Shown here: positions 1 to 64,000 of the stretch, piece by piece | How the letters are laid out: every line of letters starts with the position of its first letter | Position numbering within the stretch: the stretch's first letter is position 1 | NCBI RefSeq assembly: GCF_022701255.1 | Contig: NZ_CP031705.1 | Span: forward strand, 1,302,001 to 1,366,000 | Length of the DNA stretch: 64,000 nt | DNA from: Microcoleus vaginatus HSN003 | Lineage (GTDB): Bacteria > Cyanobacteriota > Cyanobacteriia > Cyanobacteriales > Microcoleaceae | Direction of reading: 5' to 3' | Notes under the pieces: model-generated | What the model saw: the letters and a program-made list of their open reading frames with translations, nothing else | The model's database searches: none | What the model was told of the DNA's origin: nothing | Program-made: the position numbers and the translations under genes

Positions 1-2
1 AA

Positions 3-155
3 GAAGTCGAGCGGGTGACGTTTACTGACTCGGGCCTGGAGGCTGAACTGAAAGCCAAACGCAAGCAGGGACTTACCTGCAAAAGTTGTCGGGCGGAATT
101 GAAGCCGGAGATGCTGGATTGTCCGTACTGCTTGACACCACGCTTTTTGGATTGA
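3..155 (+). CDS. pilB: PilB-type pilus assembly ATPase, C-terminal end (partial)
   Basis: The gene enters from outside the window; only the last 50 codons are visible, reading in frame to TGA at 153-155. The tail holds a zinc-ribbon-like pair of CxxC motifs (CKSC and CPYC) separated by a short acidic linker, preceded by a segment reading EVERVTFTDSGLEAELKAKR. From family knowledge, cyanobacterial PilB/GspE extension ATPases carry such a C-terminal cysteine-rich tail, and pilB normally lies directly before pilT and pilC as it does here. PilB would power pilus extension at the cytoplasmic membrane. The assignment rests on the tail and the neighbours, because no ATPase core is in view. Confidence 0.65.
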   Translation, partial: EVERVTFTDSGLEAELKAKRKQGLTCKSCRAELKPEMLDCPYCLTPRFLD

Positions 156-230
156 TTCAGCAGTTAACTGTTGACTGTTAACTGAGCTAGATTGGTCAAT
201 AACTATCAATTTGATCGAGGAGAGGTATCT

Positions 231-1328
231 ATGGGTCTGATGATTGAAGACGTACTGGAGTCCCTGGTAGAGCAAGGGGGTTCGGACATACACATCCAAG
301 CGGGCGCGCCTATATTCTTCCGAGTCAGCGGTAAACTAACTCCTCAGACGCAATACGGCGACATTCTGTCTGCTGAGGAAGTGCAAATCCTAATTTTCCA
401 AATGCTCAACAATATGCAGCGCAAGCAGTTGGAAATGGAGTGGGAACTCGACTGCGCTTATGGTGTTCGGGGATTGGCTCGGTTCCGCGTTAATGTCTAC
501 CGGGAGCGGGGTGCTTGGGCTGCTTGTATGCGGGCTCTGGCTTCTAAGATTCCTAACGCAGATGCTTTAGGCGTGCCGCAGATTTTGCGGGATCTGACGG
601 AAAGACCAAGGGGTATGCTGTTGGTGACGGGACAAACAGGTTCCGGGAAAACTACTACGATGGCGGCTTTGTTGGATCTGGTCAACCGGACGCGGGCGGA
701 ACACATTCTAACAGTTGAAGATCCGATCGAATACGTGTTTCCTAATATCAAGAGTTTGTTTCACCAGCGCCAAAAGGGCGAAGATACTAAGAGCTTTGCT
801 AATGCGCTGAGAGCAGCTTTGCGCGAAGATCCTGATGTGATTCTGGTGGGGGAAATGCGGGACTTGGAAACGATCGGTCTGGCAATTTCGGCTGCAGAAA
901 CGGGTCACATGGTGATGGGAACGCTGCACACTAATTCGGCGGCTGCAACGATCGATCGGATTTTGGACGTGTTCCCGCCAATTCAACAACCCCAAGTTCG
1001 CGCCCAAGTGTCTAACTCTTTGGTGGGAATTTGCAGCCAAAATTTGGTAGTGAAAGTTGGGGGCGGCCGCTGCTGCGCTATGGAAATCATGGTAAATACT
1101 CCAGCTATGGCTAACTTGATCCGGGAGGGCAAAACTCCGATGATTTACTCCCAAATCCAAATGGGGGCGAAATTGGGCATGAGGACGATGGAAATGGCTC
1201 TCGCTGAACTTTACAAGAGCGGTAAAGTCACTTGGGAAGCGGCAATGAGCAAGGCTTCTAAGGCTGACGAACTCGAACGCTTGATCGGCCCAGCACCTGT
1301 TGGTGGCGCCAAGGTAGGAGCTCATTAA
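231..1328 (+). CDS. pilT: Type IV pilus retraction ATPase PilT
   Basis: This is a hexameric AAA-like ATPase that powers pilus retraction and twitching motility from the cytoplasmic base of the pilus. Visible motifs are Walker A GQTGSGKTTT (about residues 134-143), an Asp box with Walker B (DPDVILVGEMRD, about 200-211), the His box TGHMVMGTLHT, and a C-terminal ANLIREGK segment like the AIRNLIRE retraction motif. The length of 365 residues is normal. I chose ATG 231 over the upstream TTG at 192 because a strong ribosome site (GAGGAGAGG, 217-225) lies five bases before it. It sits between the pilB tail and the broken pilC. Confidence 0.95.
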   Translation: MGLMIEDVLESLVEQGGSDIHIQAGAPIFFRVSGKLTPQTQYGDILSAEEVQILIFQMLNNMQRKQLEMEWELDCAYGVRGLARFRVNVYRERGAWAACMRALASKIPNADALGVPQILRDLTERPRGMLLVTGQTGSGKTTTMAALLDLVNRTRAEHILTVEDPIEYVFPNIKSLFHQRQKGEDTKSFANALRAALREDPDVILVGEMRDLETIGLAISAAETGHMVMGTLHTNSAAATIDRILDVFPPIQQPQVRAQVSNSLVGICSQNLVVKVGGGRCCAMEIMVNTPAMANLIREGKTPMIYSQIQMGAKLGMRTMEMALAELYKSGKVTWEAAMSKASKADELERLIGPAPVGGAKVGAH

Positions 1329-1422
1329 TTCAGTCAGCAGTCATTAGTCCGGAGTCTGCCAACTGCATTAATGACTGATGATTGATGAGTCATAACATTT
1401 AATAAATTTTCAGAGGTGAGCT

Positions 1423-2549
1423 GTGGCTACCAACGTTATCCGCGAAAAACCGAAAGGTGGCTTTGATTTCAGTAAAGTTCAGGAGCAAATTGAGTATAGC
1501 CTTACCAGCCTTACTGTTAAGGATATGGCTATTTTTGCTCGTCAGTTTGCGGCTATGTTTAATGCAGGGGTGGCGATCGTTAGATGCCTTTCCGTGCTGC
1601 ACGAGCAGTGTTCTAATGCTAAGCTGAAGCGAGCGCTCAGGAGCATGAATGCTGACGTGCAGGAGGGGATAAACTTGGCAGAGGCGATGGCTAAGTTTCC
1701 TGATGTTTTTGACCAACTGTTTATCAGTATGGTGGCAGCGGGAGAAGTCGGGGGGTGCTAGATGAAACTCTAGACCGTCTGGCGGTGATGATGGAAAAAA
1801 ATCACAAGACGGAGGCTGAAATTAATTCGGCGATGTCTTATCCGAAAACTGTGTTCTTTATTGCGATCGTGATTTTTTTCGCAATGACCATATTCTTACT
1901 GCCAACTTTCGCTAAAATCTTTAAGGATATTGGTGCAGAGTTGCCGGCTTTTACATTGTTTATGTTGGCAATTAGTGCATTTTGTACGGCTTGGCCTCCC
2001 ATCCAACAGATAACAGTTATTGGGGTAATTATAGCGCTAAAAATTGCCTTCGATATGTACTACAAAACTCCAATAGGTCACCTCCAAATTGATAGGATTG
2101 CCCTGAAGTTGCCGATTTTTGGAGATTTGATCGAAAAATCTGCTGTGGCTCGGTTTTGCGTGATATTTGGGTCACTGACGCGATCGGGCGTGCCGATTCT
2201 CAATTCTTTGGAAATTGTGCGAGATGTGGCTGGAAATCAAGCCATATCTAATGCGATCGAATATGCCAGACAGGAAATTCAAAGCGGCGGCATGATCAGT
2301 ATTGCTTTGCAAGAACAAGCTGTTTTTCCGTCTTTGGCCATTCAAATGATGGCAATTGGCGAGGAGACAGGGGAACTTGACAAGATGCTGATGAAAGTGG
2401 GCGCTTTCTACGAAACGGAAGTGGAAGAAGCAGTAAAAGGACTTACGAGTATGCTAGAACCTCTGATGATTGTTGTCGTCGGTGGTATCGTAGGTTCGAT
2501 TTTGCTGTCGATGTATCTGCCAATGTTCTCTGTGTTCGAGAAGCTGTAA
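1423..2549 (+). pseudogene. pilC: Type IV pilus inner-membrane platform protein PilC, frameshifted
   Basis: PilC is the polytopic platform protein that couples PilB/PilT to pilus assembly. Reading starts at GTG 1423 after AGAGGTGAG and runs to TAG at 1759-1761. The rest of the protein continues in another frame from about 1755 to TAA 2549. The break is at a run of six G (1750-1755): one more G would give the family sequence AAGEVGGVLDETLDRLAV without interruption. Both halves carry T2SSF domains, and the second has hydrophobic segments (FFIAIVIFFAMTIFLLPTF and a C-terminal VVVGGIVGSILLSMYLPMF). The product would be about 375 residues, lacking the N-terminal 40-60 residues common in other PilC proteins. 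It may be a real mutation, slippage or a sequencing error. Confidence 0.9.
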
Positions 2550-2882
2550 AAAAGAGCTAATTAGTTATTAGTTATGAGTTAGTAGCAATCAACGCATGAC
2601 CAATGACTATTTCAATCGTCCCCAGGCTCTGCCTGGGCCGACCTTTGGAGGAGGCACATCCTCGATTAAAAGGAGAAAACAATTTGGAGGCCGAGCCTCC
2701 AAATCTTCATTACCAGGGTCTTCCCATGGGTGACAACTTACGAAAACGTCACAAAAGTCAAGTAGGCTAGGTAGAGAGATTTAACTGCTGCCTAATCCTG
2801 GCTTTAAGCTCCAGGGTAAACGCCTCTTAATTTAAACCCAAAATATGCTACAGTTAAATCCGAATAAATTTCAATGTAGTGA
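2550..2882. repeat. Gene-free spacer with two REP-like hairpins
   Basis: No gene is seen here. Two perfect short palindromes stand out: CCCAGGC-TCT-GCCTGGG at 2621-2637 (7-bp stem) and ATTTGGAGGC-CGA-GCCTCCAAAT at 2682-2704 (10-bp stem). Both have a three-base loop and contain a GGC/GCC centre, as in the small dispersed hairpin repeats of filamentous cyanobacteria. They may be remnants of non-autonomous elements; neither is followed by a T run, so terminator function is not supported. Confidence 0.6.
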
Positions 2883-3065
2883 TTGTACTTTATGGGTGCT
2901 ATCAATGGCAAAAGGTTTTACTCAAACTTTAAATCACCACCAAAACCAACAGATTCATTGCCTTTGGTGAATATATTAAATGCCAGTTTTTTAGAATATT
3001 TTGCCAATGTGAACGACCCCAGAAGAGAAAGAATAAAAAAAATACCCAGAGATATTACAGGGTAA
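2883..3065 (+). pseudogene. ISAs1-family transposase, N-terminal remnant
   Basis: A 60-codon open frame contains FLEYFANVNDPRRERIKK, which matches the conserved N-terminal segment of ISAs1/DDE_Tnp_1-associated transposases (FxxxFxxVxDPRxxRxxxxxL). The frame stops right after this motif, and no catalytic DDE region follows, so only the start of the gene survives. The next 190 bases contain two copies of ATTAAGGAATAA (about 3075 and 3143) but no further transposase sequence that I recognise. The call rests on one short motif. Confidence 0.5.
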
Positions 3066-3491
3066 TCGCATATTAATTAAGGAATAATGGCGAGAGAAAT
3101 TTTTCAAATATTTGACAGCATCATTCAAGCGCAGCTCGTAAATTAAGGAATAAAAATTGAGTGTGATACTGATAGCCAGCTAAGCACGCTCGCTGGGGTT
3201 CCACCTAGTTGATTTATCTCCATCACCTGCTCTTGCCTAGGGCGTATTTTCAAACTATAACCACAACAGAATGCAGGCGATCGTAATCATGGCTGTATAA
3301 TTGGCAGCCAGCTTATCATATCGAATAGCGCTCCGACTCAATTGCTTGAGTCGGTTGATAGCACGTTCAACAGTGTTGCGTTGTCGGTAGATTTCACGGC
3401 TAAAAGGATCGCGACGTGGTTCATTTTACAGTCGTGGGGTGGTAATATCAATTCCGGTTACACTCCTTAGGATGGCGAGTGGGGAGTGATA

Positions 3492-4640
3492 TCATGTCCG
3501 GTCGATCAACCATGATTAAACTTTTGCCTCCGGCCACCAATAGAAATGAGTCAAACCACTGATTAACTGTTTGAGATTTAACAGTTTTCGACACCGCTCA
3601 AATAAAACTGCTTCTAATTCATCTAAGTTTTTAAAACAGCGATTGGCTATCGGTTCATTTGTCAATGGCCACAGTCTTTCTGCAGGTTGCAGTTCAGGTG
3701 AATGTGAAGGCAGACAATATAAATGTATCCCCAAGGGGATTTTCACGCTTTCACTCAAATGCCATCCGGCTCCATCCACTACTAAAACCACTCTTTTTTT
3801 CGCTCCGACTTTCCAATGTCGGGCAAAATCTTTTAAAACTCGATCAAAAAGCTGGCTATTGACAAATGGCAGTATCCACCAGTATGTTTCTCCCGTACTC
3901 GGATGTACAAAACCGTATAGCCATAACCATTGAAACCGCCAGTTAACAACAGCAGTAGCATTACTAAACTCATCCACCCATTCTCGTCTTAGAATAGGTT
4001 TCAACCCGAGCCGATGTTCGTCCATTGACCATACTTCTACGTCGCTTTCTGGGTTCTCTTTCTTGATTTTCAAGACAAACCGACGCAGATTTTTTTTTCC
4101 ATTCCTCTTGTTCGAGGATATCTGATTCCTGGTGTTCTGGACGAGGAACTCTCAATCGAAACTTCATGGACTTGAGATATTCCCAGCCTCGTTGACGACC
4201 GATCTTTTTACCCTTGAGTTCACTCATCCAGTCGGCCACTTTACGACCATTCCACAGCCCGCCATCGGGGGGTGGCTGCTGTAAGACTTGCCACAATTGA
4301 GCTTGTTCCACATCATTTAGCAGAGGGTCAGCATCGGTATTTTTGCAACGTTGATCTCCAAGGGATTCAGGTCCTAAATGGTTGTAGCCCCAGACTAATT
4401 CATAAATCCAACCACGACTATAACCTGTCACTGCCATCACTTCTGCGGTGGTTTTTCCAATGGCTAACAGCCAAATAATCTGGTAATGATGAGCCTGACT
4501 GGTTGTTTTAGCTTGACGGAAACGAGCTTGGAGCTTCGTCTGGACTCAGATGAGGTGCGATCGTAATTCGTTTTGGCATTCTTTATTTGATGGGGGTAGT
4601 GTTCCTTCTAATTATATCATGGTCAATCGACCGGACATGA
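3492..4640 (-). mobile_element. IS630-family insertion sequence, TA-flanked
   Basis: The 1149-bp element has terminal inverted repeats of about 25 bases: TCATGTCCGGTCGATCAACC begins at 3492, and the complement of TCATGTCCGGTCGATTGACC ends at 4640, with two mismatches. It is flanked on both sides by the dinucleotide TA (3490-3491 and 4641-4642), the target duplication typical of IS630. It carries one degenerate transposase gene. It sits inside a MITE that sits inside an IS5 gene. Confidence 0.85.
3516..4579 (-). pseudogene. IS630-family transposase with two frameshifts
   Basis: The predicted full protein starts MPKRITIAPHLSPDEA at ATG 4579, contains a winged-helix region (VMAVTGYSRGWIYELVWGY) and a DDE_3 catalytic domain: VWSMDEHRLGLKP (first Asp), VLVVDGAGWHLS (second Asp) and LPSHSPELQPAERLWP (final Glu), ending at 3516. 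Reading shifts once near 4529-4531, where one extra base follows the GAAGCT codons, and again at a run of nine A in the gene (4090-4098), where eight would keep EEWKKNLRRFV in frame. The A9 shift could be transcriptional slippage as in some IS families, but the upstream shift makes the copy probably inactive. Confidence 0.8.
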
Positions 4641-5112
4641 TATGATCCGTGATCCGTGGGGGAATATGGAATTATTGACCTTGACTTTATCATTCCCATC
4701 CAACCGGAAACGATATAAAACGGATACCTCGACGACGTAGATCACTAAGGATACGACGACGTGCGATTGATCGCCCTTGTCCGCTACGACTGTGTGAGGA
4801 CTGATACGGGGACGACCTCGCGCAGAACGTTTGACGACCCCTTGTTCCATCAATTGTTCTAAAAAAATTGACTCGTTCGTTGACTAGGACTCAGCAGAAA
4901 AGTTATGAGTTCAGAACAACTTTACCCAAGCTTTTTTCCATCTGCCTGAGTGAGGGATACCTGCGGGGAGCCCATTCCCAGTTTAACTGCTTGTTGGTCG
5001 CCGATCCCCTCTCCACCGCTGGCCTGCCTCTGGCGGGTGCATTTTATGTCATTTGTCAAGTACAATTTATATCAAATTAGATGCGATTACCCTGCACTAA
5101 TAACCAATAAAT

Positions 5113-6234
5113 ATGGTTCACTTTAACGTTGGTTTTCAACACTTTAACTCCTTCGCTGATATTACGCTATCCCTGGCGCAAACTTTAGACAAAATGGGAA
5201 TTCCAATTTCTGTCGAACCTTCAACAATTGCTTCTCAGATCAGCGACAATTCCACAACAGAAGAAAACCACCTGCTAGAAAAGTGGATGAACACCGCACC
5301 ATCAGACTTATTTCAGATAAAATGGTCTCATTACTGGAAACCTTGTTTTTTAAAAGAACTCAAGGGACATCTCAATTTAGAACTTTTTGCTATCAATTAC
5401 GAATTCGCCAAAAACACTGATGATTATGATTACTGGATTTACGATGCTGTCAATAACTTATCCCACAAACTAGCCGTCAGCCAATATTCTAAAAACGTCT
5501 TAATCCAAGCTGGATGTCCGTCTGACAAAGTATCAGTCATGCCTCTAGGTTTCAATCCTTTAATCTCGCAACTTTATTTTTCCAGATCGCAAAAAAACCC
5601 AAAAGATGTAAAGTATATTCTCCACATGACCAATTCTTTTGATTTGTATAGATTTGGCACGGATATTGCCATTCAAGCTTTTTGGGAAGAGTTTAGAAAT
5701 GATTCTAAGGTAGAGTTAGTAATCAAAGATGGCGGCAAACATCCAGATGTTATAGTGGAATATCTCGTAAATATCGAAAAACAATTCGGCAAGTTCAAGT
5801 CAAGAATTCGGATAATGCCTAAATTTTGTAATAAAGCAGAACTAGCTGATTTATACTTGTCAGCCGATGCTTTTTTAGCTCCGTTTCGCGGCGAGGGTTT
5901 TGCGATTAAAATTTTGGATGCCTTTGCAGCAGGTTTGCCGGTCGCTATGACTATGTACGGCGGCCCGACTGAGTACGCCAATGCTGATAACTGCTATCCC
6001 ATTGCTTACGATCTAATTCCCGTCGGAAAGTGTTACGATACTCAGAATCTAAACCTCAGAAATGATCCTCATTGGGCAGAACCCAATGTTCAGTCTGTTC
6101 GCGAACAGTTGCGAAAAATTGTGGAAGATCCGATGCGTTTTCAGGTAGCTCAAAAAGCTAGAGAGACGGCGAATTTATTTAATTGGGAAGCTGCCGCTCA
6201 AAAATTGCTAAGATTAATGCGAGAATTGTTTTAG
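5113..6234 (+). CDS. Family 4-like glycosyltransferase (GT-B fold)
   Basis: This 373-residue protein has the two-domain pattern of GT-B glycosyltransferases. The C-terminal half carries the donor-binding signature LYLSADAFLAPFRGEGFAIK followed by LDAFAAGLPVAMTMYGGPTE, and the central linker contains KVSVMPLGFNP. It would transfer a sugar from a nucleotide donor, probably for surface polysaccharide or glycoprotein; donor and acceptor cannot be told. The usual second Glu of the EX7E motif is Asp here (EGFAIKILD). ATG 5113 follows the decayed transposon region with no obvious ribosome site. A small gene follows after 11 bases and probably shares the transcript. Confidence 0.85.
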   Translation: MVHFNVGFQHFNSFADITLSLAQTLDKMGIPISVEPSTIASQISDNSTTEENHLLEKWMNTAPSDLFQIKWSHYWKPCFLKELKGHLNLELFAINYEFAKNTDDYDYWIYDAVNNLSHKLAVSQYSKNVLIQAGCPSDKVSVMPLGFNPLISQLYFSRSQKNPKDVKYILHMTNSFDLYRFGTDIAIQAFWEEFRNDSKVELVIKDGGKHPDVIVEYLVNIEKQFGKFKSRIRIMPKFCNKAELADLYLSADAFLAPFRGEGFAIKILDAFAAGLPVAMTMYGGPTEYANADNCYPIAYDLIPVGKCYDTQNLNLRNDPHWAEPNVQSVREQLRKIVEDPMRFQVAQKARETANLFNWEAAAQKLLRLMRELF

Positions 6235-6245
6235 GAGCGTAAATT

Positions 6246-6479
6246 ATGGGACTCGAACGCAAAATGTTTAGGGGAATGTTTTCACCGGGGGAAGTGGTAC
6301 GATTGAAACAGCCTTGTTTTACTCCCGGGCGATTGTTTGAGCCAGGAAAATATAACGCTGATGAGTTGCCGGATATCGCTTTTGATATGGGTTTGGTAGA
6401 CCATTTGCCACCAGTCAAAGGCAATAGTTCCGAAAATCTCAATACCCAGAACCCGCCAGCTCAAAACCTTGAGGACTAA
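6246..6479 (+). CDS. Small conserved-looking hypothetical protein (77 aa)
   Basis: I do not recognise a family. The reading frame begins at ATG 6246 with an AGGAG ribosome site that overlaps the stop codon of the upstream glycosyltransferase, which argues for translational coupling and a real gene. The protein is soluble and contains a compact central stretch (FSPGEVVRLKQPCFTPGRLF and YNADELPDIAFDMGLVDHLP), then a polar, Asn-rich tail. The first part resembles a small beta-barrel or regulatory fold, but no function can be assigned. It is followed by an oligonucleotide repeat (CTCCCGTTTGCAGTAAGGAC-like, twice between 6480 and 6545). Confidence 0.65.
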   Translation: MGLERKMFRGMFSPGEVVRLKQPCFTPGRLFEPGKYNADELPDIAFDMGLVDHLPPVKGNSSENLNTQNPPAQNLED

Positions 6480-6602
6480 ACTCCCGTTTGCAGTAAGGAC
6501 TTCAGTCCTAAAAATCCCCGTTTGTAGTAAGGACTTTAGTGCTGAAAATTAAAATAAATAATCAAAGACTCAAGTCCTGACTGCAAAAAAGATAAAGCCA
6601 AT

Positions 6603-7538
6603 TTAACCATTTTGCTCTATCTGGGCAATTAACTCTTTCAAAACTTGACTAGCTTTATCGTTCTCAATCTGACAAGTTCCGGCATTCTGGTGCCCACCGC
6701 CGCCATATCTTAACATTAACTCCCCAATATTAGTTTTAGAAGTTTTGTTAAAGATTGACTTGCCAACTGCGAAAACAGTATTTTGTTGTTTCAGTCCCCA
6801 CAGTACGTGAATCGATATATTGCACTCAGGGAACAAAGCATAAATTACAAAACGATTGCCGGCATAAATCACCTCTTCGTTACGCAAATCCAAAACAACT
6901 AAATTATTATAAACTTGGGCGCATCGCTGTATTTGCTCTTTAAATTTTTCTTCTTGCTCGAAGTAGAGGTCTACTCTTTCTTTTACATCAGGAAGCTGCA
7001 AAATTTCATCGATGGTATGATTTTTGCAGTAATCGATTAACTGCATCATTAACTGATAATTGGAAACCGTAAATTCTTTAAACCTTCCTAAGCCGGTTCG
7101 GGCGTCCATTATGAAGTTTAATAGCACCCATTCTTGCGGATGCAGAACCTCTTCTTTGGCAAATTGAGCGGAATCTGATTTGTCAACTGCCGCCATCATC
7201 GCCTCCGAAATATCAGGAAACTTTGCTTTGCCTCCATAATATTTGTACAGTACCCTAGCTGCAGAAGCTGCATAGGGATCGATGATGTGGTTGATTTTGA
7301 TTTTCTCGTGTCTGAGAGTTTCGCTGAAGTGGTGATCGAAAGCTAGATGAACTCCCTCAACATAGGGTAAATTGGTGCTAATATCGTTATTTGTTATTTC
7401 GATTTTCCCATCCTGCATATCTTTAGGATGCACGAATTTAATCTCGTCGATCATATCGAGTTCTTTGAGCAAAACGGCACAGACAAGACCGTCAAAATCG
7501 CTGCGGGTGACTAATCTGTATTTTTTAGTGAGTGGCAT
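6603..7538 (-). CDS. DHH-family phosphoesterase (exopolyphosphatase/oligoribonuclease-like)
   Basis: The 311-residue protein has the DHH motifs in order: TRSDFDGLVC near the N terminus (metal-binding Asp pair), AFDHHFSE (the DHH motif) and a C-terminal DHHA1 segment GGGGHQNAGTC. Members cleave phosphodiester or phosphoanhydride bonds of small nucleotides or polyphosphate with Mn2+; the substrate of this one is unknown. I chose ATG 7538 (MPLTKKYRLVTRSDFDG) over GTG 7568 because family members begin just before the first motif; no clear ribosome site separates the two. It is divergent from bioF, with about 65 bases between the two start codons. Confidence 0.88.
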   Translation of the reverse strand: MPLTKKYRLVTRSDFDGLVCAVLLKELDMIDEIKFVHPKDMQDGKIEITNNDISTNLPYVEGVHLAFDHHFSETLRHEKIKINHIIDPYAASAARVLYKYYGGKAKFPDISEAMMAAVDKSDSAQFAKEEVLHPQEWVLLNFIMDARTGLGRFKEFTVSNYQLMMQLIDYCKNHTIDEILQLPDVKERVDLYFEQEEKFKEQIQRCAQVYNNLVVLDLRNEEVIYAGNRFVIYALFPECNISIHVLWGLKQQNTVFAVGKSIFNKTSKTNIGELMLRYGGGGHQNAGTCQIENDKASQVLKELIAQIEQNG

Positions 7539-7604
7539 ATGCTTATGTGATGCGGAGGAACTGATCACCAGCTAATATAACGTATTACCCGATCGCTTTC
7601 CAAT

Positions 7605-8777
7605 ATGAACGCAGACCCTTACGCTTGGATAGAGAAAGCCCTGGACACAGTTCGCCGTGCCGATTGGTATCGATCGCCACAATCGATCGATAGTTGCCCC
7701 GGGTCTGTGGTAAAGTTAGCAGGCCACAGGCTGATTAACTTTGCCAGCAACGATTATCTGGGACTTGCCGGCGATGACAGGTTAATTCAAGCTGCTATGG
7801 CTGCAACTAAGGAATTTGGTACGGGTGCGACGGGTTCGAGGTTGGTCAGCGGACACCGCAATTTGCACCGACAGCTAGAACAAGCTATTGCTAACTTAAA
7901 ACAAACTGAAGATGCTTTAGTATTCAGTTCGGGATATTTGGCGAATCTAGGGGCGATCGCATCCGTTGTCGGCAAGCGCGATTTGATATTATCTGACAAG
8001 TACAACCATTCGAGCCTCAAAAATGGAGCCGCACTCAGCGGTGCCACTTCCCTAGAGTACAGTCACTGCAATCTTGAGGATTTAAAGGCAAAGCTAGAGC
8101 AAAATCGCGCCCGGTACCGCAAGTGTTTAATTATTACCGATAGTGTCTTTAGCATGGATGGGGACTTGTGTCCCCTACCACAGTTGTTGGCTGTGGCCGA
8201 AACCTTTAACTGCATGGTATTAGTAGATGAAGCTCACGCTACAGGAGTTTTCGGTGCTAGCGGTGCCGGTTGTGCAGAACATTTCGAGTGTACGGGAACA
8301 CCGCTGATTCAAGTGGGAACACTCAGCAAAGCTTTGGGAAGTTTAGGTGGTTACGTTGCGGGCTCTGCTGCTTTAATTGATTTTCTGCGTAATCGAGCTG
8401 CGAGTTGGATTTATACTACAGCATTGACGCCTGCTGACACGGCGGCTGCTTTGGAAGCTGTGAGGATTGTACAGCAAGAACCAGAACGCCGAGTTCGGTT
8501 GCGACAAAATATCGAAACTTTCAAATATTGCGCGATTACCAATCACCAATTACCAATTAGCAATTCCATCTCCCCAATTTTCAGTCTTCCGTTAAAAGAT
8601 GCAGCGGCAGCTTTAACAGTAGGCAGCAAACTCAAGGACCTGGGTATTTTTGCTCCGGCGATTCGGCCTCCGACTGTAAGCGTGAGTCGAATTCGGATTT
8701 CGCTGATGGCAACTCACGAGCTCGCACACCTTCAGCAGTTGGTAGAGGCGCTGAAGCAAGTTGTGAGTTTTGAGTAA
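7605..8777 (+). CDS. bioF: 8-amino-7-oxononanoate synthase-like PLP aminotransferase
   Basis: The 390-residue protein is a fold-type I alpha-oxoamine synthase. It would condense pimeloyl-thioester and alanine to 8-amino-7-oxononanoate in biotin synthesis. Motifs include NYLGLAGD near the N terminus, [13 protein letters not shown], the PLP-interacting [13 protein letters not shown] and the Schiff-base lysine K242 in [11 protein letters not shown]. The C terminus has the family segment [19 protein letters not shown]. Around residues 310-322 (8535-8566) the DNA is a tandem ATTACCA/CAATTACC repeat typical of the intergenic regions here, translated in frame as [12 protein letters not shown] between two conserved blocks. 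Close paralogues (kbl, hemA) cannot be fully excluded. Confidence 0.88.
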
Positions 8778-9096
8778 ATGTTGGGTACGTCATAAATACC
8801 TTACCCTTTGAGTAAATGTTGGGAGATGGGGAGAATTTCTACTTCTGCCTTCTGCCTTCTGCCGTCTGGAACTCTAGGCTTCTCCAGCTCTAGCTTTCGT
8901 CCTTTGGCAGCTCTAGCGTTCGGCATTTTTTTTTGATTGTCAAGATATCGCTATTGACTTATGGCCAATGTTATACAGGAGTTTGGTCGATCGGTCAATA
9001 ACTGTAAATTTTTTGTAAATTTAGATACTTTTTGAAATTTAACGCTATATTAGAGAAGTAGCAGGTACACCAAATTTAATATAAGGAACGTCCACC
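8778..9096. other. Gene-free spacer before the 49-aa gene
   Basis: No gene is seen. The first part holds CT-rich repeats (TTCTGCCTTCTGCC around 8842-8860, TCTAGCTTTCG and TCTAGCGTTCG near 8890-8920). The last 100 bases before ATG 9097 are AT-rich with a TATATT element at about 9047-9052 that may be a -10 box; no matching -35 box was found. Confidence 0.4.
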
Positions 9097-9246
9097 ATGA
9101 ACACAAATCGTCAAAGCGTAAAAAAAGTAGCAGAAACCCACCGCGCTAACATTCACAAGCAACTGATGCACCGCATAGAAGTAGCGAGATCCAGTGGGAA
9201 CCAAGATTTGGTTCGGGTGCTTGAAGAGGAAATGAGACAGCTTTAA
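9097..9246 (+). CDS. Small basic conserved-type protein (49 aa)
   Basis: A 49-codon frame reads MNTNRQSVKKVAETHRANIH, then KQLMHRIEVARSSGNQDLVR, VLEEEMRQL and TAA. It is almost entirely alpha-helical in pattern with heptad-like hydrophobic spacing and a basic first half. The frame is preceded by AAGGAACG eight bases before the ATG and followed by a strong hairpin terminator at 9358-9394, so it looks like a free-standing gene. I believe similar short proteins occur in other cyanobacteria, but I know no function. It could bind nucleic acid or act as a small partner protein; this is only a guess from charge and size. Confidence 0.65.
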   Translation: MNTNRQSVKKVAETHRANIHKQLMHRIEVARSSGNQDLVRVLEEEMRQL

Positions 9247-9357
9247 AGAAGTTGCAACTAGAAGTTGCCCGTAGTTTGGTTTAGAGGGTTGTGCGAGAAA
9301 TGCAGAATTCCGGCAACCGCTACCTGTTAAGTTTTGACTCCTCTCTTAGTTGGTAGG

Positions 9358-9394
9358 AAAAACCCCGGTTTCTTGAAGAAATCGGGGTTTTTTA
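9358..9394 (+). terminator. Rho-independent terminator after the 49-aa gene
   Basis: AACCCCGGTTTC, loop, then GAAATCGGGGTT followed by six T. The stem has one mismatch (G-C core intact). It lies 110 bases after the small gene. Confidence 0.8.
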
Positions 9395-9670
9395 TTGAGA
9401 ACGAAGAAGAAAGAAGGAAGAAAGAACACTCCTAAACGTACAAACTCTATTTGTAGGGTGCGCCTCGGCCCACAGAGCCTCTACGAATAGCCGATTGAAG
9501 CATTTTTTGCGTAAGTTCTGAAGTGAGAACGAAGAAGGAAGAGGAAAGAACAAGACTTAAGCTGCATTCCTTCTATTTTTACACTATCTGTAGTAGTAAG
9601 TTGCGCCGAGGCGCACCCTACTAATAACTACAGGACTAAAGCCCCTGACACATGGTGAGGCCGTTCTCAC

Positions 9671-9716
9671 GCCCTCACCCATCACCTTAACCAGTCCGGA
9701 TCACTGACAAGTTGAC
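9671..9716 (+). repeat. Left arm of inverted repeat bracketing the signalling block
   Basis: The 46 bases beginning GCCCTCACCCATCACCTTAA and ending CTGACAAGTTGAC are repeated in inverted orientation at 16733-16779 with about three mismatches. Flanking bases on both sides are also similar, with a shared CTCAAAA/GACTCAAAAT-like segment. Confidence 0.8.
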
Positions 9717-10230
9717 AGTCGCGACTAACGACAAAACTCAATAATAAGTGCACGAATAACGTACACTCATGTGTGTGCTATTGGTTGGAAAATTGAGCAA
9801 TTTCCTAGGGAACTCAAGCAATTAACAGGGAGAGAATCTTGCCACTCCCGTCAAGCTAGAATTTAAACAAATCCTATTGCTTGTCATTAACTTGTGTGGC
9901 TTAGACTCTCAAAAGTTTAGCCGATAAAAATGGTAAAACAATAGATAAAATTAAACACGGGCTGCTATTAAGTTATTTAATTGAGCAACTAAAACTTCTT
10001 GTTCGATGTTTATTGTATAATTTTTTGGTGCTGGTACACCGATCTGTGACAGTTGCGTAAGTCCTGGTAATATTGAAGATCCATTGAGATAGATTTTCAT
10101 GGTGGATTGGGAAAGGCAGCTTTGCCAAAATTTAAAACTAGCAAAAATGCTTAACAGAAATAAGTTAAAAGCTATAAAGCTGAACCTCAGGGTCGCGACA
10201 GCAAAATCCCCAAAATAATAGGTAAAATTG

Positions 10231-13188
10231 ATGGCGACAGACATCCGACACCAGCCGGAAAACGGCTACCATTCAGAACCAACTCAGCCTTCCCCAACAG
10301 AAAATCTTAGTAGCCGATCGCTCATGCGCCTGCCGAGAACCCTGAGTCCCCTTGAAACTGGGGGCTTGGGGATGACAGGTCTGATCGCAGGCGTTGCCAT
10401 TGCACCGGCAATGCACGCGGCTCTTGGGCCCAATGCCTTTATCGTGTGGCTGCCCGCCGTATTGATGGGGGTGATGCTTAACCTGCAAGTGAAACGCTTA
10501 GGGGAACACTGGCCAGAAATGTCAGGCGGAACGCCTAACTATATCACCAGGCTACTGAGCAACTATCCGCTTCTGGGCAGCTATGCCGCGATCGGCTACT
10601 TCTTCGGCTGGGCAGTATATCCGTCAGTAAACGCGATCATAATTACGACCCTAATCAAAGCTAACCTAGAACCCTTGGGCATTGCCTGTCCAGAAACGGT
10701 GCTAAGAATTGGATTCACAATAATCGCTTATATAGTGGCGTTTAGCGGCACCCGCGCCTTGGGAATACTGCACTCATTTTTCATTTTCCCGGCAGTGGGA
10801 TTCCTACTGGTGTTTAGCATTCAAGGCGTCGGATGGTTAGCCTTCTCCCCAGATAGCCCCGGATTTTTCCCCACCAGTTGGCCAACTTTAACCTTTGTTG
10901 ACTGGGCCAAATGGTCATTCTTAGCACTCTACATTACTTGCGGCTGTGAAACGGCTTCCTCGTTTGTCGCCGACAGCCGCCGTCCTACAGAAACTTTGCG
11001 GGTTCTGAACTTAGTCGCTTGGCTGATTCCACCCGTGTATCTGGGGAGTGCCTGGGTACTGATGCGCTTAGCAACCTCCTCAGGACTGGGCGAGGACTCG
11101 TTTAAGAACCTATTAGCTGCCGCCTCACCATTTTGGGGTCAGTCAGCTTCATTGATCGTCACACTCCTGCTGGCCTCAAGCTGCCTTCTTTCTTCCGCCA
11201 CTGGCGTTTCCAACTCCCCCCGCATCTTGTACCAACTCGCTTTAGACGGACACCTTTCACCCGTCTTCGCTTTCATCTCCCGACGAGGCGTTCTGGAACC
11301 GGCCCTGGTATTTTGCCTTTTACTCAATTTGCTCGGTCTGCTTTGGGGAGATGTAACCAGGATCTCGGTGGTCGGTAGTGCTAGTTACCTGATAATGCTG
11401 ATGGCATTTTATCTAGGACTGTGGCTGCGGCGAGGATCGCCAGAAGTGCGATGGCCTTGGTGGGGGGCAGGCTTATTCTTTTTAGTTGCAGTTGTTCTGG
11501 CGGTCGGAGGCTTGAACTGGAGTTGGGAAGACGTGACGATCGGCTTGCTGTTGCCTCTGGCTATTTTGGCAGTGGATGCGGTTATCCGTCGCCTTTCCTT
11601 TGCGCCCTTCCATCGAGCCTGGTGGATTCGGCATTACAGAACCCGGCGCAAGAGCCAGATCGTAGATTTTGTGGCGTTTCAGGTTATAGTTCTGATTTTG
11701 CTAGTATGTAGCGCCGTCAGTATTGGCTGGGTTTTTAGATCCCAATTAGATGCCAACTCTAGTGTTGGCTCTAATCTTTTGGTAGTGCTGATCTTGACAG
11801 TCACTTTTATCGGGGTGGCCATTGCCTGCTGGACGAGCTTACCCCAAGTCGTCTCGATGGACGAGGCACGAGAGGCCGCGGAACAACTTTTTGTAATTGC
11901 CATAGACGCGATTGTAGTGCTCGATGAAAATGGCATGATTCGTCAGGCTAACCCAGCATCTGAGCGTCTATTTGAGTTAAGCAGAGGTGAATTGAGCGGG
12001 AGTCACTTGAACAAATTACTCCCCGGATTGGCTTTTCAGCCAGAACGGTGGCCCATCCGCAGCGAACACACTCTTAACCTGCCCGTAGGCGTCCTCGCCG
12101 AGCCGCTTCGGCATCGCGACTCGCGCATCCTGGAAGTTGCCATCTCAAACCGATTCTCCCAAGAGGCTTCGCTATCCAATCAAGAGCTACAAGAATATGT
12201 CGCGATCGTGCGCGACATCACAGAGCGCAAACAAGCCCAAGAATCCCTACAAAAAGCTAATGAGGAACTAGAAATTAAAGTCAAGGAGCGTACATCTGAA
12301 CTCAGCCATACTGTGGAACAATTGCAGAATGAAGTTGAAGAGCGCCAGCGGATAGAAGAAAATCTCAAGGCTATGCAAAATCAGATTATTGTTCAAGAAA
12401 AACTAGCTTCTCTGGGCAGTTTAACCGCAGGGATTGCCCACGAAATCAGAAACCCATTAAACTTTGTCAACAATTTCTCAGAACTTTCTGCTGAATTAAC
12501 CGAAGAACTGTTTGAAAAAATTGAAAATCAAGCAGAACGTTTAGATCCTGAAACCAGTCAGGATATTGCCGAGATCTTAACCGACCTCACAGCTAATCTT
12601 AAAAAAATTAATCAACACGGTCAAAGAGCAGACAAAATCGTTGGCAATATGCTTTTGCATTCTCGCGGACAAAGCGGCCAGTGGGAACCTACAGATATAA
12701 ATAGTTTATTGGCTGAATATATCAATCTAGCCTATCACGGGATGCGAGCCAAGGAAGCTGGTTTTAACATTACCATAGAAACCGAATACGACAATGATAT
12801 TGGCGAAGTAAATGTGGTGCCACAAGACATCGGCAGGGTTTTTCTTAACATTATTAGCAATGCTTGTTATGCAGCCTATAAAAAGAAACAAGAAATGGGA
12901 GAAGTATTTTCACCGCTGCTTGACGTGAGAACTCGAAATCTTGGTGAGGCGATTGAAATCCGCATTCGCGATAATGGCTCAGGTATAAAACCAGAGGTAC
13001 TCGATAAAATTTTCAATCCGTTTTTTACTACAAAGCCACCAGCCGAAGGTACTGGTCTAGGTCTTTCTATCAGCCAGGATGTTATAGTCCAGCAACATCG
13101 CGGAGAACTAAAAGTCGAAACAGAGGTAGGAGATTACACAGAGTTTATAATCATATTGCCCAAAAAAGTAGGCGAAATTAAGGAGTAA
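10231..13188 (+). CDS. APC-type permease fused to a PAS-histidine kinase
   Basis: The 985-residue protein joins an amino-acid/polyamine/organocation-type permease (about residues 30-460, about 12 membrane segments, with [20 protein letters not shown] and [11 protein letters not shown]) to two more membrane segments (about 483-550), a PAS domain ([20 protein letters not shown]), a coiled coil and a kinase core. The phospho-acceptor is His737 in [13 protein letters not shown] box [14 protein letters not shown]1 DNGSGI, F box FFTTKP and G2 GTGLGLSIS are all present. It may sense a transported solute or use the permease part as a sensor, by analogy with SLC5-kinase fusions such as CbrA. ATG 10231 is preferred to TTG 10228. 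The receiver gene follows after five bases. Confidence 0.9.
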
Positions 13189-13193
13189 AAAAA

Positions 13194-13565
13194 ATGAAAG
13201 TAATGGTGGTAGACGACGAGGAAGATATTCAGTCACTGTTCAAGCAGAAATTCAGGAAAGAAATCAAAGCAGGGCAAATTCAATTTCATTTTTGTCTGTC
13301 AGCAGAGGCAGCTTTGAACTACTTAGAAAACCAGGAAGAAGCGTCTATTGTCTTGATTTTATCAGATATTAATATGCCAGGAATGAATGGGTTGGAACTG
13401 CTCAGGATTCTCAAAGAAAAGTTTCCCGATTTAAAAGTTTTTATGATCACCGCTTATGGAGATGAGAAAAATTATCAAACAGCAATAGCTTACGGAGCTG
13501 ATGACTATATTACTAAGCCGGTAAATTTTGATTCCCTCAAAATTAAAATAATCAACTTGCAGTAA
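13194..13565 (+). CDS. Single-domain response regulator (CheY-like)
   Basis: The 123-residue protein is one receiver domain: acidic pair VVDDEED near the N terminus, phospho-acceptor Asp58 in LSDINMPGMNG, the Thr of MITAYGD and Lys of ITKPVNF. It has no output domain. It starts five bases after the permease-kinase stop, with GGAG upstream in AAGGAGTAAAAAAAATG, so the two are an operon and likely cognate. Its sequence is close to the N-terminal receivers of the next two genes (same QKFRKEI/KKI segment), suggesting all three receivers arose by duplication. Confidence 0.93.
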   Translation: MKVMVVDDEEDIQSLFKQKFRKEIKAGQIQFHFCLSAEAALNYLENQEEASIVLILSDINMPGMNGLELLRILKEKFPDLKVFMITAYGDEKNYQTAIAYGADDYITKPVNFDSLKIKIINLQ

Positions 13566-13708
13566 ATTCACAAGGAAACATATTTGCTAATTGCTAAGTG
13601 CTAAGTGAAAGCAGTCCCTCACTCGATTGAAAACTACTCGATTGCATTTTACTTCTGTCCTTCTAGAGCGCTAAATTTGTATTTTTTTATTGGAACTAAA
13701 AAATTAAT

Positions 13709-15043
13709 ATGTCAGCAAAAATACTGTTTGTGGATGATGAACCCGATTTAGAATCTCTAATTTCTCAGAAATTTAGAAAAAAGATCAGGGCGGAAGAATG
13801 GCAGCTTTTTTTTGCCCACAATGGCGTACAAGCGCTGGAAAAATTGAAAGAACACCCGGATCTAGATATAGTAGTGACCGACCTTAATATGCCTGAAATG
13901 GATGGTCTGACTTTACTCTCTAAAATTAATCAGATAAACGTCTCCCTCAAAACAATAGTTATATCAGCCTATAGCGACATGAAAAATATAAGAAATGCGA
14001 TGAACTTCGGTGCCTTTGACTTTCTAACCAAGCCGATAGACTTTCAGGATCTAGAAATTACCCTCAACAAAACGCTGCGCGAGGTGCAACAGTTAAAAGA
14101 AAATCAGCGCTTGCGGGAGTCAGAAGCTCGCGCTAGAGAAGAAGCTCAGCATTTACAGAACTGTATGCAAGACCTAAAAAAGACCCAAGCTCAACTGATT
14201 CAGACCGCAAAAATGTCTTCTTTGGGTCAAGTGGTTGCGGGGATTGCCCATGAAATCAACAACCCCGTCAACTTTATCTACGGCAATATCAGCCACGTCA
14301 GTGATTATATTCAAGACCTACTGCACCTGCTGCATCTCTATCAGCAGTACACCCCTCCCAATTATGAGATTCAAGCTGAAATCGAAGCCATAGATTTGGA
14401 ATTTATGATAGTAGATTTACCTCAAATTATGGTGTCGATGAAAGGGGGTGTTGACCGCATTCAGAAGATTATTTTGTCTTTGCGTAACTTCTCAAGACTG
14501 GATGAAGCTAACATAAAGTCGGTTGACATTCACGAGGGTATAAAAAGCAGCCTGCTGATTTTGCATAATCGATTTCAAGCAAGGGCAGCGCGTCCAGAGA
14601 TTCAAGTGATCGAGGAGTACAGCAATCTGCCTTTAGTGGAATGCTATGCTGGAGAACTCAACCAGGTGTTTATCAACATCATTTCTAATGCGATTGATGC
14701 TTTGAATGAGTACAACAAACAACGGTCACTAGATGACATCCTCGCTGGCCCGCTCGCCATTACTATTCGCACTTTTCTGCTAGAGGACAAATCCCGTGTC
14801 GTCATTCAAATTCGGGACAATGGGCCGGGAATAACGGCAGACGTGAAAGACCGTATTTTTGAACCATTTTTTACTACTAAGCCTGTAGGTGAGGGTACTG
14901 GTTTGGGCCTCTATATAAGCTACCAAATTGTACTGGAGAAGCATGGGGGCGCATTGAAGTGTTTTTCAGAGGTGGGGCAGGGAACAGAGTTCTGGATTGA
15001 AATTCCAATCAGACCAACTAGGGGGAAACTCCACCTTAGCTAA
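13709..15043 (+). CDS. Receiver-histidine kinase hybrid (444 aa)
   Basis: Order of parts: receiver domain (residues 1-120; Asp58 in [12 protein letters not shown]), coiled-coil linker (about 120-165), a dimerisation helix with His181 in [20 protein letters not shown], and HATPase_c (about 310-435; N box [14 protein letters not shown]1 RDNGPGI, F box [11 protein letters not shown]2 [11 protein letters not shown]). There is no sensor or membrane segment, so it is probably a cytoplasmic phosphorelay member that takes its signal by phosphotransfer to its own receiver. It is a near paralogue of the next gene. ATG 13709 lies after an AT-rich 140-base spacer without a clear ribosome site. Confidence 0.92.
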
Positions 15044-15200
15044 TCCATCGACTTTTCCCCAACTCAAAGCCTATTCCAGCCATCCGGTTTGCCATTGCAG
15101 AAATTAACTTTTTATTACTATTCCTGAAATAATCTATAATTGAATTTAAACTATATAAATATTACTCCGAATAAGTTAATCAATCAAGGGGGTAAAAAAA

Positions 15201-16592
15201 ATGTTGCCTACGACCGAAAAAACTTGCAATATGTCAGGAAAAATATTATTTGTGGATGACGAGCCAGATTTAGAATCTTTAATTTGCCAGAAATTTAGAA
15301 AAAAGATCCGCACAGGAGAATACCAAGTTTTTTTTGCACACAATGGCGTAGAAGCACTTTCAACGTTGCGAGAGCAGCCGGATATAGATATTATCCTGAC
15401 AGACATTAATATGCCCGTCATGGATGGTATGGCTTTGCTAGCGGAACTTAACGAGCTAGTTACTCTGGTCAAAACAGTAGTTATATCTGCCTATGGCGAC
15501 TTGGGAAATATCAGAAAGGCAATGAATGGCGGGGCATTTGACTTTCTAATTAAGCCTATAAATTTTCAGGATTTAGAAATTACAATTAACAAAACTTTAT
15601 GCCATGTGCAACAGCTAAAGGACAACGAGCGCTCCCGCAATGAAAGAGAGGAGAAATTGCGGCAATCGGAGGCGCGAGAGCGAGAAAAAGCCATCCAACT
15701 AGAACTGGCACTGCAAAATTTACAGCGCACCCAATCTCAGCTTATTCAGACTGAGAAAATGTCTAGCTTAGGACAACTAATTTCCGGTATTGCCCACGAA
15801 ATCAATAATCCCGTTAACTTCATCTATGGTAACTTAACTTATGTCACGGATTACACTCATCAGCTATTGAGTTTAATCACGCTTTACCAGCAGCACGATG
15901 CCCATAAATACCCGGAAATCGAAGCTTTAATTGAGCAAATAGAGCTGGAATTTATCAAAGAGGATATGCCTAAAATGCTGTCTTCGATGAAATTGGGGGC
16001 AGAACGTATCCGTCAGATTGTGCTGACGTTGCGGAACTTTTCGCGCCTCGACGAAGCTGAGATGAAACCCGTTAATATTCATGAGGGAATCGACAGCTCT
16101 CTAGTAATTTTGCAGAGTCAGCTCAAGGCTAAGCCGAATTCTTCGTCTATTCAAGTTATTAAAGAATACGGAGATTTGCCACAAATAGAATGTTATGCCT
16201 GTCAGTTGAATCAGGTATTTATGAACCTCCTGAGCAATGGCATTTATGCCTTGAATCACTATGATAAAAAAGGCAGCCCGGAGCCAATTAAAATAGAGCC
16301 TAGGACGATTACGATTCGTACTTCTATGCTGAATCGCGATTGGGTAAGAATTAGTTTTAAAGATAATGGGCCAGGGATGACGAGCGATGTGGAAACACGG
16401 CTGTTTAATCCTTTCTTCACAACTAAACCTGTGGGTGATGGCACTGGCTTGGGATTATCGATCAGCTATCAGATTGTGGTGGAGAAGCACGGCGGAGATT
16501 TGAAGTGTTTTTCGCAGCCAGATCAAGGTGCAGAATTTGTGATTGAGATTCCGATTACGCAGAATAATCGGATAGAGATGAAGGCAACTTAA
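15201..16592 (+). CDS. Receiver-histidine kinase hybrid (463 aa), paralogue of upstream gene
   Basis: The layout equals the preceding gene: receiver (Asp68 in [11 protein letters not shown]), coiled coil with extra charged residues (about 130-185), His199 in [20 protein letters not shown], and HATPase_c with [30 protein letters not shown] and [14 protein letters not shown] 15201 is supported by a strong AAGGGGGT ribosome site eight bases upstream; it adds ten residues before the [11 protein letters not shown] that aligns with the start of the paralogue. The pair is a tandem duplication that has diverged strongly. The gene probably ends the kinase transcription unit. Confidence 0.92.
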
Positions 16593-16732
16593 GGGGAATT
16601 AAAAAAAAATCCACAAAGTCTGGTAAAGTCTATAATCGCGATCGCACTTCCCCAATTTCTCTGTAATTTCTGAATTCTCCCAAACACCGAAGGACCTAGC
16701 TGAAGCCCTTGATAGTAGATTTTGAGTCGTTG

Positions 16733-16779
16733 GTCAACTTGTCAGTGTCCCGGACTGGTTAAGGTGAGGGGTGAGGGCA
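16733..16779 (-). repeat. Right arm of inverted repeat bracketing the signalling block
   Basis: This is the inverted partner of 9671-9716, beginning GTCAACTTGTCAGTG and continuing through GGACTGGTTAAGGTGAGG. A further local repeat (CACCTTAACCAGT) follows at 16791-16803. The two arms are about 7 kb apart and enclose four signalling genes. Confidence 0.8.
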
Positions 16780-16847
16780 TGAACACGCCTTCACCTTAAC
16801 CAGTTGCGTAAGTTTTGAACTAATAATTAATGACTAATGACTAATAA

Positions 16848-18214
16848 TTATCTTCCTCCGACGACGACATTTTTAATCCGCAAATGGGGGCCGCCGACAC
16901 TTACGGGTAAACCGCTCTGACCGCCTTTACCACAACCGCCGTAGGCATAAAGCGAGTCGTTTCCTATCGACTCAATATCCTTTAACGTCTGAAATACATT
17001 GCCACTTAAAGTGACATCGCTGACCGGTTCGGCCAATTTGCCGTCGCGAATCATGAACCCTTGAGCCGCCGCAAAGGTAAACATTTCGCCGTTGGTTTGT
17101 CCTCCCAACATCCGCACTGCATACACTCCTTCGTCAATGTCGGCAACCATTTCGTCAAAAGAATGTTCGCCAGACTCGATCGCAGTATTAGTCATCCGCA
17201 CCAAAGGCATAAAAGTAGCGCTCAGAGCTCGGGCATTTCCCGTCGGACTTTCGCCCATTTTGCCCGCCGTCTCGCGATTGTGCATCCGAGCCGCTAAAAC
17301 TCCATTTTTAATTAAATGCTTGCACTGAGCCGGCACACCTTCGTCGTCGTATTTCAAAGTTCCCGGCAATCCCGGCACAGTTGCGTCGTCTATTACATTC
17401 AATTGTTCGATCGCCACCGGCTTGCCCAAAGTCAACAATTCCTGCATTTTCGGGTTTTCGTAAATACCATCTGCTTCCGACAAATGACCGAAAGCTTCGT
17501 GAATAAATACCCCGACAAATAAGGGTCTAAAATCACCGGATACTGACCGCCTTTCACCGATTTTGCCTCTAGTTGGCCTACAGCTCGAACGGCCGCACTT
17601 TTAACACGATCTTCAATATTTGTCAACACATCGTAATCCGATCGCGAGTGAATCGACTCAAACCCTTGGCGGACGACACCGCCCTCGCCGCGGGCGATCG
17701 CCCCGAAACGCCCCGTCACGTCCAAGCGCTCTTGAGCGATGCAAGTACCTTGAGAATTCACAAAATAAGTAATCCCAAATCTGTCACTGTAACCGGCCAT
17801 TGTCGTCTGAATTCGCGGGTCATAATCTAACAGCAACTGGTTGTAAGATTCGAGCAATTTCCGCTTTTCGGCTAGAGTAATAGAGCGCGGGTCACGGCCC
17901 AATTCCACCGCTACATAATCTTGAATCGGGGTGACATCTGCTAGTAAAGTTTTTTCGCTGCCAACCAAACGAGACTGAACGACAGCTTCTTCAATGCGGT
18001 CTTTTAACTCAGCTAAACCGTTAAAAGTTACAAAACTCCAGCCGCCTTTGTGACAGGCGCGGATGCCGCCGGCGAGACTAAAACTGCGGTTGACAGCATC
18101 TAACTGAGGGCCGCGAAAACTAATCGCAGTTGACTCGCTTTGTTCGAGGCGAACTTCCAGATAATCCACACGATCGCGGTAAGGTGCGATCGCTTCCATC
18201 AACTGTTCTTGCAT
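16848..18214 (-). pseudogene. tldD: TldD-type metalloprotease, frameshifted
   Basis: TldD with PmbA/TldE forms a zinc protease that trims modified peptides and unfolded proteins. The first part (ATG 18214, MQEQLMEAIAPYRDRVDYLE) reads in frame to VILDPYLSG; the rest (VFIHEAFGHLSEADG to the C-terminal KNVVVGGR) lies in another frame. The shift is at a run of four G in the gene (17510-17513); five would restore reading. The HEAFGH zinc-binding motif (HExxxH) lies just after the break, so a truncated product would be inactive. Both halves look otherwise intact, with no other stops, so a recent mutation or a sequencing error is likely. It is convergent with the kinase operon. Confidence 0.88.
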
Positions 18215-18667
18215 CAAATTGCCCCTATGAATGATTAACCGTAGCGCTGAAAAAAATTATTGCTAACCTTATTTTAGCTAATAACTCCCGTCTTTCGGGT
18301 GCGCGCTGCCCCACCGCTGTGGTGCCGCAGCATGGCCCGCCCTACCCGATCAATGGCGAGTCAACCCATTTTAGATTTTAGATTTTAGATTTTAGATTGA
18401 TTGCGTCCTGAGTGTGCGAAGGAATGAATCCGGGGGCTTATGACCACATTACTTTCGGTCAGTCGATTGTAGATTTAAAACTTTTTCCATAGAATTCAAT
18501 GATGAGAGGCTTGCCGATCGCCCGCGTTCGGCGGGCGCCCTAGAACACAACAAACTCGCGCCCGCTTGCGAAAAGAGCGGTATGCCGAAAATCTTGGGTT
18601 TGCTGAAAGAAATCGAACTAAACTAAATCTATCTAAAGACGTAAAAAAATACCTTAACCCCCGGCAG
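18215..18667. other. Spacer between tldD and the CHASE kinase
   Basis: No gene is seen. It contains a heptad repeat of TTTTAGA (about 18369-18399, four copies), a GC-rich segment with the ACCGCTGTGGT palindrome-like stretch near 18312, and a hairpin CGCCCGC-GTTCG-GCGGGCG at 18519-18537. The last 100 bases are open in the frame of the downstream kinase from TTG 18566, so part could be coding. Confidence 0.5.
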
Positions 18668-21600
18668 ATGGAATACTTTAAGGTTAAAAAATTCCAAATT
18701 TCACCGTATTTAGCAGCTATTTCGGCATCAATAGCAATTTTGGTCGGAGTTGGCATTTTAGATCGCTCAGAACAGCGGCGGTTTTTTCACTACAACCGCG
18801 CTAGCACCCTCGATCAACTCAGCACAGTCCGTTCTAAGCTGGAAGGATCTTTGAATTCCCGCCTGTTTTTGATGCGGGGTTTGGGGGCTTACCTTTCCAA
18901 CAACCCAAACATCACCGAAGCTGAGTTTACAGCGACGGCGAGAATTCTGGTATCACAGCAACCGGGCATTCGCGCCATAACTTTAGTTAAAGGCACGACG
19001 GTCGCTTACATTTATCCACGGGAGGGAAATGAAGCGGTGATCGGGGTTGACTTGACGGCGCTACCCGAACAGCGGCAAATGGTGCAAGAGGTCATCCGAA
19101 CCAGAAAAACTTTGCTTGCCGGGCCCGTGAAATTATTGGAGGGGGACGAGACTTTCATCAGCCGATCGCCCATTTTTCTCACACCCTCGGGTGCCGAACC
19201 CGAAACAGGAGTTTACTGGGGCTTGACAGGTCTGATCATCGACAAAAATTCCCTGATTGAGGAAGCAGGACTCAACGACTCCTCAGCGAAGCTGCAATAC
19301 GCTCTGCGGGGCAAAGACGGGACTGGAGCATCCGGCACCGTGTTTTTCGGTGATGGCTCAATTTTTCAGCACAATCCCGTGATGCTGGAAGTGACTGTGC
19401 CCAACGGTTCCTGGCAGTTGGCAGCAATTCCGGCGGGAGGATGGCCTGCCAATTCGCCATTTCGGGGGTGGCTGCTCTTTGGAGGCGACTTGCTGGCACT
19501 TTTGAGCGGGGTGGCGGTTTTTAGCTGGGTGTACGGTCGTGTGGAACTGCGTTCCAGCGAAGTTAAGTATCGGCAATTAGTTGAGAATGCTAACAGCATG
19601 ATTGTGCAGTTAGACAGTGAAGGCAAGATTACTTTTTTTAACGAGTTTGCTGAAGCTTTTTTCGGGTATTCAGAAGCAGAAATCATCGGCAAAAGTGCGA
19701 TCGGCACAATTATACCGAAAACAGATTTATTTGAAAGTGACCTCGCGACAAAGATTCGAGACTGTTTGGCACAGTCGCAAAAATACTTCCAAAACGAAAA
19801 TGAAAACATCCGCAGCAATGGAGAAAGGGTGTGGATAGCGTGGACAAATAAACCTTTACTAGATGCGAAGGGAAATGTAGCAGGACTGCTTTGTATCGGG
19901 ACGGATATTAGCGATCGCAAACAAGCTGAAATCGCCCTGCAAGCTTCAGAAGCGGAACTTCGAGCTTTGTTCGCTGCCATGAACGACGTAATTTTGGTGA
20001 TTGATATTGAGGGACGCTACCTAAAAATTGCCCCGACAAATCCCGGACTTTTATCCAAACCGCCTGCAGAACTTGTCGGTCAAAAAATCAGCGATTTATT
20101 CTATCCAGAAATGGCAGAATCTTTTCTGGAGCAAATTCGCCTCGCCCTCGCTACAAATCAAACCTGTACTTTTGAATATAACTTGGAAATTGGCAGCGTA
20201 CAAACGTGGTTTGCCGCTACCATTTCGCCAATGAAAGAAAACACGGTTCTGTGGGTTGCCCGCGACATTACGGAGCGCAAGCAAGCTGAAAATTGGTTGA
20301 GCGGTCAAAAACAAATTTTAGAAATGATTGCTAAGGGCGCTCCTCTTGGCAATACTTTAAATACCTTAGTTGAAATTATCGAGCAGCAATCTAGAGATGT
20401 CCTCGGTTCGATATTGCTTCTAGCTCCAGATGGCGAACATTTACTACACGGAGCCGGGCCCAGTTTGCCCGACAGTTACAATGCTGCTATTCATGGCATA
20501 GCCATCGGCCCGGATGTCGGTTCCTGTGGCACTGCTGCCTTTAGTCGCCAACAGGTGATCGTTACAGATATTGCCAGCGATCCTTTGTGGGAAAATTTTC
20601 GAGATTTAGCCTTGAGTTTTGGACTGAGAGCTTGCTTGTCTACTCCTATTTTCTCATCTCAGGGTCAAGTTTTGGGAACTTTTGGAATGTATTATTCCCA
20701 ACCGCGCAGCCCCCAAAGTTTTGAGCTGCAATTGATAGAAGCGATTATTAATTTAGCCGGAATTGCGATCGAACGCAACCAGGCAGAAGAAAGTCTCAAA
20801 CAGCTCAATCAAGAACTAGAAAATAGAGTCAAACAGAGAACTGCTCAATTGATGCAAACTGAAGAACGCTGGCAGTTAGCACTCAAAGGCAACAATGACG
20901 GTATTTGGGACTGGAACTTGCAAACAGGGGAACTTTTTGTGTCGGAGCGCTTTAAGGAAATCACTGGTTACGAAGATAGTGACATTAGCGATTACAATAA
21001 CAAATGGAATACGAGTTTACATCCCGATGATTTAGCGATTTCTCAGCAAATTCTTCAAGAACACTTGGAGAGAAAAACGCCGCATTACATCACCGAATAC
21101 CGCTTGTGGTGCTACAACAGCGCCTACAAATGGATATTGAGTCGGGGACAAGCTTTGTGGGACGCATCTGGAAAAGCCGTCCGCATGGTTGGTTCAATTA
21201 CTGACATTACGGAGCGCAAACAAGCAGAGGAAGCACTACGGGAAAGCGAGGCAAGATTCCAAAAGCTGTCGGGTAATGTACCGGGAGTAATTTATCAATT
21301 TGTATTGCGTACAGATAGCTCTTTCAGTTTCCCTTACATTAGTCCGGCTTGCCGAGAAATGTTTGAGCGAGAAGCAGAAGCTGTTCTGCAAAATGCGGCT
21401 TTAATAACAGATTTAATTCATTCCGATGACCGCCAAAATCATGACGAATCTGTTGCTATTTCAGCCCAAACTTTGCAACCTTGGCACTGGGAAGGACGGT
21501 TCGTGCTACCTTCCGGCAAAATTCGATGGTTTCAGATAATTTCGCGTCCTGAAGCTAAAGAAAACGGCGATATTACTTGGGACGGAATCGCGGTTGATGT

Positions 21601-22945
21601 TACCGATCGCAAACAAGCTGAATTAGCGTTGCAAGAAAGCCAGCAGTTTATTCAAAAAGTAGCCGATGCTACTCCCGGTATTTTGTATCTCTACGACTTG
21701 GAAGAACAGCGAAATATCTACGCTAATACTTCACTTCTCGGACTTTTGGGCTATACATCTGAAGACATTAAAGCGATGGATTCGTCAGTGATGCCTCAGT
21801 TAATACACGCCGAAGATTTGCCGAGAATTATAAAACATCACGCGAGCTTTGTAGGAGTTGAAGATGGCGAAATTAGAGAAATTGATTACCGGATGCGGGC
21901 AATAAATGGTGAATTTTTGTGGCTGCAAAGTCGGGATAGTATTTTTAGCAGGAATGCTGAGGGTCAGGCTAAGGTAATAATTGGATTTTGCCAGGATATT
22001 ACGACTCGCAAGCAAGCAGAAGAAGCACTGCAGCAAAGCGAGGGAAGAGAAAGAGAAAAAGCTCAAGATTTAGAGTCAGCGCTGCGGGAATTGCGCTCTA
22101 CTCAAACTCAGCTCATTCAAACTGAAAAAATGTCTTCTTTGGGGCAATTAGTTGCCGGGATTGCTCACGAGATTAATAATCCAGTTAACTTCATTTATGC
22201 TAATATTGATTATCTCAACCAGTATACAAAACAGTTGCTTGATCTGGTGAGTCTTTACGAACACGAGTATCCCGAACCTAATTCAAAAATTGTCGATCGC
22301 ATTCAAGAGATAGAGTTGGATTTCATGGCTGGGGATTTAAGAAAAGTTGTGGGATCGATGCAGGTAGGAACCGAGCGCATCCGGCAAATTGTGTTGTCCC
22401 TCAGAAATTTCTCGCGACTGGACGAATCGGCAATGAAGCCGGTCGATATTCACGCGGGAATTGACAGCACTTTGTTAATTTTGCAGCACCGCTTGAAGAG
22501 TCACGACAGCCGCCCGGAAATTGAAGTAATTAAGGAGTTTGGGAAACTGCCGCTGGTGGAGTGCTATGCGAGCCAACTGAATCAGGTGTTTATGAATATC
22601 CTTGCTAATGGAATTGATGCTATTGAAGAACGATATCAAAAGTTATCCGTTCCGGAAGCCGATACAAAGAGTGGCCGGATTGTTATTTGCACTGGTGTAA
22701 CGGCCCATAACACAGTGATGGTGGAAATTTCGGACAACGGTACGGGCATTCCGCAGGGGATAGTCGATCGAATTTTTAATCCGTTTTTTACTACAAAAGC
22801 TGTGGGGAAAGGTACGGGGTTGGGAATGTCGATCGCGCACTCGATTGTGGTGGAAAAGCACAACGGCAAGATTGAGTGTATTTCGTCCATAGGATGCGGA
22901 ACGACTTTTAAGATTGAGATTCCGATCCACAAACTGTCTAAATAG
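18668..22945 (+). CDS. Multi-sensor histidine kinase: CHASE, five PAS, GAF
   Basis: Domain order in this 1425-residue protein: membrane segment (about 15-35), extracytoplasmic CHASE domain (about 70-260; RSPIFL motif), second membrane segment (about 270-290), PAS (296-), PAS (423-), GAF (about 542-700), coiled coil, PAS (about 732-), PAS (860-) and PAS (991-), then the kinase core with His1167 in [20 protein letters not shown], and HATPase_c (N box VFMNILANGIDAI, G1 DNGTGI, F box FFTTKAVGKG, G2 GTGLGMSIAH). CHASE domains bind small ligands outside the cytoplasm. The kinase core is very like those at 13709 and 15201. I prefer ATG 18668 to TTG 18566 because the membrane segment follows at once. 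No receiver gene is adjacent. Confidence 0.92.
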   Translation: MEYFKVKKFQISPYLAAISASIAILVGVGILDRSEQRRFFHYNRASTLDQLSTVRSKLEGSLNSRLFLMRGLGAYLSNNPNITEAEFTATARILVSQQPGIRAITLVKGTTVAYIYPREGNEAVIGVDLTALPEQRQMVQEVIRTRKTLLAGPVKLLEGDETFISRSPIFLTPSGAEPETGVYWGLTGLIIDKNSLIEEAGLNDSSAKLQYALRGKDGTGASGTVFFGDGSIFQHNPVMLEVTVPNGSWQLAAIPAGGWPANSPFRGWLLFGGDLLALLSGVAVFSWVYGRVELRSSEVKYRQLVENANSMIVQLDSEGKITFFNEFAEAFFGYSEAEIIGKSAIGTIIPKTDLFESDLATKIRDCLAQSQKYFQNENENIRSNGERVWIAWTNKPLLDAKGNVAGLLCIGTDISDRKQAEIALQASEAELRALFAAMNDVILVIDIEGRYLKIAPTNPGLLSKPPAELVGQKISDLFYPEMAESFLEQIRLALATNQTCTFEYNLEIGSVQTWFAATISPMKENTVLWVARDITERKQAENWLSGQKQILEMIAKGAPLGNTLNTLVEIIEQQSRDVLGSILLLAPDGEHLLHGAGPSLPDSYNAAIHGIAIGPDVGSCGTAAFSRQQVIVTDIASDPLWENFRDLALSFGLRACLSTPIFSSQGQVLGTFGMYYSQPRSPQSFELQLIEAIINLAGIAIERNQAEESLKQLNQELENRVKQRTAQLMQTEERWQLALKGNNDGIWDWNLQTGELFVSERFKEITGYEDSDISDYNNKWNTSLHPDDLAISQQILQEHLERKTPHYITEYRLWCYNSAYKWILSRGQALWDASGKAVRMVGSITDITERKQAEEALRESEARFQKLSGNVPGVIYQFVLRTDSSFSFPYISPACREMFEREAEAVLQNAALITDLIHSDDRQNHDESVAISAQTLQPWHWEGRFVLPSGKIRWFQIISRPEAKENGDITWDGIAVDVTDRKQAELALQESQQFIQKVADATPGILYLYDLEEQRNIYANTSLLGLLGYTSEDIKAMDSSVMPQLIHAEDLPRIIKHHASFVGVEDGEIREIDYRMRAINGEFLWLQSRDSIFSRNAEGQAKVIIGFCQDITTRKQAEEALQQSEGREREKAQDLESALRELRSTQTQLIQTEKMSSLGQLVAGIAHEINNPVNFIYANIDYLNQYTKQLLDLVSLYEHEYPEPNSKIVDRIQEIELDFMAGDLRKVVGSMQVGTERIRQIVLSLRNFSRLDESAMKPVDIHAGIDSTLLILQHRLKSHDSRPEIEVIKEFGKLPLVECYASQLNQVFMNILANGIDAIEERYQKLSVPEADTKSGRIVICTGVTAHNTVMVEISDNGTGIPQGIVDRIFNPFFTTKAVGKGTGLGMSIAHSIVVEKHNGKIECISSIGCGTTFKIEIPIHKLSK

Positions 22946-23275
22946 TAGAGTGCGACAGTCGATTTTAGATTTTAGATTTTAGATTTTAGATTTTAGAATT
23001 GACTCCACAGTGGTAGAGTGCGTCAGTCGATTTTAGATTTTAGATTTTATATTAAAGAATTCACTCCACACCGCTAGAGTGCCTCAGTCGGTTTTAGATT
23101 TTAGATTTTAGATTAAAGAATTAACTCCATAGTGGTAGAGTGCGTCAGTCGATTTTAGATTTTCAGGCGGGGGCGTGGAGTCATAAGCTGACGCACCCTA
23201 CAAGTATTAGCAGTTTCTGATTTTCAGGCGTGGCGTCTGGAGTCATAAGCTGACGCACCCTACAAGTTAACGACT
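22946..23275. repeat. Tandem repeat array (61-68 bp units)
   Basis: Four units begin with TAGAGTGCG(T/A)CAGTCGATT at 22946, 23014, 23075 and 23136 (spacing 68, 61, 61). Each holds two to five TTTTAGA heptads and ends with AAAGAATT(A/C)ACTCCA. They are followed by two units that begin GATTTTCAGGCG (about 23155 and 23219) and contain GGAGTCATAAGCTGACGCAC, which is partly the reverse complement of the first type, so long-range hairpins are possible. Nothing in it codes for protein. Confidence 0.85.
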
Positions 23276-23339
23276 AAGATAGATTGAAGCTGCGAATTAA
23301 GCGGTGCTGCATCAAACCTTTAACTGTATAAAAATTGAC

Positions 23340-24179
23340 ATGATGGGATTAATCCTGGAAGCGCTGCAAGCAATGGGACATAATGTCCGGTGGATGTCTT
23401 GGAATTTGTTTTTGGCTTTAGTACCGCTGGGCCTGAGTTTTTGGCTATTCCGCAAACCTCGATCGCGCTGGCTGCTGTGGGGTACGGGCTTTCTCCTGGG
23501 CGCTACTTTTTTGTCCAGTACGCGCCCTGTTTTTGCCTATCTGAAGCACATAGTGCAAGATGTGGGCAAAACTTACGTTTTGGGGGCGATCGCGATTACG
23601 CTGGCACTGATGGCTTTAGACATCTGGGTACTGCGGCAGCGCGGAGTTCGCTCTCTCCGGTGGTGGGTCGGCTTTTTCTGGTTTATCGCATTTTTACCCA
23701 ATGCGCCCTACGTTTTAACTGATATCATTCACCTGATTCGCCAGATTAAAGAGGGGCACTCGGTGTGGATTGTGACTCTAGCTTTGATCCCGCAGTATCT
23801 GACGTTTATGCTAGCCGGGTTTGGGGCTTACGTGCTGTCGGTGATGAATGTGGGTTACTATTTGAAGCAACAGGGTTTGAGTAAATTTATCCTGGCAACG
23901 GAGATAACTATACACGCACTTTCGGCGATCGGAATTTATTTAGGGCGATTTATCCGCTTCAACACTTGGGACATTCTGACTAACCCCGATGCGCTGGTTA
24001 ACACAGTAATGAACGATTTAATTGGCAAGCGTCCGGTTTTAGTAATGGCTGTAACCTTTGTAGTAATTGCTGTTTTGTATTGGGTAATGAAACAAGTAAT
24101 TTTAGGAATTAGCCAGCGGTTTTACAGCAGCAAATCGCAGTCGGAATTGGCCGGCGATAGCGCAACTTCTTCGAGCTAG
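23340..24179 (+). CDS. DUF1361-family integral membrane protein
   Basis: This protein of about 279 residues is hydrophobic, with about seven membrane segments. It carries the DUF1361 hallmarks: an early NLFLALVPLGLSF segment, WFIAFLPNAPYVLTDIIHL in the middle, and IYLGRFIRFNTWDIL toward the end. The function of the family is not known to me. The start is ATG 23340 or 23343; an in-frame GTG at 23304 also exists, and no ribosome site decides. The tail is polar with Ser and Thr. It stands alone between the tandem repeat array and the ABC transporter gene on the same strand. Confidence 0.85.
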   Translation: MMGLILEALQAMGHNVRWMSWNLFLALVPLGLSFWLFRKPRSRWLLWGTGFLLGATFLSSTRPVFAYLKHIVQDVGKTYVLGAIAITLALMALDIWVLRQRGVRSLRWWVGFFWFIAFLPNAPYVLTDIIHLIRQIKEGHSVWIVTLALIPQYLTFMLAGFGAYVLSVMNVGYYLKQQGLSKFILATEITIHALSAIGIYLGRFIRFNTWDILTNPDALVNTVMNDLIGKRPVLVMAVTFVVIAVLYWVMKQVILGISQRFYSSKSQSELAGDSATSSS

Positions 24180-24400
24180 AGCGCTTTGAAATTTGAGATT
24201 AAAGAATTGATTCAACAGAGGAATCTAAGAGCTTGAACTAAGCTCCCCAATTTTTTATCTCCACCAGTTAACTCGGAAAACAAGTTTCCGTCTGTGGGAG
24301 AGAATTTTTTTTTAGGTCAACTCCGAAATAAATTACTGCTGCAGTTGGTCACAAGACTTGATATGTTAGAACAGTCGAAGTAGTTCTGTAAAAAGCAAAG

Positions 24401-26365
24401 ATGAATCGATTTGACCGTCAGTTGTGGGAGAGATTTATTGCGATCGCTCAGCCTTACTTTTATCCTTTAGAGCCTGGGGGCGGCCGAATCTTTTTGGGAT
24501 TAGTGACGCTGTTGTTGATATTTCTGTTCGCGGCGATGTTTGTGGCTGTCAGTGTTGTCAGTTTGGGTGCTCAAGTCTTTTTCCCAGAGGCTTTTAACGG
24601 GGTCGCTGCTGGCTTAGCTACTTTGATTAAAGGGATTATCTACTCACCGACAATTGCGATCGTTGGTTTAATGCTAATCCTCCCGCTGGCTGCTTTTATC
24701 TTTTTCAGAAGCAAGTTGATACCGCGCTGGAAGCAGTGGATAATGTTAGCTCTGCTGCTATTTTTGTCGCTATCAGTTAGCGGGATTAACGTAGTAATTA
24801 GCTACATAGGTAACTTTTTTACGACATCACTTGCTGAAAAAGATCAGAACACTTTTTGGCGGTTTATGTGGGTTTATGCTGGAGTTTTCATCATCGGTAC
24901 TCCTATGGTAGTTATCTACCGATATACCCAAGATAAACTGGGACTATTTTGGCGAGAGTGGATGACGGATAGTTTCCTGGATAGATATTTTCAAAACCGC
25001 GCTTATTACGAAGTAAATTCTCAGAAGGAAATCGACAATCCCGACCAGCGAATCGCTGAAGATATCAAATCCTTCACTAGCACGAGTTTAGATTTTTTGC
25101 TGCTGATGTTGGGAGCAGTTATTGATGTTATTTCTTTTACGGGTATTCTGTGGTCTATTTCTAAGGGTCTTTCGATAGGACTAATCATTTATGCTGTCTT
25201 TGGGACGGTAGTAATGGTAATTTTTGGCAAGAGATTGATAGTTTTGAACTTCAATCAGCTCCGCAAAGAAGCTGACTTTCGCTATGGATTAGTTCACATT
25301 CGGGACAATGCAGAATCAATTGCTTTTTACCGGGGAGAAGCGCAGGAATCTGTTCAAGTAAAAAACCGATTCTCAGAAGCAGTTCGCAACTTTAATTTAC
25401 TCATTGGCTGGCAGCGAAATCTGCAATATTTTACATACAGCTATAAGTATGCAACTTATATTATCCCCTCTTTATTTCTGGCTTCTATCTACTTTGCAGG
25501 TGAGATCAGATACGGCGATATTACTCAAGCTGAATTTGCTTTTCGTCAGGTTTTAGAAGCCTTTTCTTTGGTGGTCTACAAGATTGAAACTTTGAGTTTA
25601 TTTGCAGCGGGGATTAATCGTCTAGCTACGTTCAATGAGTCTTTGAAAAATGAAGGAACTCCAGTTGAAGTCGAAGTCAGAACAATTGATACAGTTATAG
25701 ATTCCCAGTTGTTACTGGAACACGTCACCTTAGATACTCCGAAACATCAAAAGACTTTGATTAGGGATTTGTCGGTAGCAGTGTCGCCCGGTGAAGGACT
25801 GTTAATTGTCGGACAAAGCGGTGCTGGGAAGAGTTCTTTGCTGCGGGCAATTGCGGGTTTGTGGGAGTCGGGAACGGGCCGTTTGGCGCGGCCGGAATTG
25901 GGGGAAATGCTGTTTTTGCCGCAGCGTCCTTATATGATTTTGGGTAGTTTGCGATCGCAACTTTTGTATCCCAACAGCAGCAGCGAGGTTGATGAGGAAA
26001 AATTGCGTCGCGTTTTGGCATCAGTAAACTTAGCAGATTTACCAGACAGATTGGGCGGTTTTGAGGCGGATTTAGATTGGCGTGAGATTTTGTCGCTGGG
26101 AGAACAGCAACGTTTAGCTTTTGCTAGATTGTTATTGACGGAACCGAAATACGCTATTTTGGATGAGGCGACAAGTGCTTTGGATTTGAAGAACGAGCAA
26201 CATTTATACGAGCAGTTGCAAGCGACTAAAACTACGTTTGTGAGTGTCGGCCACAGAATGAGTTTGTTGCAATATCACCAGCAGGTTTTGGAACTTTTGG
26301 GCGATGGAAGTTGGCGGCTGGTTTCGACGGAAGAATACCGAGATAGTGCGAAGGTTTTTGGCTGA
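24401..26365 (+). CDS. BacA/SbmA-like ABC transporter (permease-ATPase fusion)
   Basis: The 654-residue protein fuses a membrane domain (about residues 30-400, six segments) of the SbmA/BacA ABC_membrane_2 type with an ATP-binding domain: Walker A GQSGAGKSSLL (about 470), signature LSLGEQQR (about 564), Walker B AILDEATSALD (about 585) and switch GHRMS. The membrane part carries the family motif ENPDQRIAEDIKSFT-like (DNPDQRIAEDIKSF). Relatives (YddA, Rv1819c) import peptides or cobalamin, or help in lipid handling; the substrate here is unknown. ATG 24401 follows GCAAAG; no strong ribosome site. It appears to be transcribed alone. Confidence 0.9.
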   Translation: MNRFDRQLWERFIAIAQPYFYPLEPGGGRIFLGLVTLLLIFLFAAMFVAVSVVSLGAQVFFPEAFNGVAAGLATLIKGIIYSPTIAIVGLMLILPLAAFIFFRSKLIPRWKQWIMLALLLFLSLSVSGINVVISYIGNFFTTSLAEKDQNTFWRFMWVYAGVFIIGTPMVVIYRYTQDKLGLFWREWMTDSFLDRYFQNRAYYEVNSQKEIDNPDQRIAEDIKSFTSTSLDFLLLMLGAVIDVISFTGILWSISKGLSIGLIIYAVFGTVVMVIFGKRLIVLNFNQLRKEADFRYGLVHIRDNAESIAFYRGEAQESVQVKNRFSEAVRNFNLLIGWQRNLQYFTYSYKYATYIIPSLFLASIYFAGEIRYGDITQAEFAFRQVLEAFSLVVYKIETLSLFAAGINRLATFNESLKNEGTPVEVEVRTIDTVIDSQLLLEHVTLDTPKHQKTLIRDLSVAVSPGEGLLIVGQSGAGKSSLLRAIAGLWESGTGRLARPELGEMLFLPQRPYMILGSLRSQLLYPNSSSEVDEEKLRRVLASVNLADLPDRLGGFEADLDWREILSLGEQQRLAFARLLLTEPKYAILDEATSALDLKNEQHLYEQLQATKTTFVSVGHRMSLLQYHQQVLELLGDGSWRLVSTEEYRDSAKVFG

Positions 26366-26800
26366 TACAGCCCTGCTTTCAAGAATTGTGAATTTACCCG
26401 GTTGTTGGTTGGCGGTGAGTGGTGGCGCGGTTGGATGTATCGTTTGGTTCAAAAGATTAATCGCCGCGCCTCCACCCACCCGACAATAGGTTCTACGGGT
26501 AGAAACACAGTAACAATTAATGCCGATCTATTCCCGTTTCCTCATACCCTTTTAGATTAAAAAATTAAAGAATTGAAAAATTGGTAATGACTGATTATGT
26601 ATGGGTTTGGAGCGCGGGCCTACAGTTGCATTTTTTGTTTAAACTGATATCACAATCGATAACCGGGTATAAATATCTAAAATTGTCCAAACAGCAAAAA
26701 GCAAGCTGAACGTTTGCAAATTCGATTCAATTGCTCGCCCGCGAGAACTCACACAATATAATAGAAGATAGATTTTTTTAGTATAGGCGAGATTCCTACC
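26366..26800. other. Spacer before the STAND NTPase
   Basis: No gene is seen. It contains the tail of a plus-strand frame overlapping the ABC gene, an AT-rich stretch around 26555-26590 with AAATTAAAGAATTG repeats, and a candidate TATAATA box (26756-26762) about 40 bases before the TTG start of the next gene. Confidence 0.35.
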
Positions 26801-28444
26801 TTGACTACTCCGATTCCTCAAAACTTTGTGCAAACGATCGCCAAACAGCGTGGCGTCACAGATGCCGAGTTAGAAACTGTGTTTATGGCTCTCGACGGTC
26901 ACTCTACAGCGACGATCGCCACAAAGCTTGGCATTAGCGACATCGCCGTTCGCAAAAGACTCGGCGAAGTTTACAAAAAGTTTCAGATCGGGGGGAACGG
27001 CCCTGGAAAGCTTTCGGAATTGAGGCATCAGTTGCTGTTCTCATACCACACCGATCAGGGAACGAGCGATTTTAGTCGAGGTAAAAGCTCTCTATTGAAG
27101 ATGGCGATCGTCTCCGAGGGCTTCGCTAACGGACAGCGACAGGAAGATTGGGGCCAAGCACCGGATGTTTCGGTTTTTTACGGACGGACTGAAGAATTAA
27201 CTACTTTAAAGCAGTGGACTGTATCAGATAATTGTCGCCTGGTAGCGCTGCTGGGTTTGGCTGGTAGCGGCAAAACAACTCTGTCGGTGCAGTTGGCAAA
27301 ACAGGTACAGAATGAGTTTGATTTTGTGATTTGGCGATCGCTGCGATCGACACCCGCACCATCTGACTTCATAGGAAGCTTAATTCAACTTTTTTATAAC
27401 CAACAACAACCCGATGTGCAGATCGACCTCAACAGCAAAATTTCGCGATTGGTCGAGTATCTGCGGAAACACCGCTGTCTGGTAATTTTAGACGATTTTG
27501 AGGCGGTTCTCAGACCCGAAGAATTAGCGGGACACTACCGCGAAGGCTGCGAAGGATATCGAGATTTAATTGTGCGGCTCTGTGAGGTCAATCACAATAG
27601 TTGTTTGGTACTCGTTAGTTCGGAAGAACCTACGGAACTGGCTTTGTTGGCGGGAGAAAAAGTGCGATCTTTAAAGCCTGCTATTTCCTCGGAAATAGTC
27701 CGGGAAATTTTCCAAGAAAAAGGTTTGTCGCCTCAAGATCAAGAGTTGGAAATCTTGTTATCCCGCTACGGAGGCAATCTGTTAGCATTAAAGATTGTAG
27801 CTACCACAATTAACGAGTTTTTCGAGGGAAATGTTTTAAAGTTTTTGGAAGCAACGGCGTTATTTATTGAAGAACATATCAGCAATTTGCTGGCGCAGCA
27901 GTTCGATCGAATGTCGAGTTCAGAGCAAGATATTGCCTACTGGATGGCTATTGCTCAAAGCCAGATTTCCCTGGCAACTTTACGAGAGCAGATTTTGGTC
28001 AATTCATCGCTTTCAGATTTGCTAAAAAATCTTGATTCTCTGAGTCGTCGCTCGCTGATTGAAAAAATTAGTGAGGGCGGGGAAACTGTTTTTATGCTTC
28101 AGCCTTTGATCGTGCAATATGTGACCGACCGATTAGTCGCTCAGATTCGAGCCGAGGTTCTGGAGACGGTTAAAACGCAAGGAATAGAAAGAATGGGGCT
28201 GTTGAAAACTCACAAATTGAGCATCAATATTCCTAAAAGCAAAGGAGGTAAAGAGGCGAGAAGCCGAGCTATTTTAGAATTAGTTAAAAATCGGTTGAAA
28301 GTTTTGTTTGTGAAGACCACAGGCTCTGAACAACCGCTAAATATCTTGAAGAAAGTTGCCTCGGATCTGGAGGATAAATCGATTCTTGAGGTGGGATATG
28401 CTAGGGAGAATCTGGCGCAGATTATTTCAGAAATTCAGCGATAA
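26801..28444 (+). CDS. STAND-type NTPase with N-terminal HTH and NB-ARC domain
   Basis: The 547-residue protein begins with a helix-turn-helix like LuxR-type sigma-factor region 4 (about 25-65: HSTATIATKLGISDIAVRKR), then an NB-ARC/AP-ATPase domain: P loop GLAGSGKTTL (about 150-160), Walker B CLVILDDFEAV, and a winged-helix part (LSRYGGNLLALKIVATTI, LIEKISEGGETVFMLQPLI). In cyanobacteria such ATPases usually continue into WD40 or TPR repeats that act as sensor; here the protein ends with a 100-residue polar tail and no repeats. It may be a truncated or compact STAND switch, perhaps regulatory or defensive. The start TTG 26801 is inferred from frame and GCGAG upstream. Confidence 0.85.
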   Translation: MTTPIPQNFVQTIAKQRGVTDAELETVFMALDGHSTATIATKLGISDIAVRKRLGEVYKKFQIGGNGPGKLSELRHQLLFSYHTDQGTSDFSRGKSSLLKMAIVSEGFANGQRQEDWGQAPDVSVFYGRTEELTTLKQWTVSDNCRLVALLGLAGSGKTTLSVQLAKQVQNEFDFVIWRSLRSTPAPSDFIGSLIQLFYNQQQPDVQIDLNSKISRLVEYLRKHRCLVILDDFEAVLRPEELAGHYREGCEGYRDLIVRLCEVNHNSCLVLVSSEEPTELALLAGEKVRSLKPAISSEIVREIFQEKGLSPQDQELEILLSRYGGNLLALKIVATTINEFFEGNVLKFLEATALFIEEHISNLLAQQFDRMSSSEQDIAYWMAIAQSQISLATLREQILVNSSLSDLLKNLDSLSRRSLIEKISEGGETVFMLQPLIVQYVTDRLVAQIRAEVLETVKTQGIERMGLLKTHKLSINIPKSKGGKEARSRAILELVKNRLKVLFVKTTGSEQPLNILKKVASDLEDKSILEVGYARENLAQIISEIQR

Positions 28445-28511
28445 GAAAAAAGCGATCGCCCTTTGCCAAAAGCGATCGCCCAATTTTTAACACAAACAGA
28501 ATTCGATAAAA

Positions 28512-30242
28512 TTATTTGACAATGCCAAAAACCGATGCAGATTCAGACCCTGTAATTTTGTCCAAAGCAGGCGATTTTTGAGCTTGGGCAATTTTGGGAA
28601 CCAAAAGTTGATTCGCATAAATCCGAGGATTGTCTTGAGCGATTTGGATGTAAGATTGGCGGACTTCTGCGTTCACCGCCACAGTCTTCGCGTCGTAGAC
28701 TTGCATCGCCATGTTGGGATAAAAACCAATGCCGACAATCGGTATCAAAAAGCAAAATGCGATCGCCACTTCCCGAGGTTTAGCATCAATAAACGGTGCC
28801 TCACCAGGCAAAACGCAACTATTACCAAAACAAACCGCTTCATCCAGATTGTTTCTCTGATTCTGCAAATTGAGATCCTCAAGGTCGCAAGCCGCTAGTG
28901 TCCCACAGTTGTAAAATAACTGTCGCAGCATCGAGAGCAAATAAATCGGTGTCAAAATCACTCCAACCGCCGACAGGAACACAATCGCTGCGCGGAAAGA
29001 ATCGCTGTAGATATCGCTAGTTGCTACACCGACAAATACCGAAAGTTCGCTAGCAAAACCGCTCATTCCCGGGAGTGCCAAAGATGCCATCGCGCCTACG
29101 GTAAACAAGGCAAACACTTTCGGCATGACTTTCCCAATCTCGCCCATCTCGTCCATGATCATTGTATGGGTGCGATCGTAAGTAACGCCAGCCAGGAAAA
29201 ACAATACTGAGGCGATTAAACCGTGGGAAATCATTTGCAACAGCGCCCCGTTGATTCCCAAATCCGTGAAGGAAGCAATACCCAACAACACGAATCCCAT
29301 GTGAGAAATCGACGAATTCGCTAAGCGGCGCTTCATGTTCGATTGGCCGAAGGAATTCAGCGCGCCGTAGATAATGTTGACCACGCCGAGCACCGCCATA
29401 ATCGGTGCAAAGTAAACGTGTGCTTGAGGAAGAAGTTCCAAATTCAGGCGAATCAGTCCGTATCCGCCCATTTTCAGCAATACACCTGCCAGAATCATCG
29501 ACACAGGAGAAGATGCTTCACCGTGGGCATCAGGTAGCCAAGTGTGGAAGGGGAAAATCGCCAGTTTCACGCCGAAAGCAATGAACAATCCCGCATAAAG
29601 CAGTAATTCTAAACCCAGTGGGTAGTCCTTCAAGCCAAGTTCTACCATGTCGAAGGTGGGGGTGCCTCCGCCGTAGAATGCCATTGCTAAGGCAGCTATC
29701 AAAATAAAGATGGAAGCGCCTGCGGTGTAAATCAAGAATTTGGTAGCTGCGTAGCGACGGTTTTGTCCGCCCCAAATTGAGATGAGGAGGTACACCGGAA
29801 TTAGTTCTAGTTCCCAGACAATGAACAGCAACATGATGTCTTGGGCGACGAAAACTCCTATTTGTGCGGAGTACATCACCAGCATTAGGAAGTAGAAGAG
29901 TCGTGGCTTGCGATCAACTTCCCAGGCTGCAAAGATTGATAGTGTCGTCACCAATCCCGCCAACAGTACCAACGGAACTGACAGTCCGTCAACGGAAACA
30001 GACCAGTTGAGGCCTAAAGAAGGTATCCAGGGATATTGTTCTACGATTTGGAAACTAGAGATGCTTGGATCGTAATGAGTCCAAAACACCCAGCACATTA
30101 ATACAAAATCTGCAATGCCTACGCCTAGGGCATACCAGCGAATGGTTTTGCCGTCGGTATCCGGCAGAAAAGGGATGGCGAGGGAAGCGAGGAGGGGTAG
30201 GATGACAATTGCGGTCAGCCAAGGAAATTGATCCGCTACCAT
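28512..30242 (-). CDS. ndhD: NAD(P)H-quinone oxidoreductase subunit 4 (NdhD)
   Basis: NdhD is one of the three antiporter-like proton-pumping subunits of thylakoid NDH-1, which serves respiration, cyclic electron flow and CO2 uptake. The 576-residue protein has about 14 membrane segments and the conserved Mrp-antiporter motifs: functional Glu in [15 protein letters not shown], Lys and His in [37 protein letters not shown] and [12 protein letters not shown] longer variable loop (about 430-490) precedes the last segments. Start ATG 30242 is clear. Which ndhD paralogue (CO2-uptake or respiratory type) it is cannot be decided here. It converges on the STAND gene with a 67-base gap holding two HIP1 sites. 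Confidence 0.95.
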
Positions 30243-30526
30243 AGTGAGAATAAATACTTAGTTGGAAGTTACCAAAATTATAATACTAAATTTTATTAAA
30301 ACTTAAGATTTATTCATAAATATTTTTTATATCGAGACAAATGCTGAGAACAATATCACGAATTGCTACACACGTCAATTGATTTTTGATTTTCGATTCA
30401 GGACTTATGCACAACAAAATATAGCGTTTTGTAGGTGCAATCTGGCTGGGGTTGAGCGTATTCTGGTAGATGGTTGCGTAAGCCCTGTCTATTAAGGGCG
30501 ATCGTAAATTAGCTTTCAATCAGCGT

Positions 30527-31057
30527 TCAATCTGGATTAACTCCCAATTCGCGCAACTTAGCCGCCAATCGTTCAGCCCTTTGCCTTTCCTGGTCAGCCC
30601 TTTGCCTTTCCTGGTCAGCCCTTTGCCTTTCTTGCTCAGCTTGTTCTGAACTCCACAGCAACAAATTACCTCCATCATCCCACCAACGCAGCCAGTTCAT
30701 GGTTTGCTATGCTTCCGAGAGAAACTCCATCACGATCGCCACATTAGCACCATCAGTATGAGGAGTATAACTACGGCGAATTACCCCCTCTGCTAGAGGA
30801 TGTACTTGCGGCACATAAAACCAGTCTGGAGCTTTGACGACAATGTTTTTATTGATAGTTGCGACTAGCCCCAAATTAGAGCTAATCAGCATTTCTGACT
30901 GAATAAGTCCTGCAGCTCCCAGTGCATCGGTGAGAGCAGCGGCGAGAGAAGGTTGTTGAGTATTTTCCACCGGCTCGTCCGGTAATACGAAGTTAGCTGG
31001 TAGGGGTTCCCAAGTGACGGTTGGTTTGGCTTTGATAGACTGGGCTTCGAGTACCAT
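30527..31057 (-). pseudogene. Uma2-family (DUF820) nuclease with internal deletion
   Basis: The N-terminal part (ATG 31057; MVLEAQSIKAKPTVTWEPLP, then VKAPDWFYVPQVHPLAEGV and VAIVMEFLSEA) stops at 30707. It is followed, two codons later, by the C-terminal part of the same family (30700-30527: MNWLRWWDDGGNLLLWSSEQ, then a QERQRAD repeat three times and RLAAKLRELGVNPD). In complete members 80-100 residues carrying the D-x-K and Tyr catalytic positions lie between these blocks; here they are absent. So a deletion removed the core and left a stop. The 21-bp repeat in the C-terminal tail encodes the charged linker. It is not expected to be active. Confidence 0.75.
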
Positions 31058-31159
31058 TGTATTAACCCTCAACCAGCAATGTTTGTGTAAATTTATCTAT
31101 ATTAACTCAAGTTGCGAGTCATTGTAAAAACAAAGAAGGTTGAAAACTGATAGAAGTAT

Positions 31160-32089
31160 TCAGAGCGCTCTAGATAGAGTCAAAAGCCGATCGCCAAAAG
31201 ATGCAATTAAAGTACGATCGACTAATTGCGATCGCCATTTTTCCGGTATACCAGATTCTCCGTAAAAAGCCCCCGCCAACTGTCCGTAAACCGCACCAGT
31301 TGTATCCGCATCATCGCCCAAATTCACAGCCAACAAACAGCCTTCAGCAAAAGAAGAACTGTTGTAAAAAGCCCAAAGTGCCGCCTCCAAAGACTTGACA
31401 ACATAACCCGTACCCTGAATTTCAGGAGGTTGTCGCAGTTTAAAAGAACCCGCCGCAATCTCATCAATCTCTGCCACCAGCGGATTTGCGGCCCAATATC
31501 CCGAAATGGGACAATATCTTTCCGAAAGCAACACATCTTTAGCAACTCCATTCACCGCCCCCGCAATTAAAGCACCAAAATAGCGGCAAGCATCCACACA
31601 AGTAGCAGCACCGTGAGTAGTTCTCGAACTTTCTCCCGATTTTTCTATGAGTTCCAAAGGATTTTTAGCATAAAACAAAGGCACGGGAGCCAAACGCATA
31701 ATCGAACCATTTCCAGCAGCCCAAGCATCCGTAGAACCGCAATAAGGCTTGTTTGTATCTTCAAACTGCAAAAGTGCTTGTTGAACCGTATTGCCAATAT
31801 CAAAACATTCACCAGTGCTGCTCAAATGTCCATCTCGCTTCCACCGCAAATATGTTTCTAACTGATGGACTGGATCGAAACCTTGTTTTTCAATCAAACT
31901 TTCAGCCAAACAAAGCGCCATCGAAGTATCATCAGTCCACTGCCCTGGTTGCAGTTGAAACGGGCCGCCGCCAATCATATCGTTAATAGGTGTAAATGTT
32001 CCGGGGCGATGGAACTCTAAAGTTGTACCCAAAGCATCACCAACTGCCAAACCCAGAAGACTACCGCGATAACGTTCTATTTGCTGCAT
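31160..32089 (-). CDS. ADP-ribosylglycohydrolase (DraG-like)
   Basis: The 309-residue protein has the DraG/ARH fold motifs that bind two metal ions: [14 protein letters not shown] near the N terminus, [27 protein letters not shown], and the C-terminal [19 protein letters not shown]. It would remove ADP-ribose from a modified protein, nucleic acid or small molecule; the target is unknown. I placed the start at ATG 32089 ([15 protein letters not shown]). The longer frame to 32137 only adds a stretch translated from the CAATTCCC repeats upstream. It is divergent from minC. Confidence 0.9.
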
Positions 32090-32091
32090 AA

Positions 32092-32195
32092 ATTGGGAAT
32101 TGGGAATTGGAAATTGGGAATTGGTAACAAATAACAACAGTTAACAGTCAACAGTTAACAGTCAACAGTCAACAGTTAACAGTCAACAATCGAGC
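32092..32195. repeat. Heptanucleotide repeats between DraG-like gene and minC
   Basis: First, AATTGGG/AATTGGA units (32092-32128), then about eight AACAGT(C/T) units (32138-32190; CAACAGT heptads). These match the short tandem repeats (STRR type) known from filamentous cyanobacteria. Confidence 0.8.
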
Positions 32196-32239
32196 TAATA
32201 TTGATGTTAACCTGTCCCTACCCGATATCAAACTGTCCC

Positions 32240-33043
32240 ATGACACCCGATGCCTCCCCCGGAGCCGCTGCTGCCGCCACTGAATCAACACCCGAAGTCA
32301 GCTTAGAGCTGCAAGTCCGACTCAAAACCGAAGATGGAAAGCTACTGTTGCTACTCCCCCCAGAAACCAATAGCGAACCCGCAACAGCCGCGGCCTCGAC
32401 TTGGACTGAACTTTGGCAGCAGCTAAAAGTCAGGCTGAATGCGGGAGAACGCTTTTGGCAGCCAAACGCAGAAGTACAATTGATGGGGAACGATCGACTT
32501 TTAGATATCCGCCAACTACAAGAAATCGCCGATGCCCTCTCCGAAGTGGAACTGCAACTCAAACGAGTCCACACCAGTCGCCGCCAAACCGCCGTTGCTG
32601 CTGCTACGGCCGGCTATTGTGTAGAACAGCAGCCTCCGGTTTCTTCCCTGAATAAAGCCTCAGCCGAAAAACCGCAATCCCTGGCGGAACCTTTATATTT
32701 GCAGATGACAGTGCGATCGGGCGTAGAAATTCGCCATCCGGGCACCGTCGTACTTTTGGGAGACGTAAATCCCGGCGGCTCAGTCATCGCCGGAGGCGAT
32801 ATCCTAGTTTGGGGCCGTTTGCGGGGAGTCGTGCACGCCGGTGCCGGTGGCAATACCAAAAGCGTGATTATGACCTTGCAGATGGAACCGATGGTGATTA
32901 GGATTGCTAAGTATGTTGCCAGAGGCCCAGAAACCTCACCCGCTCAGTTTTTCCCGGAAGTCGCCTATGTGACGCCTCAAGGGATTAGGATCGGCAGAGC
33001 CTCTGATTTTGACAAATCGCAGTTAGTCGGGGGTAATGAGTAA
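32240..33043 (+). CDS. minC: Septum site-determining protein MinC
   Basis: MinC inhibits FtsZ polymerisation away from mid-cell. The C-terminal half (about residues 155-260) is the beta-helical MinC_C domain: VRSGVEIRHPGTVVLLGDVN, then GGSVIAGGDILVWGRLRGVV, HAGAGGN and IAKYV. The N-terminal half is diverged but contains WTELWQQLKVRLNAGERFW, typical of cyanobacterial MinC, with an Ala-rich start. I chose ATG 32240 (MTPDASPG); ATG 32204 is also in frame and cannot be excluded. minD and minE follow on the same strand with gaps of 413 and 220 bases. Confidence 0.9.
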   Translation: MTPDASPGAAAAATESTPEVSLELQVRLKTEDGKLLLLLPPETNSEPATAAASTWTELWQQLKVRLNAGERFWQPNAEVQLMGNDRLLDIRQLQEIADALSEVELQLKRVHTSRRQTAVAAATAGYCVEQQPPVSSLNKASAEKPQSLAEPLYLQMTVRSGVEIRHPGTVVLLGDVNPGGSVIAGGDILVWGRLRGVVHAGAGGNTKSVIMTLQMEPMVIRIAKYVARGPETSPAQFFPEVAYVTPQGIRIGRASDFDKSQLVGGNE

Positions 33044-33456
33044 TCGATAATTGATAATTGGTCATTAGTAATGGGTAATGGGGAATTGGTAAGGGGTAAT
33101 GGGTAATACTATTTCTCTTTAACCCTGCACTTGATAATTTTTGCCTTGACTAAATCAGTCACTAAAGGACGATTTAAAAATTAAGTGCAAATTCATAGAG
33201 AATTAGTAGAACAAGGAGAGTTGTGAGTTTATCAAGTAGGGACAAAGGCTTTCGCAGTGTCCCTACGGCGGGGATAGAGCGATCGCGCGGTGTCCTTCAT
33301 AAACGTGGCATCTGCTTTAATTCCCTGAATAACCGATTGCTGCTAATTACCAAAGAATAATTCCCAATTATCAATTAACAATAAGACCAATTACCACTTA
33401 GCCATTACCAATTACCAATCACCAATTCTCAATTCCCAATAAATCTAAAATCGCTT
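33044..33456. repeat. minC-minD spacer with short repeats
   Basis: No gene is seen. Repeats: GGTAATGGGGAATTGG-type units at 33045-33112, and ATTACCAATTACCAATC/CAATTCCCAAT units at 33358-33440 that run to 16 bases before the minD start. The middle is a single-copy stretch with a HIP1-like GCGATCGCGCGG near 33279. Confidence 0.6.
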
Positions 33457-34263
33457 ATGGCTCGCATTATTGTTGTTACATCAGGGAAAGGCGGGGTAGG
33501 AAAAACCACCTCCACAGCCAATCTCGGCATGGCTTTAGCTAAGCGGGGGCGTAACGTTGCCGTAATTGATGCCGATTTCGGTCTCAGAAATTTAGACTTG
33601 CTGCTGGGCTTAGAAAATCGCATTGTTTATACGGCATTAGAAGTTCTCGCCGGAGAGTGCCGATTAGAGCAAGCTTTGGTGAAAGATAAGCGGCAGCCGC
33701 GCTTGGTGCTGTTGCCGGCTGCCCAAACTCGGATGAAAGATGCCATCAGCGCCCAGCAAATGAAGCAGCTTGTGGGGATGTTGGGAGCAAAGTACGACTA
33801 TATTTTGATCGACTCTCCTGCTGGAATTGAACAAGGTTTTCAAAATGCGATCGCCCCGGCTCAAGAAGGGATAATTGTTACTACTCCCGAAATCGCTGCT
33901 GTCCGCGATGCCGATCGAGTCATCGGCCTGCTGGAAGCCAACAACGTCAAGAAAATCAACCTGATCGTCAACCGGATCAGACCCGCAATGGTGCTGGCAA
34001 ATGATATGATGTCGGTACAAGACGTGCGGGAAATCCTTGCCATTCCGCTGTTAGGCGTCGTTCCCGACGACGAGCGCGTCATCGTTTCCACCAACCGAGG
34101 CGAACCATTAGTATTGTCGGAAACGGCCTCTTTAGCTGGAACTGCCTTCGACAATATTGCCCGCCGCTTAGAAGGCGAAAAAGTTGAATTTCTAGATCTC
34201 AATCCCCGTCGGGAAAACTTCTTTACTCGCCTCCGCAAGTTCTTAAATACTAAAATTATGTGA
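33457..34263 (+). CDS. minD: Septum site-determining ATPase MinD
   Basis: MinD is a ParA-like ATPase that binds the membrane as an ATP dimer and recruits MinC. The 268-residue protein has the deviant Walker A GKGGVGKTT at the N terminus (residues 8-16 or so), VIDADFGLRNLDLLLGLENR, and Walker B YILIDSPAGIEQGF. The C terminus is an amphipathic membrane-targeting helix (NFFTRLRKFLNTKIM), slightly unusual in ending with Met. Start ATG 33457 is the only good choice (MARIIVVTSGKGGVGK). Confidence 0.96.
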   Translation: MARIIVVTSGKGGVGKTTSTANLGMALAKRGRNVAVIDADFGLRNLDLLLGLENRIVYTALEVLAGECRLEQALVKDKRQPRLVLLPAAQTRMKDAISAQQMKQLVGMLGAKYDYILIDSPAGIEQGFQNAIAPAQEGIIVTTPEIAAVRDADRVIGLLEANNVKKINLIVNRIRPAMVLANDMMSVQDVREILAIPLLGVVPDDERVIVSTNRGEPLVLSETASLAGTAFDNIARRLEGEKVEFLDLNPRRENFFTRLRKFLNTKIM

Positions 34264-34483
34264 TGTGCTGCAATATGGGCGATCGGTTTTCAACCGCAGC
34301 AAGTGCATCACAAAAACTGGTCAAGATTTTCCCCGAGTGATACCAGTTCCCCAAAAAAATGAAACTGTATGTCAACTCCAAACCCTTAGGGAATGAGTGA
34401 TTCCCCAATCGAAAATCGAAAATCGAAAATCGAAAATGGTATGACCTTTTCTATGTCTAATCCTTGACAAACCCGCCAGACCC

Positions 34484-34855
34484 ATGCTATATACACTTCT
34501 CGAACGACTTTTCCCGCGCACCCCTGACAACAGCCGCGACGAGGTAAAACGGCGCCTCAAACTGGTTCTAGCCCACGATCGCTCAGAACTCAGCCCAGAA
34601 ATGGTTGAGTCGATGCGCCGAGAAATTCTAGAGGTGGTATCTCGCTACGTGGAAATCGATACCACCGGGTCTGAGTTCTCGCTGGAGAGCGACCAGCGGG
34701 CCACAGCACTGATTGCAAATCTCCCGATCCGGCGAGTCAGGCTCGAACATCCACCGGAGAATTTGCCCCAGAATTTGCCCCCGAATCGGCCCGAGAATCG
34801 ATCCGAATATGTACCGGAGTATGTAGTCGAAATTCTCCCCGACACTAGCGAGTGA
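34484..34855 (+). CDS. minE: Cell division topological factor MinE
   Basis: MinE stimulates MinD ATPase and so drives Min oscillation. The conserved part covers about residues 1-90: anti-MinCD helix region [19 protein letters not shown], and the topological domain [20 protein letters not shown]. The tail beyond about residue 88 is an unusual Pro/Asn/Glu-rich stretch ([20 protein letters not shown]) encoded by near-repeats of a 15-18 base unit. The total of 123 residues is longer than typical MinE (about 90). A GAAAATC repeat run (34405-34437) lies before the gene. Confidence 0.93.
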
Positions 34856-35027
34856 TAGGGATTGAGATTTTATTGTCAGGCAAAGAGTTCGAGGAGGCTC
34901 GATCACTATTAAAATTCAACTATCTCTCTACAATTAAAATCTTGTGGTGGGCACTCTTAGGCCGCCCAAAATACGTGATTTAAAAGGGAAAAAGTTTCGG
35001 ATGCCTAAAAACTCCTGAAGTTAATCT

Positions 35028-35102
35028 TTATAACTAATCGCTTTTTCCAGAGGAGCTGGCGTGGACTATGTTAATAACTAATCGCTCTTTCCAGAGGAGC
35101 TT
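35028..35102 (-). repeat. Short duplication of the 3' end of the DUF58 gene
   Basis: The last about 30 bases of the DUF58 coding region (35071-35100, codons for APLERAISY) are repeated with two or three differences at 35028-35058 (AACTAATCGCTTTTTCCAG), about 43 bases downstream of the stop. Confidence 0.75.
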
Positions 35103-36240
35103 GTAACTGAAGTTCTAATGGTCGGTCGGAGCGAATTTCTAAACCGGGTAACTCATGTTTGACTAACATTTTTTCGCCTGTTTCAGCAGTGGCACTCGGC
35201 CAAAGTACCCAGCGGCTGCCTAGGGAAAGAGTGCTTAAAGCTGCAGAGTTTTGAGTCAGCCAAATTATCGGCAATTTCGGCCGATTCTCAACCGCATCTT
35301 CCCCAGCATTAACCGCCGCTAAAGTTTCCAAAACTACCCGGTTCCCCGATACGAGTCCAGTCCGGGCAGTCCAAAGTTTGACGTTTAACAGGCGCTTGCT
35401 AGCATAGAAGTAAAGAGACGCAGCAACTGTCACGGCTCGTTCAAATTCTTCTGCTTGCCACGTCGCAGCGCTGTCGAGAGCAATAATAATTTCTTGACCG
35501 CCGGCTGCAACTTCTAACTCTCTTACCCGCAGTTCTCCGTAGCGGGCGCTGGTGCGCCAGTGAATTAGGCGGGTGGGGTCTCCGTGGCGGTAAGGTCTCA
35601 GGTTGCGGGTGAGGCCTTCGGTAGCAGTTTGCGATCGACTACGATTGTAAAATTGCGGGCTGTCTTCTTGACCGATGCGATCGATCAAAGGGCAAGTGCT
35701 CAAGGGCAAAACTTGTGGATAGACAACCGCCACCGCTTTGACTGGGCGGCTGCGTCGGCACCAAAACAACCCTAAAGGTGCTGCCGTCCTCAAGTTTACC
35801 TCTTGCCACCGATAGACCCCGCGCTGCCGGACTTCTAGATAGTATGTATCCCTGTATATACTGTTAGGCTCTATGACTTCGATGGGACGGGCGACGGGTT
35901 CTCCCAATACAAACGGCAAGATGTCTATGACTTGTAACAGAGTCTTCGGTTGGCGGGCGCGATTTTCGATTTCTAGTTCAACGGTGATTTGATCGCCCGC
36001 ACTCACCGGTTCGATCGGGCGGCGACGGACTTCCAAGGAACGGAGCGATTTTCCCGGCAAAACTGCCGCTACTCCCAACAGCGCCAAACCCCCACCGCTG
36101 AGCACATATAGCCACCCAGACATTGTATTAGTCGCAGACCCAAAAAAGAAAACCGTCATTCCCAAGAGCAGCCAACCCGCGTAGGCGGGGGTGACAGCTC
36201 GATTTTCGAGCCAGTCGGCGATTTTGTGACCGATGTTCAT
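35071..36240 (-). CDS. DUF58-domain protein
   Basis: The 389-residue protein has two membrane segments near the N terminus (about 18-60: AGWLLLGMTVFFFGSATNTM and LYVLSGGGLALLGVAAVL), then a beta-rich part and the DUF58 signature LRPYRHGDPTRLIHWRTSA followed by RYGELRVREL and a von Willebrand-like QEIIIALDSAATW. DUF58 proteins are often linked with MoxR ATPases and transglutaminase-like proteins; neither lies nearby. Function unknown. The start ATG 36240 has no strong ribosome site. The gene converges on minE and has a duplicated 3' end. Confidence 0.85.
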   Translation of the reverse strand: MNIGHKIADWLENRAVTPAYAGWLLLGMTVFFFGSATNTMSGWLYVLSGGGLALLGVAAVLPGKSLRSLEVRRRPIEPVSAGDQITVELEIENRARQPKTLLQVIDILPFVLGEPVARPIEVIEPNSIYRDTYYLEVRQRGVYRWQEVNLRTAAPLGLFWCRRSRPVKAVAVVYPQVLPLSTCPLIDRIGQEDSPQFYNRSRSQTATEGLTRNLRPYRHGDPTRLIHWRTSARYGELRVRELEVAAGGQEIIIALDSAATWQAEEFERAVTVAASLYFYASKRLLNVKLWTARTGLVSGNRVVLETLAAVNAGEDAVENRPKLPIIWLTQNSAALSTLSLGSRWVLWPSATAETGEKMLVKHELPGLEIRSDRPLELQLQAPLERAISY

Positions 36241-36891
36241 AAAAAAAGTTCGGTAAGTGGGAAACGAGCGAGACTTTAGTCCTGAGAGGAAAACGACCCG
36301 GCGATTTCAATCGCCTTGAATCCCCTTTCGGGGTTGGAGAGGTATGGTTGCCTCTCCGGTGAGGTATGGCTACCTCAATCTCCCTTTCGGGGTAATGTTC
36401 GCTTGGCCAATGTTATAAAGGCTTGTTCGGCTTACAGCACTGTTTCAGGGACTTTAAAACTGTTTAACTGTAAACAACAGAGCGGAAAACTAGCGTCGCA
36501 TTCACCGGTGTTATGACCTAAATAGCGTAGTCAGCTAAGACTTAGGCGGGTCAGTACAGCTTGCTTGATCTCTCTTACAAGCTCAGTAGCTTTAGCCCTG
36601 AGTTACTGACAGGAGTTTAAAGTGTTAATTACTCGATCGCCCCATCAAGCCTAATTGTAAAATATTCTCAGCATTTAACACCGAATTAGCTGCGAGCGAT
36701 AAGATTAGAAATCGGGCATTTTGTCGCAATAAATCACATTGACCCCGCCCAAAAACGGATACAAGCCCCCGACACTCAGTCAGGGTCGATCCCCAAATTT
36801 TAGACTCTAGTTCCTGCTCCCCGATTAATCTCTGGAGTCAATCTAAAATCTAAAATCTAAAATCTAAAATAGGCTAACTGGAGACCAAAAA
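36241..36891. other. Long spacer before the second pilT
   Basis: No gene is seen. It holds the hairpin cluster at 36319-36396, a stem AGCTTG...CAAGCT at about 36559-36584 with neighbouring dyads (possible structured leader or small RNA; unproven), and a repeat of four TCTAAAA heptads (36842-36870) 22 bases before the pilT2 start. A promoter was not clear. Confidence 0.45.
36319..36396. repeat. Cluster of four adjacent hairpins
   Basis: In order: AATCCCC-TTTC-GGGGTT (36319-36335), GGAGAGG-TATGGTTG-CCTCTCC (36336-36357), GAGGTA-TGGC-TACCTC (36361-36376) and TCCCTTTCGGGG (36381-36392). The units come as A B then B' A', so the cluster is itself roughly symmetric. Confidence 0.75.
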
Positions 36892-38172
36892 ATGAACCCA
36901 TTAAACAATCGTACACCCCTTCGACCAGAGGCTCAAGCCCGCCGAACACCGCCCCCGCCCCCGCCCTTGGCTGCAACTCCCGCGCCGCCTCCTGCACCCG
37001 CGCCGAGTGCGCCCCCCCCGGCTCAGCAGCGGCCTGTCGAGACACCCGTCAGTACGATCGAACAAATGGTCAGAGATGCCCATAGTGCATCGGCTTCCGA
37101 CATTCACATTCGAGTCGGCCAAGTACCTCGATTTCGGATTCGGGGCGTGATGCAAGTAGCAACTACCCACCCTAAAGTAACGCCAGAAATTTTTGAACAG
37201 TACCTAGCCGAAATTCTCACCCCGGAACAGCGAAAACAGTTTGCAACTACCAAGGAATTAGATTCAGCAATTTTTTACCCTGGCTTCGTGCGGTGTCGGC
37301 TAAACTGTTTTGATTCCCTCAGCGGCGGTGCGATGGTATTGCGGTTGATCAGTTTGGAAATACCTACTATCGATTCCTTGAGGTTGCCAGAAGTTTTCAA
37401 AAGTATCATTTTGCGATCGCAGGGATTAATATTGGTTACTGGGCCTACCGGTTCGGGGAAATCGACAACCGTAGCTGCGATGATTGACCATCTCAATCAG
37501 ATGGAGCAAAAGCACGTAGTTACAATTGAAGACCCGATCGAATTCATTCACCCCTCTAAAAAATGCTTGGTCAGCCAGCGAGAAGTCGGCTTGCATACCC
37601 ATGAGTTTCAGCAGGCTTTGCGCGCAGTTTTGCGTGAAGATCCCGATGTAATTCTAATCGGGGAAATGCGCGATCGCGTTACCATCAATACAGCGTTGCA
37701 AGCAGCTCAAACTGGTCACTTAGTATTGGGAACTCTCCACACTCGCAGCGCCATTAACGCTATTAATCGGTTGTTGAACCTCTACCCGCCCGAGGAACAA
37801 CAGGCGATGCGGATTCAAATTTGCGATACTTTAGTAGCGGTAATTGCCCAACTTTTGCTGCCAACAGTTGATAACCGTCGGGTAGCAGTTCACGATATTT
37901 TGGTGAATACACCTGCCATGCACGATTACTTGATGAAAGGTGCTGATGATGAAGCTTTCCGATTAATGGAACATGATACTTACGAAGGAATGCAGATTAT
38001 CAACCAGGGTCTTTACAAACTGGTGCTTGAAGGCAGAGTGACGATCGAAGAAGCAGCAAAAACTTCTCCCGAAGCCAGCGATTTAGACCGTCGCTTGCGA
38101 ACAGGAGGCTACGATGTTGGGGACGCTCGCGGCTTTGAAGGTAGCAAAAAAGAACGCATTGTTCGCGCCTAG
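36892..38172 (+). CDS. pilT2: Second PilT-like pilus ATPase with proline-rich N terminus
   Basis: The 426-residue protein has all PilT motifs: Walker A GPTGSGKST (about 184-192), Asp box THEFQQALRAVLREDPDVIL, Walker B IGEMRD, and His box TGHLVLGTLHT. Compared with the gene at 231 it has an extra about 55-residue, Pro/Ala-rich head (RRTPPPPPPLAATPAPPPAP). The position of the usual AIRNLIRE motif is HDYLMKG, so retraction function may differ; in Synechocystis a second pilT is linked with phototaxis direction. ATG 36892 follows GGAGACC. It is not near other pil genes. Confidence 0.92.
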   Translation: MNPLNNRTPLRPEAQARRTPPPPPPLAATPAPPPAPAPSAPPPAQQRPVETPVSTIEQMVRDAHSASASDIHIRVGQVPRFRIRGVMQVATTHPKVTPEIFEQYLAEILTPEQRKQFATTKELDSAIFYPGFVRCRLNCFDSLSGGAMVLRLISLEIPTIDSLRLPEVFKSIILRSQGLILVTGPTGSGKSTTVAAMIDHLNQMEQKHVVTIEDPIEFIHPSKKCLVSQREVGLHTHEFQQALRAVLREDPDVILIGEMRDRVTINTALQAAQTGHLVLGTLHTRSAINAINRLLNLYPPEEQQAMRIQICDTLVAVIAQLLLPTVDNRRVAVHDILVNTPAMHDYLMKGADDEAFRLMEHDTYEGMQIINQGLYKLVLEGRVTIEEAAKTSPEASDLDRRLRTGGYDVGDARGFEGSKKERIVRA

Positions 38173-38739
38173 TAGCAGCACATATACAGGGGTAGGCACA
38201 GCAGGACTACCCCACCCATCAAGTAACAAGATTTTCCGCAGACGGAAATATTTGGTTAAGGCTTTTGTGCGTATTTTTACTTAAAACCCCACTCTATTGA
38301 GTAACAAAAAATACATTTTAATTAAATAGTAAAATGCTCTAATCCATATCGAGTGTATTGTTAAGTTTTTTAAACGTAGACCCTACTTTACATAAACTTT
38401 AAAATTACGTGAAAACTCGTAGGTAATTGCAAAGAAATAGTAAAGATATGTTCGGAGTATTGCCAAAACAGAGCACTTTAAGTATATAGTTGTAGTGACA
38501 AATTTTCGACAGAGAACATTCCGACTTTGCCGATATTTGCCGAGCGCAGAAATAAGCAAGTTAAAAAAGCGCTTAATAAAGCTACAAGCAGAGCCGATGG
38601 CGTGTCTTTCTGATTAAGTAGCTTTCTGTCTAAAAAATCCTAAAACCCAGCAGACTTTTAAAGATTCTGTCCATCGAAAATTGGTTTAACAACTCGCTTA
38701 TCAGCAACCGTATTTCTAGAAATTAAAGGAGCGCCAAAA
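38173..38739. other. Long AT-rich leader of the dehydratase-like gene
   Basis: No gene is seen in 567 bases. The best feature is a promoter-like pair at 38460-38488. If used, the 5' untranslated part would be about 245 bases, long enough for a regulatory element, but I recognise no known riboswitch. Confidence 0.45.
38460..38488 (+). promoter_or_regulatory. Candidate sigma-70-type promoter
   Basis: TTGCCA (38460-38465) and TATATA (38483-38488) are separated by 17 bases, upstream of the GTG start at 38740. Confidence 0.45.
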
Positions 38740-40371
38740 GTGAAGAGTGCATTTAACCCCTCAGAAGTGTTTGAAGGTGCCAGCAAAGCAGAAATAATCG
38801 ATCGCATCCAGCAGCTAGTTCCGCCCGGTTCCCCGGAACCGCAAGATTCTGAAATCCTCGGGGCCTTACAAACTCTCACCGCACAGCTAATCGCAGCTTA
38901 TCAAGCCGACGGACAATTAGAAAGCGACCCTTTTAGCGACGTGCGCGATCGCACCATTCACCTATACGCCGCCCAAGTCAGCAGCCAAATCCAAGGAAAA
39001 ACCATCCTCATCACCGGCGGAGAAGGATGTGTCGGTCGTTTCTTAATCGCCAAACTCCTCGAATTAGGCGCAACTAAAATCATTTCCGCAGACAATGCCC
39101 GATGTCAAAACCCCGAAGAAAATCTCCCGCTTTTTAACAGAGAAGGTGCAGTCACTTTCTATGCCGCCGACATTCGCAACCTCGACGCGCTCAAACACAT
39201 ATTTGAGGTAGAAAAACCCGAAATTGTTTTTCACCTAGCAGCCCAGCGCCAACCCGGACTAGCTGAAATCAAAATCCGAGAAACAGTTACAACCAGCCTG
39301 TTAGGATGTAAACACGTCATCCAACTGTGCGAAGAATACGGCGTAGAACACTGCATCTTCTCTTCCACAGGCAAAACATCTCGATACTTTACAACCGAAG
39401 TTTACGCCGCCTCGAAGAAGTTTGCCGAATGGCAATTTGCCAAAGCAGCTCAAGAAGGAGATGTGACTTACGGGATGGTTCGCTTTACTCATATGTTGGA
39501 AAATAGCTTGTTCTGCGAGCAAATGTCCAAAAAAGTAGAGCAAGGTAAAACTGTCAATGTTCACGCTCCCCACCGCTACGTAACTGCTCAAAATCTTTTT
39601 GAAGCCGTACATTTATTGCTGAATTCACTGGTTGTGTCCGTTCCCGGAAAACTTAAATTTGTCGCCGTGAGTAATCTCGGGTGGCCGACAGAAACCTTGG
39701 AAGTAGCTCTTTATAAAATTCTTGAATCAGGCAAAAATCTGCCGATTTATTTTCAAGGACTTTTGCCGGGATACGAAGAACCGTTTTTCCTGGGACAGTT
39801 TGACTGGAAAAAACCTACAGACATTCACCTCCTAATTAATGTTCTGGAAGATCCTTTTAGAAGTGTTAACGATGCGGGCGACATGGTGACTGTAGAGTTA
39901 GCTCCTTTTTCTTTGCGTGTGTTAGATAAACAAGTGTCGAAACTGGAAAGCTTAATCATCGATCCAGATTTCCCCGAAGTGCAAATCAAGCACGCTCTTG
40001 TCGCAGCGGAAAAAGAAGTGATTGCTTCCTCTTTTGCGTGGAGTTCCCCCGCAGATTTGTTGAAGATTTTGCAGTGGGGAATCAATCCCAAAAAATTGCA
40101 GGGTTACGGAACGGAAATCGCGGACTATAGCGAGATTATCGAACTCCTCCTGCAAGGAATTTGCGGGCGGCTTAACCAAGAAGTCTTGCACAGTGCTGGA
40201 GTTACGGCAGATGAGTTTGATGACTTAGTTGAGAGTCTTTCTACCCTGGATGTGATTCAAGCAGAAGTGGGGTATTTGCGCTCACTGTCGAGATATCTCA
40301 GAGAATTCGCACCCCCCGCACAGTTCACCACCAAAAAATCTGAACCTGTGGCTATCCCCGATGCAGCGTAG
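38740..40371 (+). CDS. Polysaccharide-biosynthesis SDR protein (CapD/FlaA1-like)
   Basis: The 543-residue protein has a Rossmann fold of the extended SDR type: ITGGEGCVGRFLIAK (about 90-105, NAD(P) binding), ADIRNLDAL, FHLAAQRQP and the catalytic YAASKK with Tyr222. This is the Polysacc_synt_2 family, which includes UDP-GlcNAc 4,6-dehydratases. A helical N-terminal extension of about 85 residues and a 150-residue C-terminal helical part are added to the normal about 330-residue core. It may make a modified nucleotide sugar for surface polysaccharide. GTG 38740 is supported by AAAGGAGCG. A GT2 gene lies downstream. Confidence 0.85.
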   Translation: MKSAFNPSEVFEGASKAEIIDRIQQLVPPGSPEPQDSEILGALQTLTAQLIAAYQADGQLESDPFSDVRDRTIHLYAAQVSSQIQGKTILITGGEGCVGRFLIAKLLELGATKIISADNARCQNPEENLPLFNREGAVTFYAADIRNLDALKHIFEVEKPEIVFHLAAQRQPGLAEIKIRETVTTSLLGCKHVIQLCEEYGVEHCIFSSTGKTSRYFTTEVYAASKKFAEWQFAKAAQEGDVTYGMVRFTHMLENSLFCEQMSKKVEQGKTVNVHAPHRYVTAQNLFEAVHLLLNSLVVSVPGKLKFVAVSNLGWPTETLEVALYKILESGKNLPIYFQGLLPGYEEPFFLGQFDWKKPTDIHLLINVLEDPFRSVNDAGDMVTVELAPFSLRVLDKQVSKLESLIIDPDFPEVQIKHALVAAEKEVIASSFAWSSPADLLKILQWGINPKKLQGYGTEIADYSEIIELLLQGICGRLNQEVLHSAGVTADEFDDLVESLSTLDVIQAEVGYLRSLSRYLREFAPPAQFTTKKSEPVAIPDAA

Positions 40372-40436
40372 CTTGAACATAGTTTTGAGTTTGGAGATTG
40401 CTTCCTGAGTGCCCACTCACGGGGGAGGAATGAGTT

Positions 40437-40557
40437 ATATCAATTCCGGTTGCACGAGCGAAATGATTGTTGACGGTTAACTCGCCGTCGCAAAACTGAA
40501 TGGTTGAGTGTTAACTGTTGACTCGATTTTATTATTCCGATGCAACCGGATTTGATG
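40437..40557. mobile_element. MITE copy, same family as at 3445-4716
   Basis: Ends are ATATCAATTCCGGTTGCA (40437-40454) and the inverted TGCAACCGGATTTGAT (40541-40556), with one mismatch over 16 bases. The right half (TTGACTCGATTTTATTATTC) resembles the right half of the first copy. It does not code. Confidence 0.65.
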
Positions 40558-40601
40558 TTAAATATCGACCAAGTGTTTAGTTGATTAAAAATATGACACC
40601 C

Positions 40602-40634
40602 AGAAACCTGGTTTCTTTTAGAAACCAGGTTTCT
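40602..40634. repeat. Perfect 14-bp hairpin
   Basis: AGAAACCTGGTTTC, loop TTTTA, GAAACCAGGTTTCT. A common dispersed hairpin in such genomes; may act as a terminator for the upstream gene, though only a short T stretch is present. Confidence 0.7.
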
Positions 40635-40933
40635 CCAGTCTGGGCTTGTTTGAGGTTTAATCAAATTGAGTGACTTAACATTGTCAGAAGAGAGATGATA
40701 TGATATTAGTTGCGATCGCACAACCGCAATCAAATTAATTTGTAGTGATGAGGCTAGTCCTAGTAGTTTTAGGAGGACTTAAGTCGTCACAACAAAGGTG
40801 AAAATGGTGATTTTTTGCGGGCATGATATAATGATACTTTAGATAGCGTGGCGCAGTGAGTTAACAAAGGTGCAATAAGATTAAATAAACTCAATGAACG
40901 CAACAAAAAAAATAAAATTAAGGTACTAGAATT

Positions 40934-42139
40934 GTGGAAATTAATCAGCTACTGTTCCTATTGATTGATGTTGTGCTAGGGGCGATCGCCCTGATCCTTC
41001 TCATTCCCGTTGCAGTTCTATTTCTAGAATGCAGTGCAGCTTTCTTCTCCGGCTTCGGCGCCACACCGGAAACTACAGCGCCCCGCCCCAAAGTAGCAGT
41101 TTTAATTCCCGCTTACAACGAAGCAGCAGGAATTGCCGCCACCATCTCCACCATATTGCCGCAGCTAACACCTCAAGACCGCCTGTTAGTGATTGCTGAC
41201 AACTGCACGGACGCTACGGCAGAAATCGCCCGTAACTGCGGTGCAAGTGCGATCGAGCGACAAGACACACAACGTAAGGGCAAAGGATACGCACTGGATT
41301 TCGGCTTGCAGTCGATCGAATCCGACCCCCCCGAAGTAGTCATCATGGTTGACGCAGACTGCATCTGTCAGCCAGACTCTATAGAAAAATTAGCCCGGGT
41401 TGCAGTTGCTGAACAAAGACCGGTGCAAGCAACTTATCTCATGGAACAGCCACCCAATCCTACTCCGAAAGATTCTATTTCTGCTTTAGCATTTCTAGTT
41501 AAAAACTTAGTCCGTCCCAGCGGCTTAAAAAAGTTAGGATTCCCATCCTTACTAACAGGTACTGGCATGGCTTTTCCCTGGTCGATAATTCGATCGGTTT
41601 CCCTAGCTAGCAGCAATATTGTTGAAGATATGCAGATGAGTTTGGATTTGGCGATCGCCGGACACCCAACAGTATTCTGCCCCCAAGCAAACGTCACCGG
41701 GTGTTTGCCACAGCAGCAGCAAGCAGCTAAAAGTCAAAGAACCAGATGGGAACACGGTCACATACAGACATTGTTAACTCAAACTCCCCGGCTGACAGCA
41801 GCTTCAGTCGAACAAAAACGTTTTGACTTATTGGCGATCGCCCTCGACTTATCCGTCCCACCCCTATCGCTGTTAGTAGCTATCTGGGTAGCTGCTTTTG
41901 CCGCTTCCTTACTAGCAGCAACCTTGGGAACATCCCCAATTCCAGCGGTCTTGTTAGCAGTACAAGGATTGCTGATTTTAGTTTCCATTGTCGGCGCTTG
42001 GGCAAAATTCGGGAGGGCCGATATTTCCGGTTCCACTTTGTTATCTGTACCTTTTTACATCCTGTGGAAAATCCCTTTGTATCTGGGTTTTCTCCTGAAG
42101 CGGCAAACTAAATGGGTGCGGACAGAACGCGATGTTTAG
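40934..42139 (+). CDS. Membrane glycosyltransferase, family 2
   Basis: The 401-residue protein has a GT-A domain between an N-terminal and two C-terminal membrane segments. Catalytic signs: VAVLIPAYNEAAGI, VIADNCTDATAE, the metal-binding VMVDADC (about 137-143) and QRTRWEHGHIQ (processive-type QxxRW-like). It would transfer sugars from a nucleotide donor at the membrane, probably for an exopolysaccharide. GTG 40934 (MEINQLLFLL) is preceded by AAGGTACTAG. Its last 25 bases are duplicated about 99 bases downstream (42214-42256). Confidence 0.88.
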   Translation: MEINQLLFLLIDVVLGAIALILLIPVAVLFLECSAAFFSGFGATPETTAPRPKVAVLIPAYNEAAGIAATISTILPQLTPQDRLLVIADNCTDATAEIARNCGASAIERQDTQRKGKGYALDFGLQSIESDPPEVVIMVDADCICQPDSIEKLARVAVAEQRPVQATYLMEQPPNPTPKDSISALAFLVKNLVRPSGLKKLGFPSLLTGTGMAFPWSIIRSVSLASSNIVEDMQMSLDLAIAGHPTVFCPQANVTGCLPQQQQAAKSQRTRWEHGHIQTLLTQTPRLTAASVEQKRFDLLAIALDLSVPPLSLLVAIWVAAFAASLLAATLGTSPIPAVLLAVQGLLILVSIVGAWAKFGRADISGSTLLSVPFYILWKIPLYLGFLLKRQTKWVRTERDV

Positions 42140-42256
42140 TATTCGGTAGGGTGCGTCATTGAGATACTTGACGCCACTCTAAAATCTCGTTTCCCGAGCA
42201 TATTGAATAAACTGGTGCGGACAAAACGCCATGTTTAATATTCGGTATGGTGCGTC
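42115..42256 (+). repeat. Duplicated 3' end of the GT2 gene
   Basis: Copy one, 42115-42157, spans the last codons and the stop; copy two, 42214-42256, has a few changes (GGTGCGGACA(G/A)AACGC(G/C)ATG, then TATTCGGTA(G/T)GGTGCGTC). Period 99 bases. Confidence 0.75.
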
Positions 42257-42291
42257 CGCCAAATACTTCACCTAAGTCAAAAAGTAAAAAC

Positions 42292-42331
42292 AAAAAGTCT
42301 GAAGCTGGAAAATTCCAACTTCAGACTTTTA
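42292..42331. terminator. Bidirectional terminator between GT2 and tRNA-Asn
   Basis: AAAAGTCTGAAG, loop of about 16 bases (with a TTGGAA/TTCCAA-like inner stem), CTTCAGACTTTT. A-rich on one side and T-rich on the other, it can serve both converging genes. Confidence 0.8.
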
Positions 42332-42335
42332 CTAA

Positions 42336-42709
42336 CTCCCCGGGTAGGATTTGAACCTACGACCAATCGGTTACACTTATCCCAACGTTTCCGAAGGGCG
42401 CGGACTATTTCATCATCCCTACAAATCATGTTTGTGATCTGTCGTCGGATGTCGGGCGCTATGAGATTTATTGGTTAGGCTCCTCATCTCTAGTCTCTGC
42501 ACCTTCCTGGGTACTTGCGATCGTAACCGCTGCCTTTCGCCAGACTTGGCTCAAGATTGCCGCCACCCAAAGTGCTGCGGTTTCCTTGAATTCACCCGAT
42601 TTTTCAGTATCCGTTACCGGATAGAGCTGCTATGTCACTAGGGCTTTTGGTTGATGCCAAAGGCTTGCATTCATTACAGCCGACCGCTCTGCCACTGAGC
42701 TACCGAGGA
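42336..42709 (-). tRNA. trnN-GUU: tRNA-Asn (GUU), interrupted by a group I intron
   Basis: On the minus strand the 5' exon (42709-42676, 34 nt) reads TCCTCGGTAGCTCAGTGGCA then GAGCGGTCGGCTGT. The 3' exon (42373-42336, 38 nt) reads TAACCGATTGGTCGTAGG then TTCAAATCCTACCCGGGGAG. Joined, they give a 72-nt tRNA with acceptor TCCTCGG/CCGGGGA, D stem GCTC/GAGC, anticodon stem GTCGG/CCGAT, loop CTGTTAA (anticodon GUU, Asn), and T stem CGTAGG-type pairing with TTCAAAT loop. CCA is not encoded. The intron falls between anticodon positions 35 and 36. Confidence 0.93.
42374..42675 (-). ncRNA. Group I intron (IC3-like) in the tRNA-Asn anticodon
   Basis: This 302-nt insertion begins after U of the 5' exon and ends in G, the group I rule. 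P1 can form between exon GGCTGT and intron GCAAGCC (42662-42668) with a U-G pair at the splice site and one bulged A. Core segments match the cyanobacterial tRNA-Leu intron as I remember it: GGCAATCTTGAGCCAAG (42543-42561 region), GGAAGGTGCAGAGACTAG (42490-42508 region) and AATAGTCC (42402-42409). There is no open frame for a homing endonuclease. Confidence 0.92.
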
Positions 42710-42816
42710 TTGGGGGTTTTTGTGACCCACAATTACTAACAATAGCTGAACTTACTCGATTTGGCAAGGCCTTTGATAAACTTTTTTTTTGTCAGACAGC
42801 GAGCGGGTTTGAGCAG

Positions 42817-43371
42817 CTAATGCAGCCCCATTCTCAACTTGGCGAGGCGCTGCTGGGATTCGGGATCGAGGGAATTGGCGAGAAAGCGACTGGAGTTGTG
42901 TTTGCGGGATTTGTGCTGGCGTTCGCTGCGGCGGGCGGTGGATTCTACATCAGCCGCTAATTGTTCGGCGGACATCCATTCAGCACCGTAGCCCACTACA
43001 GTCAATTGCTGCGCTCGGTCTGAGGTGGCGACAATCATGCGGCCTTTGCCTTTGACCGATCGCAACTCGTAGCGCAAACTAGCACAAGATTTTTCAATAT
43101 AGGTATCTGCTGTCTGACCGAAGTCAGTGTAGTGCACTGATAAATTTTTAGTAATAATTTCTTTAACGCCGGGAGTATCTCGATAGTGCGCGTCAAACAC
43201 CAGCCTGGCCTCAAAATCTTGAACGGCGCTGTAGTTAACTAAAACCTCTATTAACTCGCGGCGAGCTGTTTCGAGTTCATCGCGATCGCGCTTCTCTCGG
43301 AGTCGAGGCCAAAGTCCAATTATGTTATAGCCGTCTACAAGTAAAACTGCTTGTGATACATAGGGTGACAT
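42817..43371 (-). CDS. NYN-domain ribonuclease (YacP/Rae1-like)
   Basis: The 184-residue protein opens with LLVDGYNIIGLWPRLREKRD, the first acidic motif of the PIN-like NYN fold, followed by ARLVFDAHYRD (second Asp), TADTYIEKSCASL (third) and MIVATSDRAQQLTV (fourth). YacP/Rae1 proteins are ribosome-associated or mRNA-cleaving endonucleases in firmicutes and plastid/cyanobacterial relatives. The C-terminal about 30 residues are basic and Ser-rich, suggesting RNA binding. ATG 43371. Its 5' end is 180 bases downstream of murI on the same strand. Confidence 0.88.
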   Translation of the reverse strand: MSPYVSQAVLLVDGYNIIGLWPRLREKRDRDELETARRELIEVLVNYSAVQDFEARLVFDAHYRDTPGVKEIITKNLSVHYTDFGQTADTYIEKSCASLRYELRSVKGKGRMIVATSDRAQQLTVVGYGAEWMSAEQLAADVESTARRSERQHKSRKHNSSRFLANSLDPESQQRLAKLRMGLH

Positions 43372-43551
43372 GGTTCAAGGCTGAAGAGCTCCAGCACGTA
43401 TAGGACATTATTTGCATTGTTCATCAAAGCTTTTGTTCAATAATATTACCTATTGATGTGTAATTGCTAGGTTACATCGCAATAATTCAACCCCCCAGAG
43501 CCAGCTTTACCTGAGTGTTGGGGGGTTAGATTAACCGATAAATTTTCCAGC

Positions 43552-44391
43552 TTATTCTGCCGATTCCAGCGATACGGGCGATCGTACAACTGTCGGCAGG
43601 GATATTTTCTCAACAGCAGGAGTACAACCGAGCCACTGCACCGACAACTCCGCAAACTGCTGCGGGGGGCCACTCACGCAAAAACGAGTCGGTAGCGCAC
43701 TACCAGCATTCCGCAGCCCCAAAAGCTCCAATTCTCGGGCAGCAGCAGCAACCACCCGTACCGCAGGATCGATCAATGTCACCCCAGCAGGCAAAAGCGA
43801 GCGAAGCACAGGAGCCAACAGCGGATAATGAGTGCAGCCGTAAATCAGCGTATCGATGCGCTGCTGAATCAAAGGAGCCAAATATTCCCGAGCTACCTCA
43901 CAAGTATAAGGGTCGTGAATCCGGTTTTGCTCCACCAGCGGCACAAAAGCCGGACAGCTAACCTGCCACACCAAGCAAGAATCGTCCATCTCCAAAATCG
44001 CATTTCGATAAGCATTGCTAGCAGCCGTAGCAGGAGTTGCTATGACCCCGATCCGCTTGCCTTGCTGCACCGCAGCCTGCGCCCCCGGCAGAATTACTCC
44101 CAGCACCGGGATATCAAATTCAGCCTGCACCATCTCCATCGCCAAAGCAGAACTGGTGTTGCAGGCCATAATCACCATTTTCACATCCTGTTCCACCAAC
44201 CAGGCCATAATTTCGCGGACAAACTCCACAATTTCCGACGGCGTGCGAGTGCCGTAAGGCAGCCTCGCCGTATCTCCAAAATAAAGTATCGATTCGTTGG
44301 GCAATTGTCGGTACAACTGGGTCAAAACAGTCAAACCGCCCACGCCGCTGTCAAAAATACCGATTCTTTGTTGTCCAGAGTCTGTTGTCAT
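43552..44391 (-). CDS. murI: Glutamate racemase
   Basis: MurI makes D-glutamate for peptidoglycan. The 279-residue protein has both catalytic cysteine motifs, MACNTSSALA and YGCTHYPLLAP, and the N-terminal GIFDSGVGGLTVLTQL. The length is normal. ATG 44391. It lies 180 bases after the N-acetylmuramoyl-alanine amidase gene on the same strand; an ami-murI pair is common in cyanobacteria, so both serve wall metabolism. The spacer between them is almost entirely heptad repeat. Confidence 0.96.
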   Translation of the reverse strand: MTTDSGQQRIGIFDSGVGGLTVLTQLYRQLPNESILYFGDTARLPYGTRTPSEIVEFVREIMAWLVEQDVKMVIMACNTSSALAMEMVQAEFDIPVLGVILPGAQAAVQQGKRIGVIATPATAASNAYRNAILEMDDSCLVWQVSCPAFVPLVEQNRIHDPYTCEVAREYLAPLIQQRIDTLIYGCTHYPLLAPVLRSLLPAGVTLIDPAVRVVAAAARELELLGLRNAGSALPTRFCVSGPPQQFAELSVQWLGCTPAVEKISLPTVVRSPVSLESAE

Positions 44392-44395
44392 TTGT

Positions 44396-44562
44396 TAATA
44401 GTTAGTTATCTGTTGGCAGTTGGTAGTTGTCAGGTGTCTGTTGTCTGTTGTCAGGTGGCAGTTGCCTGTTGTCTGTTCTCATTTGTTAATCGTTTGCTGT
44501 GGCTAATAACAAATAACCAATAACATTAATCAACGCTCAACAGTCAACAGTCAACAGTCAAT
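44396..44562. repeat. Heptanucleotide repeats between amidase and murI
   Basis: TGTTGTCAGGTGTC/TGTTGTCTGTTGTC units (44425-44480) and four AACAGTC heptads (44530-44557). This is the CAACAGT-type repeat again on the reverse strand. Confidence 0.75.
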
Positions 44563-44568
44563 TGCCCA

Positions 44569-46362
44569 TTATCTTTGTTGAAGATAAAACACAATGCCGC
44601 GAGCGATCGAAGCCGCCATTTGACTGCGGTAAGCTGGATCTGAAAGCCTAGCAGCATCCTCAGCACCCGTGACAAAACCCACCTCCAGCAAAACAGAAGG
44701 CATAGAAGTTTTTCTTAAAACATAAAATCTCGCCTGCCGCACCCGGCGGTCATTCGCCCCCGTGCCCTCCAAAATACTGGCGTGAATCACCCTCGCCAAA
44801 TCTTGGCCGTTATTGAAATAATAAGTCTCAATCCCACTGATATCCGGCCGGCTCATATTAATCGCATTAGCGTGAATGCTCACAAACAAAGTAGCATTCA
44901 CCCGTTCCGCCAAAGAAACTCTGGGTTCCAGGTCGATTTCGCTGTCGTCAGTCCGAGTCATCACCACCTGCACGCCCTGCTGTTCCAGCAGCCTCGCCAC
45001 CTGAAACGAGATATCCAAAACAATCTCCTTCTCCTGAATGCCCTGAATCCCGACTGCCCCGGGATCGCGGCCACCGTGACCAGGATCGATCGCTACTACG
45101 GCGCGGCGGTTAGAAACTTGGGGTACATCGTCGTTTCCGAAAGTCCTTCTCGGCAAAGGCGACAAATTGGGAGGGCGAGTCAAAGGTTGCTGCGCGCTAG
45201 CATTAGAGCGCAACTGCAAAGACAGCAACTGCGGACTCGGCCTCGTCACCCTGCCTACCTCTACCCCCGATCGCGGTTGCACCCAAATCACCACAGTCTC
45301 CGCATCTTCTTGGCTGGCTGTAAACGATACAGGACTGTTGGCATCGAGCTGAGGAATTTCCCCCGTCAGGACACCAGAGGCGATCCTGATCCAGTAAGCT
45401 CTCGACCCCTGATCCCAGCCGCTGGTATAGGAGACTTGGCGGTCAGTTCTCACCACGAGTTGCGTGCCATTACTGGCTAAATCAATTGACTGAACTCTGG
45501 CTAAATTTCCTTGAGCTTGTCTAGCCGGAGGATCTACAGTCAGGCGGCGGGAAACCGAGGGCTGTCGTACTACACTTCCAGGCGATAGCGCAACCCCGCC
45601 CAAATTGCTCACAGATGCCCGCCACTGAGTATTAGAATTCTTCATCCGCAAAGTCACGCGGGTAACGGGCGGGTCTGTTGGCAGTTGCCGGACTTCAATC
45701 TTATCAACCCCGTGCTGACCGTTCGTTTGAGGCTGTTGGCTGTTTAGACCCGGAGCTAAACTAGCTCCTTCAATATCGAGGGTGGCGATGTCCCCAGCCC
45801 GACTTTGTTGAAAATTAATTTGGGGGCGACCGCCCGCAGTGCGAACTAAAAAACCGTCCGCCGTCGCCTGAACGTTCTGAACTACAGTCGCCTGGGCTGA
45901 CTCGGCTTGGGGTGCTGAAGATTCAACCGATAACCTTTCTCCCCCTGGCTCTGAAATCGGATTTTGCGTTTCTCCCGGTACCGGCGTTGGCAAATCCACT
46001 GTCCACTCGCTCGGAGAAATCCCCCGGAATTTTACTTGCTGAGGGTCTATAGTAAACCCCTCTCTGATCTCGACAACAATTCTGGTCGTATTGTTGTCAA
46101 ACTGCCCTACCCGCACCGATTCGATCGCCCCTGAGAGCGGTTTGCTGACCGAGGGACGACCCAGACTCGTCCCCGGCAAGTCGATTACCAACCGCATCGG
46201 GTTGAAAATCAGTTGAGCCTTGGGTTGTACTCCCCCGTCTGTTGTAATGTAAAGCCGGTTCTCTGAAGCATCAAACCGCCAAGATTGCAGTCTAGCTGCT
46301 TCGGCGGCTCCGGCGAGCAAAAATACACTTAAGAAACTCGGTAGTAGCCAGTGGAATTTCAC
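44569..46362 (-). CDS. amiC: N-acetylmuramoyl-L-alanine amidase with AMIN domains
   Basis: The 597-residue periplasmic hydrolase cleaves the amide bond between MurNAc and the stem peptide; in filamentous cyanobacteria such amidases also drill septal junction pores. Parts: signal peptide (MKFHWLLPSFLSVFLLAGAA, cleavage near AEA-A), AMIN domain (about 27-110) and a second AMIN-like domain (about 165-255), a linker, a third beta-rich stretch (about 290-345), and Amidase_3 (about 420-595) with zinc ligands His in AIDPGHGGRDPGAVG, Glu in IQEKEIVLDI and His in VSIHANAI. Start ATG 46362. murI lies downstream. Confidence 0.92.
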   Translation of the reverse strand: MKFHWLLPSFLSVFLLAGAAEAARLQSWRFDASENRLYITTDGGVQPKAQLIFNPMRLVIDLPGTSLGRPSVSKPLSGAIESVRVGQFDNNTTRIVVEIREGFTIDPQQVKFRGISPSEWTVDLPTPVPGETQNPISEPGGERLSVESSAPQAESAQATVVQNVQATADGFLVRTAGGRPQINFQQSRAGDIATLDIEGASLAPGLNSQQPQTNGQHGVDKIEVRQLPTDPPVTRVTLRMKNSNTQWRASVSNLGGVALSPGSVVRQPSVSRRLTVDPPARQAQGNLARVQSIDLASNGTQLVVRTDRQVSYTSGWDQGSRAYWIRIASGVLTGEIPQLDANSPVSFTASQEDAETVVIWVQPRSGVEVGRVTRPSPQLLSLQLRSNASAQQPLTRPPNLSPLPRRTFGNDDVPQVSNRRAVVAIDPGHGGRDPGAVGIQGIQEKEIVLDISFQVARLLEQQGVQVVMTRTDDSEIDLEPRVSLAERVNATLFVSIHANAINMSRPDISGIETYYFNNGQDLARVIHASILEGTGANDRRVRQARFYVLRKTSMPSVLLEVGFVTGAEDAARLSDPAYRSQMAASIARGIVFYLQQR

Positions 46363-46827
46363 GACAGTTTTTTCCTCGTTTGCGTTACTGCCAAAAGCTG
46401 GAAGGGCGCTGCTTGCCCGATCGGCTTTCAGCAGTTAGCCGCCAGCAGACCGGGGGCACGGGGGCCGTCAGTTGTTGGCTAAATTGACTTTTTTATGAGT
46501 TAACAGGCTCCAAAATGCCAGATCCCGGCATTTTTGAACTTTCCCCTATACTTGGGGGCGATCGGTTATAAGCAGACTGAAAGATTGTTGGCACAAGGCA
46601 AGGTATTTATTTTTAGGAGCAAGAAACAAGGTGTTTCTTGAAGTTAGAAGGTACAAGTTAGAAGGTAGAATTTTACCGTTCTACCAGGGAGGGGTTTCAT
46701 AGCTCTTTAATGTTGACGAAGCTCGTTACGGCAAGGGTTATAATCCGCTTTACACTTGCGTTTTGTTCTAACTTTTCCTAAACTACCTCAATAACTTAAC
46801 AACTTAGCTGGGTAACAATCCGGATTT
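46363..46827. other. Spacer upstream of the amidase
   Basis: No gene is seen. It contains a hairpin AAAATGCC-AGATCCC-GGCATTTT (46512-46534) followed by one more T, terminator-like, and a second hairpin CAAGAAAC-AAGGT-GTTTCTTG (46620-46640). A repeat AAGTTAGAAGGTA occurs twice at 46642-46668. Confidence 0.55.
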
Positions 46828-47317
46828 TCAACATTTAGATAACTTTTCAAGGCCGCCAAATGTTAGTCCCCCACAAAGTGACATATTCTTTGGAAAAAGC
46901 TTTTTGGCTACTTTTTTGCTAACAGATTGACAGTTAAATACAACTACATATCGCCCCTGCTCTCTTTTTTCTGAATTTTTAATCAGGGATTTTCGGTGCT
47001 GCTTGAAACTTAGTGGGGCGATCATGATCGCGCCCGCCAATTTGACACTATGATAGCTAGTCCATGTTTTCAGCAGTAACGGGAGAGTTTTGTGTTTTAC
47101 TGGGGCGGGCAATGCTTTGTCCTTTAGACTCTTTTTGAGTGTACGATCGACAGCCAGAGCATTGGTTGGTTGACCTGATAAAAAGTTTTGACCGTAGATT
47201 TTGACCGTAGATATAGTTATCGCAGTTGTAAAGTTTGTTGGACAGCAAGGACAATCGATCGGCTTGTGGGTAAAACCTGTGATTTGGTTTAATGACTTGC
47301 CTTTCGACTAACTGCAT
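46828..47317 (-). pseudogene. TnpB (IS200/IS605-type OrfB) relic
   Basis: Two overlapping frames give the start of a TnpB protein. From ATG 47317 it reads MQLVERQVIKPNHRFYPQAD then LYNCDNYIYGQ, matching the cyanobacterial OrfB start (xLVERHIIKxxHRFYxEADKLAFxSKNLYNxANYIxRQ). In the second frame it reads KALPAPVKHKTLPLLLKTWT, later NSEKREQGRYVVVFNCQS and VSKKVAKKLFP, matching the LPAKVAQQVL...YKxxEGRxxLxYxxQAISKKxLKKG region. At least one frameshift is needed near 47100, the RuvC-like catalytic part is missing, and no accompanying TnpA or transposon ends were found. Confidence 0.7.
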
Positions 47318-47796
47318 AACTTGGATCTGTACTACCAGTTAGAGAAGATACACTATCTTGGTGATTGTGTCAATCTCTGAGCTTCTAAAAAAAGGGGCAA
47401 TCAATAACAGTAGATACATGACATCACAGAAAGACGGAGACTTACTTTCCTCCATGAGTCGTCCACAGCAAACCAGTGGTTTAGGTTAGTTCAAGCCTCT
47501 AGATAGCGGCTGGGGAGTCAATCTTGAACCTCAAATCGACTGACTCTCAAGATAGGGAAGTTTTGTAATATACCAACCGCCATGACGGTGAGGACGTTAT
47601 TAATTTTTCAAACCTAAGCGGTCGATTGCGCCTTCTTGCAGGACTGCTTTTTACCCGCTCCCCTTCGTCGCTATAGCCTTCAACATCTGCTATACCATAC
47701 CACCGGTGGGATCGAGTTCTAGCAAATTTATTTTTGAGTGGGATCGATACCTGGAAGTTATTTTTTTCCCTTAGTAATCCACGGCCCCATGTCTAA
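47318..47796. other. Spacer between TnpB relic and alpha/beta hydrolase
   Basis: No gene is seen. A 23-codon frame (about 47419-47490, MTSQKDGDLLSSMSRP) has no support. The sequence is single-copy by eye. Confidence 0.4.
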
Positions 47797-48819
47797 TCAA
47801 CAGCGCTGCAATTCGCTCTCGCCCAGAGGTGCAAAATTCCGGCTCATCCAGTTCAAAATTGCTTGATTTACTTGTTCCGGGCATTCATCCTGGGGACAGT
47901 GGCCCGCATTGTCTAATTCAATTAGCTCTACATAATTGGGATTGCATTCGACAAATTGGTGCGGCCGGGCGAACCGAGGGGGAATCATCCGGTCTTGTTT
48001 GCCCCAAATTAACAGCATCGGGATTCTTAAATTTCGCAGCACAGTCTTGACACTCGGACAAAATTGTGAGCTGCCTACAGCTTTAAATAAAGCGCAGAAG
48101 GCGCGGGCGGCTCCCCGATCGCCAGCAGGCCCTGCTAGAATTTCCACTAATTCGTCGGTAACAGCTTCGGGGCTGGCGTAGGCAAAGCCAACCCAGCGGC
48201 GGACAAAGGAAGGCTTGCGGGCAAAATAAAACAGAGGCCTGAGTATGATCGGGGAAACAAACAAACTTTCCACAGCTTCGATCGCCGGGAGCAGCCATCC
48301 GGGCACCGCCTCGGCTCGCACAGAGGGGTCTGGGAGGCTAATCATCACCGTGCCGGCCACCATGTCCGGGTGAGCTGCGGCTACGGCCAGACAAATTAGC
48401 GAGCCGATCGAGTTTCCTACCAAGACTACCGGCTCTCTGATAAAATTCACCCAAAAATCATAAACTTGATCGACCCACAAAGACACAGAGTAGTTGACCG
48501 GAGCTTTTTGGGAAGCGCCAAACCCCAACAAATCCAAAGCGTAAACGGTTTGGTTTTGGGCGAGTTGGGTGAGATTTTGTCGCCAGTGACCGATCGAAGC
48601 TCCAAACCCGTGCAGTAAAATAATCGGCGTTCCCGATGCGCGCGCGGCCATTGGTTCGGCCACAGAATCTTGAAATTCCAGCGCGACTTGATTTTGTACC
48701 CCATCGGGCCGCAAATAAGTGTAGCGAGTTTGCCAACCCCGCCACATCCAGTCTCGTTGAGTTCCCACCCGTTGGTGCCACAGCAGAGAATTTGTCAATT
48801 TTGCCTCAGCTCGCAACAT
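47797..48819 (-). CDS. Alpha/beta-fold hydrolase
   Basis: The 340-residue protein has the full catalytic triad setting: oxyanion HG motif LLHGFGASIGHW, nucleophile elbow VGNSIGSL, Asp in IWGKQDRMIPP, and His in LDNAGHCPQDE. The length and N-terminal segment with WQTRYTYLRPDGVQNQ resemble cyanobacterial and plastid pheophytinase-type or haloalkane-like hydrolases; the substrate is unknown. I placed the start at ATG 48819; an upstream in-frame start at 48855 would add 12 residues. It stands alone, divergent from infC. Confidence 0.88.
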   Translation of the reverse strand: MLRAEAKLTNSLLWHQRVGTQRDWMWRGWQTRYTYLRPDGVQNQVALEFQDSVAEPMAARASGTPIILLHGFGASIGHWRQNLTQLAQNQTVYALDLLGFGASQKAPVNYSVSLWVDQVYDFWVNFIREPVVLVGNSIGSLICLAVAAAHPDMVAGTVMISLPDPSVRAEAVPGWLLPAIEAVESLFVSPIILRPLFYFARKPSFVRRWVGFAYASPEAVTDELVEILAGPAGDRGAARAFCALFKAVGSSQFCPSVKTVLRNLRIPMLLIWGKQDRMIPPRFARPHQFVECNPNYVELIELDNAGHCPQDECPEQVNQAILNWMSRNFAPLGESELQRC

Positions 48820-49235
48820 AAATTTACACTTGCTTATACCTATTCTATAAGGCAAATCAGGCGACTTGGGGGACTTGCCAGACCGGGGGAGATGCGGTAA
48901 GAAAAGCCGTTTTACCTCATCCTTAACCTTTTACCCTGATTTTTGACGGTTTTGTCATCACTTTGACCTTCGGGCGGGCGATCGTGTGTGAAGTTAAAAT
49001 AAAACTAGGCAGAAACTCAGCCAGACTGAGTAGAATAGCAAGTATTGTAAGAATTCATTTACGATCGTCCAAATATTCCCCAAGGCTTTAGCGGAGGGGA
49101 GACAGGGCGCGGTAGTACGTCCGGTAAGGGTAACACCTTATAAAACAGTTCGATCGTCAATCGTGAAATATTGGCCGTTCAAACCTGTAACTATCAAGAA
49201 GCTTCGCTATTAAACTACTGCTTGTAAAACCATTC
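48820..49235. other. infC upstream region
   Basis: No gene is seen. The 400 bases before infC probably hold its promoter and leader (GTTAAAATAAAACTAGGC and TAGAATAGCAAGTATTG near 48992-49047 are AT-rich candidates). No ribosomal-protein or known riboswitch motif was found. Confidence 0.4.
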
Positions 49236-49772
49236 ATGCCTGTGATTGAAAGAAGACAAAATCGCAACCTACCCCAGATCAACGAAAACATTCGATACCC
49301 CAAAATCCGGGTAATCGATACCGACGGCGCGCAACTAGGGATATTGACGCCTGCAGAAGCGCTGCGCCTCGCCGAAGAAAAAGAACTGGATCTTGTACTT
49401 GTCAGCGACAAAGCTGACCCGCCCGTATGCCGGGTAATGGACTATGGGAAGTACAAATTTGAGCAGGAAAAGAAAGCGCGAGAAGCAAAGCGGAAGCAGC
49501 ACACTGCGGACGTTAAAGAAGTGAAGATGCGCTACAAAATTGAAGAACACGACTACCAAGTGCGCCTCAAACTAGCAGACCGCTTTATCAAATCTGGGGA
49601 CAAAGTAAAAGCCACGATCATGTTCAGAGGTCGGGAAATCCAACACAGCAACCTAGCAGAGGACTTGCTTAAGCGCATGGCCACAGATTTGCAGGAAATC
49701 GCAGAAGTGCAGCAAGCGCCGAAAAAAGAAGGACGCAGTATGATGATGCTGCTGTCGCCGAAGAAAGTATAA
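49236..49772 (+). CDS. infC: Translation initiation factor IF-3
   Basis: IF-3 keeps 30S subunits free and checks the start codon. The 178-residue protein has the normal two domains: N-terminal (about 12-80) with [20 protein letters not shown] and [20 protein letters not shown], a basic helical linker ([20 protein letters not shown]), and a C-terminal domain with [17 protein letters not shown] and [11 protein letters not shown]. The start ATG 49236 ([14 protein letters not shown]) fits the family. rpmI and rplT, its usual partners, are not downstream. Confidence 0.97.
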
Positions 49773-49778
49773 ATAGAT

Positions 49779-49831
49779 AGTCATCAGCTATCGGTCATCA
49801 GTCATAAACTGGTGACTGATAGCTGATGACT
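49779..49831 (+). repeat. Perfect 14-bp inverted repeat after infC
   Basis: AGTCATCAGCTATC (49779-49792) and GATAGCTGATGACT (49818-49831), with a 25-base loop that contains GGTCATCAGTC and GGTGACTGA. It begins seven bases after the infC stop; no T run, so it may be a terminator or an mRNA-stabilising stem. Confidence 0.7.
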
Positions 49832-49879
49832 TCCGCAGTTAGTCAGGAATAAGCTACCACACAGGGAAATCAACGCTGC

Positions 49880-52800
49880 ATGGAAAATTTTCAAATCAGC
49901 GGTTCGGCGGGAGTAAGACAAGGAGTGCTACGATCGCTCAACCTGCGATCGGAAGAAGTAGAGCGAACCGTACTGATGTTCCTCATCTACACTCTAACCT
50001 CCGTCGGGCTGATCTGGCTGGAACTCAGCACAGTAGGTCTTTTTCTAGATGAATTTGGTGCAGATAAAATGCCCTGGATTTACATAGCCAGCGCGTTTAT
50101 CGGTTCTGGCTTGGGATTTGTCTACTCGTGGCTGCAAAAAATCCTGCCGCTAAGGCGCACCGTAGTGGTTGTTCTGGGAATGATGTCGATACCGCTATTT
50201 TTGTTTCGATTCGGCATCGGCTACGAAAATACTCAGATAGCTGGCGTCAGCATAGCTTTTATTACTATTTTTTTGATGTGGCTGTGGGTGGAAGCTTGCT
50301 ATGTCCTCAATGACCTCAACACTTCTATCACTTCCAACCAACTGTTTAATATTAGAGAAATCAAGCGCACCTATCCGCTAGTCAGTAGCGGCTATCTAGT
50401 AGCTGGAGTAGTCAGCGGATTTTCTCTGCCTGTTTTGCTGTACGTAGTCGGACTCAAAAACGTTACCCTCATATCAGGGTTGATGGTGGCGACAGGCTCG
50501 GTGTTGCTCTACTACCTCACGGAAAAATACAGCCAAGCATTCCCGGAAACGGCTCATTGGACGGATGACGACGAAGACGACGAGCAAGAAGAATTTACCG
50601 CCCGCAAAGTTACAGGCCCGCTCCAAAAATACGCCGTACCTCTAGTCAGTTTCTTCATCCTCGCAGAAGTCGTCTACGTGCTGGTAGATTTCCAATTCTA
50701 CAGCCAGCTAGAATACCAAAACCCGGGGGACGGAGCTAGCTGGATCGCTAGCTTCCTGGGCATTTATGAAGGCATACAAGGCCTGTTTCAAGTGGCGACT
50801 CAGTGGTTCGCTTCGAGCCGGTTGGTGGAAAGAATCGGTGTATTTGTGACGGCGATGATTTTGCCGGCGGGCATCGCTATACTCGGGGTGCTGACCATAG
50901 GAGCATCTCTGGGCCAGCTAGTATCTGTGTTCATCGGGCTGATATTGCTGAGATTTTTAGACGAACTGCTGCACTACACGCTGTTGGAAACTGTTAGCCC
51001 GGTTTTATTTCAACCGATTCCCGACAATATTCGATCGGGCATTCAAACGCTGGTCAACGGTGTAGGCGAACCTTTGTCTACCGGAGTTACAGGAGTTGGC
51101 ATCCTGATTATGCTGTGGGTGACAGGCAAGATACTTCCCCAGCAAGACGAAAGGGCTTTTCACGACCAGCAAAGCTTGATATTTATTGGCGCGATCGTAG
51201 TGTTGGCCCTAGTGTGGGTCTTTGTGGTCTGGCTGATCCGCTCTCAATACGTGGGTTTGTTGGTCAAAAGTGCGGAACGGGGGCGCTTGGGCGTCACAGA
51301 CGTTGACCTCAAAGCTCTCAAGCGCGCAGTCGTAGAAACTTTACAAAAGCCGGGGGGCGAAGATGAAAAGCGCTCTTGTATAGAACTCCTGACGCAAATT
51401 GACCCCAAAAATGTCGGAGAAGTTCTCGCTCCCCTCCTCAATTCGCTGTCCCCAGGTTTGCAGCGCCAGAGCTTGGAAACGATGCTGCAACACCCGAACC
51501 CCGCATATTTAGAATCTGTCCGCGCACTCTCGCAGCAATCCTTGCCACCGGAGGTTCTGGCCTTGGCTTTGCGCTACATTTGGCTGACGGAAGCTGAACC
51601 TAATATTGAGAGCTTGCGGCCTTACTTGCAGCCGACTGTCGATCCGGTGGTGCGGGGTACGGCGGCTGCTTTAATTATGAGAAGGGGCGATCGCCAGCAA
51701 AAGGCAGAGGCTACTAACACGCTGCGCCAAATGCTGACGCACAAACAAGAGCGGGAACGTGTTATGGGGACACGGGCTCTGGGAGAGGCTGATTATTTGC
51801 AAGGACTGCGGCTGTACATCCCCAATCTGTTGCAAGATGAATCTCTGCGAGTCCGCTGCGCTCTGTTAGACGTGATTTCCTCTACTCATTCGGAAGAATA
51901 TTATCCTTCGCTGCTGCGCGGACTTGGTTACAAATCGACTAGGGAAGCGGCTTTGCAGGCTCTAGTCAAACTTCACAACGACGCCATTCCTTTGCTAGTG
52001 TATTTGGCTGAGGACATCCACAAGTCGGATTTGGTCAGGTTGCAAGCTTGGACGGCTCTGGGTCAAATTGGGAGCCCGGAGGCGATCGACATTTTGGTTA
52101 GCAATTTGATGACGGGTTGGGGCACTACCAGGCGCAACATCCTCCGCATCCTGTTGAAAATGCCTTCGGAAGCGGGGATAGAAGGGGTTCTAGACCGCAT
52201 CGGCCGCAGCGGCTTGGAAACTCTCATCGAACAGGAGTTAATGTTTATCGGTCAAATTTATGCAGGTCTGGTAGATTTGTCTGGGGTAAAAACCTATGGC
52301 AATTTTTCGGGGGATGCCAACAGCACCGGGGCACCTGGCAACGATACGGCTCAATTGTTGCAGCGGGCTCTGGCGGGGTTGGAAGCTGATGCTAAGGAGC
52401 GGTGTTTTTTGCTGATGAAGTTTCTTTATCCCCTAGACACAGTACAAGCGGCTGCTTTCAACATCGCTTCTGGCCAACCTTCTTTGCTTGCTAGGGGATT
52501 GGAAATTCTGGATAATACTGTCGATATAGCGAGGAAGCGATCGCTGATCAATTTGTTGGATCAGCACTCGGAAAGAGAAAAATTGAGCAACCTCTCGGAA
52601 TTGATGGTTTACAAACCTCTAGCCCCTAGCGATCGTTTGCGTCGCTTGCTAGAATTGCGCCACTTCCTTTCGGATTGGGCTTTGTCCTGCTGCTTTCACT
52701 TGGCGAGAGAAGCGCGCTGGAGTCTTACGGCTCAACAAACTCTCGTCTGTCTGCAGCACCCGACGGGTTTTGTCCGCGAAGCAGTGTTAGCCTATTTGAA

Positions 52801-52921
52801 AATAGCCTCGCCGCGGGCTTTGGTCGAATTGTTGCCCAGGCTGCAAAATGACCCCGATAATTTGGTCTCGGCTCAAGTTGAAGAGATGATGGCAGAGTTG
52901 GGTGCTGGGGGAAAAAGGTAA
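49880..52921 (+). CDS. Transporter-like membrane protein fused to HEAT repeats
   Basis: The 1013-residue protein has about 11-12 membrane segments in residues 30-470, of the NTT/MFS-like ATP-ADP-translocase type (LWVEACYVLNDLNTSITSNQ, FNIREIKRTYPLVSSGYLVA and an acidic DDDEDDEQEE loop), followed by about 500 residues of HEAT-like repeats (PVVRGTAAALIMRRG, ERVMGTRALGEADYL, LVRLQAWTALGQIGSPEAID). Many bacteria have a similar membrane-HEAT-cNMP protein, in which the third part is a cyclic-nucleotide domain. Here that domain is in a separate gene 130 bases downstream. The transported molecule, if any, is unknown. Confidence 0.85.
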   Translation: MENFQISGSAGVRQGVLRSLNLRSEEVERTVLMFLIYTLTSVGLIWLELSTVGLFLDEFGADKMPWIYIASAFIGSGLGFVYSWLQKILPLRRTVVVVLGMMSIPLFLFRFGIGYENTQIAGVSIAFITIFLMWLWVEACYVLNDLNTSITSNQLFNIREIKRTYPLVSSGYLVAGVVSGFSLPVLLYVVGLKNVTLISGLMVATGSVLLYYLTEKYSQAFPETAHWTDDDEDDEQEEFTARKVTGPLQKYAVPLVSFFILAEVVYVLVDFQFYSQLEYQNPGDGASWIASFLGIYEGIQGLFQVATQWFASSRLVERIGVFVTAMILPAGIAILGVLTIGASLGQLVSVFIGLILLRFLDELLHYTLLETVSPVLFQPIPDNIRSGIQTLVNGVGEPLSTGVTGVGILIMLWVTGKILPQQDERAFHDQQSLIFIGAIVVLALVWVFVVWLIRSQYVGLLVKSAERGRLGVTDVDLKALKRAVVETLQKPGGEDEKRSCIELLTQIDPKNVGEVLAPLLNSLSPGLQRQSLETMLQHPNPAYLESVRALSQQSLPPEVLALALRYIWLTEAEPNIESLRPYLQPTVDPVVRGTAAALIMRRGDRQQKAEATNTLRQMLTHKQERERVMGTRALGEADYLQGLRLYIPNLLQDESLRVRCALLDVISSTHSEEYYPSLLRGLGYKSTREAALQALVKLHNDAIPLLVYLAEDIHKSDLVRLQAWTALGQIGSPEAIDILVSNLMTGWGTTRRNILRILLKMPSEAGIEGVLDRIGRSGLETLIEQELMFIGQIYAGLVDLSGVKTYGNFSGDANSTGAPGNDTAQLLQRALAGLEADAKERCFLLMKFLYPLDTVQAAAFNIASGQPSLLARGLEILDNTVDIARKRSLINLLDQHSEREKLSNLSELMVYKPLAPSDRLRRLLELRHFLSDWALSCCFHLAREARWSLTAQQTLVCLQHPTGFVREAVLAYLKIASPRALVELLPRLQNDPDNLVSAQVEEMMAELGAGGKR

Positions 52922-52925
52922 CATT

Positions 52926-53000
52926 AGTTAGTTGTCAGTTGGCAGTTGGCAGGTGTTATTGTCAGTCAACAGTTAACCGTCAACTGTCAACCGTTTTTAT
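52926..53000. repeat. Short tandem repeats between the two genes
   Basis: TTAGTTGTCAGTTGGCAGTTGGC and TCAACAGTTAACCGTCAACTG-type units. Confidence 0.65.
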
Positions 53001-53050
53001 TTCCCTTCTCCTTCTCCTTTTTAAGTTTAAATTAATCACTGCATCTCATT

Positions 53051-53527
53051 ATGTTAACAAGCGTCGAACGCCTATTGTTTGTGAGGGAGGTTCCGATTTT
53101 TAAGGAACTGCGGGATGATTTTCTCGTGCGTCTAGCATCGGTAATGGATGAACTCTCGTTTCCTTCCAAACACAGGATTTTTACGGAAGGGCAAGAAGGT
53201 CGGTCTCTGTATATTTTGGTATCGGGAACGGTGCGCGTGCATATAGGCGATCGGGATTTGGCACAGTTGAAAGCGGGGGCTTGTTTCGGGGAAATGTCGC
53301 TGTTTGATGCAGAACCTCGATCGGCTTCTATTTCTACTCTCGAACAATCCGAGTGTTTGATGCTGACTCAAATGCAGCTCTACGATGCGATTGATGAAAC
53401 GCCGGGAATTGCTGTGAATATTATTCGCTTGCTGTCGCGCCGGATTCGCGAGTTGAATCAAAAGTTGAATGCTAAAGAGGCAATTATGCCACCTACCGAG
53501 ACTGTGAGAGTTCCTGAAATGCGATGA
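53051..53527 (+). CDS. Cyclic-nucleotide-binding domain protein
   Basis: The 158-residue protein is one CAP-like domain: LRDDFLVRLASVMDELSF, the beta-roll with FTEGQEGRSLYILVSGTVRV, and the phosphate-binding cassette GACFGEMSLFDAEPRSASIS (Glu-Met and Arg-Ser-Ala present, so ligand binding is likely). The C-terminal helix RLLSRRIRELNQKLNAKEA could be the hinge to a partner. No DNA-binding domain. It follows the membrane-HEAT gene and probably acts with it, replacing the fused domain found elsewhere. Confidence 0.9.
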   Translation: MLTSVERLLFVREVPIFKELRDDFLVRLASVMDELSFPSKHRIFTEGQEGRSLYILVSGTVRVHIGDRDLAQLKAGACFGEMSLFDAEPRSASISTLEQSECLMLTQMQLYDAIDETPGIAVNIIRLLSRRIRELNQKLNAKEAIMPPTETVRVPEMR

Positions 53528-53835
53528 AAGTTGGGAATTGGAAATTGTGTTTTTAGATCGGTAATTCTGCACAATTTATCTTCTGTAAGGTGCGAATAGC
53601 GATTACTAATATGCACAATTTCTCTGGTAGATTATACCAAATCCCGTTTAGCTACCCCCCCTTATAATGGCAGAGCCGAAACGGAACCCTCTGCGCTCGA
53701 TCACCAGCGCGAGTTAATGAGACATTTCCAAAATAGTAACATTATGTGGTAAAAAAACATAAGAGACATTTTTTTACACAAAAACATGAGCGACCTCCTG
53801 AATTAGATTGAAGAGAATTACAGCACTTCCGGATG

Positions 53836-54402
53836 TTATGAGGTACAGTAGCAGCAATTAGTAAACCAGTTTTTGAGATGTTTCGGATTAATTAAGTCAA
53901 GAGCCACAGCAATTATCGTGTCAACCATTTTAGTGCTGGTTGGTGAAAACTGTCGCAATAAAGATTTAAGTTGCGACCACCATAATTCAATCGGATTAAA
54001 ATCAGGAGAGTATGGGGATAAACATAAAATAGAAGCACCCACCACGGCAATCATCGATGTAATTGAATCTACTTTATGCGCTGGTAAGTTATCCATCACT
54101 ACTACGGCTCCGGGCCACAATTGTGGCACTAAACATTTCTCGATAAACACCTCAAATGCTTTGCTATCCATCGAGTTGTCCAGGGTCATTAATGCCACTA
54201 CTTTCGTGAGGCTAATTGCACCAATTACTGTGACTTTCTTGCCTCGATAAAAAGGTTTGACCGCATAGGCTCTAGTTCCTCGTTGCGAACGTGCATGAGT
54301 TCTGGTTAAACCTAGCAATACTCCAGTCTCATCTAAAAATACTAGATTTTTTGGCTCGATATCCTTGACTTTTTCCCAATAGTCTAACCTTAACTTCATC
54401 AC
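53836..54402 (-). CDS. IS630 transposase, DDE catalytic part (orfB)
   Basis: The 188-residue product is the DDE_3 catalytic domain: VFLDETGVLLGL (first Asp), GAVVVMDNLPAHKVDSI (second Asp) and LSPYSPDFNPIELWW (final Glu). It overlaps orfA (ATG within the ATGA of the orfA stop, 54399-54402) and would be made either by coupling or, more likely, as an orfAB fusion through the A9 run at 54435-54443. All catalytic residues are present, so the element could be active. Confidence 0.88.
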   Translation of the reverse strand: MMKLRLDYWEKVKDIEPKNLVFLDETGVLLGLTRTHARSQRGTRAYAVKPFYRGKKVTVIGAISLTKVVALMTLDNSMDSKAFEVFIEKCLVPQLWPGAVVVMDNLPAHKVDSITSMIAVVGASILCLSPYSPDFNPIELWWSQLKSLLRQFSPTSTKMVDTIIAVALDLINPKHLKNWFTNCCYCTS

Positions 54403-54782
54403 TCTTTCTGTGCCTGCTTGGCTACTCCTGACTGTTTTTTTTTACGATTTAATCCCAACTTCTGTAAGGCGCTACACATGGCTGTTCTGCCTACCCAATT
54501 TCCTGTCTTTTGGGCGAACAACTCACACAATTCTACCAAAGTTGCATCGGGATGTGTGACCACTATTTCTCTTAACTCTTGTGACGCATTATTCAAATGA
54601 CTGAATCTGGGTTTACCCCTCGGTTTAGGCTGTAAATTCCCCTCTATTTTTTGTTGCTTGACAAGTTTTTGAACTAAGCTTTTACTGCAGGCAAATATTT
54701 CTGCTGTTTTTCTGATCGACAGCTTCTGCTCGACATGGGCTGCTACTATTTTGGATCGCAAATCTACTGAGTATGCTTTCAT
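54399..54782 (-). CDS. IS630 transposase, DNA-binding part (orfA)
   Basis: The 127-residue product has the paired helix-turn-helix that binds IS630 ends: VDLRSKIVAAHVEQKLSIRK with TAEIFACSKSLVQKLV, then the GRPR-like QPKPRGKPRF hook, and a second helix set ATLVELCELFAQKTGNWVGR. Near the end the codons CGT AAA AAA AAA CAG form a slippery run; a -1 slip there continues as KKKTVRSSQAGTERVMKL into orfB. ATG 54782 is close to the right end. Confidence 0.88.
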   Translation of the reverse strand: MKAYSVDLRSKIVAAHVEQKLSIRKTAEIFACSKSLVQKLVKQQKIEGNLQPKPRGKPRFSHLNNASQELREIVVTHPDATLVELCELFAQKTGNWVGRTAMCSALQKLGLNRKKKQSGVAKQAQKE

Positions 54783-55040
54783 TGGTATATTATTTTTAGT
54801 CGATTCTATTGTACCTCATAACATCCGGAAGTGCTGTATAAAGAAACACAGCGATTAATTGGTGTGGAATATGACCAGTTAAAAGAATTGCTCCAAAATG
54901 TCGAACGATTACATCATGAAAAACCAGCTTTACTAGAATCCAAGAAAGAGAGAATTATTGCTGGAGGAAGAGGTCGAAAACCCAAACTCTCTATTCCCGA
55001 ACCAATAATTTTAACCTTGCGATCGCCTGTACTCAGTAAC

Positions 55041-55450
55041 ACGACCGAGGTATGTCTGAATTCCCATAAGCTGGAGCTTACGTCCCTGCAAAATAGCGCA
55101 ACTTTAAGCCACAGCTATTAATAAAATTAAAGTATTTAGACGGTGATGACAAGCGTGACTTTTTTCTAAATTGTAGCTTCATGTGTTACAGTATTTAAAC
55201 ATAGCTTCGATACTAATTCGACATTTAAACGCCGATACAGCTTTTTTTAAGCTCCCTATATTTGTGAGCAAATATCACCCTTCATCTTCACTACTATCTC
55301 GATATTTGCAGAGCCAATAACCGGCGATATCAAACTGACCAAATCCTTATTGCTTTGTGACTTTAACTCCCCTCAAATAAAAGCTAATCCCCGTACTAAA
55401 CCACACTCGCTTAAGTGCTTACCGCTCACTCTACCCGACAGCCCTGTCTT
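55041..55450. other. Degenerate spacer between transposase relic and Trp-rich gene
   Basis: I recognise nothing here. It is AT-rich without a plausible open frame and probably consists of old mobile-element debris. Confidence 0.35.
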
Positions 55451-55702
55451 TTAGTCTGCTGTTTCTAATTCCTCTAATTCTTGCGTAGACTGCCATCCAG
55501 CTTGCCAGAGCGATCGGTCTTTGAGCTGTGCGGCGTTCAGCCAAAAACGGACATTTGGATCGCAAGCCGCCACCATTTCTGCAAATACCCATTTACCTTC
55601 GTTTTTTCGGTTGACCACTTGAAAGTGTCGCCACCCCCAAGTTTTTTGGTGTGAAGTCCATCGGGAACCAACTAAATAAGGAAATTTTTGTTTTTTGCTC
55701 AC
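55451..55702 (-). CDS. TIGR02450-type Trp-rich conserved protein
   Basis: The 83-residue protein shows the family layout: FPYLVGSRWTSHQKTWGWRH, FQVV, then WVFAEMVAACDPNVRFWLNA and a C-terminal LKDRSLWQAGW. Function unknown. The frame can be extended to ATG 55738, but the first 12 codons then read through TAGGGCGTGTCAT-like sequence next to the IS5 fragment, so I prefer GTG 55702 (VSKKQKFPYLV). An insertion may have replaced the native upstream region. Confidence 0.75.
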   Translation of the reverse strand: MSKKQKFPYLVGSRWTSHQKTWGWRHFQVVNRKNEGKWVFAEMVAACDPNVRFWLNAAQLKDRSLWQAGWQSTQELEELETAD

Positions 55703-55796
55703 AGTATTTTTGTGGAAAAATATATTAGGGCGTGTCATTAGTTAATGTAAAGAAAGATCAACTAAAAACCAACCCAAATAAAAGGATTTACTCGCC

Positions 55797-56370
55797 ATGA
55801 CCAGCCGTCGTTATGCCCTACGGGATGACCGGTGGGAAATAATAAAAGACCTGTTACCAGGACGAGACGGTTATGTAGGTGGGACTGCCAAAGATAATCG
55901 GTTGTTGGTGGAGGCGGGATTGTATCGCTATCGAGTCGGCATACCGTTGCGGGACTTACGTGAACGGTTTGGGGACTTTCGAGTCGTACACACGCGCTTG
56001 GGTCGATCTAGCAAAGCTGGGGTGTGGCAACGGGTATTTGAGGTGTTAGCCGAAGAGGCAGACAGCGAGTACGCGATGATTGATTCCGCCATTGTCCGCG
56101 CCCACTTTTCCCAGCGCGGGTGTAAAGGGGGGATGCAGACACAGAAGCAATTGGACGTAGCACTCGTCGGGTTGAGCACCAAAATCCATCAAGCTTAACC
56201 GCACCACCAAGCGCGACTACGACAAAGACTTATACAAAGCCCGTCATTTAATTGAAAACTTTTTTGCCAAACTCAAGCAATATCGTGCGATCGCCACCGG
56301 CTACGACAAGCTCAAAGTTAACTTTCTGGGTGCAATTTACCTCGCTGCTACCGTGATTTGGCTCAACTAA
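55797..56370 (+). pseudogene. IS5-family transposase with internal deletion
   Basis: The N-terminal half (MTSRRYALRDDRWEIIKDLL, GIPLRDLRERFGDFRVVHTR and the first catalytic Asp in AMIDSAIVRAHFSQRG) reads to VGLSTKIHQA and a stop near 56199. The C-terminal end (56210-56370) reads RTTKRDYDKDLYKARHLIEN with the catalytic Glu, FFAKLKQYRAIATGYDKLKV and AAATVIWLN-like AATVIWLN, then TAA. About 90-100 residues with the second Asp (DKAYD region) are missing between them. It is a non-autonomous derivative. Confidence 0.85.
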
Positions 56371-56984
56371 AGCAAGTGAATTGTAATAACTCGTTCTGTT
56401 TGATGATATTAATTCCCTATCAAAGCTCGTCAAATCCTCTCCCCCTATCCCCTTCTCTCCCTCCCATCTCGAACATAACAGATAAGATAGAGGCGCTGCA
56501 GCTTATATGAGAGTTTACCTAAACTCTATCTGCAAGTAGATGCGTTTATTGTAACTTGCAGCAGTTTCGCCTCGGGGTTCAAAAGTAAGGGCAGTTCAAT
56601 GACTGCCCCTGTAATTAGTTATACCTATTGAATAGGATAATTTTTCAGGCGATCCACAAATAGCAAATTTATTGAATACGAGCTAAATCGTGAATCTCAA
56701 ATCTAAAAGCAAATAACCCAGGTTATAGCTGTGCACAATAATCCCTTCTGTGAAACTTACTCAAATCTACTTTTAAAGCAGGTTTGACGTTCACTTCCTG
56801 CTTCTACGAAGGCGGTCGGCCGCTTCTTGTCCACAGGCGTGTTTTCGAGCCCAACTTTCCCTACAAACATTTTTTTCAATCTTAATCGTGTTTCACTGAT
56901 CCTGTACAGCTCAATAAAAACGCACTTTTAGATAAGATTGACTAATTTCTTTGATTCTGTCGCTACCTCTTGATTACTTCCCTG
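56371..56984. other. Gene-free spacer after the IS5 derivative
   Basis: No gene and no clear repeat are seen in 610 bases. It is probably degraded insertion-sequence flank. Confidence 0.4.
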
Positions 56985-57209
56985 TTAAGGCTTTTGGCTT
57001 GATAAGTCCAGAGGAAGTTGGGGAAGCCGGAGGCGAACCGCATTTGTTTGCAGCCACAGAGTGATAGCGTGCTTCCGTTGCGGGGTCACGTACTCTCCCG
57101 GTCGGATCACGCCAGCACAGACGCCGATGTTTTTAATAAGGGTTTCTCGCTCCGATGAACTTGCACCCTGTAGCAACCTGACTTGGGCTTTGATAAAATC
57201 CACGTTCAT
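56985..57209 (-). CDS. Small hypothetical protein (74 aa)
   Basis: No family is recognised. The protein starts MNVDFIKAQVRLLQGASSSE and continues RETLIKNIGVCAGVIRPGEY, with a mixed helix-strand pattern and no membrane segment. Codon use resembles the neighbouring genes, and a stop-free frame of this composition in an otherwise gene-free region suggests a real gene. Ribosome site is weak. It could be a short regulator or a relic. Confidence 0.5.
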   Translation of the reverse strand: MNVDFIKAQVRLLQGASSSERETLIKNIGVCAGVIRPGEYVTPQRKHAITLWLQTNAVRLRLPQLPLDLSSQKP

Positions 57210-58297
57210 AGCTGAAAGTAAAAGTAAGTAAAGAACTCAGTTAAATAGCGATGCTTTGGTTCCGATTGTAACTCTAAAACAACTTGGTATGAATCAAATT
57301 GATTCAACATCCCCAGGATGGGGATCGGGGCGTCTAGAGCTAGCCAACTTTATTTACTTTATCTGTTTTTGCTAGCAAAAGTGTCACTATGCTAGCAGTT
57401 TTGACAGAATTATTTATAGTTAAGAACTGTTACAAATTTTGGTCGATTTCCACAATACGGCAGAGTTTAGTGCTAACGCTACTTTCCTGAACTCAAAAAG
57501 TTCAGGATTGTCTCCAACTCCTTGCCTTCCTAGGTTTTACACTCCCCGATTGGGAAGCGATCGCTCGGGAAACATTCCTCTTCGATCGCCCCTCTTAACA
57601 CCCGGACACTGCCACATCACCCTATTGATTTAGATCGTCCCGTAGGCTTGGCTGTGGACTATAACTTCCGGCATACGTGTTGTTACCGGGGCTACAATAA
57701 CCGAGTAAGTTTTTATTCTTGTTCCTCAAGGGAATATTTTTTGGATTTTCTTGTAAAGCCCTTATTTGTGTTAATTAAGACAGCTTAGCAATGTCCAGGG
57801 AAAGGAAGACTCGCAGCTTGCGAATCCAGATGTTTTGTGCTGTGTGGCGGTGAATCGGTTTCCTGAATTCCTGAAGGGCGATCGCTCGTCCACGAGAATT
57901 GCCAGTAACGGATCATTTTGTATAATTCATAACATATCGGTCACTGCTAAGAATTTAAAAACAGCACAAGTTTAAACAGCCTTCCATCCTTTGATCGCTC
58001 CTAATAGCCCACAAAGAGGCATAAAAAAAATTAATTCTGCATACCCAATTTTTTTAGGCGATTTTACCTTAGCTTTTGCCTTAGATAGCAATTCACTATA
58101 GCCCAATTTTCTACTCAGTAAAGTTAAAATAAACTATAATAAATTAAGCTGATAATTCTAGGTAATAAAATATAAAAAATAACTGTTTTAATCCCCTTAA
58201 GATTAACTTACTTAAGACTAATTTATGATTTAACAAAGTATATTTACAGCCATTCTTATTGTTTGAAAACTCGTTTTTGACCGCAATCATCCAGGAT

Positions 58298-58371
58298 ACA
58301 AGCCCCCGAATTTATCCGTGGAAAAATAAAAAACGTGTATCCGATAAACAAGCCCCCGAATTTATCCGTGG
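58298..58371. repeat. Direct repeat with 50-bp period
   Basis: ACAAGCCCCCGAATTTATCC, continuing GTGG, occurs at 58298-58321 and again at 58348-58371. The core ACAAGCCCCC also occurs near 36761 and 60808. Confidence 0.8.
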
Positions 58372-58387
58372 GGTCAATGCTTCATTC

Positions 58388-58422
58388 TTTAATCTAAAAT
58401 CTAAAATCTAAAATATAAAATG
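58388..58422. repeat. TCTAAAA heptad repeat
   Basis: Four to five units; the same heptad (or its complement TTTTAGA) is seen at 18369, 22962, 23040 and 36842. Confidence 0.7.
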
Positions 58423-58853
58423 GATTGACGGTGGAGTCGCCGATTTAGGGAACTCTAGATGTGAATTAAAGATATTAATTAACGGGCGTTGCACAATTTG
58501 AGGATTATTGTGGGGAGTTGGGGTTAGGCGTCCCGCCTGCTGTGAAAATACACGCCTTCGGGCTCATGGTTCCAGCCACAAAAAAATTAAAATCATCCCC
58601 CTATTATGCAACCGCCCATTAACCACCTCATATGATATTTTTCACTCTACAAAAACGAACCGACCAGGCAGCATATAAAATCCCCTCGCGCAGAAGCTGG
58701 GGAGGGGAAATGGTGAATAAAATTATTGGTTTTAAATTATCGATATGTAGGTCTCTTTTTGCAGTATCAAGAGGTATCGGGCGATCGATCGACCGATGTT
58801 GGTTAGTCGCTAAGATAATTTCCCGGTGGGAAACCGAGAAATTATCAACTAAA

Positions 58854-60692
58854 TCAACCTTTTTTCTGGCGTTGCAGTTGAGTTTTCCAATTGGCCATAT
58901 CCTTCTGAGCAGGCTGATAACTCTTAGTACCCGACGGCACTAGCGAAGCAGCTTCAACTGCCTCTTTCAGCTTTCCTTGAGAGCCGCGCAACTGAGCAAT
59001 TTTGAGAATACTTGCGCTCCACTCTCCAATTAACTGTTGAGCTTCTTCATACTTCGGCTGACCGGGTTCAATTTTATTAGCTTGCTGGATGCCTTTACTG
59101 TAAGAAGAGGCAACCCCCCGCTTAATTTGACCTTTAGCAGCCGATAGCAAAGCAATATTTACATCCTGGTCTTTGGATAGCTCCTCCCACTGAGCGATCG
59201 CCTGTTTCGACTGATTGTACACAGGCTGATTGACATCGGGCATCAATTTAGCCGCGCCGATCGCCCCCTGGAAATCGCCCCGAGCAGCCCGCCCGTTAGC
59301 TATATCCAAAATTGTCAAACTCCAGCGCTCAATATCCTGCTGAGCCTGCGGGTAGAGCGGATCGCTAGCCGGAATCGTTCGAGCCTTAACCACCGCTTTA
59401 TTAAAACTAGAAGCCGAACCATCCTTGAGGAAAGTTTTCGCCTCAGCCCACACCTGCTGGCTCGATGGTGGCTGCTTGGTTCCACTCCCTGCTTGCACCG
59501 TCCGCGGTTGGTTCTGCGACCCCCCAGTACCAGTAAATTTTTGAGATCCCGAGTTTTGGGCATTTTCAGCAGGCGATCGAGGATCTCCTTCCCGCTGACC
59601 AAGAAAAATTGATTTGTTCGTCACAAAAACACCCAACAGCAGCACCAAAGCCGTAGCTGAACTCCATAAAACTAGCTGCTGCAAAAATGACTTATCCGAC
59701 CCTCCGTTATGCTCATCCTCCGGCTTTTGCAAGTTCGGTCGATCGCCCCCCCGATCAGTAGGAGCCACAGCATTTGGCTGCGACACAGGTGGCATCTCAA
59801 CCGACGAATTCTGAGCGTTGCGAACTGCTGGAGGCAGATCCATTCGAGCCGTAGCCGTCGCCATTTGCGGGCGATCGAAACCATCAGCCGCAGCAACCGT
59901 CACATTGCCGTTGCGTCCGGCCAACGCAGCAGTTGGTACCCCTGAACCATCCGGCAAAATCACTAAATTAGCCTTTCCCGGAGGATTCACCACCATCAAA
60001 GGTTCTTGTTTCGGACGCAAATGGTGGTCACACAGCTCCGGCAGTCGATCGTTCAAAAAACGGTCTAAACCCTTAATGGTCATGCACTGTCCCGAGCGTA
60101 GCCCCTCCAAAAGCGCCGTCGTAAAAAACCCCTGACGCAAAGCCGAAGTTTCCCGCGAAACTTGATTCGGGCGACAAGAAAGCACCGTTGGGATTTCCAG
60201 TTCCCGCGCCAGCTCGACCGTTTGAGAGCCGATCGTTTCCCCCGCTTTCACAATCTGGCTACGGTTCATATCAACCAGCACCAATACCGTTTCCGTAGGA
60301 GCGTTTTTCAAAGTATTCAACAGCAACTCTACCGGAATCCCCGTACCCTGAATGTCAGCCGGATTGCCGTCAACCGGCATCAAATAATCCTTACCTTCAT
60401 AGCTGACACCGTAGCCGCTAAAAAAACACCAGAGTAAATCTCCCTGTTGCACATGTTCGGCGCAGAGGCTTTGGGTCAATCTCAGAATATTTTCCCGATT
60501 TGGATATGTAGATTGACCCCACAGCGACGGCGAGCTATCGGTCATCAGCAGACATCCATCCGGCGCAAAACCCGCCTCCTCAGTCAAAAAACCGTACAGG
60601 GCCTCTGCATCCTCTTGGGCATAACTCAAAGGCTGGAGTAACTGATATTGATTGATGCCTATTGCAATACAAGCGTGATTTTTCATCCCCAT
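58854..60692 (-). CDS. Caspase-like (peptidase C14) protein lacking catalytic residues
   Basis: The 612-residue protein (counting from ATG 60692) begins with a p20-like caspase domain (about 1-245: ACIAIGINQYQLLQPLSYAQ), then an Asn/Pro-rich linker, one membrane segment (about 335-357: LVLWSSATALVLLLGVFV), another linker, and a helical tail with IMS-like/TPR-like repeats (KAVVKARTIPASDPLYPQAQ, QQANKIEPGQPKYEEAQQ, EAASLVPSGTKSYQPAQ). The catalytic His of SGHG is Tyr94 (FFSGYG), and the Cys of DxC is Asn143 (VLVDMNRS). So it is a pseudo-orthocaspase, probably a membrane-bound scaffold. ATG 60692, ATG 60686 and an upstream start at 60809 are all possible. Confidence 0.85.
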   Translation of the reverse strand: MGMKNHACIAIGINQYQLLQPLSYAQEDAEALYGFLTEEAGFAPDGCLLMTDSSPSLWGQSTYPNRENILRLTQSLCAEHVQQGDLLWCFFSGYGVSYEGKDYLMPVDGNPADIQGTGIPVELLLNTLKNAPTETVLVLVDMNRSQIVKAGETIGSQTVELARELEIPTVLSCRPNQVSRETSALRQGFFTTALLEGLRSGQCMTIKGLDRFLNDRLPELCDHHLRPKQEPLMVVNPPGKANLVILPDGSGVPTAALAGRNGNVTVAAADGFDRPQMATATARMDLPPAVRNAQNSSVEMPPVSQPNAVAPTDRGGDRPNLQKPEDEHNGGSDKSFLQQLVLWSSATALVLLLGVFVTNKSIFLGQREGDPRSPAENAQNSGSQKFTGTGGSQNQPRTVQAGSGTKQPPSSQQVWAEAKTFLKDGSASSFNKAVVKARTIPASDPLYPQAQQDIERWSLTILDIANGRAARGDFQGAIGAAKLMPDVNQPVYNQSKQAIAQWEELSKDQDVNIALLSAAKGQIKRGVASSYSKGIQQANKIEPGQPKYEEAQQLIGEWSASILKIAQLRGSQGKLKEAVEAASLVPSGTKSYQPAQKDMANWKTQLQRQKKG

Positions 60693-60971
60693 ATGCCCTA
60701 TATATATAGTGGACAGCTTGCACAAAACGATAACACATACCCGTTTAAGGTTATACCCACTTTTGCCAGCATTCAGAGAGCACTTGTCCGAAGGCAGAAC
60801 TCCCAACAAGCCCCCAGATTTAGCATCCTAGAAGTTTTATTTTTTATATTGCGGCAGTGAAAAATTATACCCTGTGCCTGCCTTTAGAAAAATCAAGTTA
60901 AATTGGATACACCGGCCAGTCTATTTGACTCTAATTTTCACCAAACTACACCAAAAAGGAATAACCCGCCA

Positions 60972-61673
60972 ATGGTCTCTACCGCCAAAAAAGAAATCTC
61001 GCCCCACAGCGAATCGCTACTGAAGCAAAAGCATCCTAAAACTCACAGCCACTATAGGTTTCAGGACTTTTTTGCCTTCGATCGCCAGATGGGTACAATT
61101 GACGACTGGAATCAGTCGCGCAACATTTTTACCAGCGAAGACTTCATTATCGGTTTGGTGGAGGGACTCGAAGAAGAAGTCGGCCCCGCGTCCTCTGTCA
61201 TCATGTATACTATTGGTTGCCAGTGGGGACTCCAAGATTCCGAATTTTTTCAAAAATGGTTTAGTGCCGAATACAGCCAGAACATTCGCCAGTCAAATCT
61301 CATGTTTCTGCTAGAAACTTGGTGGTGGCCTTTCACGGCTCAAGGTTGGGGTCGCTGGGAAGTAGACATGAGCGATCGCAAGCACGGCTGCATCTTCATC
61401 AACCTCTTTGACTCAGCAGTTGCTCGCACATTGGGAGACGTAGGCAAACCGGTTTGTCACCTATACGCCGGTTTGTTCGCCGGTTTCTTCGGCTCTTTAG
61501 TCAAAAAGCCTCTGAGCTGCATAGAACTCCAATGTTACTCAATGGGAGAAACCTATTGCAAGTTCCTGCTTGGCAACCCAGATAAAATTGATGCAGCAGC
61601 ATTCTGGCTCAACGAAGGTGCCAACGCCCGCGATATTCAAAATCGACTGCAACACGGTGAAATATTGCGGTAA
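60972..61673 (+). CDS. V4R-domain protein, PSII assembly operon type (Slr0144-like)
   Basis: The 233-residue protein has a C-terminal V4R domain (4-vinyl-reductase-like): FIIGLVEGLEEEVGPASSVI, GRWEVDMSDRKHGCIFINLF, YAGLFAGFFGSLV and the Cys-containing CIELQCYSMGETYCKFLL. Such domains bind tetrapyrroles or other hydrophobic ligands in related proteins. In Synechocystis the slr0144-slr0152 operon of similar order (V4R, short protein, helical protein, V4R) is needed for full PSII function. ATG 60972 is chosen for its AAGGA site; an in-frame start at 60903 is less likely. Confidence 0.85.
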   Translation: MVSTAKKEISPHSESLLKQKHPKTHSHYRFQDFFAFDRQMGTIDDWNQSRNIFTSEDFIIGLVEGLEEEVGPASSVIMYTIGCQWGLQDSEFFQKWFSAEYSQNIRQSNLMFLLETWWWPFTAQGWGRWEVDMSDRKHGCIFINLFDSAVARTLGDVGKPVCHLYAGLFAGFFGSLVKKPLSCIELQCYSMGETYCKFLLGNPDKIDAAAFWLNEGANARDIQNRLQHGEILR

Positions 61674-61767
61674 ACAACCTGGAAAGGCACATCCCCTGCC
61701 CTGCCTTTCCTCCCACCAATTTCGCGCTCGAAAGTGCGATGGTGGATTTCTCCAGGCAGGAAGAAAG

Positions 61768-62034
61768 ATGAAAAGTCAAACTTCATGGTTGGGCCAATCT
61801 GTCCAAGAATTCTTTGGTCACTATAATTGGCTGGGAAAATCTTTAGAAACTCCAACTGGCTCTAGCCCCGGTCAACTTCTGAGTTTAACCCAGCCAGTAG
61901 CAGACTTTTTTCAAGCTATTTCTTGGGAAGGAATTCCGGAAGTAGGTGCCCTCCCCCTACCGCCACCCTTGCCAGTAATTTCTATTTCTGAACAAGCAGA
62001 AGTCACCATTGATGACCTATTCGACCTGTTTTAA
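61768..62034 (+). CDS. Short protein of the V4R cluster (Slr0145-like position)
   Basis: The 88-residue protein starts MKSQTSWLGQSVQEFFGHYN and has two Pro-rich patches (LPLPPPLPVISIS) and an acidic end (EVTIDDLFDLF). No domain is recognised; no membrane segment. ATG 61768 has AGGAAGAAAG just before it. The frame is open further upstream to 61570, but that overlaps the V4R gene in another frame and is probably not used. Position and size fit the second gene of the Synechocystis operon. Confidence 0.75.
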   Translation: MKSQTSWLGQSVQEFFGHYNWLGKSLETPTGSSPGQLLSLTQPVADFFQAISWEGIPEVGALPLPPPLPVISISEQAEVTIDDLFDLF

Positions 62035-62204
62035 TGTGTGCACGGAATAAAAAATGAAAAATAGGGCAATCCCTCATCCATCTTCCCTCACCCCTCTTTC
62101 CTTATCCTTCAAAATCCCTTAGTTAAATCCGTTAAATCCCGTACATTGCTCGTTGCGGAACTTCTTTCCTTTTATCAATTATCGATTACCACTTAATTAA
62201 AATC

Positions 62205-62675
62205 ATGCACCCTGAGATTGAGGCGCTGCTGGATCAGGCAGAAAACCGCTTTTTAAAAGGCGAAGAACTCATAGCTTTTAAGCGTCAAGCTGTAACCCTT
62301 GTCCAGCGCTTAAAAATTTACGAATTTTTGCGAGAGAAGGAAGCCAGCATCTTCCAACCAGTAGCCACCAAACTACAAGAAACATTCCCCGACGAAAAAC
62401 AAGAAACCTTAGAACGATCGCTCAAACACTGGGTTTTAGTCTTGCGGTACTGCGCTATGGCTATGCTGCTGAACGATCAAAATTTTCTCGAAGAGCGCCT
62501 TGTAGACTGGCTTTCCGGCATAGTAGAAGCCCACCAAACTCAAAATATCGAAGCAACTGTTTGCAATCTGCTGCAAACTCGTTTAAAAGAATTGCTTTCC
62601 GAGCAAGCCCGGGCTATATTGCAACCATTTTTCGACCAAGCAGAGTCAATTATTATTGACCAAGGTAATAAATAA
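62205..62675 (+). CDS. Helical protein of the V4R cluster (Slr0146-like position)
   Basis: The 156-residue, all-helical soluble protein reads MHPEIEALLDQAENRFLKGE, with HWVLVLRYCAMAMLLNDQNF in the middle and ARAILQPFFDQAESI near the end. The pattern (LRYCAMAMLL) is reminiscent of phycobilisome-type globin folds, in which a YCAxAM-like helix E/F segment precedes the chromophore site, but no chromophore cysteine setting is clear. It is the third gene of the cluster. The start ATG 62205 lies after a spacer with no clear ribosome site. Confidence 0.8.
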   Translation: MHPEIEALLDQAENRFLKGEELIAFKRQAVTLVQRLKIYEFLREKEASIFQPVATKLQETFPDEKQETLERSLKHWVLVLRYCAMAMLLNDQNFLEERLVDWLSGIVEAHQTQNIEATVCNLLQTRLKELLSEQARAILQPFFDQAESIIIDQGNK

Positions 62676-62687
62676 TCAGCTTTCTTC

Positions 62688-62725
62688 CCAATTTCCAATT
62701 CCCGATTCCCAATTCCCAATTTCCG
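62688..62725. repeat. CAATTCCC-type repeat directly before the second V4R gene
   Basis: CCCAATTTCCAATTCCCGAT and following units end at the ATG 62726; the ribosome-site position is therefore occupied by repeat DNA. Confidence 0.65.
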
Positions 62726-63388
62726 ATGATTAATATAGCCGACTTACTCAAACAGCCCCGAATCCCTGGAAATTACTTTGCCAGCGATGCCTACGTCCGA
62801 GGCGACCTCGAACTCGGCCTCCTCGAAAACCGCCGCGGCGATCGGCTCCTAGCGCTCCCAGAAACACTGATTCAAGCCATTTATATCGGCTTAGAAAAAG
62901 AAACAGGTCAAGCCTCCCGCCTCGTACTTTTCAACTGTGGTCGCTGGTGGGGTAAAAACTTCTACGTGCGTTTTTGCGAAGAAGTCAGCGAATACTACGG
63001 TCAGCCAGTTTCTGAAATGGAAATGGTAGAATTTCTTCAGTCCTTGCAGCAGTGTTGGAAAACTCATGGATGGGGAACATTTGAGTTGGACCCCAGCTAT
63101 GCCGAACAGGGATTTTTAATAGTAAAAATTGCTAACTCTCTTTTTGCTAAAACAGCCCCCAAGTCTAAGCGACCAGCCTGTTTTTTAGAAGCAGGTATTT
63201 TAAGTTCGTTCTTTAGTCAGCTTACGGGTCGAGAACTTCATTGCCTGCAAACCTCCTGCGAATCATTGGGTTCGGACTGCAACCGCTTTATTTTAGGGCT
63301 GCGCGATCGCCTACAACCTGGCGATTCTATGGTCGAAGAAGGAAAAGACCATGAAGCTATTCTCAGTCAACTTTTCCAAAAAAACTGA
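62726..63388 (+). CDS. V4R-domain protein, second copy (Slr0147-like)
   Basis: The 220-residue protein carries a V4R domain like the first gene of the cluster: IQAIYIGLEKETGQASRLVL, FNCGRWWGKNF, THGWGTFELDPSY, ILSSFFSQLTGRELHCLQTS and CESLGSDCNRFIL with a conserved Cys pair. It starts at ATG 62726 in repeat DNA, 50 bases after the helical-protein gene. In Synechocystis the fourth gene of the PSII-related operon is also a V4R protein, so gene order is conserved here. It may bind a chlorophyll precursor during PSII assembly, by inference. Confidence 0.85.
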   Translation: MINIADLLKQPRIPGNYFASDAYVRGDLELGLLENRRGDRLLALPETLIQAIYIGLEKETGQASRLVLFNCGRWWGKNFYVRFCEEVSEYYGQPVSEMEMVEFLQSLQQCWKTHGWGTFELDPSYAEQGFLIVKIANSLFAKTAPKSKRPACFLEAGILSSFFSQLTGRELHCLQTSCESLGSDCNRFILGLRDRLQPGDSMVEEGKDHEAILSQLFQKN

Positions 63389-63630
63389 CTGAGTTGACAG
63401 CTATTACTTTGTTGCTAATAGCTGTCAAATCGATGGTTGGGCAGCCATATTATCCACCGTATCATCAAAACTGTGAGTTAAATTATAAAAAAGCTCCTGA
63501 GTTAAAAAATCAGGTTTTAGCCATTTAAATAAAACCTGATGATAACTAGCAGCTACAAACTTCATAACTTCCTCTAGAAATTCATAAAATTTAAAACCCA
63601 TCAAAACCTAAAACATTTTGCTAGAACTTA

Positions 63631-64000
63631 ATGGACGCCAATGAACTTCTAACTCGATATGCAGCCGGCGAAAGAGATTTTAGACTGGCCAATCTGCGGG
63701 GCATTGTGTTGAGTCCGATCGATTTATACCGTTCCATCGATGCCCCAACTCTAATTTTGGCAAACCTCAACCAACACCAGCAACGACCCTACTTAATCGG
63801 TGCTAACCTCAGCGGGGCCGACCTCACCAAAGCCCATCTGAGCCGAGCCAATCTCAGCAAAGCTGACCTTAGCGGAGCCAATCTCACCGGCGCCAACCTC
63901 ATGGCAGCCAGTCTGAGCGGAGCTAATCTCATCGGAGCCAATCTCACCGGCGCCAACCTAGCCGGATCTCATCTGAATTGGGCAAACCTGACCGGAGCAA
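63631..64000 (+). CDS. Pentapeptide-repeat protein (partial, runs out of window)
   Basis: The first 123 codons are visible. The protein starts [20 protein letters not shown] and from about residue 58 on consists of A(D/N)LxX units ([20 protein letters not shown], then [20 protein letters not shown]). Such right-handed quadrilateral beta-helices serve as scaffolds or binding surfaces. The first 55 residues form a less regular cap with [16 protein letters not shown]. It follows the V4R gene after 242 bases on the same strand and may belong to the same operon. The end is beyond the window. Confidence 0.88.

Follow-up and report, generated by a model that had tools for sequence, protein, structure and literature searches.

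Background

The closest described systems are the group I introns found in a few bacterial tRNA genes. Those of tRNA-Leu(UAA), tRNA-fMet, tRNA-Ile(CAU) and tRNA-Arg(CCU) are small ribozymes without an endonuclease, situated in the region of the anticodon loop. In the IC3 subgroup, which is the tRNA-Leu type, there is no extra helix between P7 and P3. The intron described here is likewise small and endonuclease-free, but its host is tRNA-Asn, it sits between tRNA positions 35 and 36, and it has an additional hairpin in J7/3.

By 2007, group I introns had been found in four bacterial tRNA genes, according to the available portion of PMC1995217. The same portion covers the introns of cyanobacterial 23S rRNA, where a LAGLIDADG protein is encoded in a structural RNA gene. 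This is also the case in some relatives of the present intron (the G091 and Argonema type), although there the host is a tRNA and not an rRNA. Protein-coding hosts exist as well: Nostoc punctiforme has a group I intron in its ribonucleotide reductase (RIR) gene (Meng 2007, as cited in the available part of PMC12702839).

The available portions of PMC3984707, PMC8450103, PMC5733544 and PMC4853749 do not name tRNA-Asn as an intron host. Among the matches listed in a search of open-access literature, no earlier report of a group I intron in bacterial tRNA-Asn was recognised. As the search covered open-access papers, priority for this host and for site 35/36, for which no earlier report was found, is not certain.

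The split tRNA-Asn gene

The window is a stretch of 64,000 nucleotides from Microcoleus vaginatus HSN003 (contig NZ_CP031705.1, positions 1,302,001 to 1,366,000), whose genome is a single contig of 6,756,317 bases, 99.97% complete. On the minus strand, window positions 42336-42709 consist of two tRNA halves and a 302-nt insert; the joined gene is a 72-nt tRNA-Asn(GUU). The parts of the locus, in the direction of transcription, are:

42739-42767, minus strand: promoter-like TTGCCA-17-TATTGT upstream of trnN (9 of 12 matches, where shuffled sequences give 0.7; weak)
42676-42709, minus strand: 5' exon of trnN, tRNA-Asn positions 1-35, ending in CUGU (ARAGORN on the joined exons)
42374-42675, minus strand: group I intron, 302 nt, last base G at 42374 (RF00028, 73.3 bits; intronless relatives)
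42336-42373, minus strand: 3' exon of trnN, from U36 to discriminator G73, with no encoded CCA (ARAGORN on the joined exons)
42293-42330, minus strand: hairpin of 17 bp after trnN, resembling an intrinsic terminator (shuffled sequences give 0.6 sites; -24.8 kcal/mol, z -7.3)

The genes upstream, on the same strand, encode a YacP-like NYN protein, a protein of the Asp/Glu racemase family and an amidase.

A preliminary description of this DNA, made from its letters alone, had read it as a tRNA-Asn(GUU) gene with a group I intron in its anticodon, and had suggested a search with the Rfam Intron_gpI model. This search (RF00028) matches 42381-42649 on the minus strand over model positions 1-253 of 253, with 73.3 bits and an E-value of 1.1e-16 for the whole window, which excludes a chance match. 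Together with covariation in both intron and tRNA, and with naturally occurring intronless alleles, this supports that reading: the feature is a genuine group I intron, and it splits the anticodon of tRNA-Asn(GUU).

Run on the unspliced window, ARAGORN detects no tRNA, but it calls the joined exons tRNA-Asn(gtt) of 72 nt; the intron explains why the program is blind to a tRNA at this locus. The anatomy had been given correctly from the start: 302 nt, a U before the insert and a G at its end, with the gene split between positions 35 and 36. The insert indeed separates U35 from U36, and no alternative cut yields the anticodon GUU. ARAGORN returned the same tRNA-Asn(gtt) for the joined exons of 11 distinct exon pairs extracted by a sequence pattern, for the L063/L064 pair and for nine further loci. 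The intron of the window copy ends in G, as do those of L063/L064, which were found without the pattern; so do the copies extracted by pattern, but there the terminal G was required.

The same genome contains a second group I intron, in tRNA-Arg(CCU). This ordinary tRNA-Arg(CCU) gene, which is the one split by the intron, is distinct from another sequence at L040 (347-434, G000:C1:612547-612633), an 88-nt tRNA whose variable arm is long and whose anticodon is CCU; ARAGORN calls it tRNA-Arg. The window itself also holds a HEARO RNA at 36392-36610 on the minus strand (RF02033, 147 bits); according to Rfam, such RNAs are associated with an HNH endonuclease ORF.

Intron structure and probable splicing

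The structure was studied in an alignment (A1) of 23 cyanobacterial copies of the trnN intron, from five families of the order. Its main elements in the window copy are:

42672-42674 with 42632-42634, minus strand: P1 extension of 3 bp, AUG with CAU (a UA pair becomes GC in 5 of 23)
42626-42630, minus strand: internal guide GCAGC, which forms P1 with exon GCUGU and puts U.G at the 5' splice site (unchanged in all 23 copies; seen as well in the minimum-energy fold)
42593-42599, minus strand: 5' strand of P3, UCGGGUG (pairs in 23 of 23, invariant)
42491-42495, minus strand: 5' strand of P7, GACUA, the guanosine-binding helix by homology (pairs in 23 of 23, invariant)
42463-42490, minus strand: extra J7/3 hairpin, between P7 and P3, with the conserved loop AUGAGGAGCC..CCAAUAA (alignment of 23)
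42452-42458, minus strand: 3' strand of P3, CGCCCGA (pairs with the 5' strand in 23 of 23)
42403-42407, minus strand: 3' strand of P7, UAGUC (pairs with the 5' strand in 23 of 23)

RNAalifold on the 23 copies pairs exon GCUGU with GCAGC at intron positions 46-50, and the minimum-energy fold of the window precursor has the same P1 plus its extension (z -3.5). The U.G pair at the 5' splice site is present in all 23 aligned cyanobacterial copies. GCAGC is also present, as read by eye, in nine copies of the Patescibacterial type discussed below. The preliminary description had instead placed the intron side of P1 at 42662-42668. That placement was rejected: it is not conserved, since G001 and G017 have CCAAGCC there and would lose the U.G pair.

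A structure of 62 pairs accounts for the alignment. It is paired in 98.7% of 1426 cells, against 33-46% in slid controls, a comparison that flatters the structure because it was drawn partly from the same 23 sequences. Double changes occur at 13 of the 62 pairs, where shuffles have a mean of 4.7 and none of 500 reached as high; the covariation score is 0.115 versus 0.068. Further pair types are not in excess (23 versus 21.7 in shuffles, with 130 of 500 as high). The J7/3 stem has double changes at three of its five pairs and is 99.1% paired. P3, P7 and P8 are invariant among the 23 copies, and therefore uninformative for covariation. The group I core (P3-P8 / P4-P6, P7 and P9) is nevertheless recognisable from the full-length RF00028 match and the 62 pairs, with those three helices invariant.

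The cloverleaf is paired in 100% of 483 cells. Double changes are seen at pair 31-39, which spans the intron (two sequences), and in the acceptor stem (one); further pair types number 3, versus 3.2 in shuffles. In G004 and G014, pair 31-39 has gone from G-C to A-U, and an A at exon base 31 costs one pair of P1.

The locus is very probably a single-gene tRNA-Asn(GUU) transcription unit, in which U35 is separated from U36 by a group I ribozyme whose guide-directed splicing would restore GUU. The intron is probably catalytic and self-splicing. The guide at intron 46-50 would pair with the last five exon bases, so that U.G lies at the splice site. P7 would bind the guanosine that attacks after U35, and the freed 5' exon would in turn attack after the terminal G of the intron. 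This would join U35 to U36.

Distribution in cyanobacteria

The preliminary description had proposed looking for the same insertion in relatives. A DNA search of 118 of them found full-length intron-bearing trnN in 23, and a match in two pieces in G091, owing to an insert within the intron. Judged by this locus, the nearest named relatives are Microcoleus and Tychonema strains. In the window's genus, the intron is present in 17 of 29 genomes; the exons are contiguous in 10, and no match was obtained in 2. Such patchy presence at a single site is as for mobile introns.

A covariance model built from the cyanobacterial trnN intron extends this to 36 of 340 sampled genomes of the order, in six families: 33 at 236 bits or more, and three more, which carry an ORF, at 128-135 bits. 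The intron is thus widespread in this order and present in many filamentous cyanobacteria. Nineteen of the 33 were already known; L278-L291, L298 and L299 were read, and each has its trnN interrupted at this site. Of 14 newly read split genes, 12 were recognised by pattern. The remaining two, L285 and L287, were recognised by eye, with stems that covary from one exon to the other. At E <=0.001, some match is present in 241 of the 340 genomes, but the weaker matches are other introns. Six at 94-128 bits, leaving aside the ORF-bearing trnN copies, lie in a ribonucleotide reductase gene, and six weaker ones that were read lie in tRNA-Arg.

Searching by exact pattern gives lower numbers. GTAACCGRYYGGTCGTAGG occurs in 7 of 386 genomes of the phylum and in 1 of 286 genomes of the phylum of L106, which undercounts because variants in the T-stem and at pair 31-39 escape it. 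The covariance model found more copies than the exact pattern, although its stricter filters lose weak matches. Among the named carriers from a pattern scan of 84,980 species are Microcoleus, Tychonema, Kamptonema, Lyngbya CCAP 1446/10, Phormidium LEGE 05292 and Argonema antarcticum. Of 36 pattern loci, 20 are cyanobacterial and 10, from nine genomes, are other split trnN genes. The remaining six (L097, L102, L105, L116, L117 and L127) were dropped as chance matches or intact tRNA.

A phage or plasmid as the vehicle of the intron was considered and rejected. The exact pattern has 0 matches in viral contigs, and there was no plasmid match. None of 65 phage records covers 80% of the query; the ten best of these match only the 3' exon (cyanophage tRNA-Asn) or the core of a Vibrio phage intron.

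Empty sites, and possible gain and loss

Intronless alleles are intact. In the sister pair G001 and G008, the trnN of intronless G008 shows no difference at all from the joined exons of G001. The upstream flanks of the two are identical at 595 of 600 positions, while the downstream flanks diverge fast (52 of 60, 170 of 300). In intronless G003, G026, G018, G025 and G011, trnN matches the joined exons of the window exactly; G022 differs by one base, and G010, G023 and G027 by four or five.

In a tree of 36 genomes built from the neighbouring NYN gene, the intronless members of the genus occupy three separate places, with four changes overall; its long branches G105 and G038 are possibly wrongly joined, and L104, which has no such neighbour in its stretch, is absent. 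A single gain that predates the genus, followed by three or more precise losses, would fit this. Intronless alleles may also have replaced split ones, above all in G010, G023 and G027.

Endonucleases in related copies

The preliminary description had noted that the intron has no endonuclease gene. This holds for the window copy, but not for at least three relatives. Protein searches found a LAGLIDADG_2 ORF between P7 and P3 in G091, G510 and G488, all of one genus. The ORF of G091, the only one that was also searched with PF03161 (LAGLIDADG_2), has 215 aa and matches with an E-value of 1.4e-25. A Parcubacterium (L110) has a 120-aa ORF in the P1 loop that scores 20.9 bits with PF01844 (HNH), below the cut-off of 21.4, and L107 has what appears by eye to be a shortened version of it.

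These LAGLIDADG_2 and HNH-like ORFs suggest that the element moves, or once moved, by homing into trnN. The window copy may have lost its homing endonuclease or may never have had one.

The J7/3 hairpin occupies the place of the LAGLIDADG ORF in copies of the G091 and Argonema type. The idea that the hairpin is the scar of a lost ORF is unsupported, because its loop is conserved in the aligned cyanobacterial trnN copies without an endonuclease gene, and a similar hairpin exists in reductase introns.

LAGLIDADG_2 relatives of the trnN endonuclease, 35-41% identical, were also seen in other cyanobacteria (L168-L179). Eight such loci were scanned, and L178 alone has a nearby group I intron that exceeds the cut-off.

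Split tRNA-Asn genes outside the cyanobacteria

In nine genomes not labelled as cyanobacteria, the scan of 84,980 species found trnN split at the same 35/36 site. Their labels include four of the Parcubacteria group, one Nealsonbacteria and one Berkelbacteria, making six from Patescibacteria groups. RF00028 scores above its cut-off in 7 of 10 loci from the nine genomes plus the genome of L096; L101 is below it, at 44.1 bits. L121 is cut by a contig end, and the 5' exon of L108 falls outside the fetched stretch. The acceptor stems differ from the cyanobacterial ones and yet pair, which speaks against contamination. The available part of PMC8172020 states that some tRNAs of circularised genomes, mostly of Patescibacteria, have group I introns; in that part the host tRNAs are not named.

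It is an even question whether these introns are independent insertions at the same target, with no recent common descent. Most differ in J7/3, where two hairpins are seen by eye instead of one, and the HNH-like ORF of L110 is an endonuclease of another type. A shared target also constrains the guide sequence, and this makes unrelated introns look alike. Conversely, the insertion site is exactly identical, and most share a similar GATGATGANATAGTCC segment, but an almost identical one is found in the Vibrio phage intron. An nhmmer profile of the cyanobacterial introns, which takes no account of structure, ranks six of the nine above every tRNA-Leu and tRNA-Arg intron compared; the other three mingle with tRNA-Leu.

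Trees neither show nor reject a single origin. All trnN introns form one group with support 49/60 in a tree from one alignment, in which 14 rows of other introns used Rfam match limits rather than mapped intron ends. This group was neither recovered from nor rejected by a second alignment (AU p 0.21). That alignment had no partial rows from the three copies with an ORF and one match per locus, and its guide and J7/3 columns had been removed. Kinship of the cyanobacterial and Patescibacterial-type introns is thus uncertain.

A wider reading can be put forward tentatively, and with more doubt than belief. A group I lineage specific to trnN, at times carrying endonucleases of unrelated types (LAGLIDADG or HNH), may have moved between Cyanobacteria and Patescibacteria, each time by way of the 35/36 site, making asparagine decoding wholly dependent on a ribozyme in some hosts.

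Kinship with other group I introns

It seems unlikely that the trnN intron is an ordinary IC3 tRNA intron, transposed from tRNA-Leu(UAA) or tRNA-Arg(CCU) of the same cells. With the covariance model of the cyanobacterial trnN intron, six reductase introns score 94-128 bits, a Vibrio phage terminase intron 115.7, and seven of the nine Patescibacterial-type introns 93-118. Against this, seven tRNA-Arg introns score 38-82 and six tRNA-Leu introns 36-54, although the other two of the nine (78.0 and 60.3) are within the tRNA-Arg range. Three other introns score 51-62; the scores of two introns without a named host (61.9 and 56.1 bits) likewise fall among those of tRNA-Arg. In favour of such a transposition, the R segment GUGCAGAGACU is common to trnN and tRNA-Leu introns, and one clade of trnN, tRNA-Arg and tRNA-Leu introns is not rejected by the AU test (p 0.37). 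A clade of trnN and reductase introns alone is rejected (p 0.014).

The J7/3 extension has a similarly mixed distribution. Besides the present intron it occurs in six of eight tRNA-Arg introns (L300-L305), and it is absent from seven tRNA-Leu introns, L002 and L164. The hairpin with the CAAUAA motif is found in 6 of 6 reductase introns, 1 of 8 tRNA-Arg introns and 0 of 7 tRNA-Leu introns. Among the tRNA-Arg(CCU) introns L300-L305, CAATAA is seen only in L300. The core had initially been likened to that of the IC3 intron of tRNA-Leu. A general likeness stands, but it is weakened by the extra hairpin, and by a ranking that puts reductase, phage terminase and most Patescibacterial-type introns above all tRNA-Leu and tRNA-Arg introns compared.

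The introns of B12-dependent ribonucleotide reductase are the highest-scoring relatives outside trnN identified in the order. In the six copies compared from this order, they differ from the trnN intron in having a protein-coding host and a different guide. For L297 the host was confirmed, as TIGR02505 positions 117-378 and 379-690 flank the intron. The intron in the terminase large subunit gene of Vibrio phage 11895-B1 (RF00028, 83.6 bits) has a 68-nt core that is 82.6% identical to that of the trnN intron, but its host is a phage protein gene and its J7/3 is another. By Rfam, this phage (L261) has group I introns at 238-517 and 1161-1412, one of them ahead of the joined terminase gene and the other inside it.

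Other tRNA-Asn genes and possible host dependence

The genome of the window has one other tRNA-Asn(GUU) gene, divergent and contiguous, at about G000:C1:2532432-2532506. It is part of an array of about 29 tRNA genes (L033, G000:C1:2526500-2536500). The preliminary description had named an intact second trnN, combined with a lack of spliced product from this locus, as a point against its own reading. A second gene does exist, but as a divergent copy of the array type. The statement that the tRNA is non-functional without splicing is right for this gene; given the array copy, splicing may not be essential in the strain.

The L033 array, which holds the sole contiguous tRNA-Asn(GUU) found in the genome, resembles the translation-stress array of Anabaena. 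According to the available part of PMC10272220, that array of 26 tRNA genes stays silent under standard culture conditions, and translational stress induces it.

With a loose pattern, a candidate of the array type was found in all nine intron-bearing genomes of the genus that were given this pattern, and also in G037, G042, G047 and G091. ARAGORN confirmed an array-type tRNA-Asn(GUU) in G000, G012, G019 and G037. The loose pattern found no other tRNA-Asn copy in G113, G067 and G105, nor in the nine Patescibacterial-type genomes.

For G105 and G113, ARAGORN was run on the RF00005 matches other than the split trnN; it detected 37 and 46 distinct tRNAs, none of them with GTT. A living cell there should therefore need the split gene. 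These sets rest on the best 150 of 231 and the best 150 of 461 candidates, and tRNA-Ile(GAU) and tRNA-Ala(UGC) are likewise absent from them, so that a tRNA could have been missed. In G113, ARAGORN also calls a tRNA-Asn(AUU) at L258 1787-1858, possibly a decayed array gene.

That the locus is a dead pseudogene, whose intron no longer splices while the contiguous array gene decodes asparagine codons, is very improbable given the pairing of intron and cloverleaf across 23 copies from five families, the lack of a further tRNA-Asn by loose pattern in G105, G113 and G067, the detected tRNA sets of the first two, and the silence in standard culture of the comparable Anabaena array.

Significance

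Few bacterial tRNA genes are recorded as having self-splicing introns, and within the scope of the open-access literature the split trnN adds a host and a site to them. The split trnN also comes with a natural test set. This set contains the sisters G001 and G008, with and without the intron, and genomes in which the split gene is the sole tRNA-Asn(GUU) detected. It further includes copies with endonucleases of two kinds, and Patescibacteria with an insert at the same site. With these, intron loss, homing and the dependence of the host on splicing become testable.
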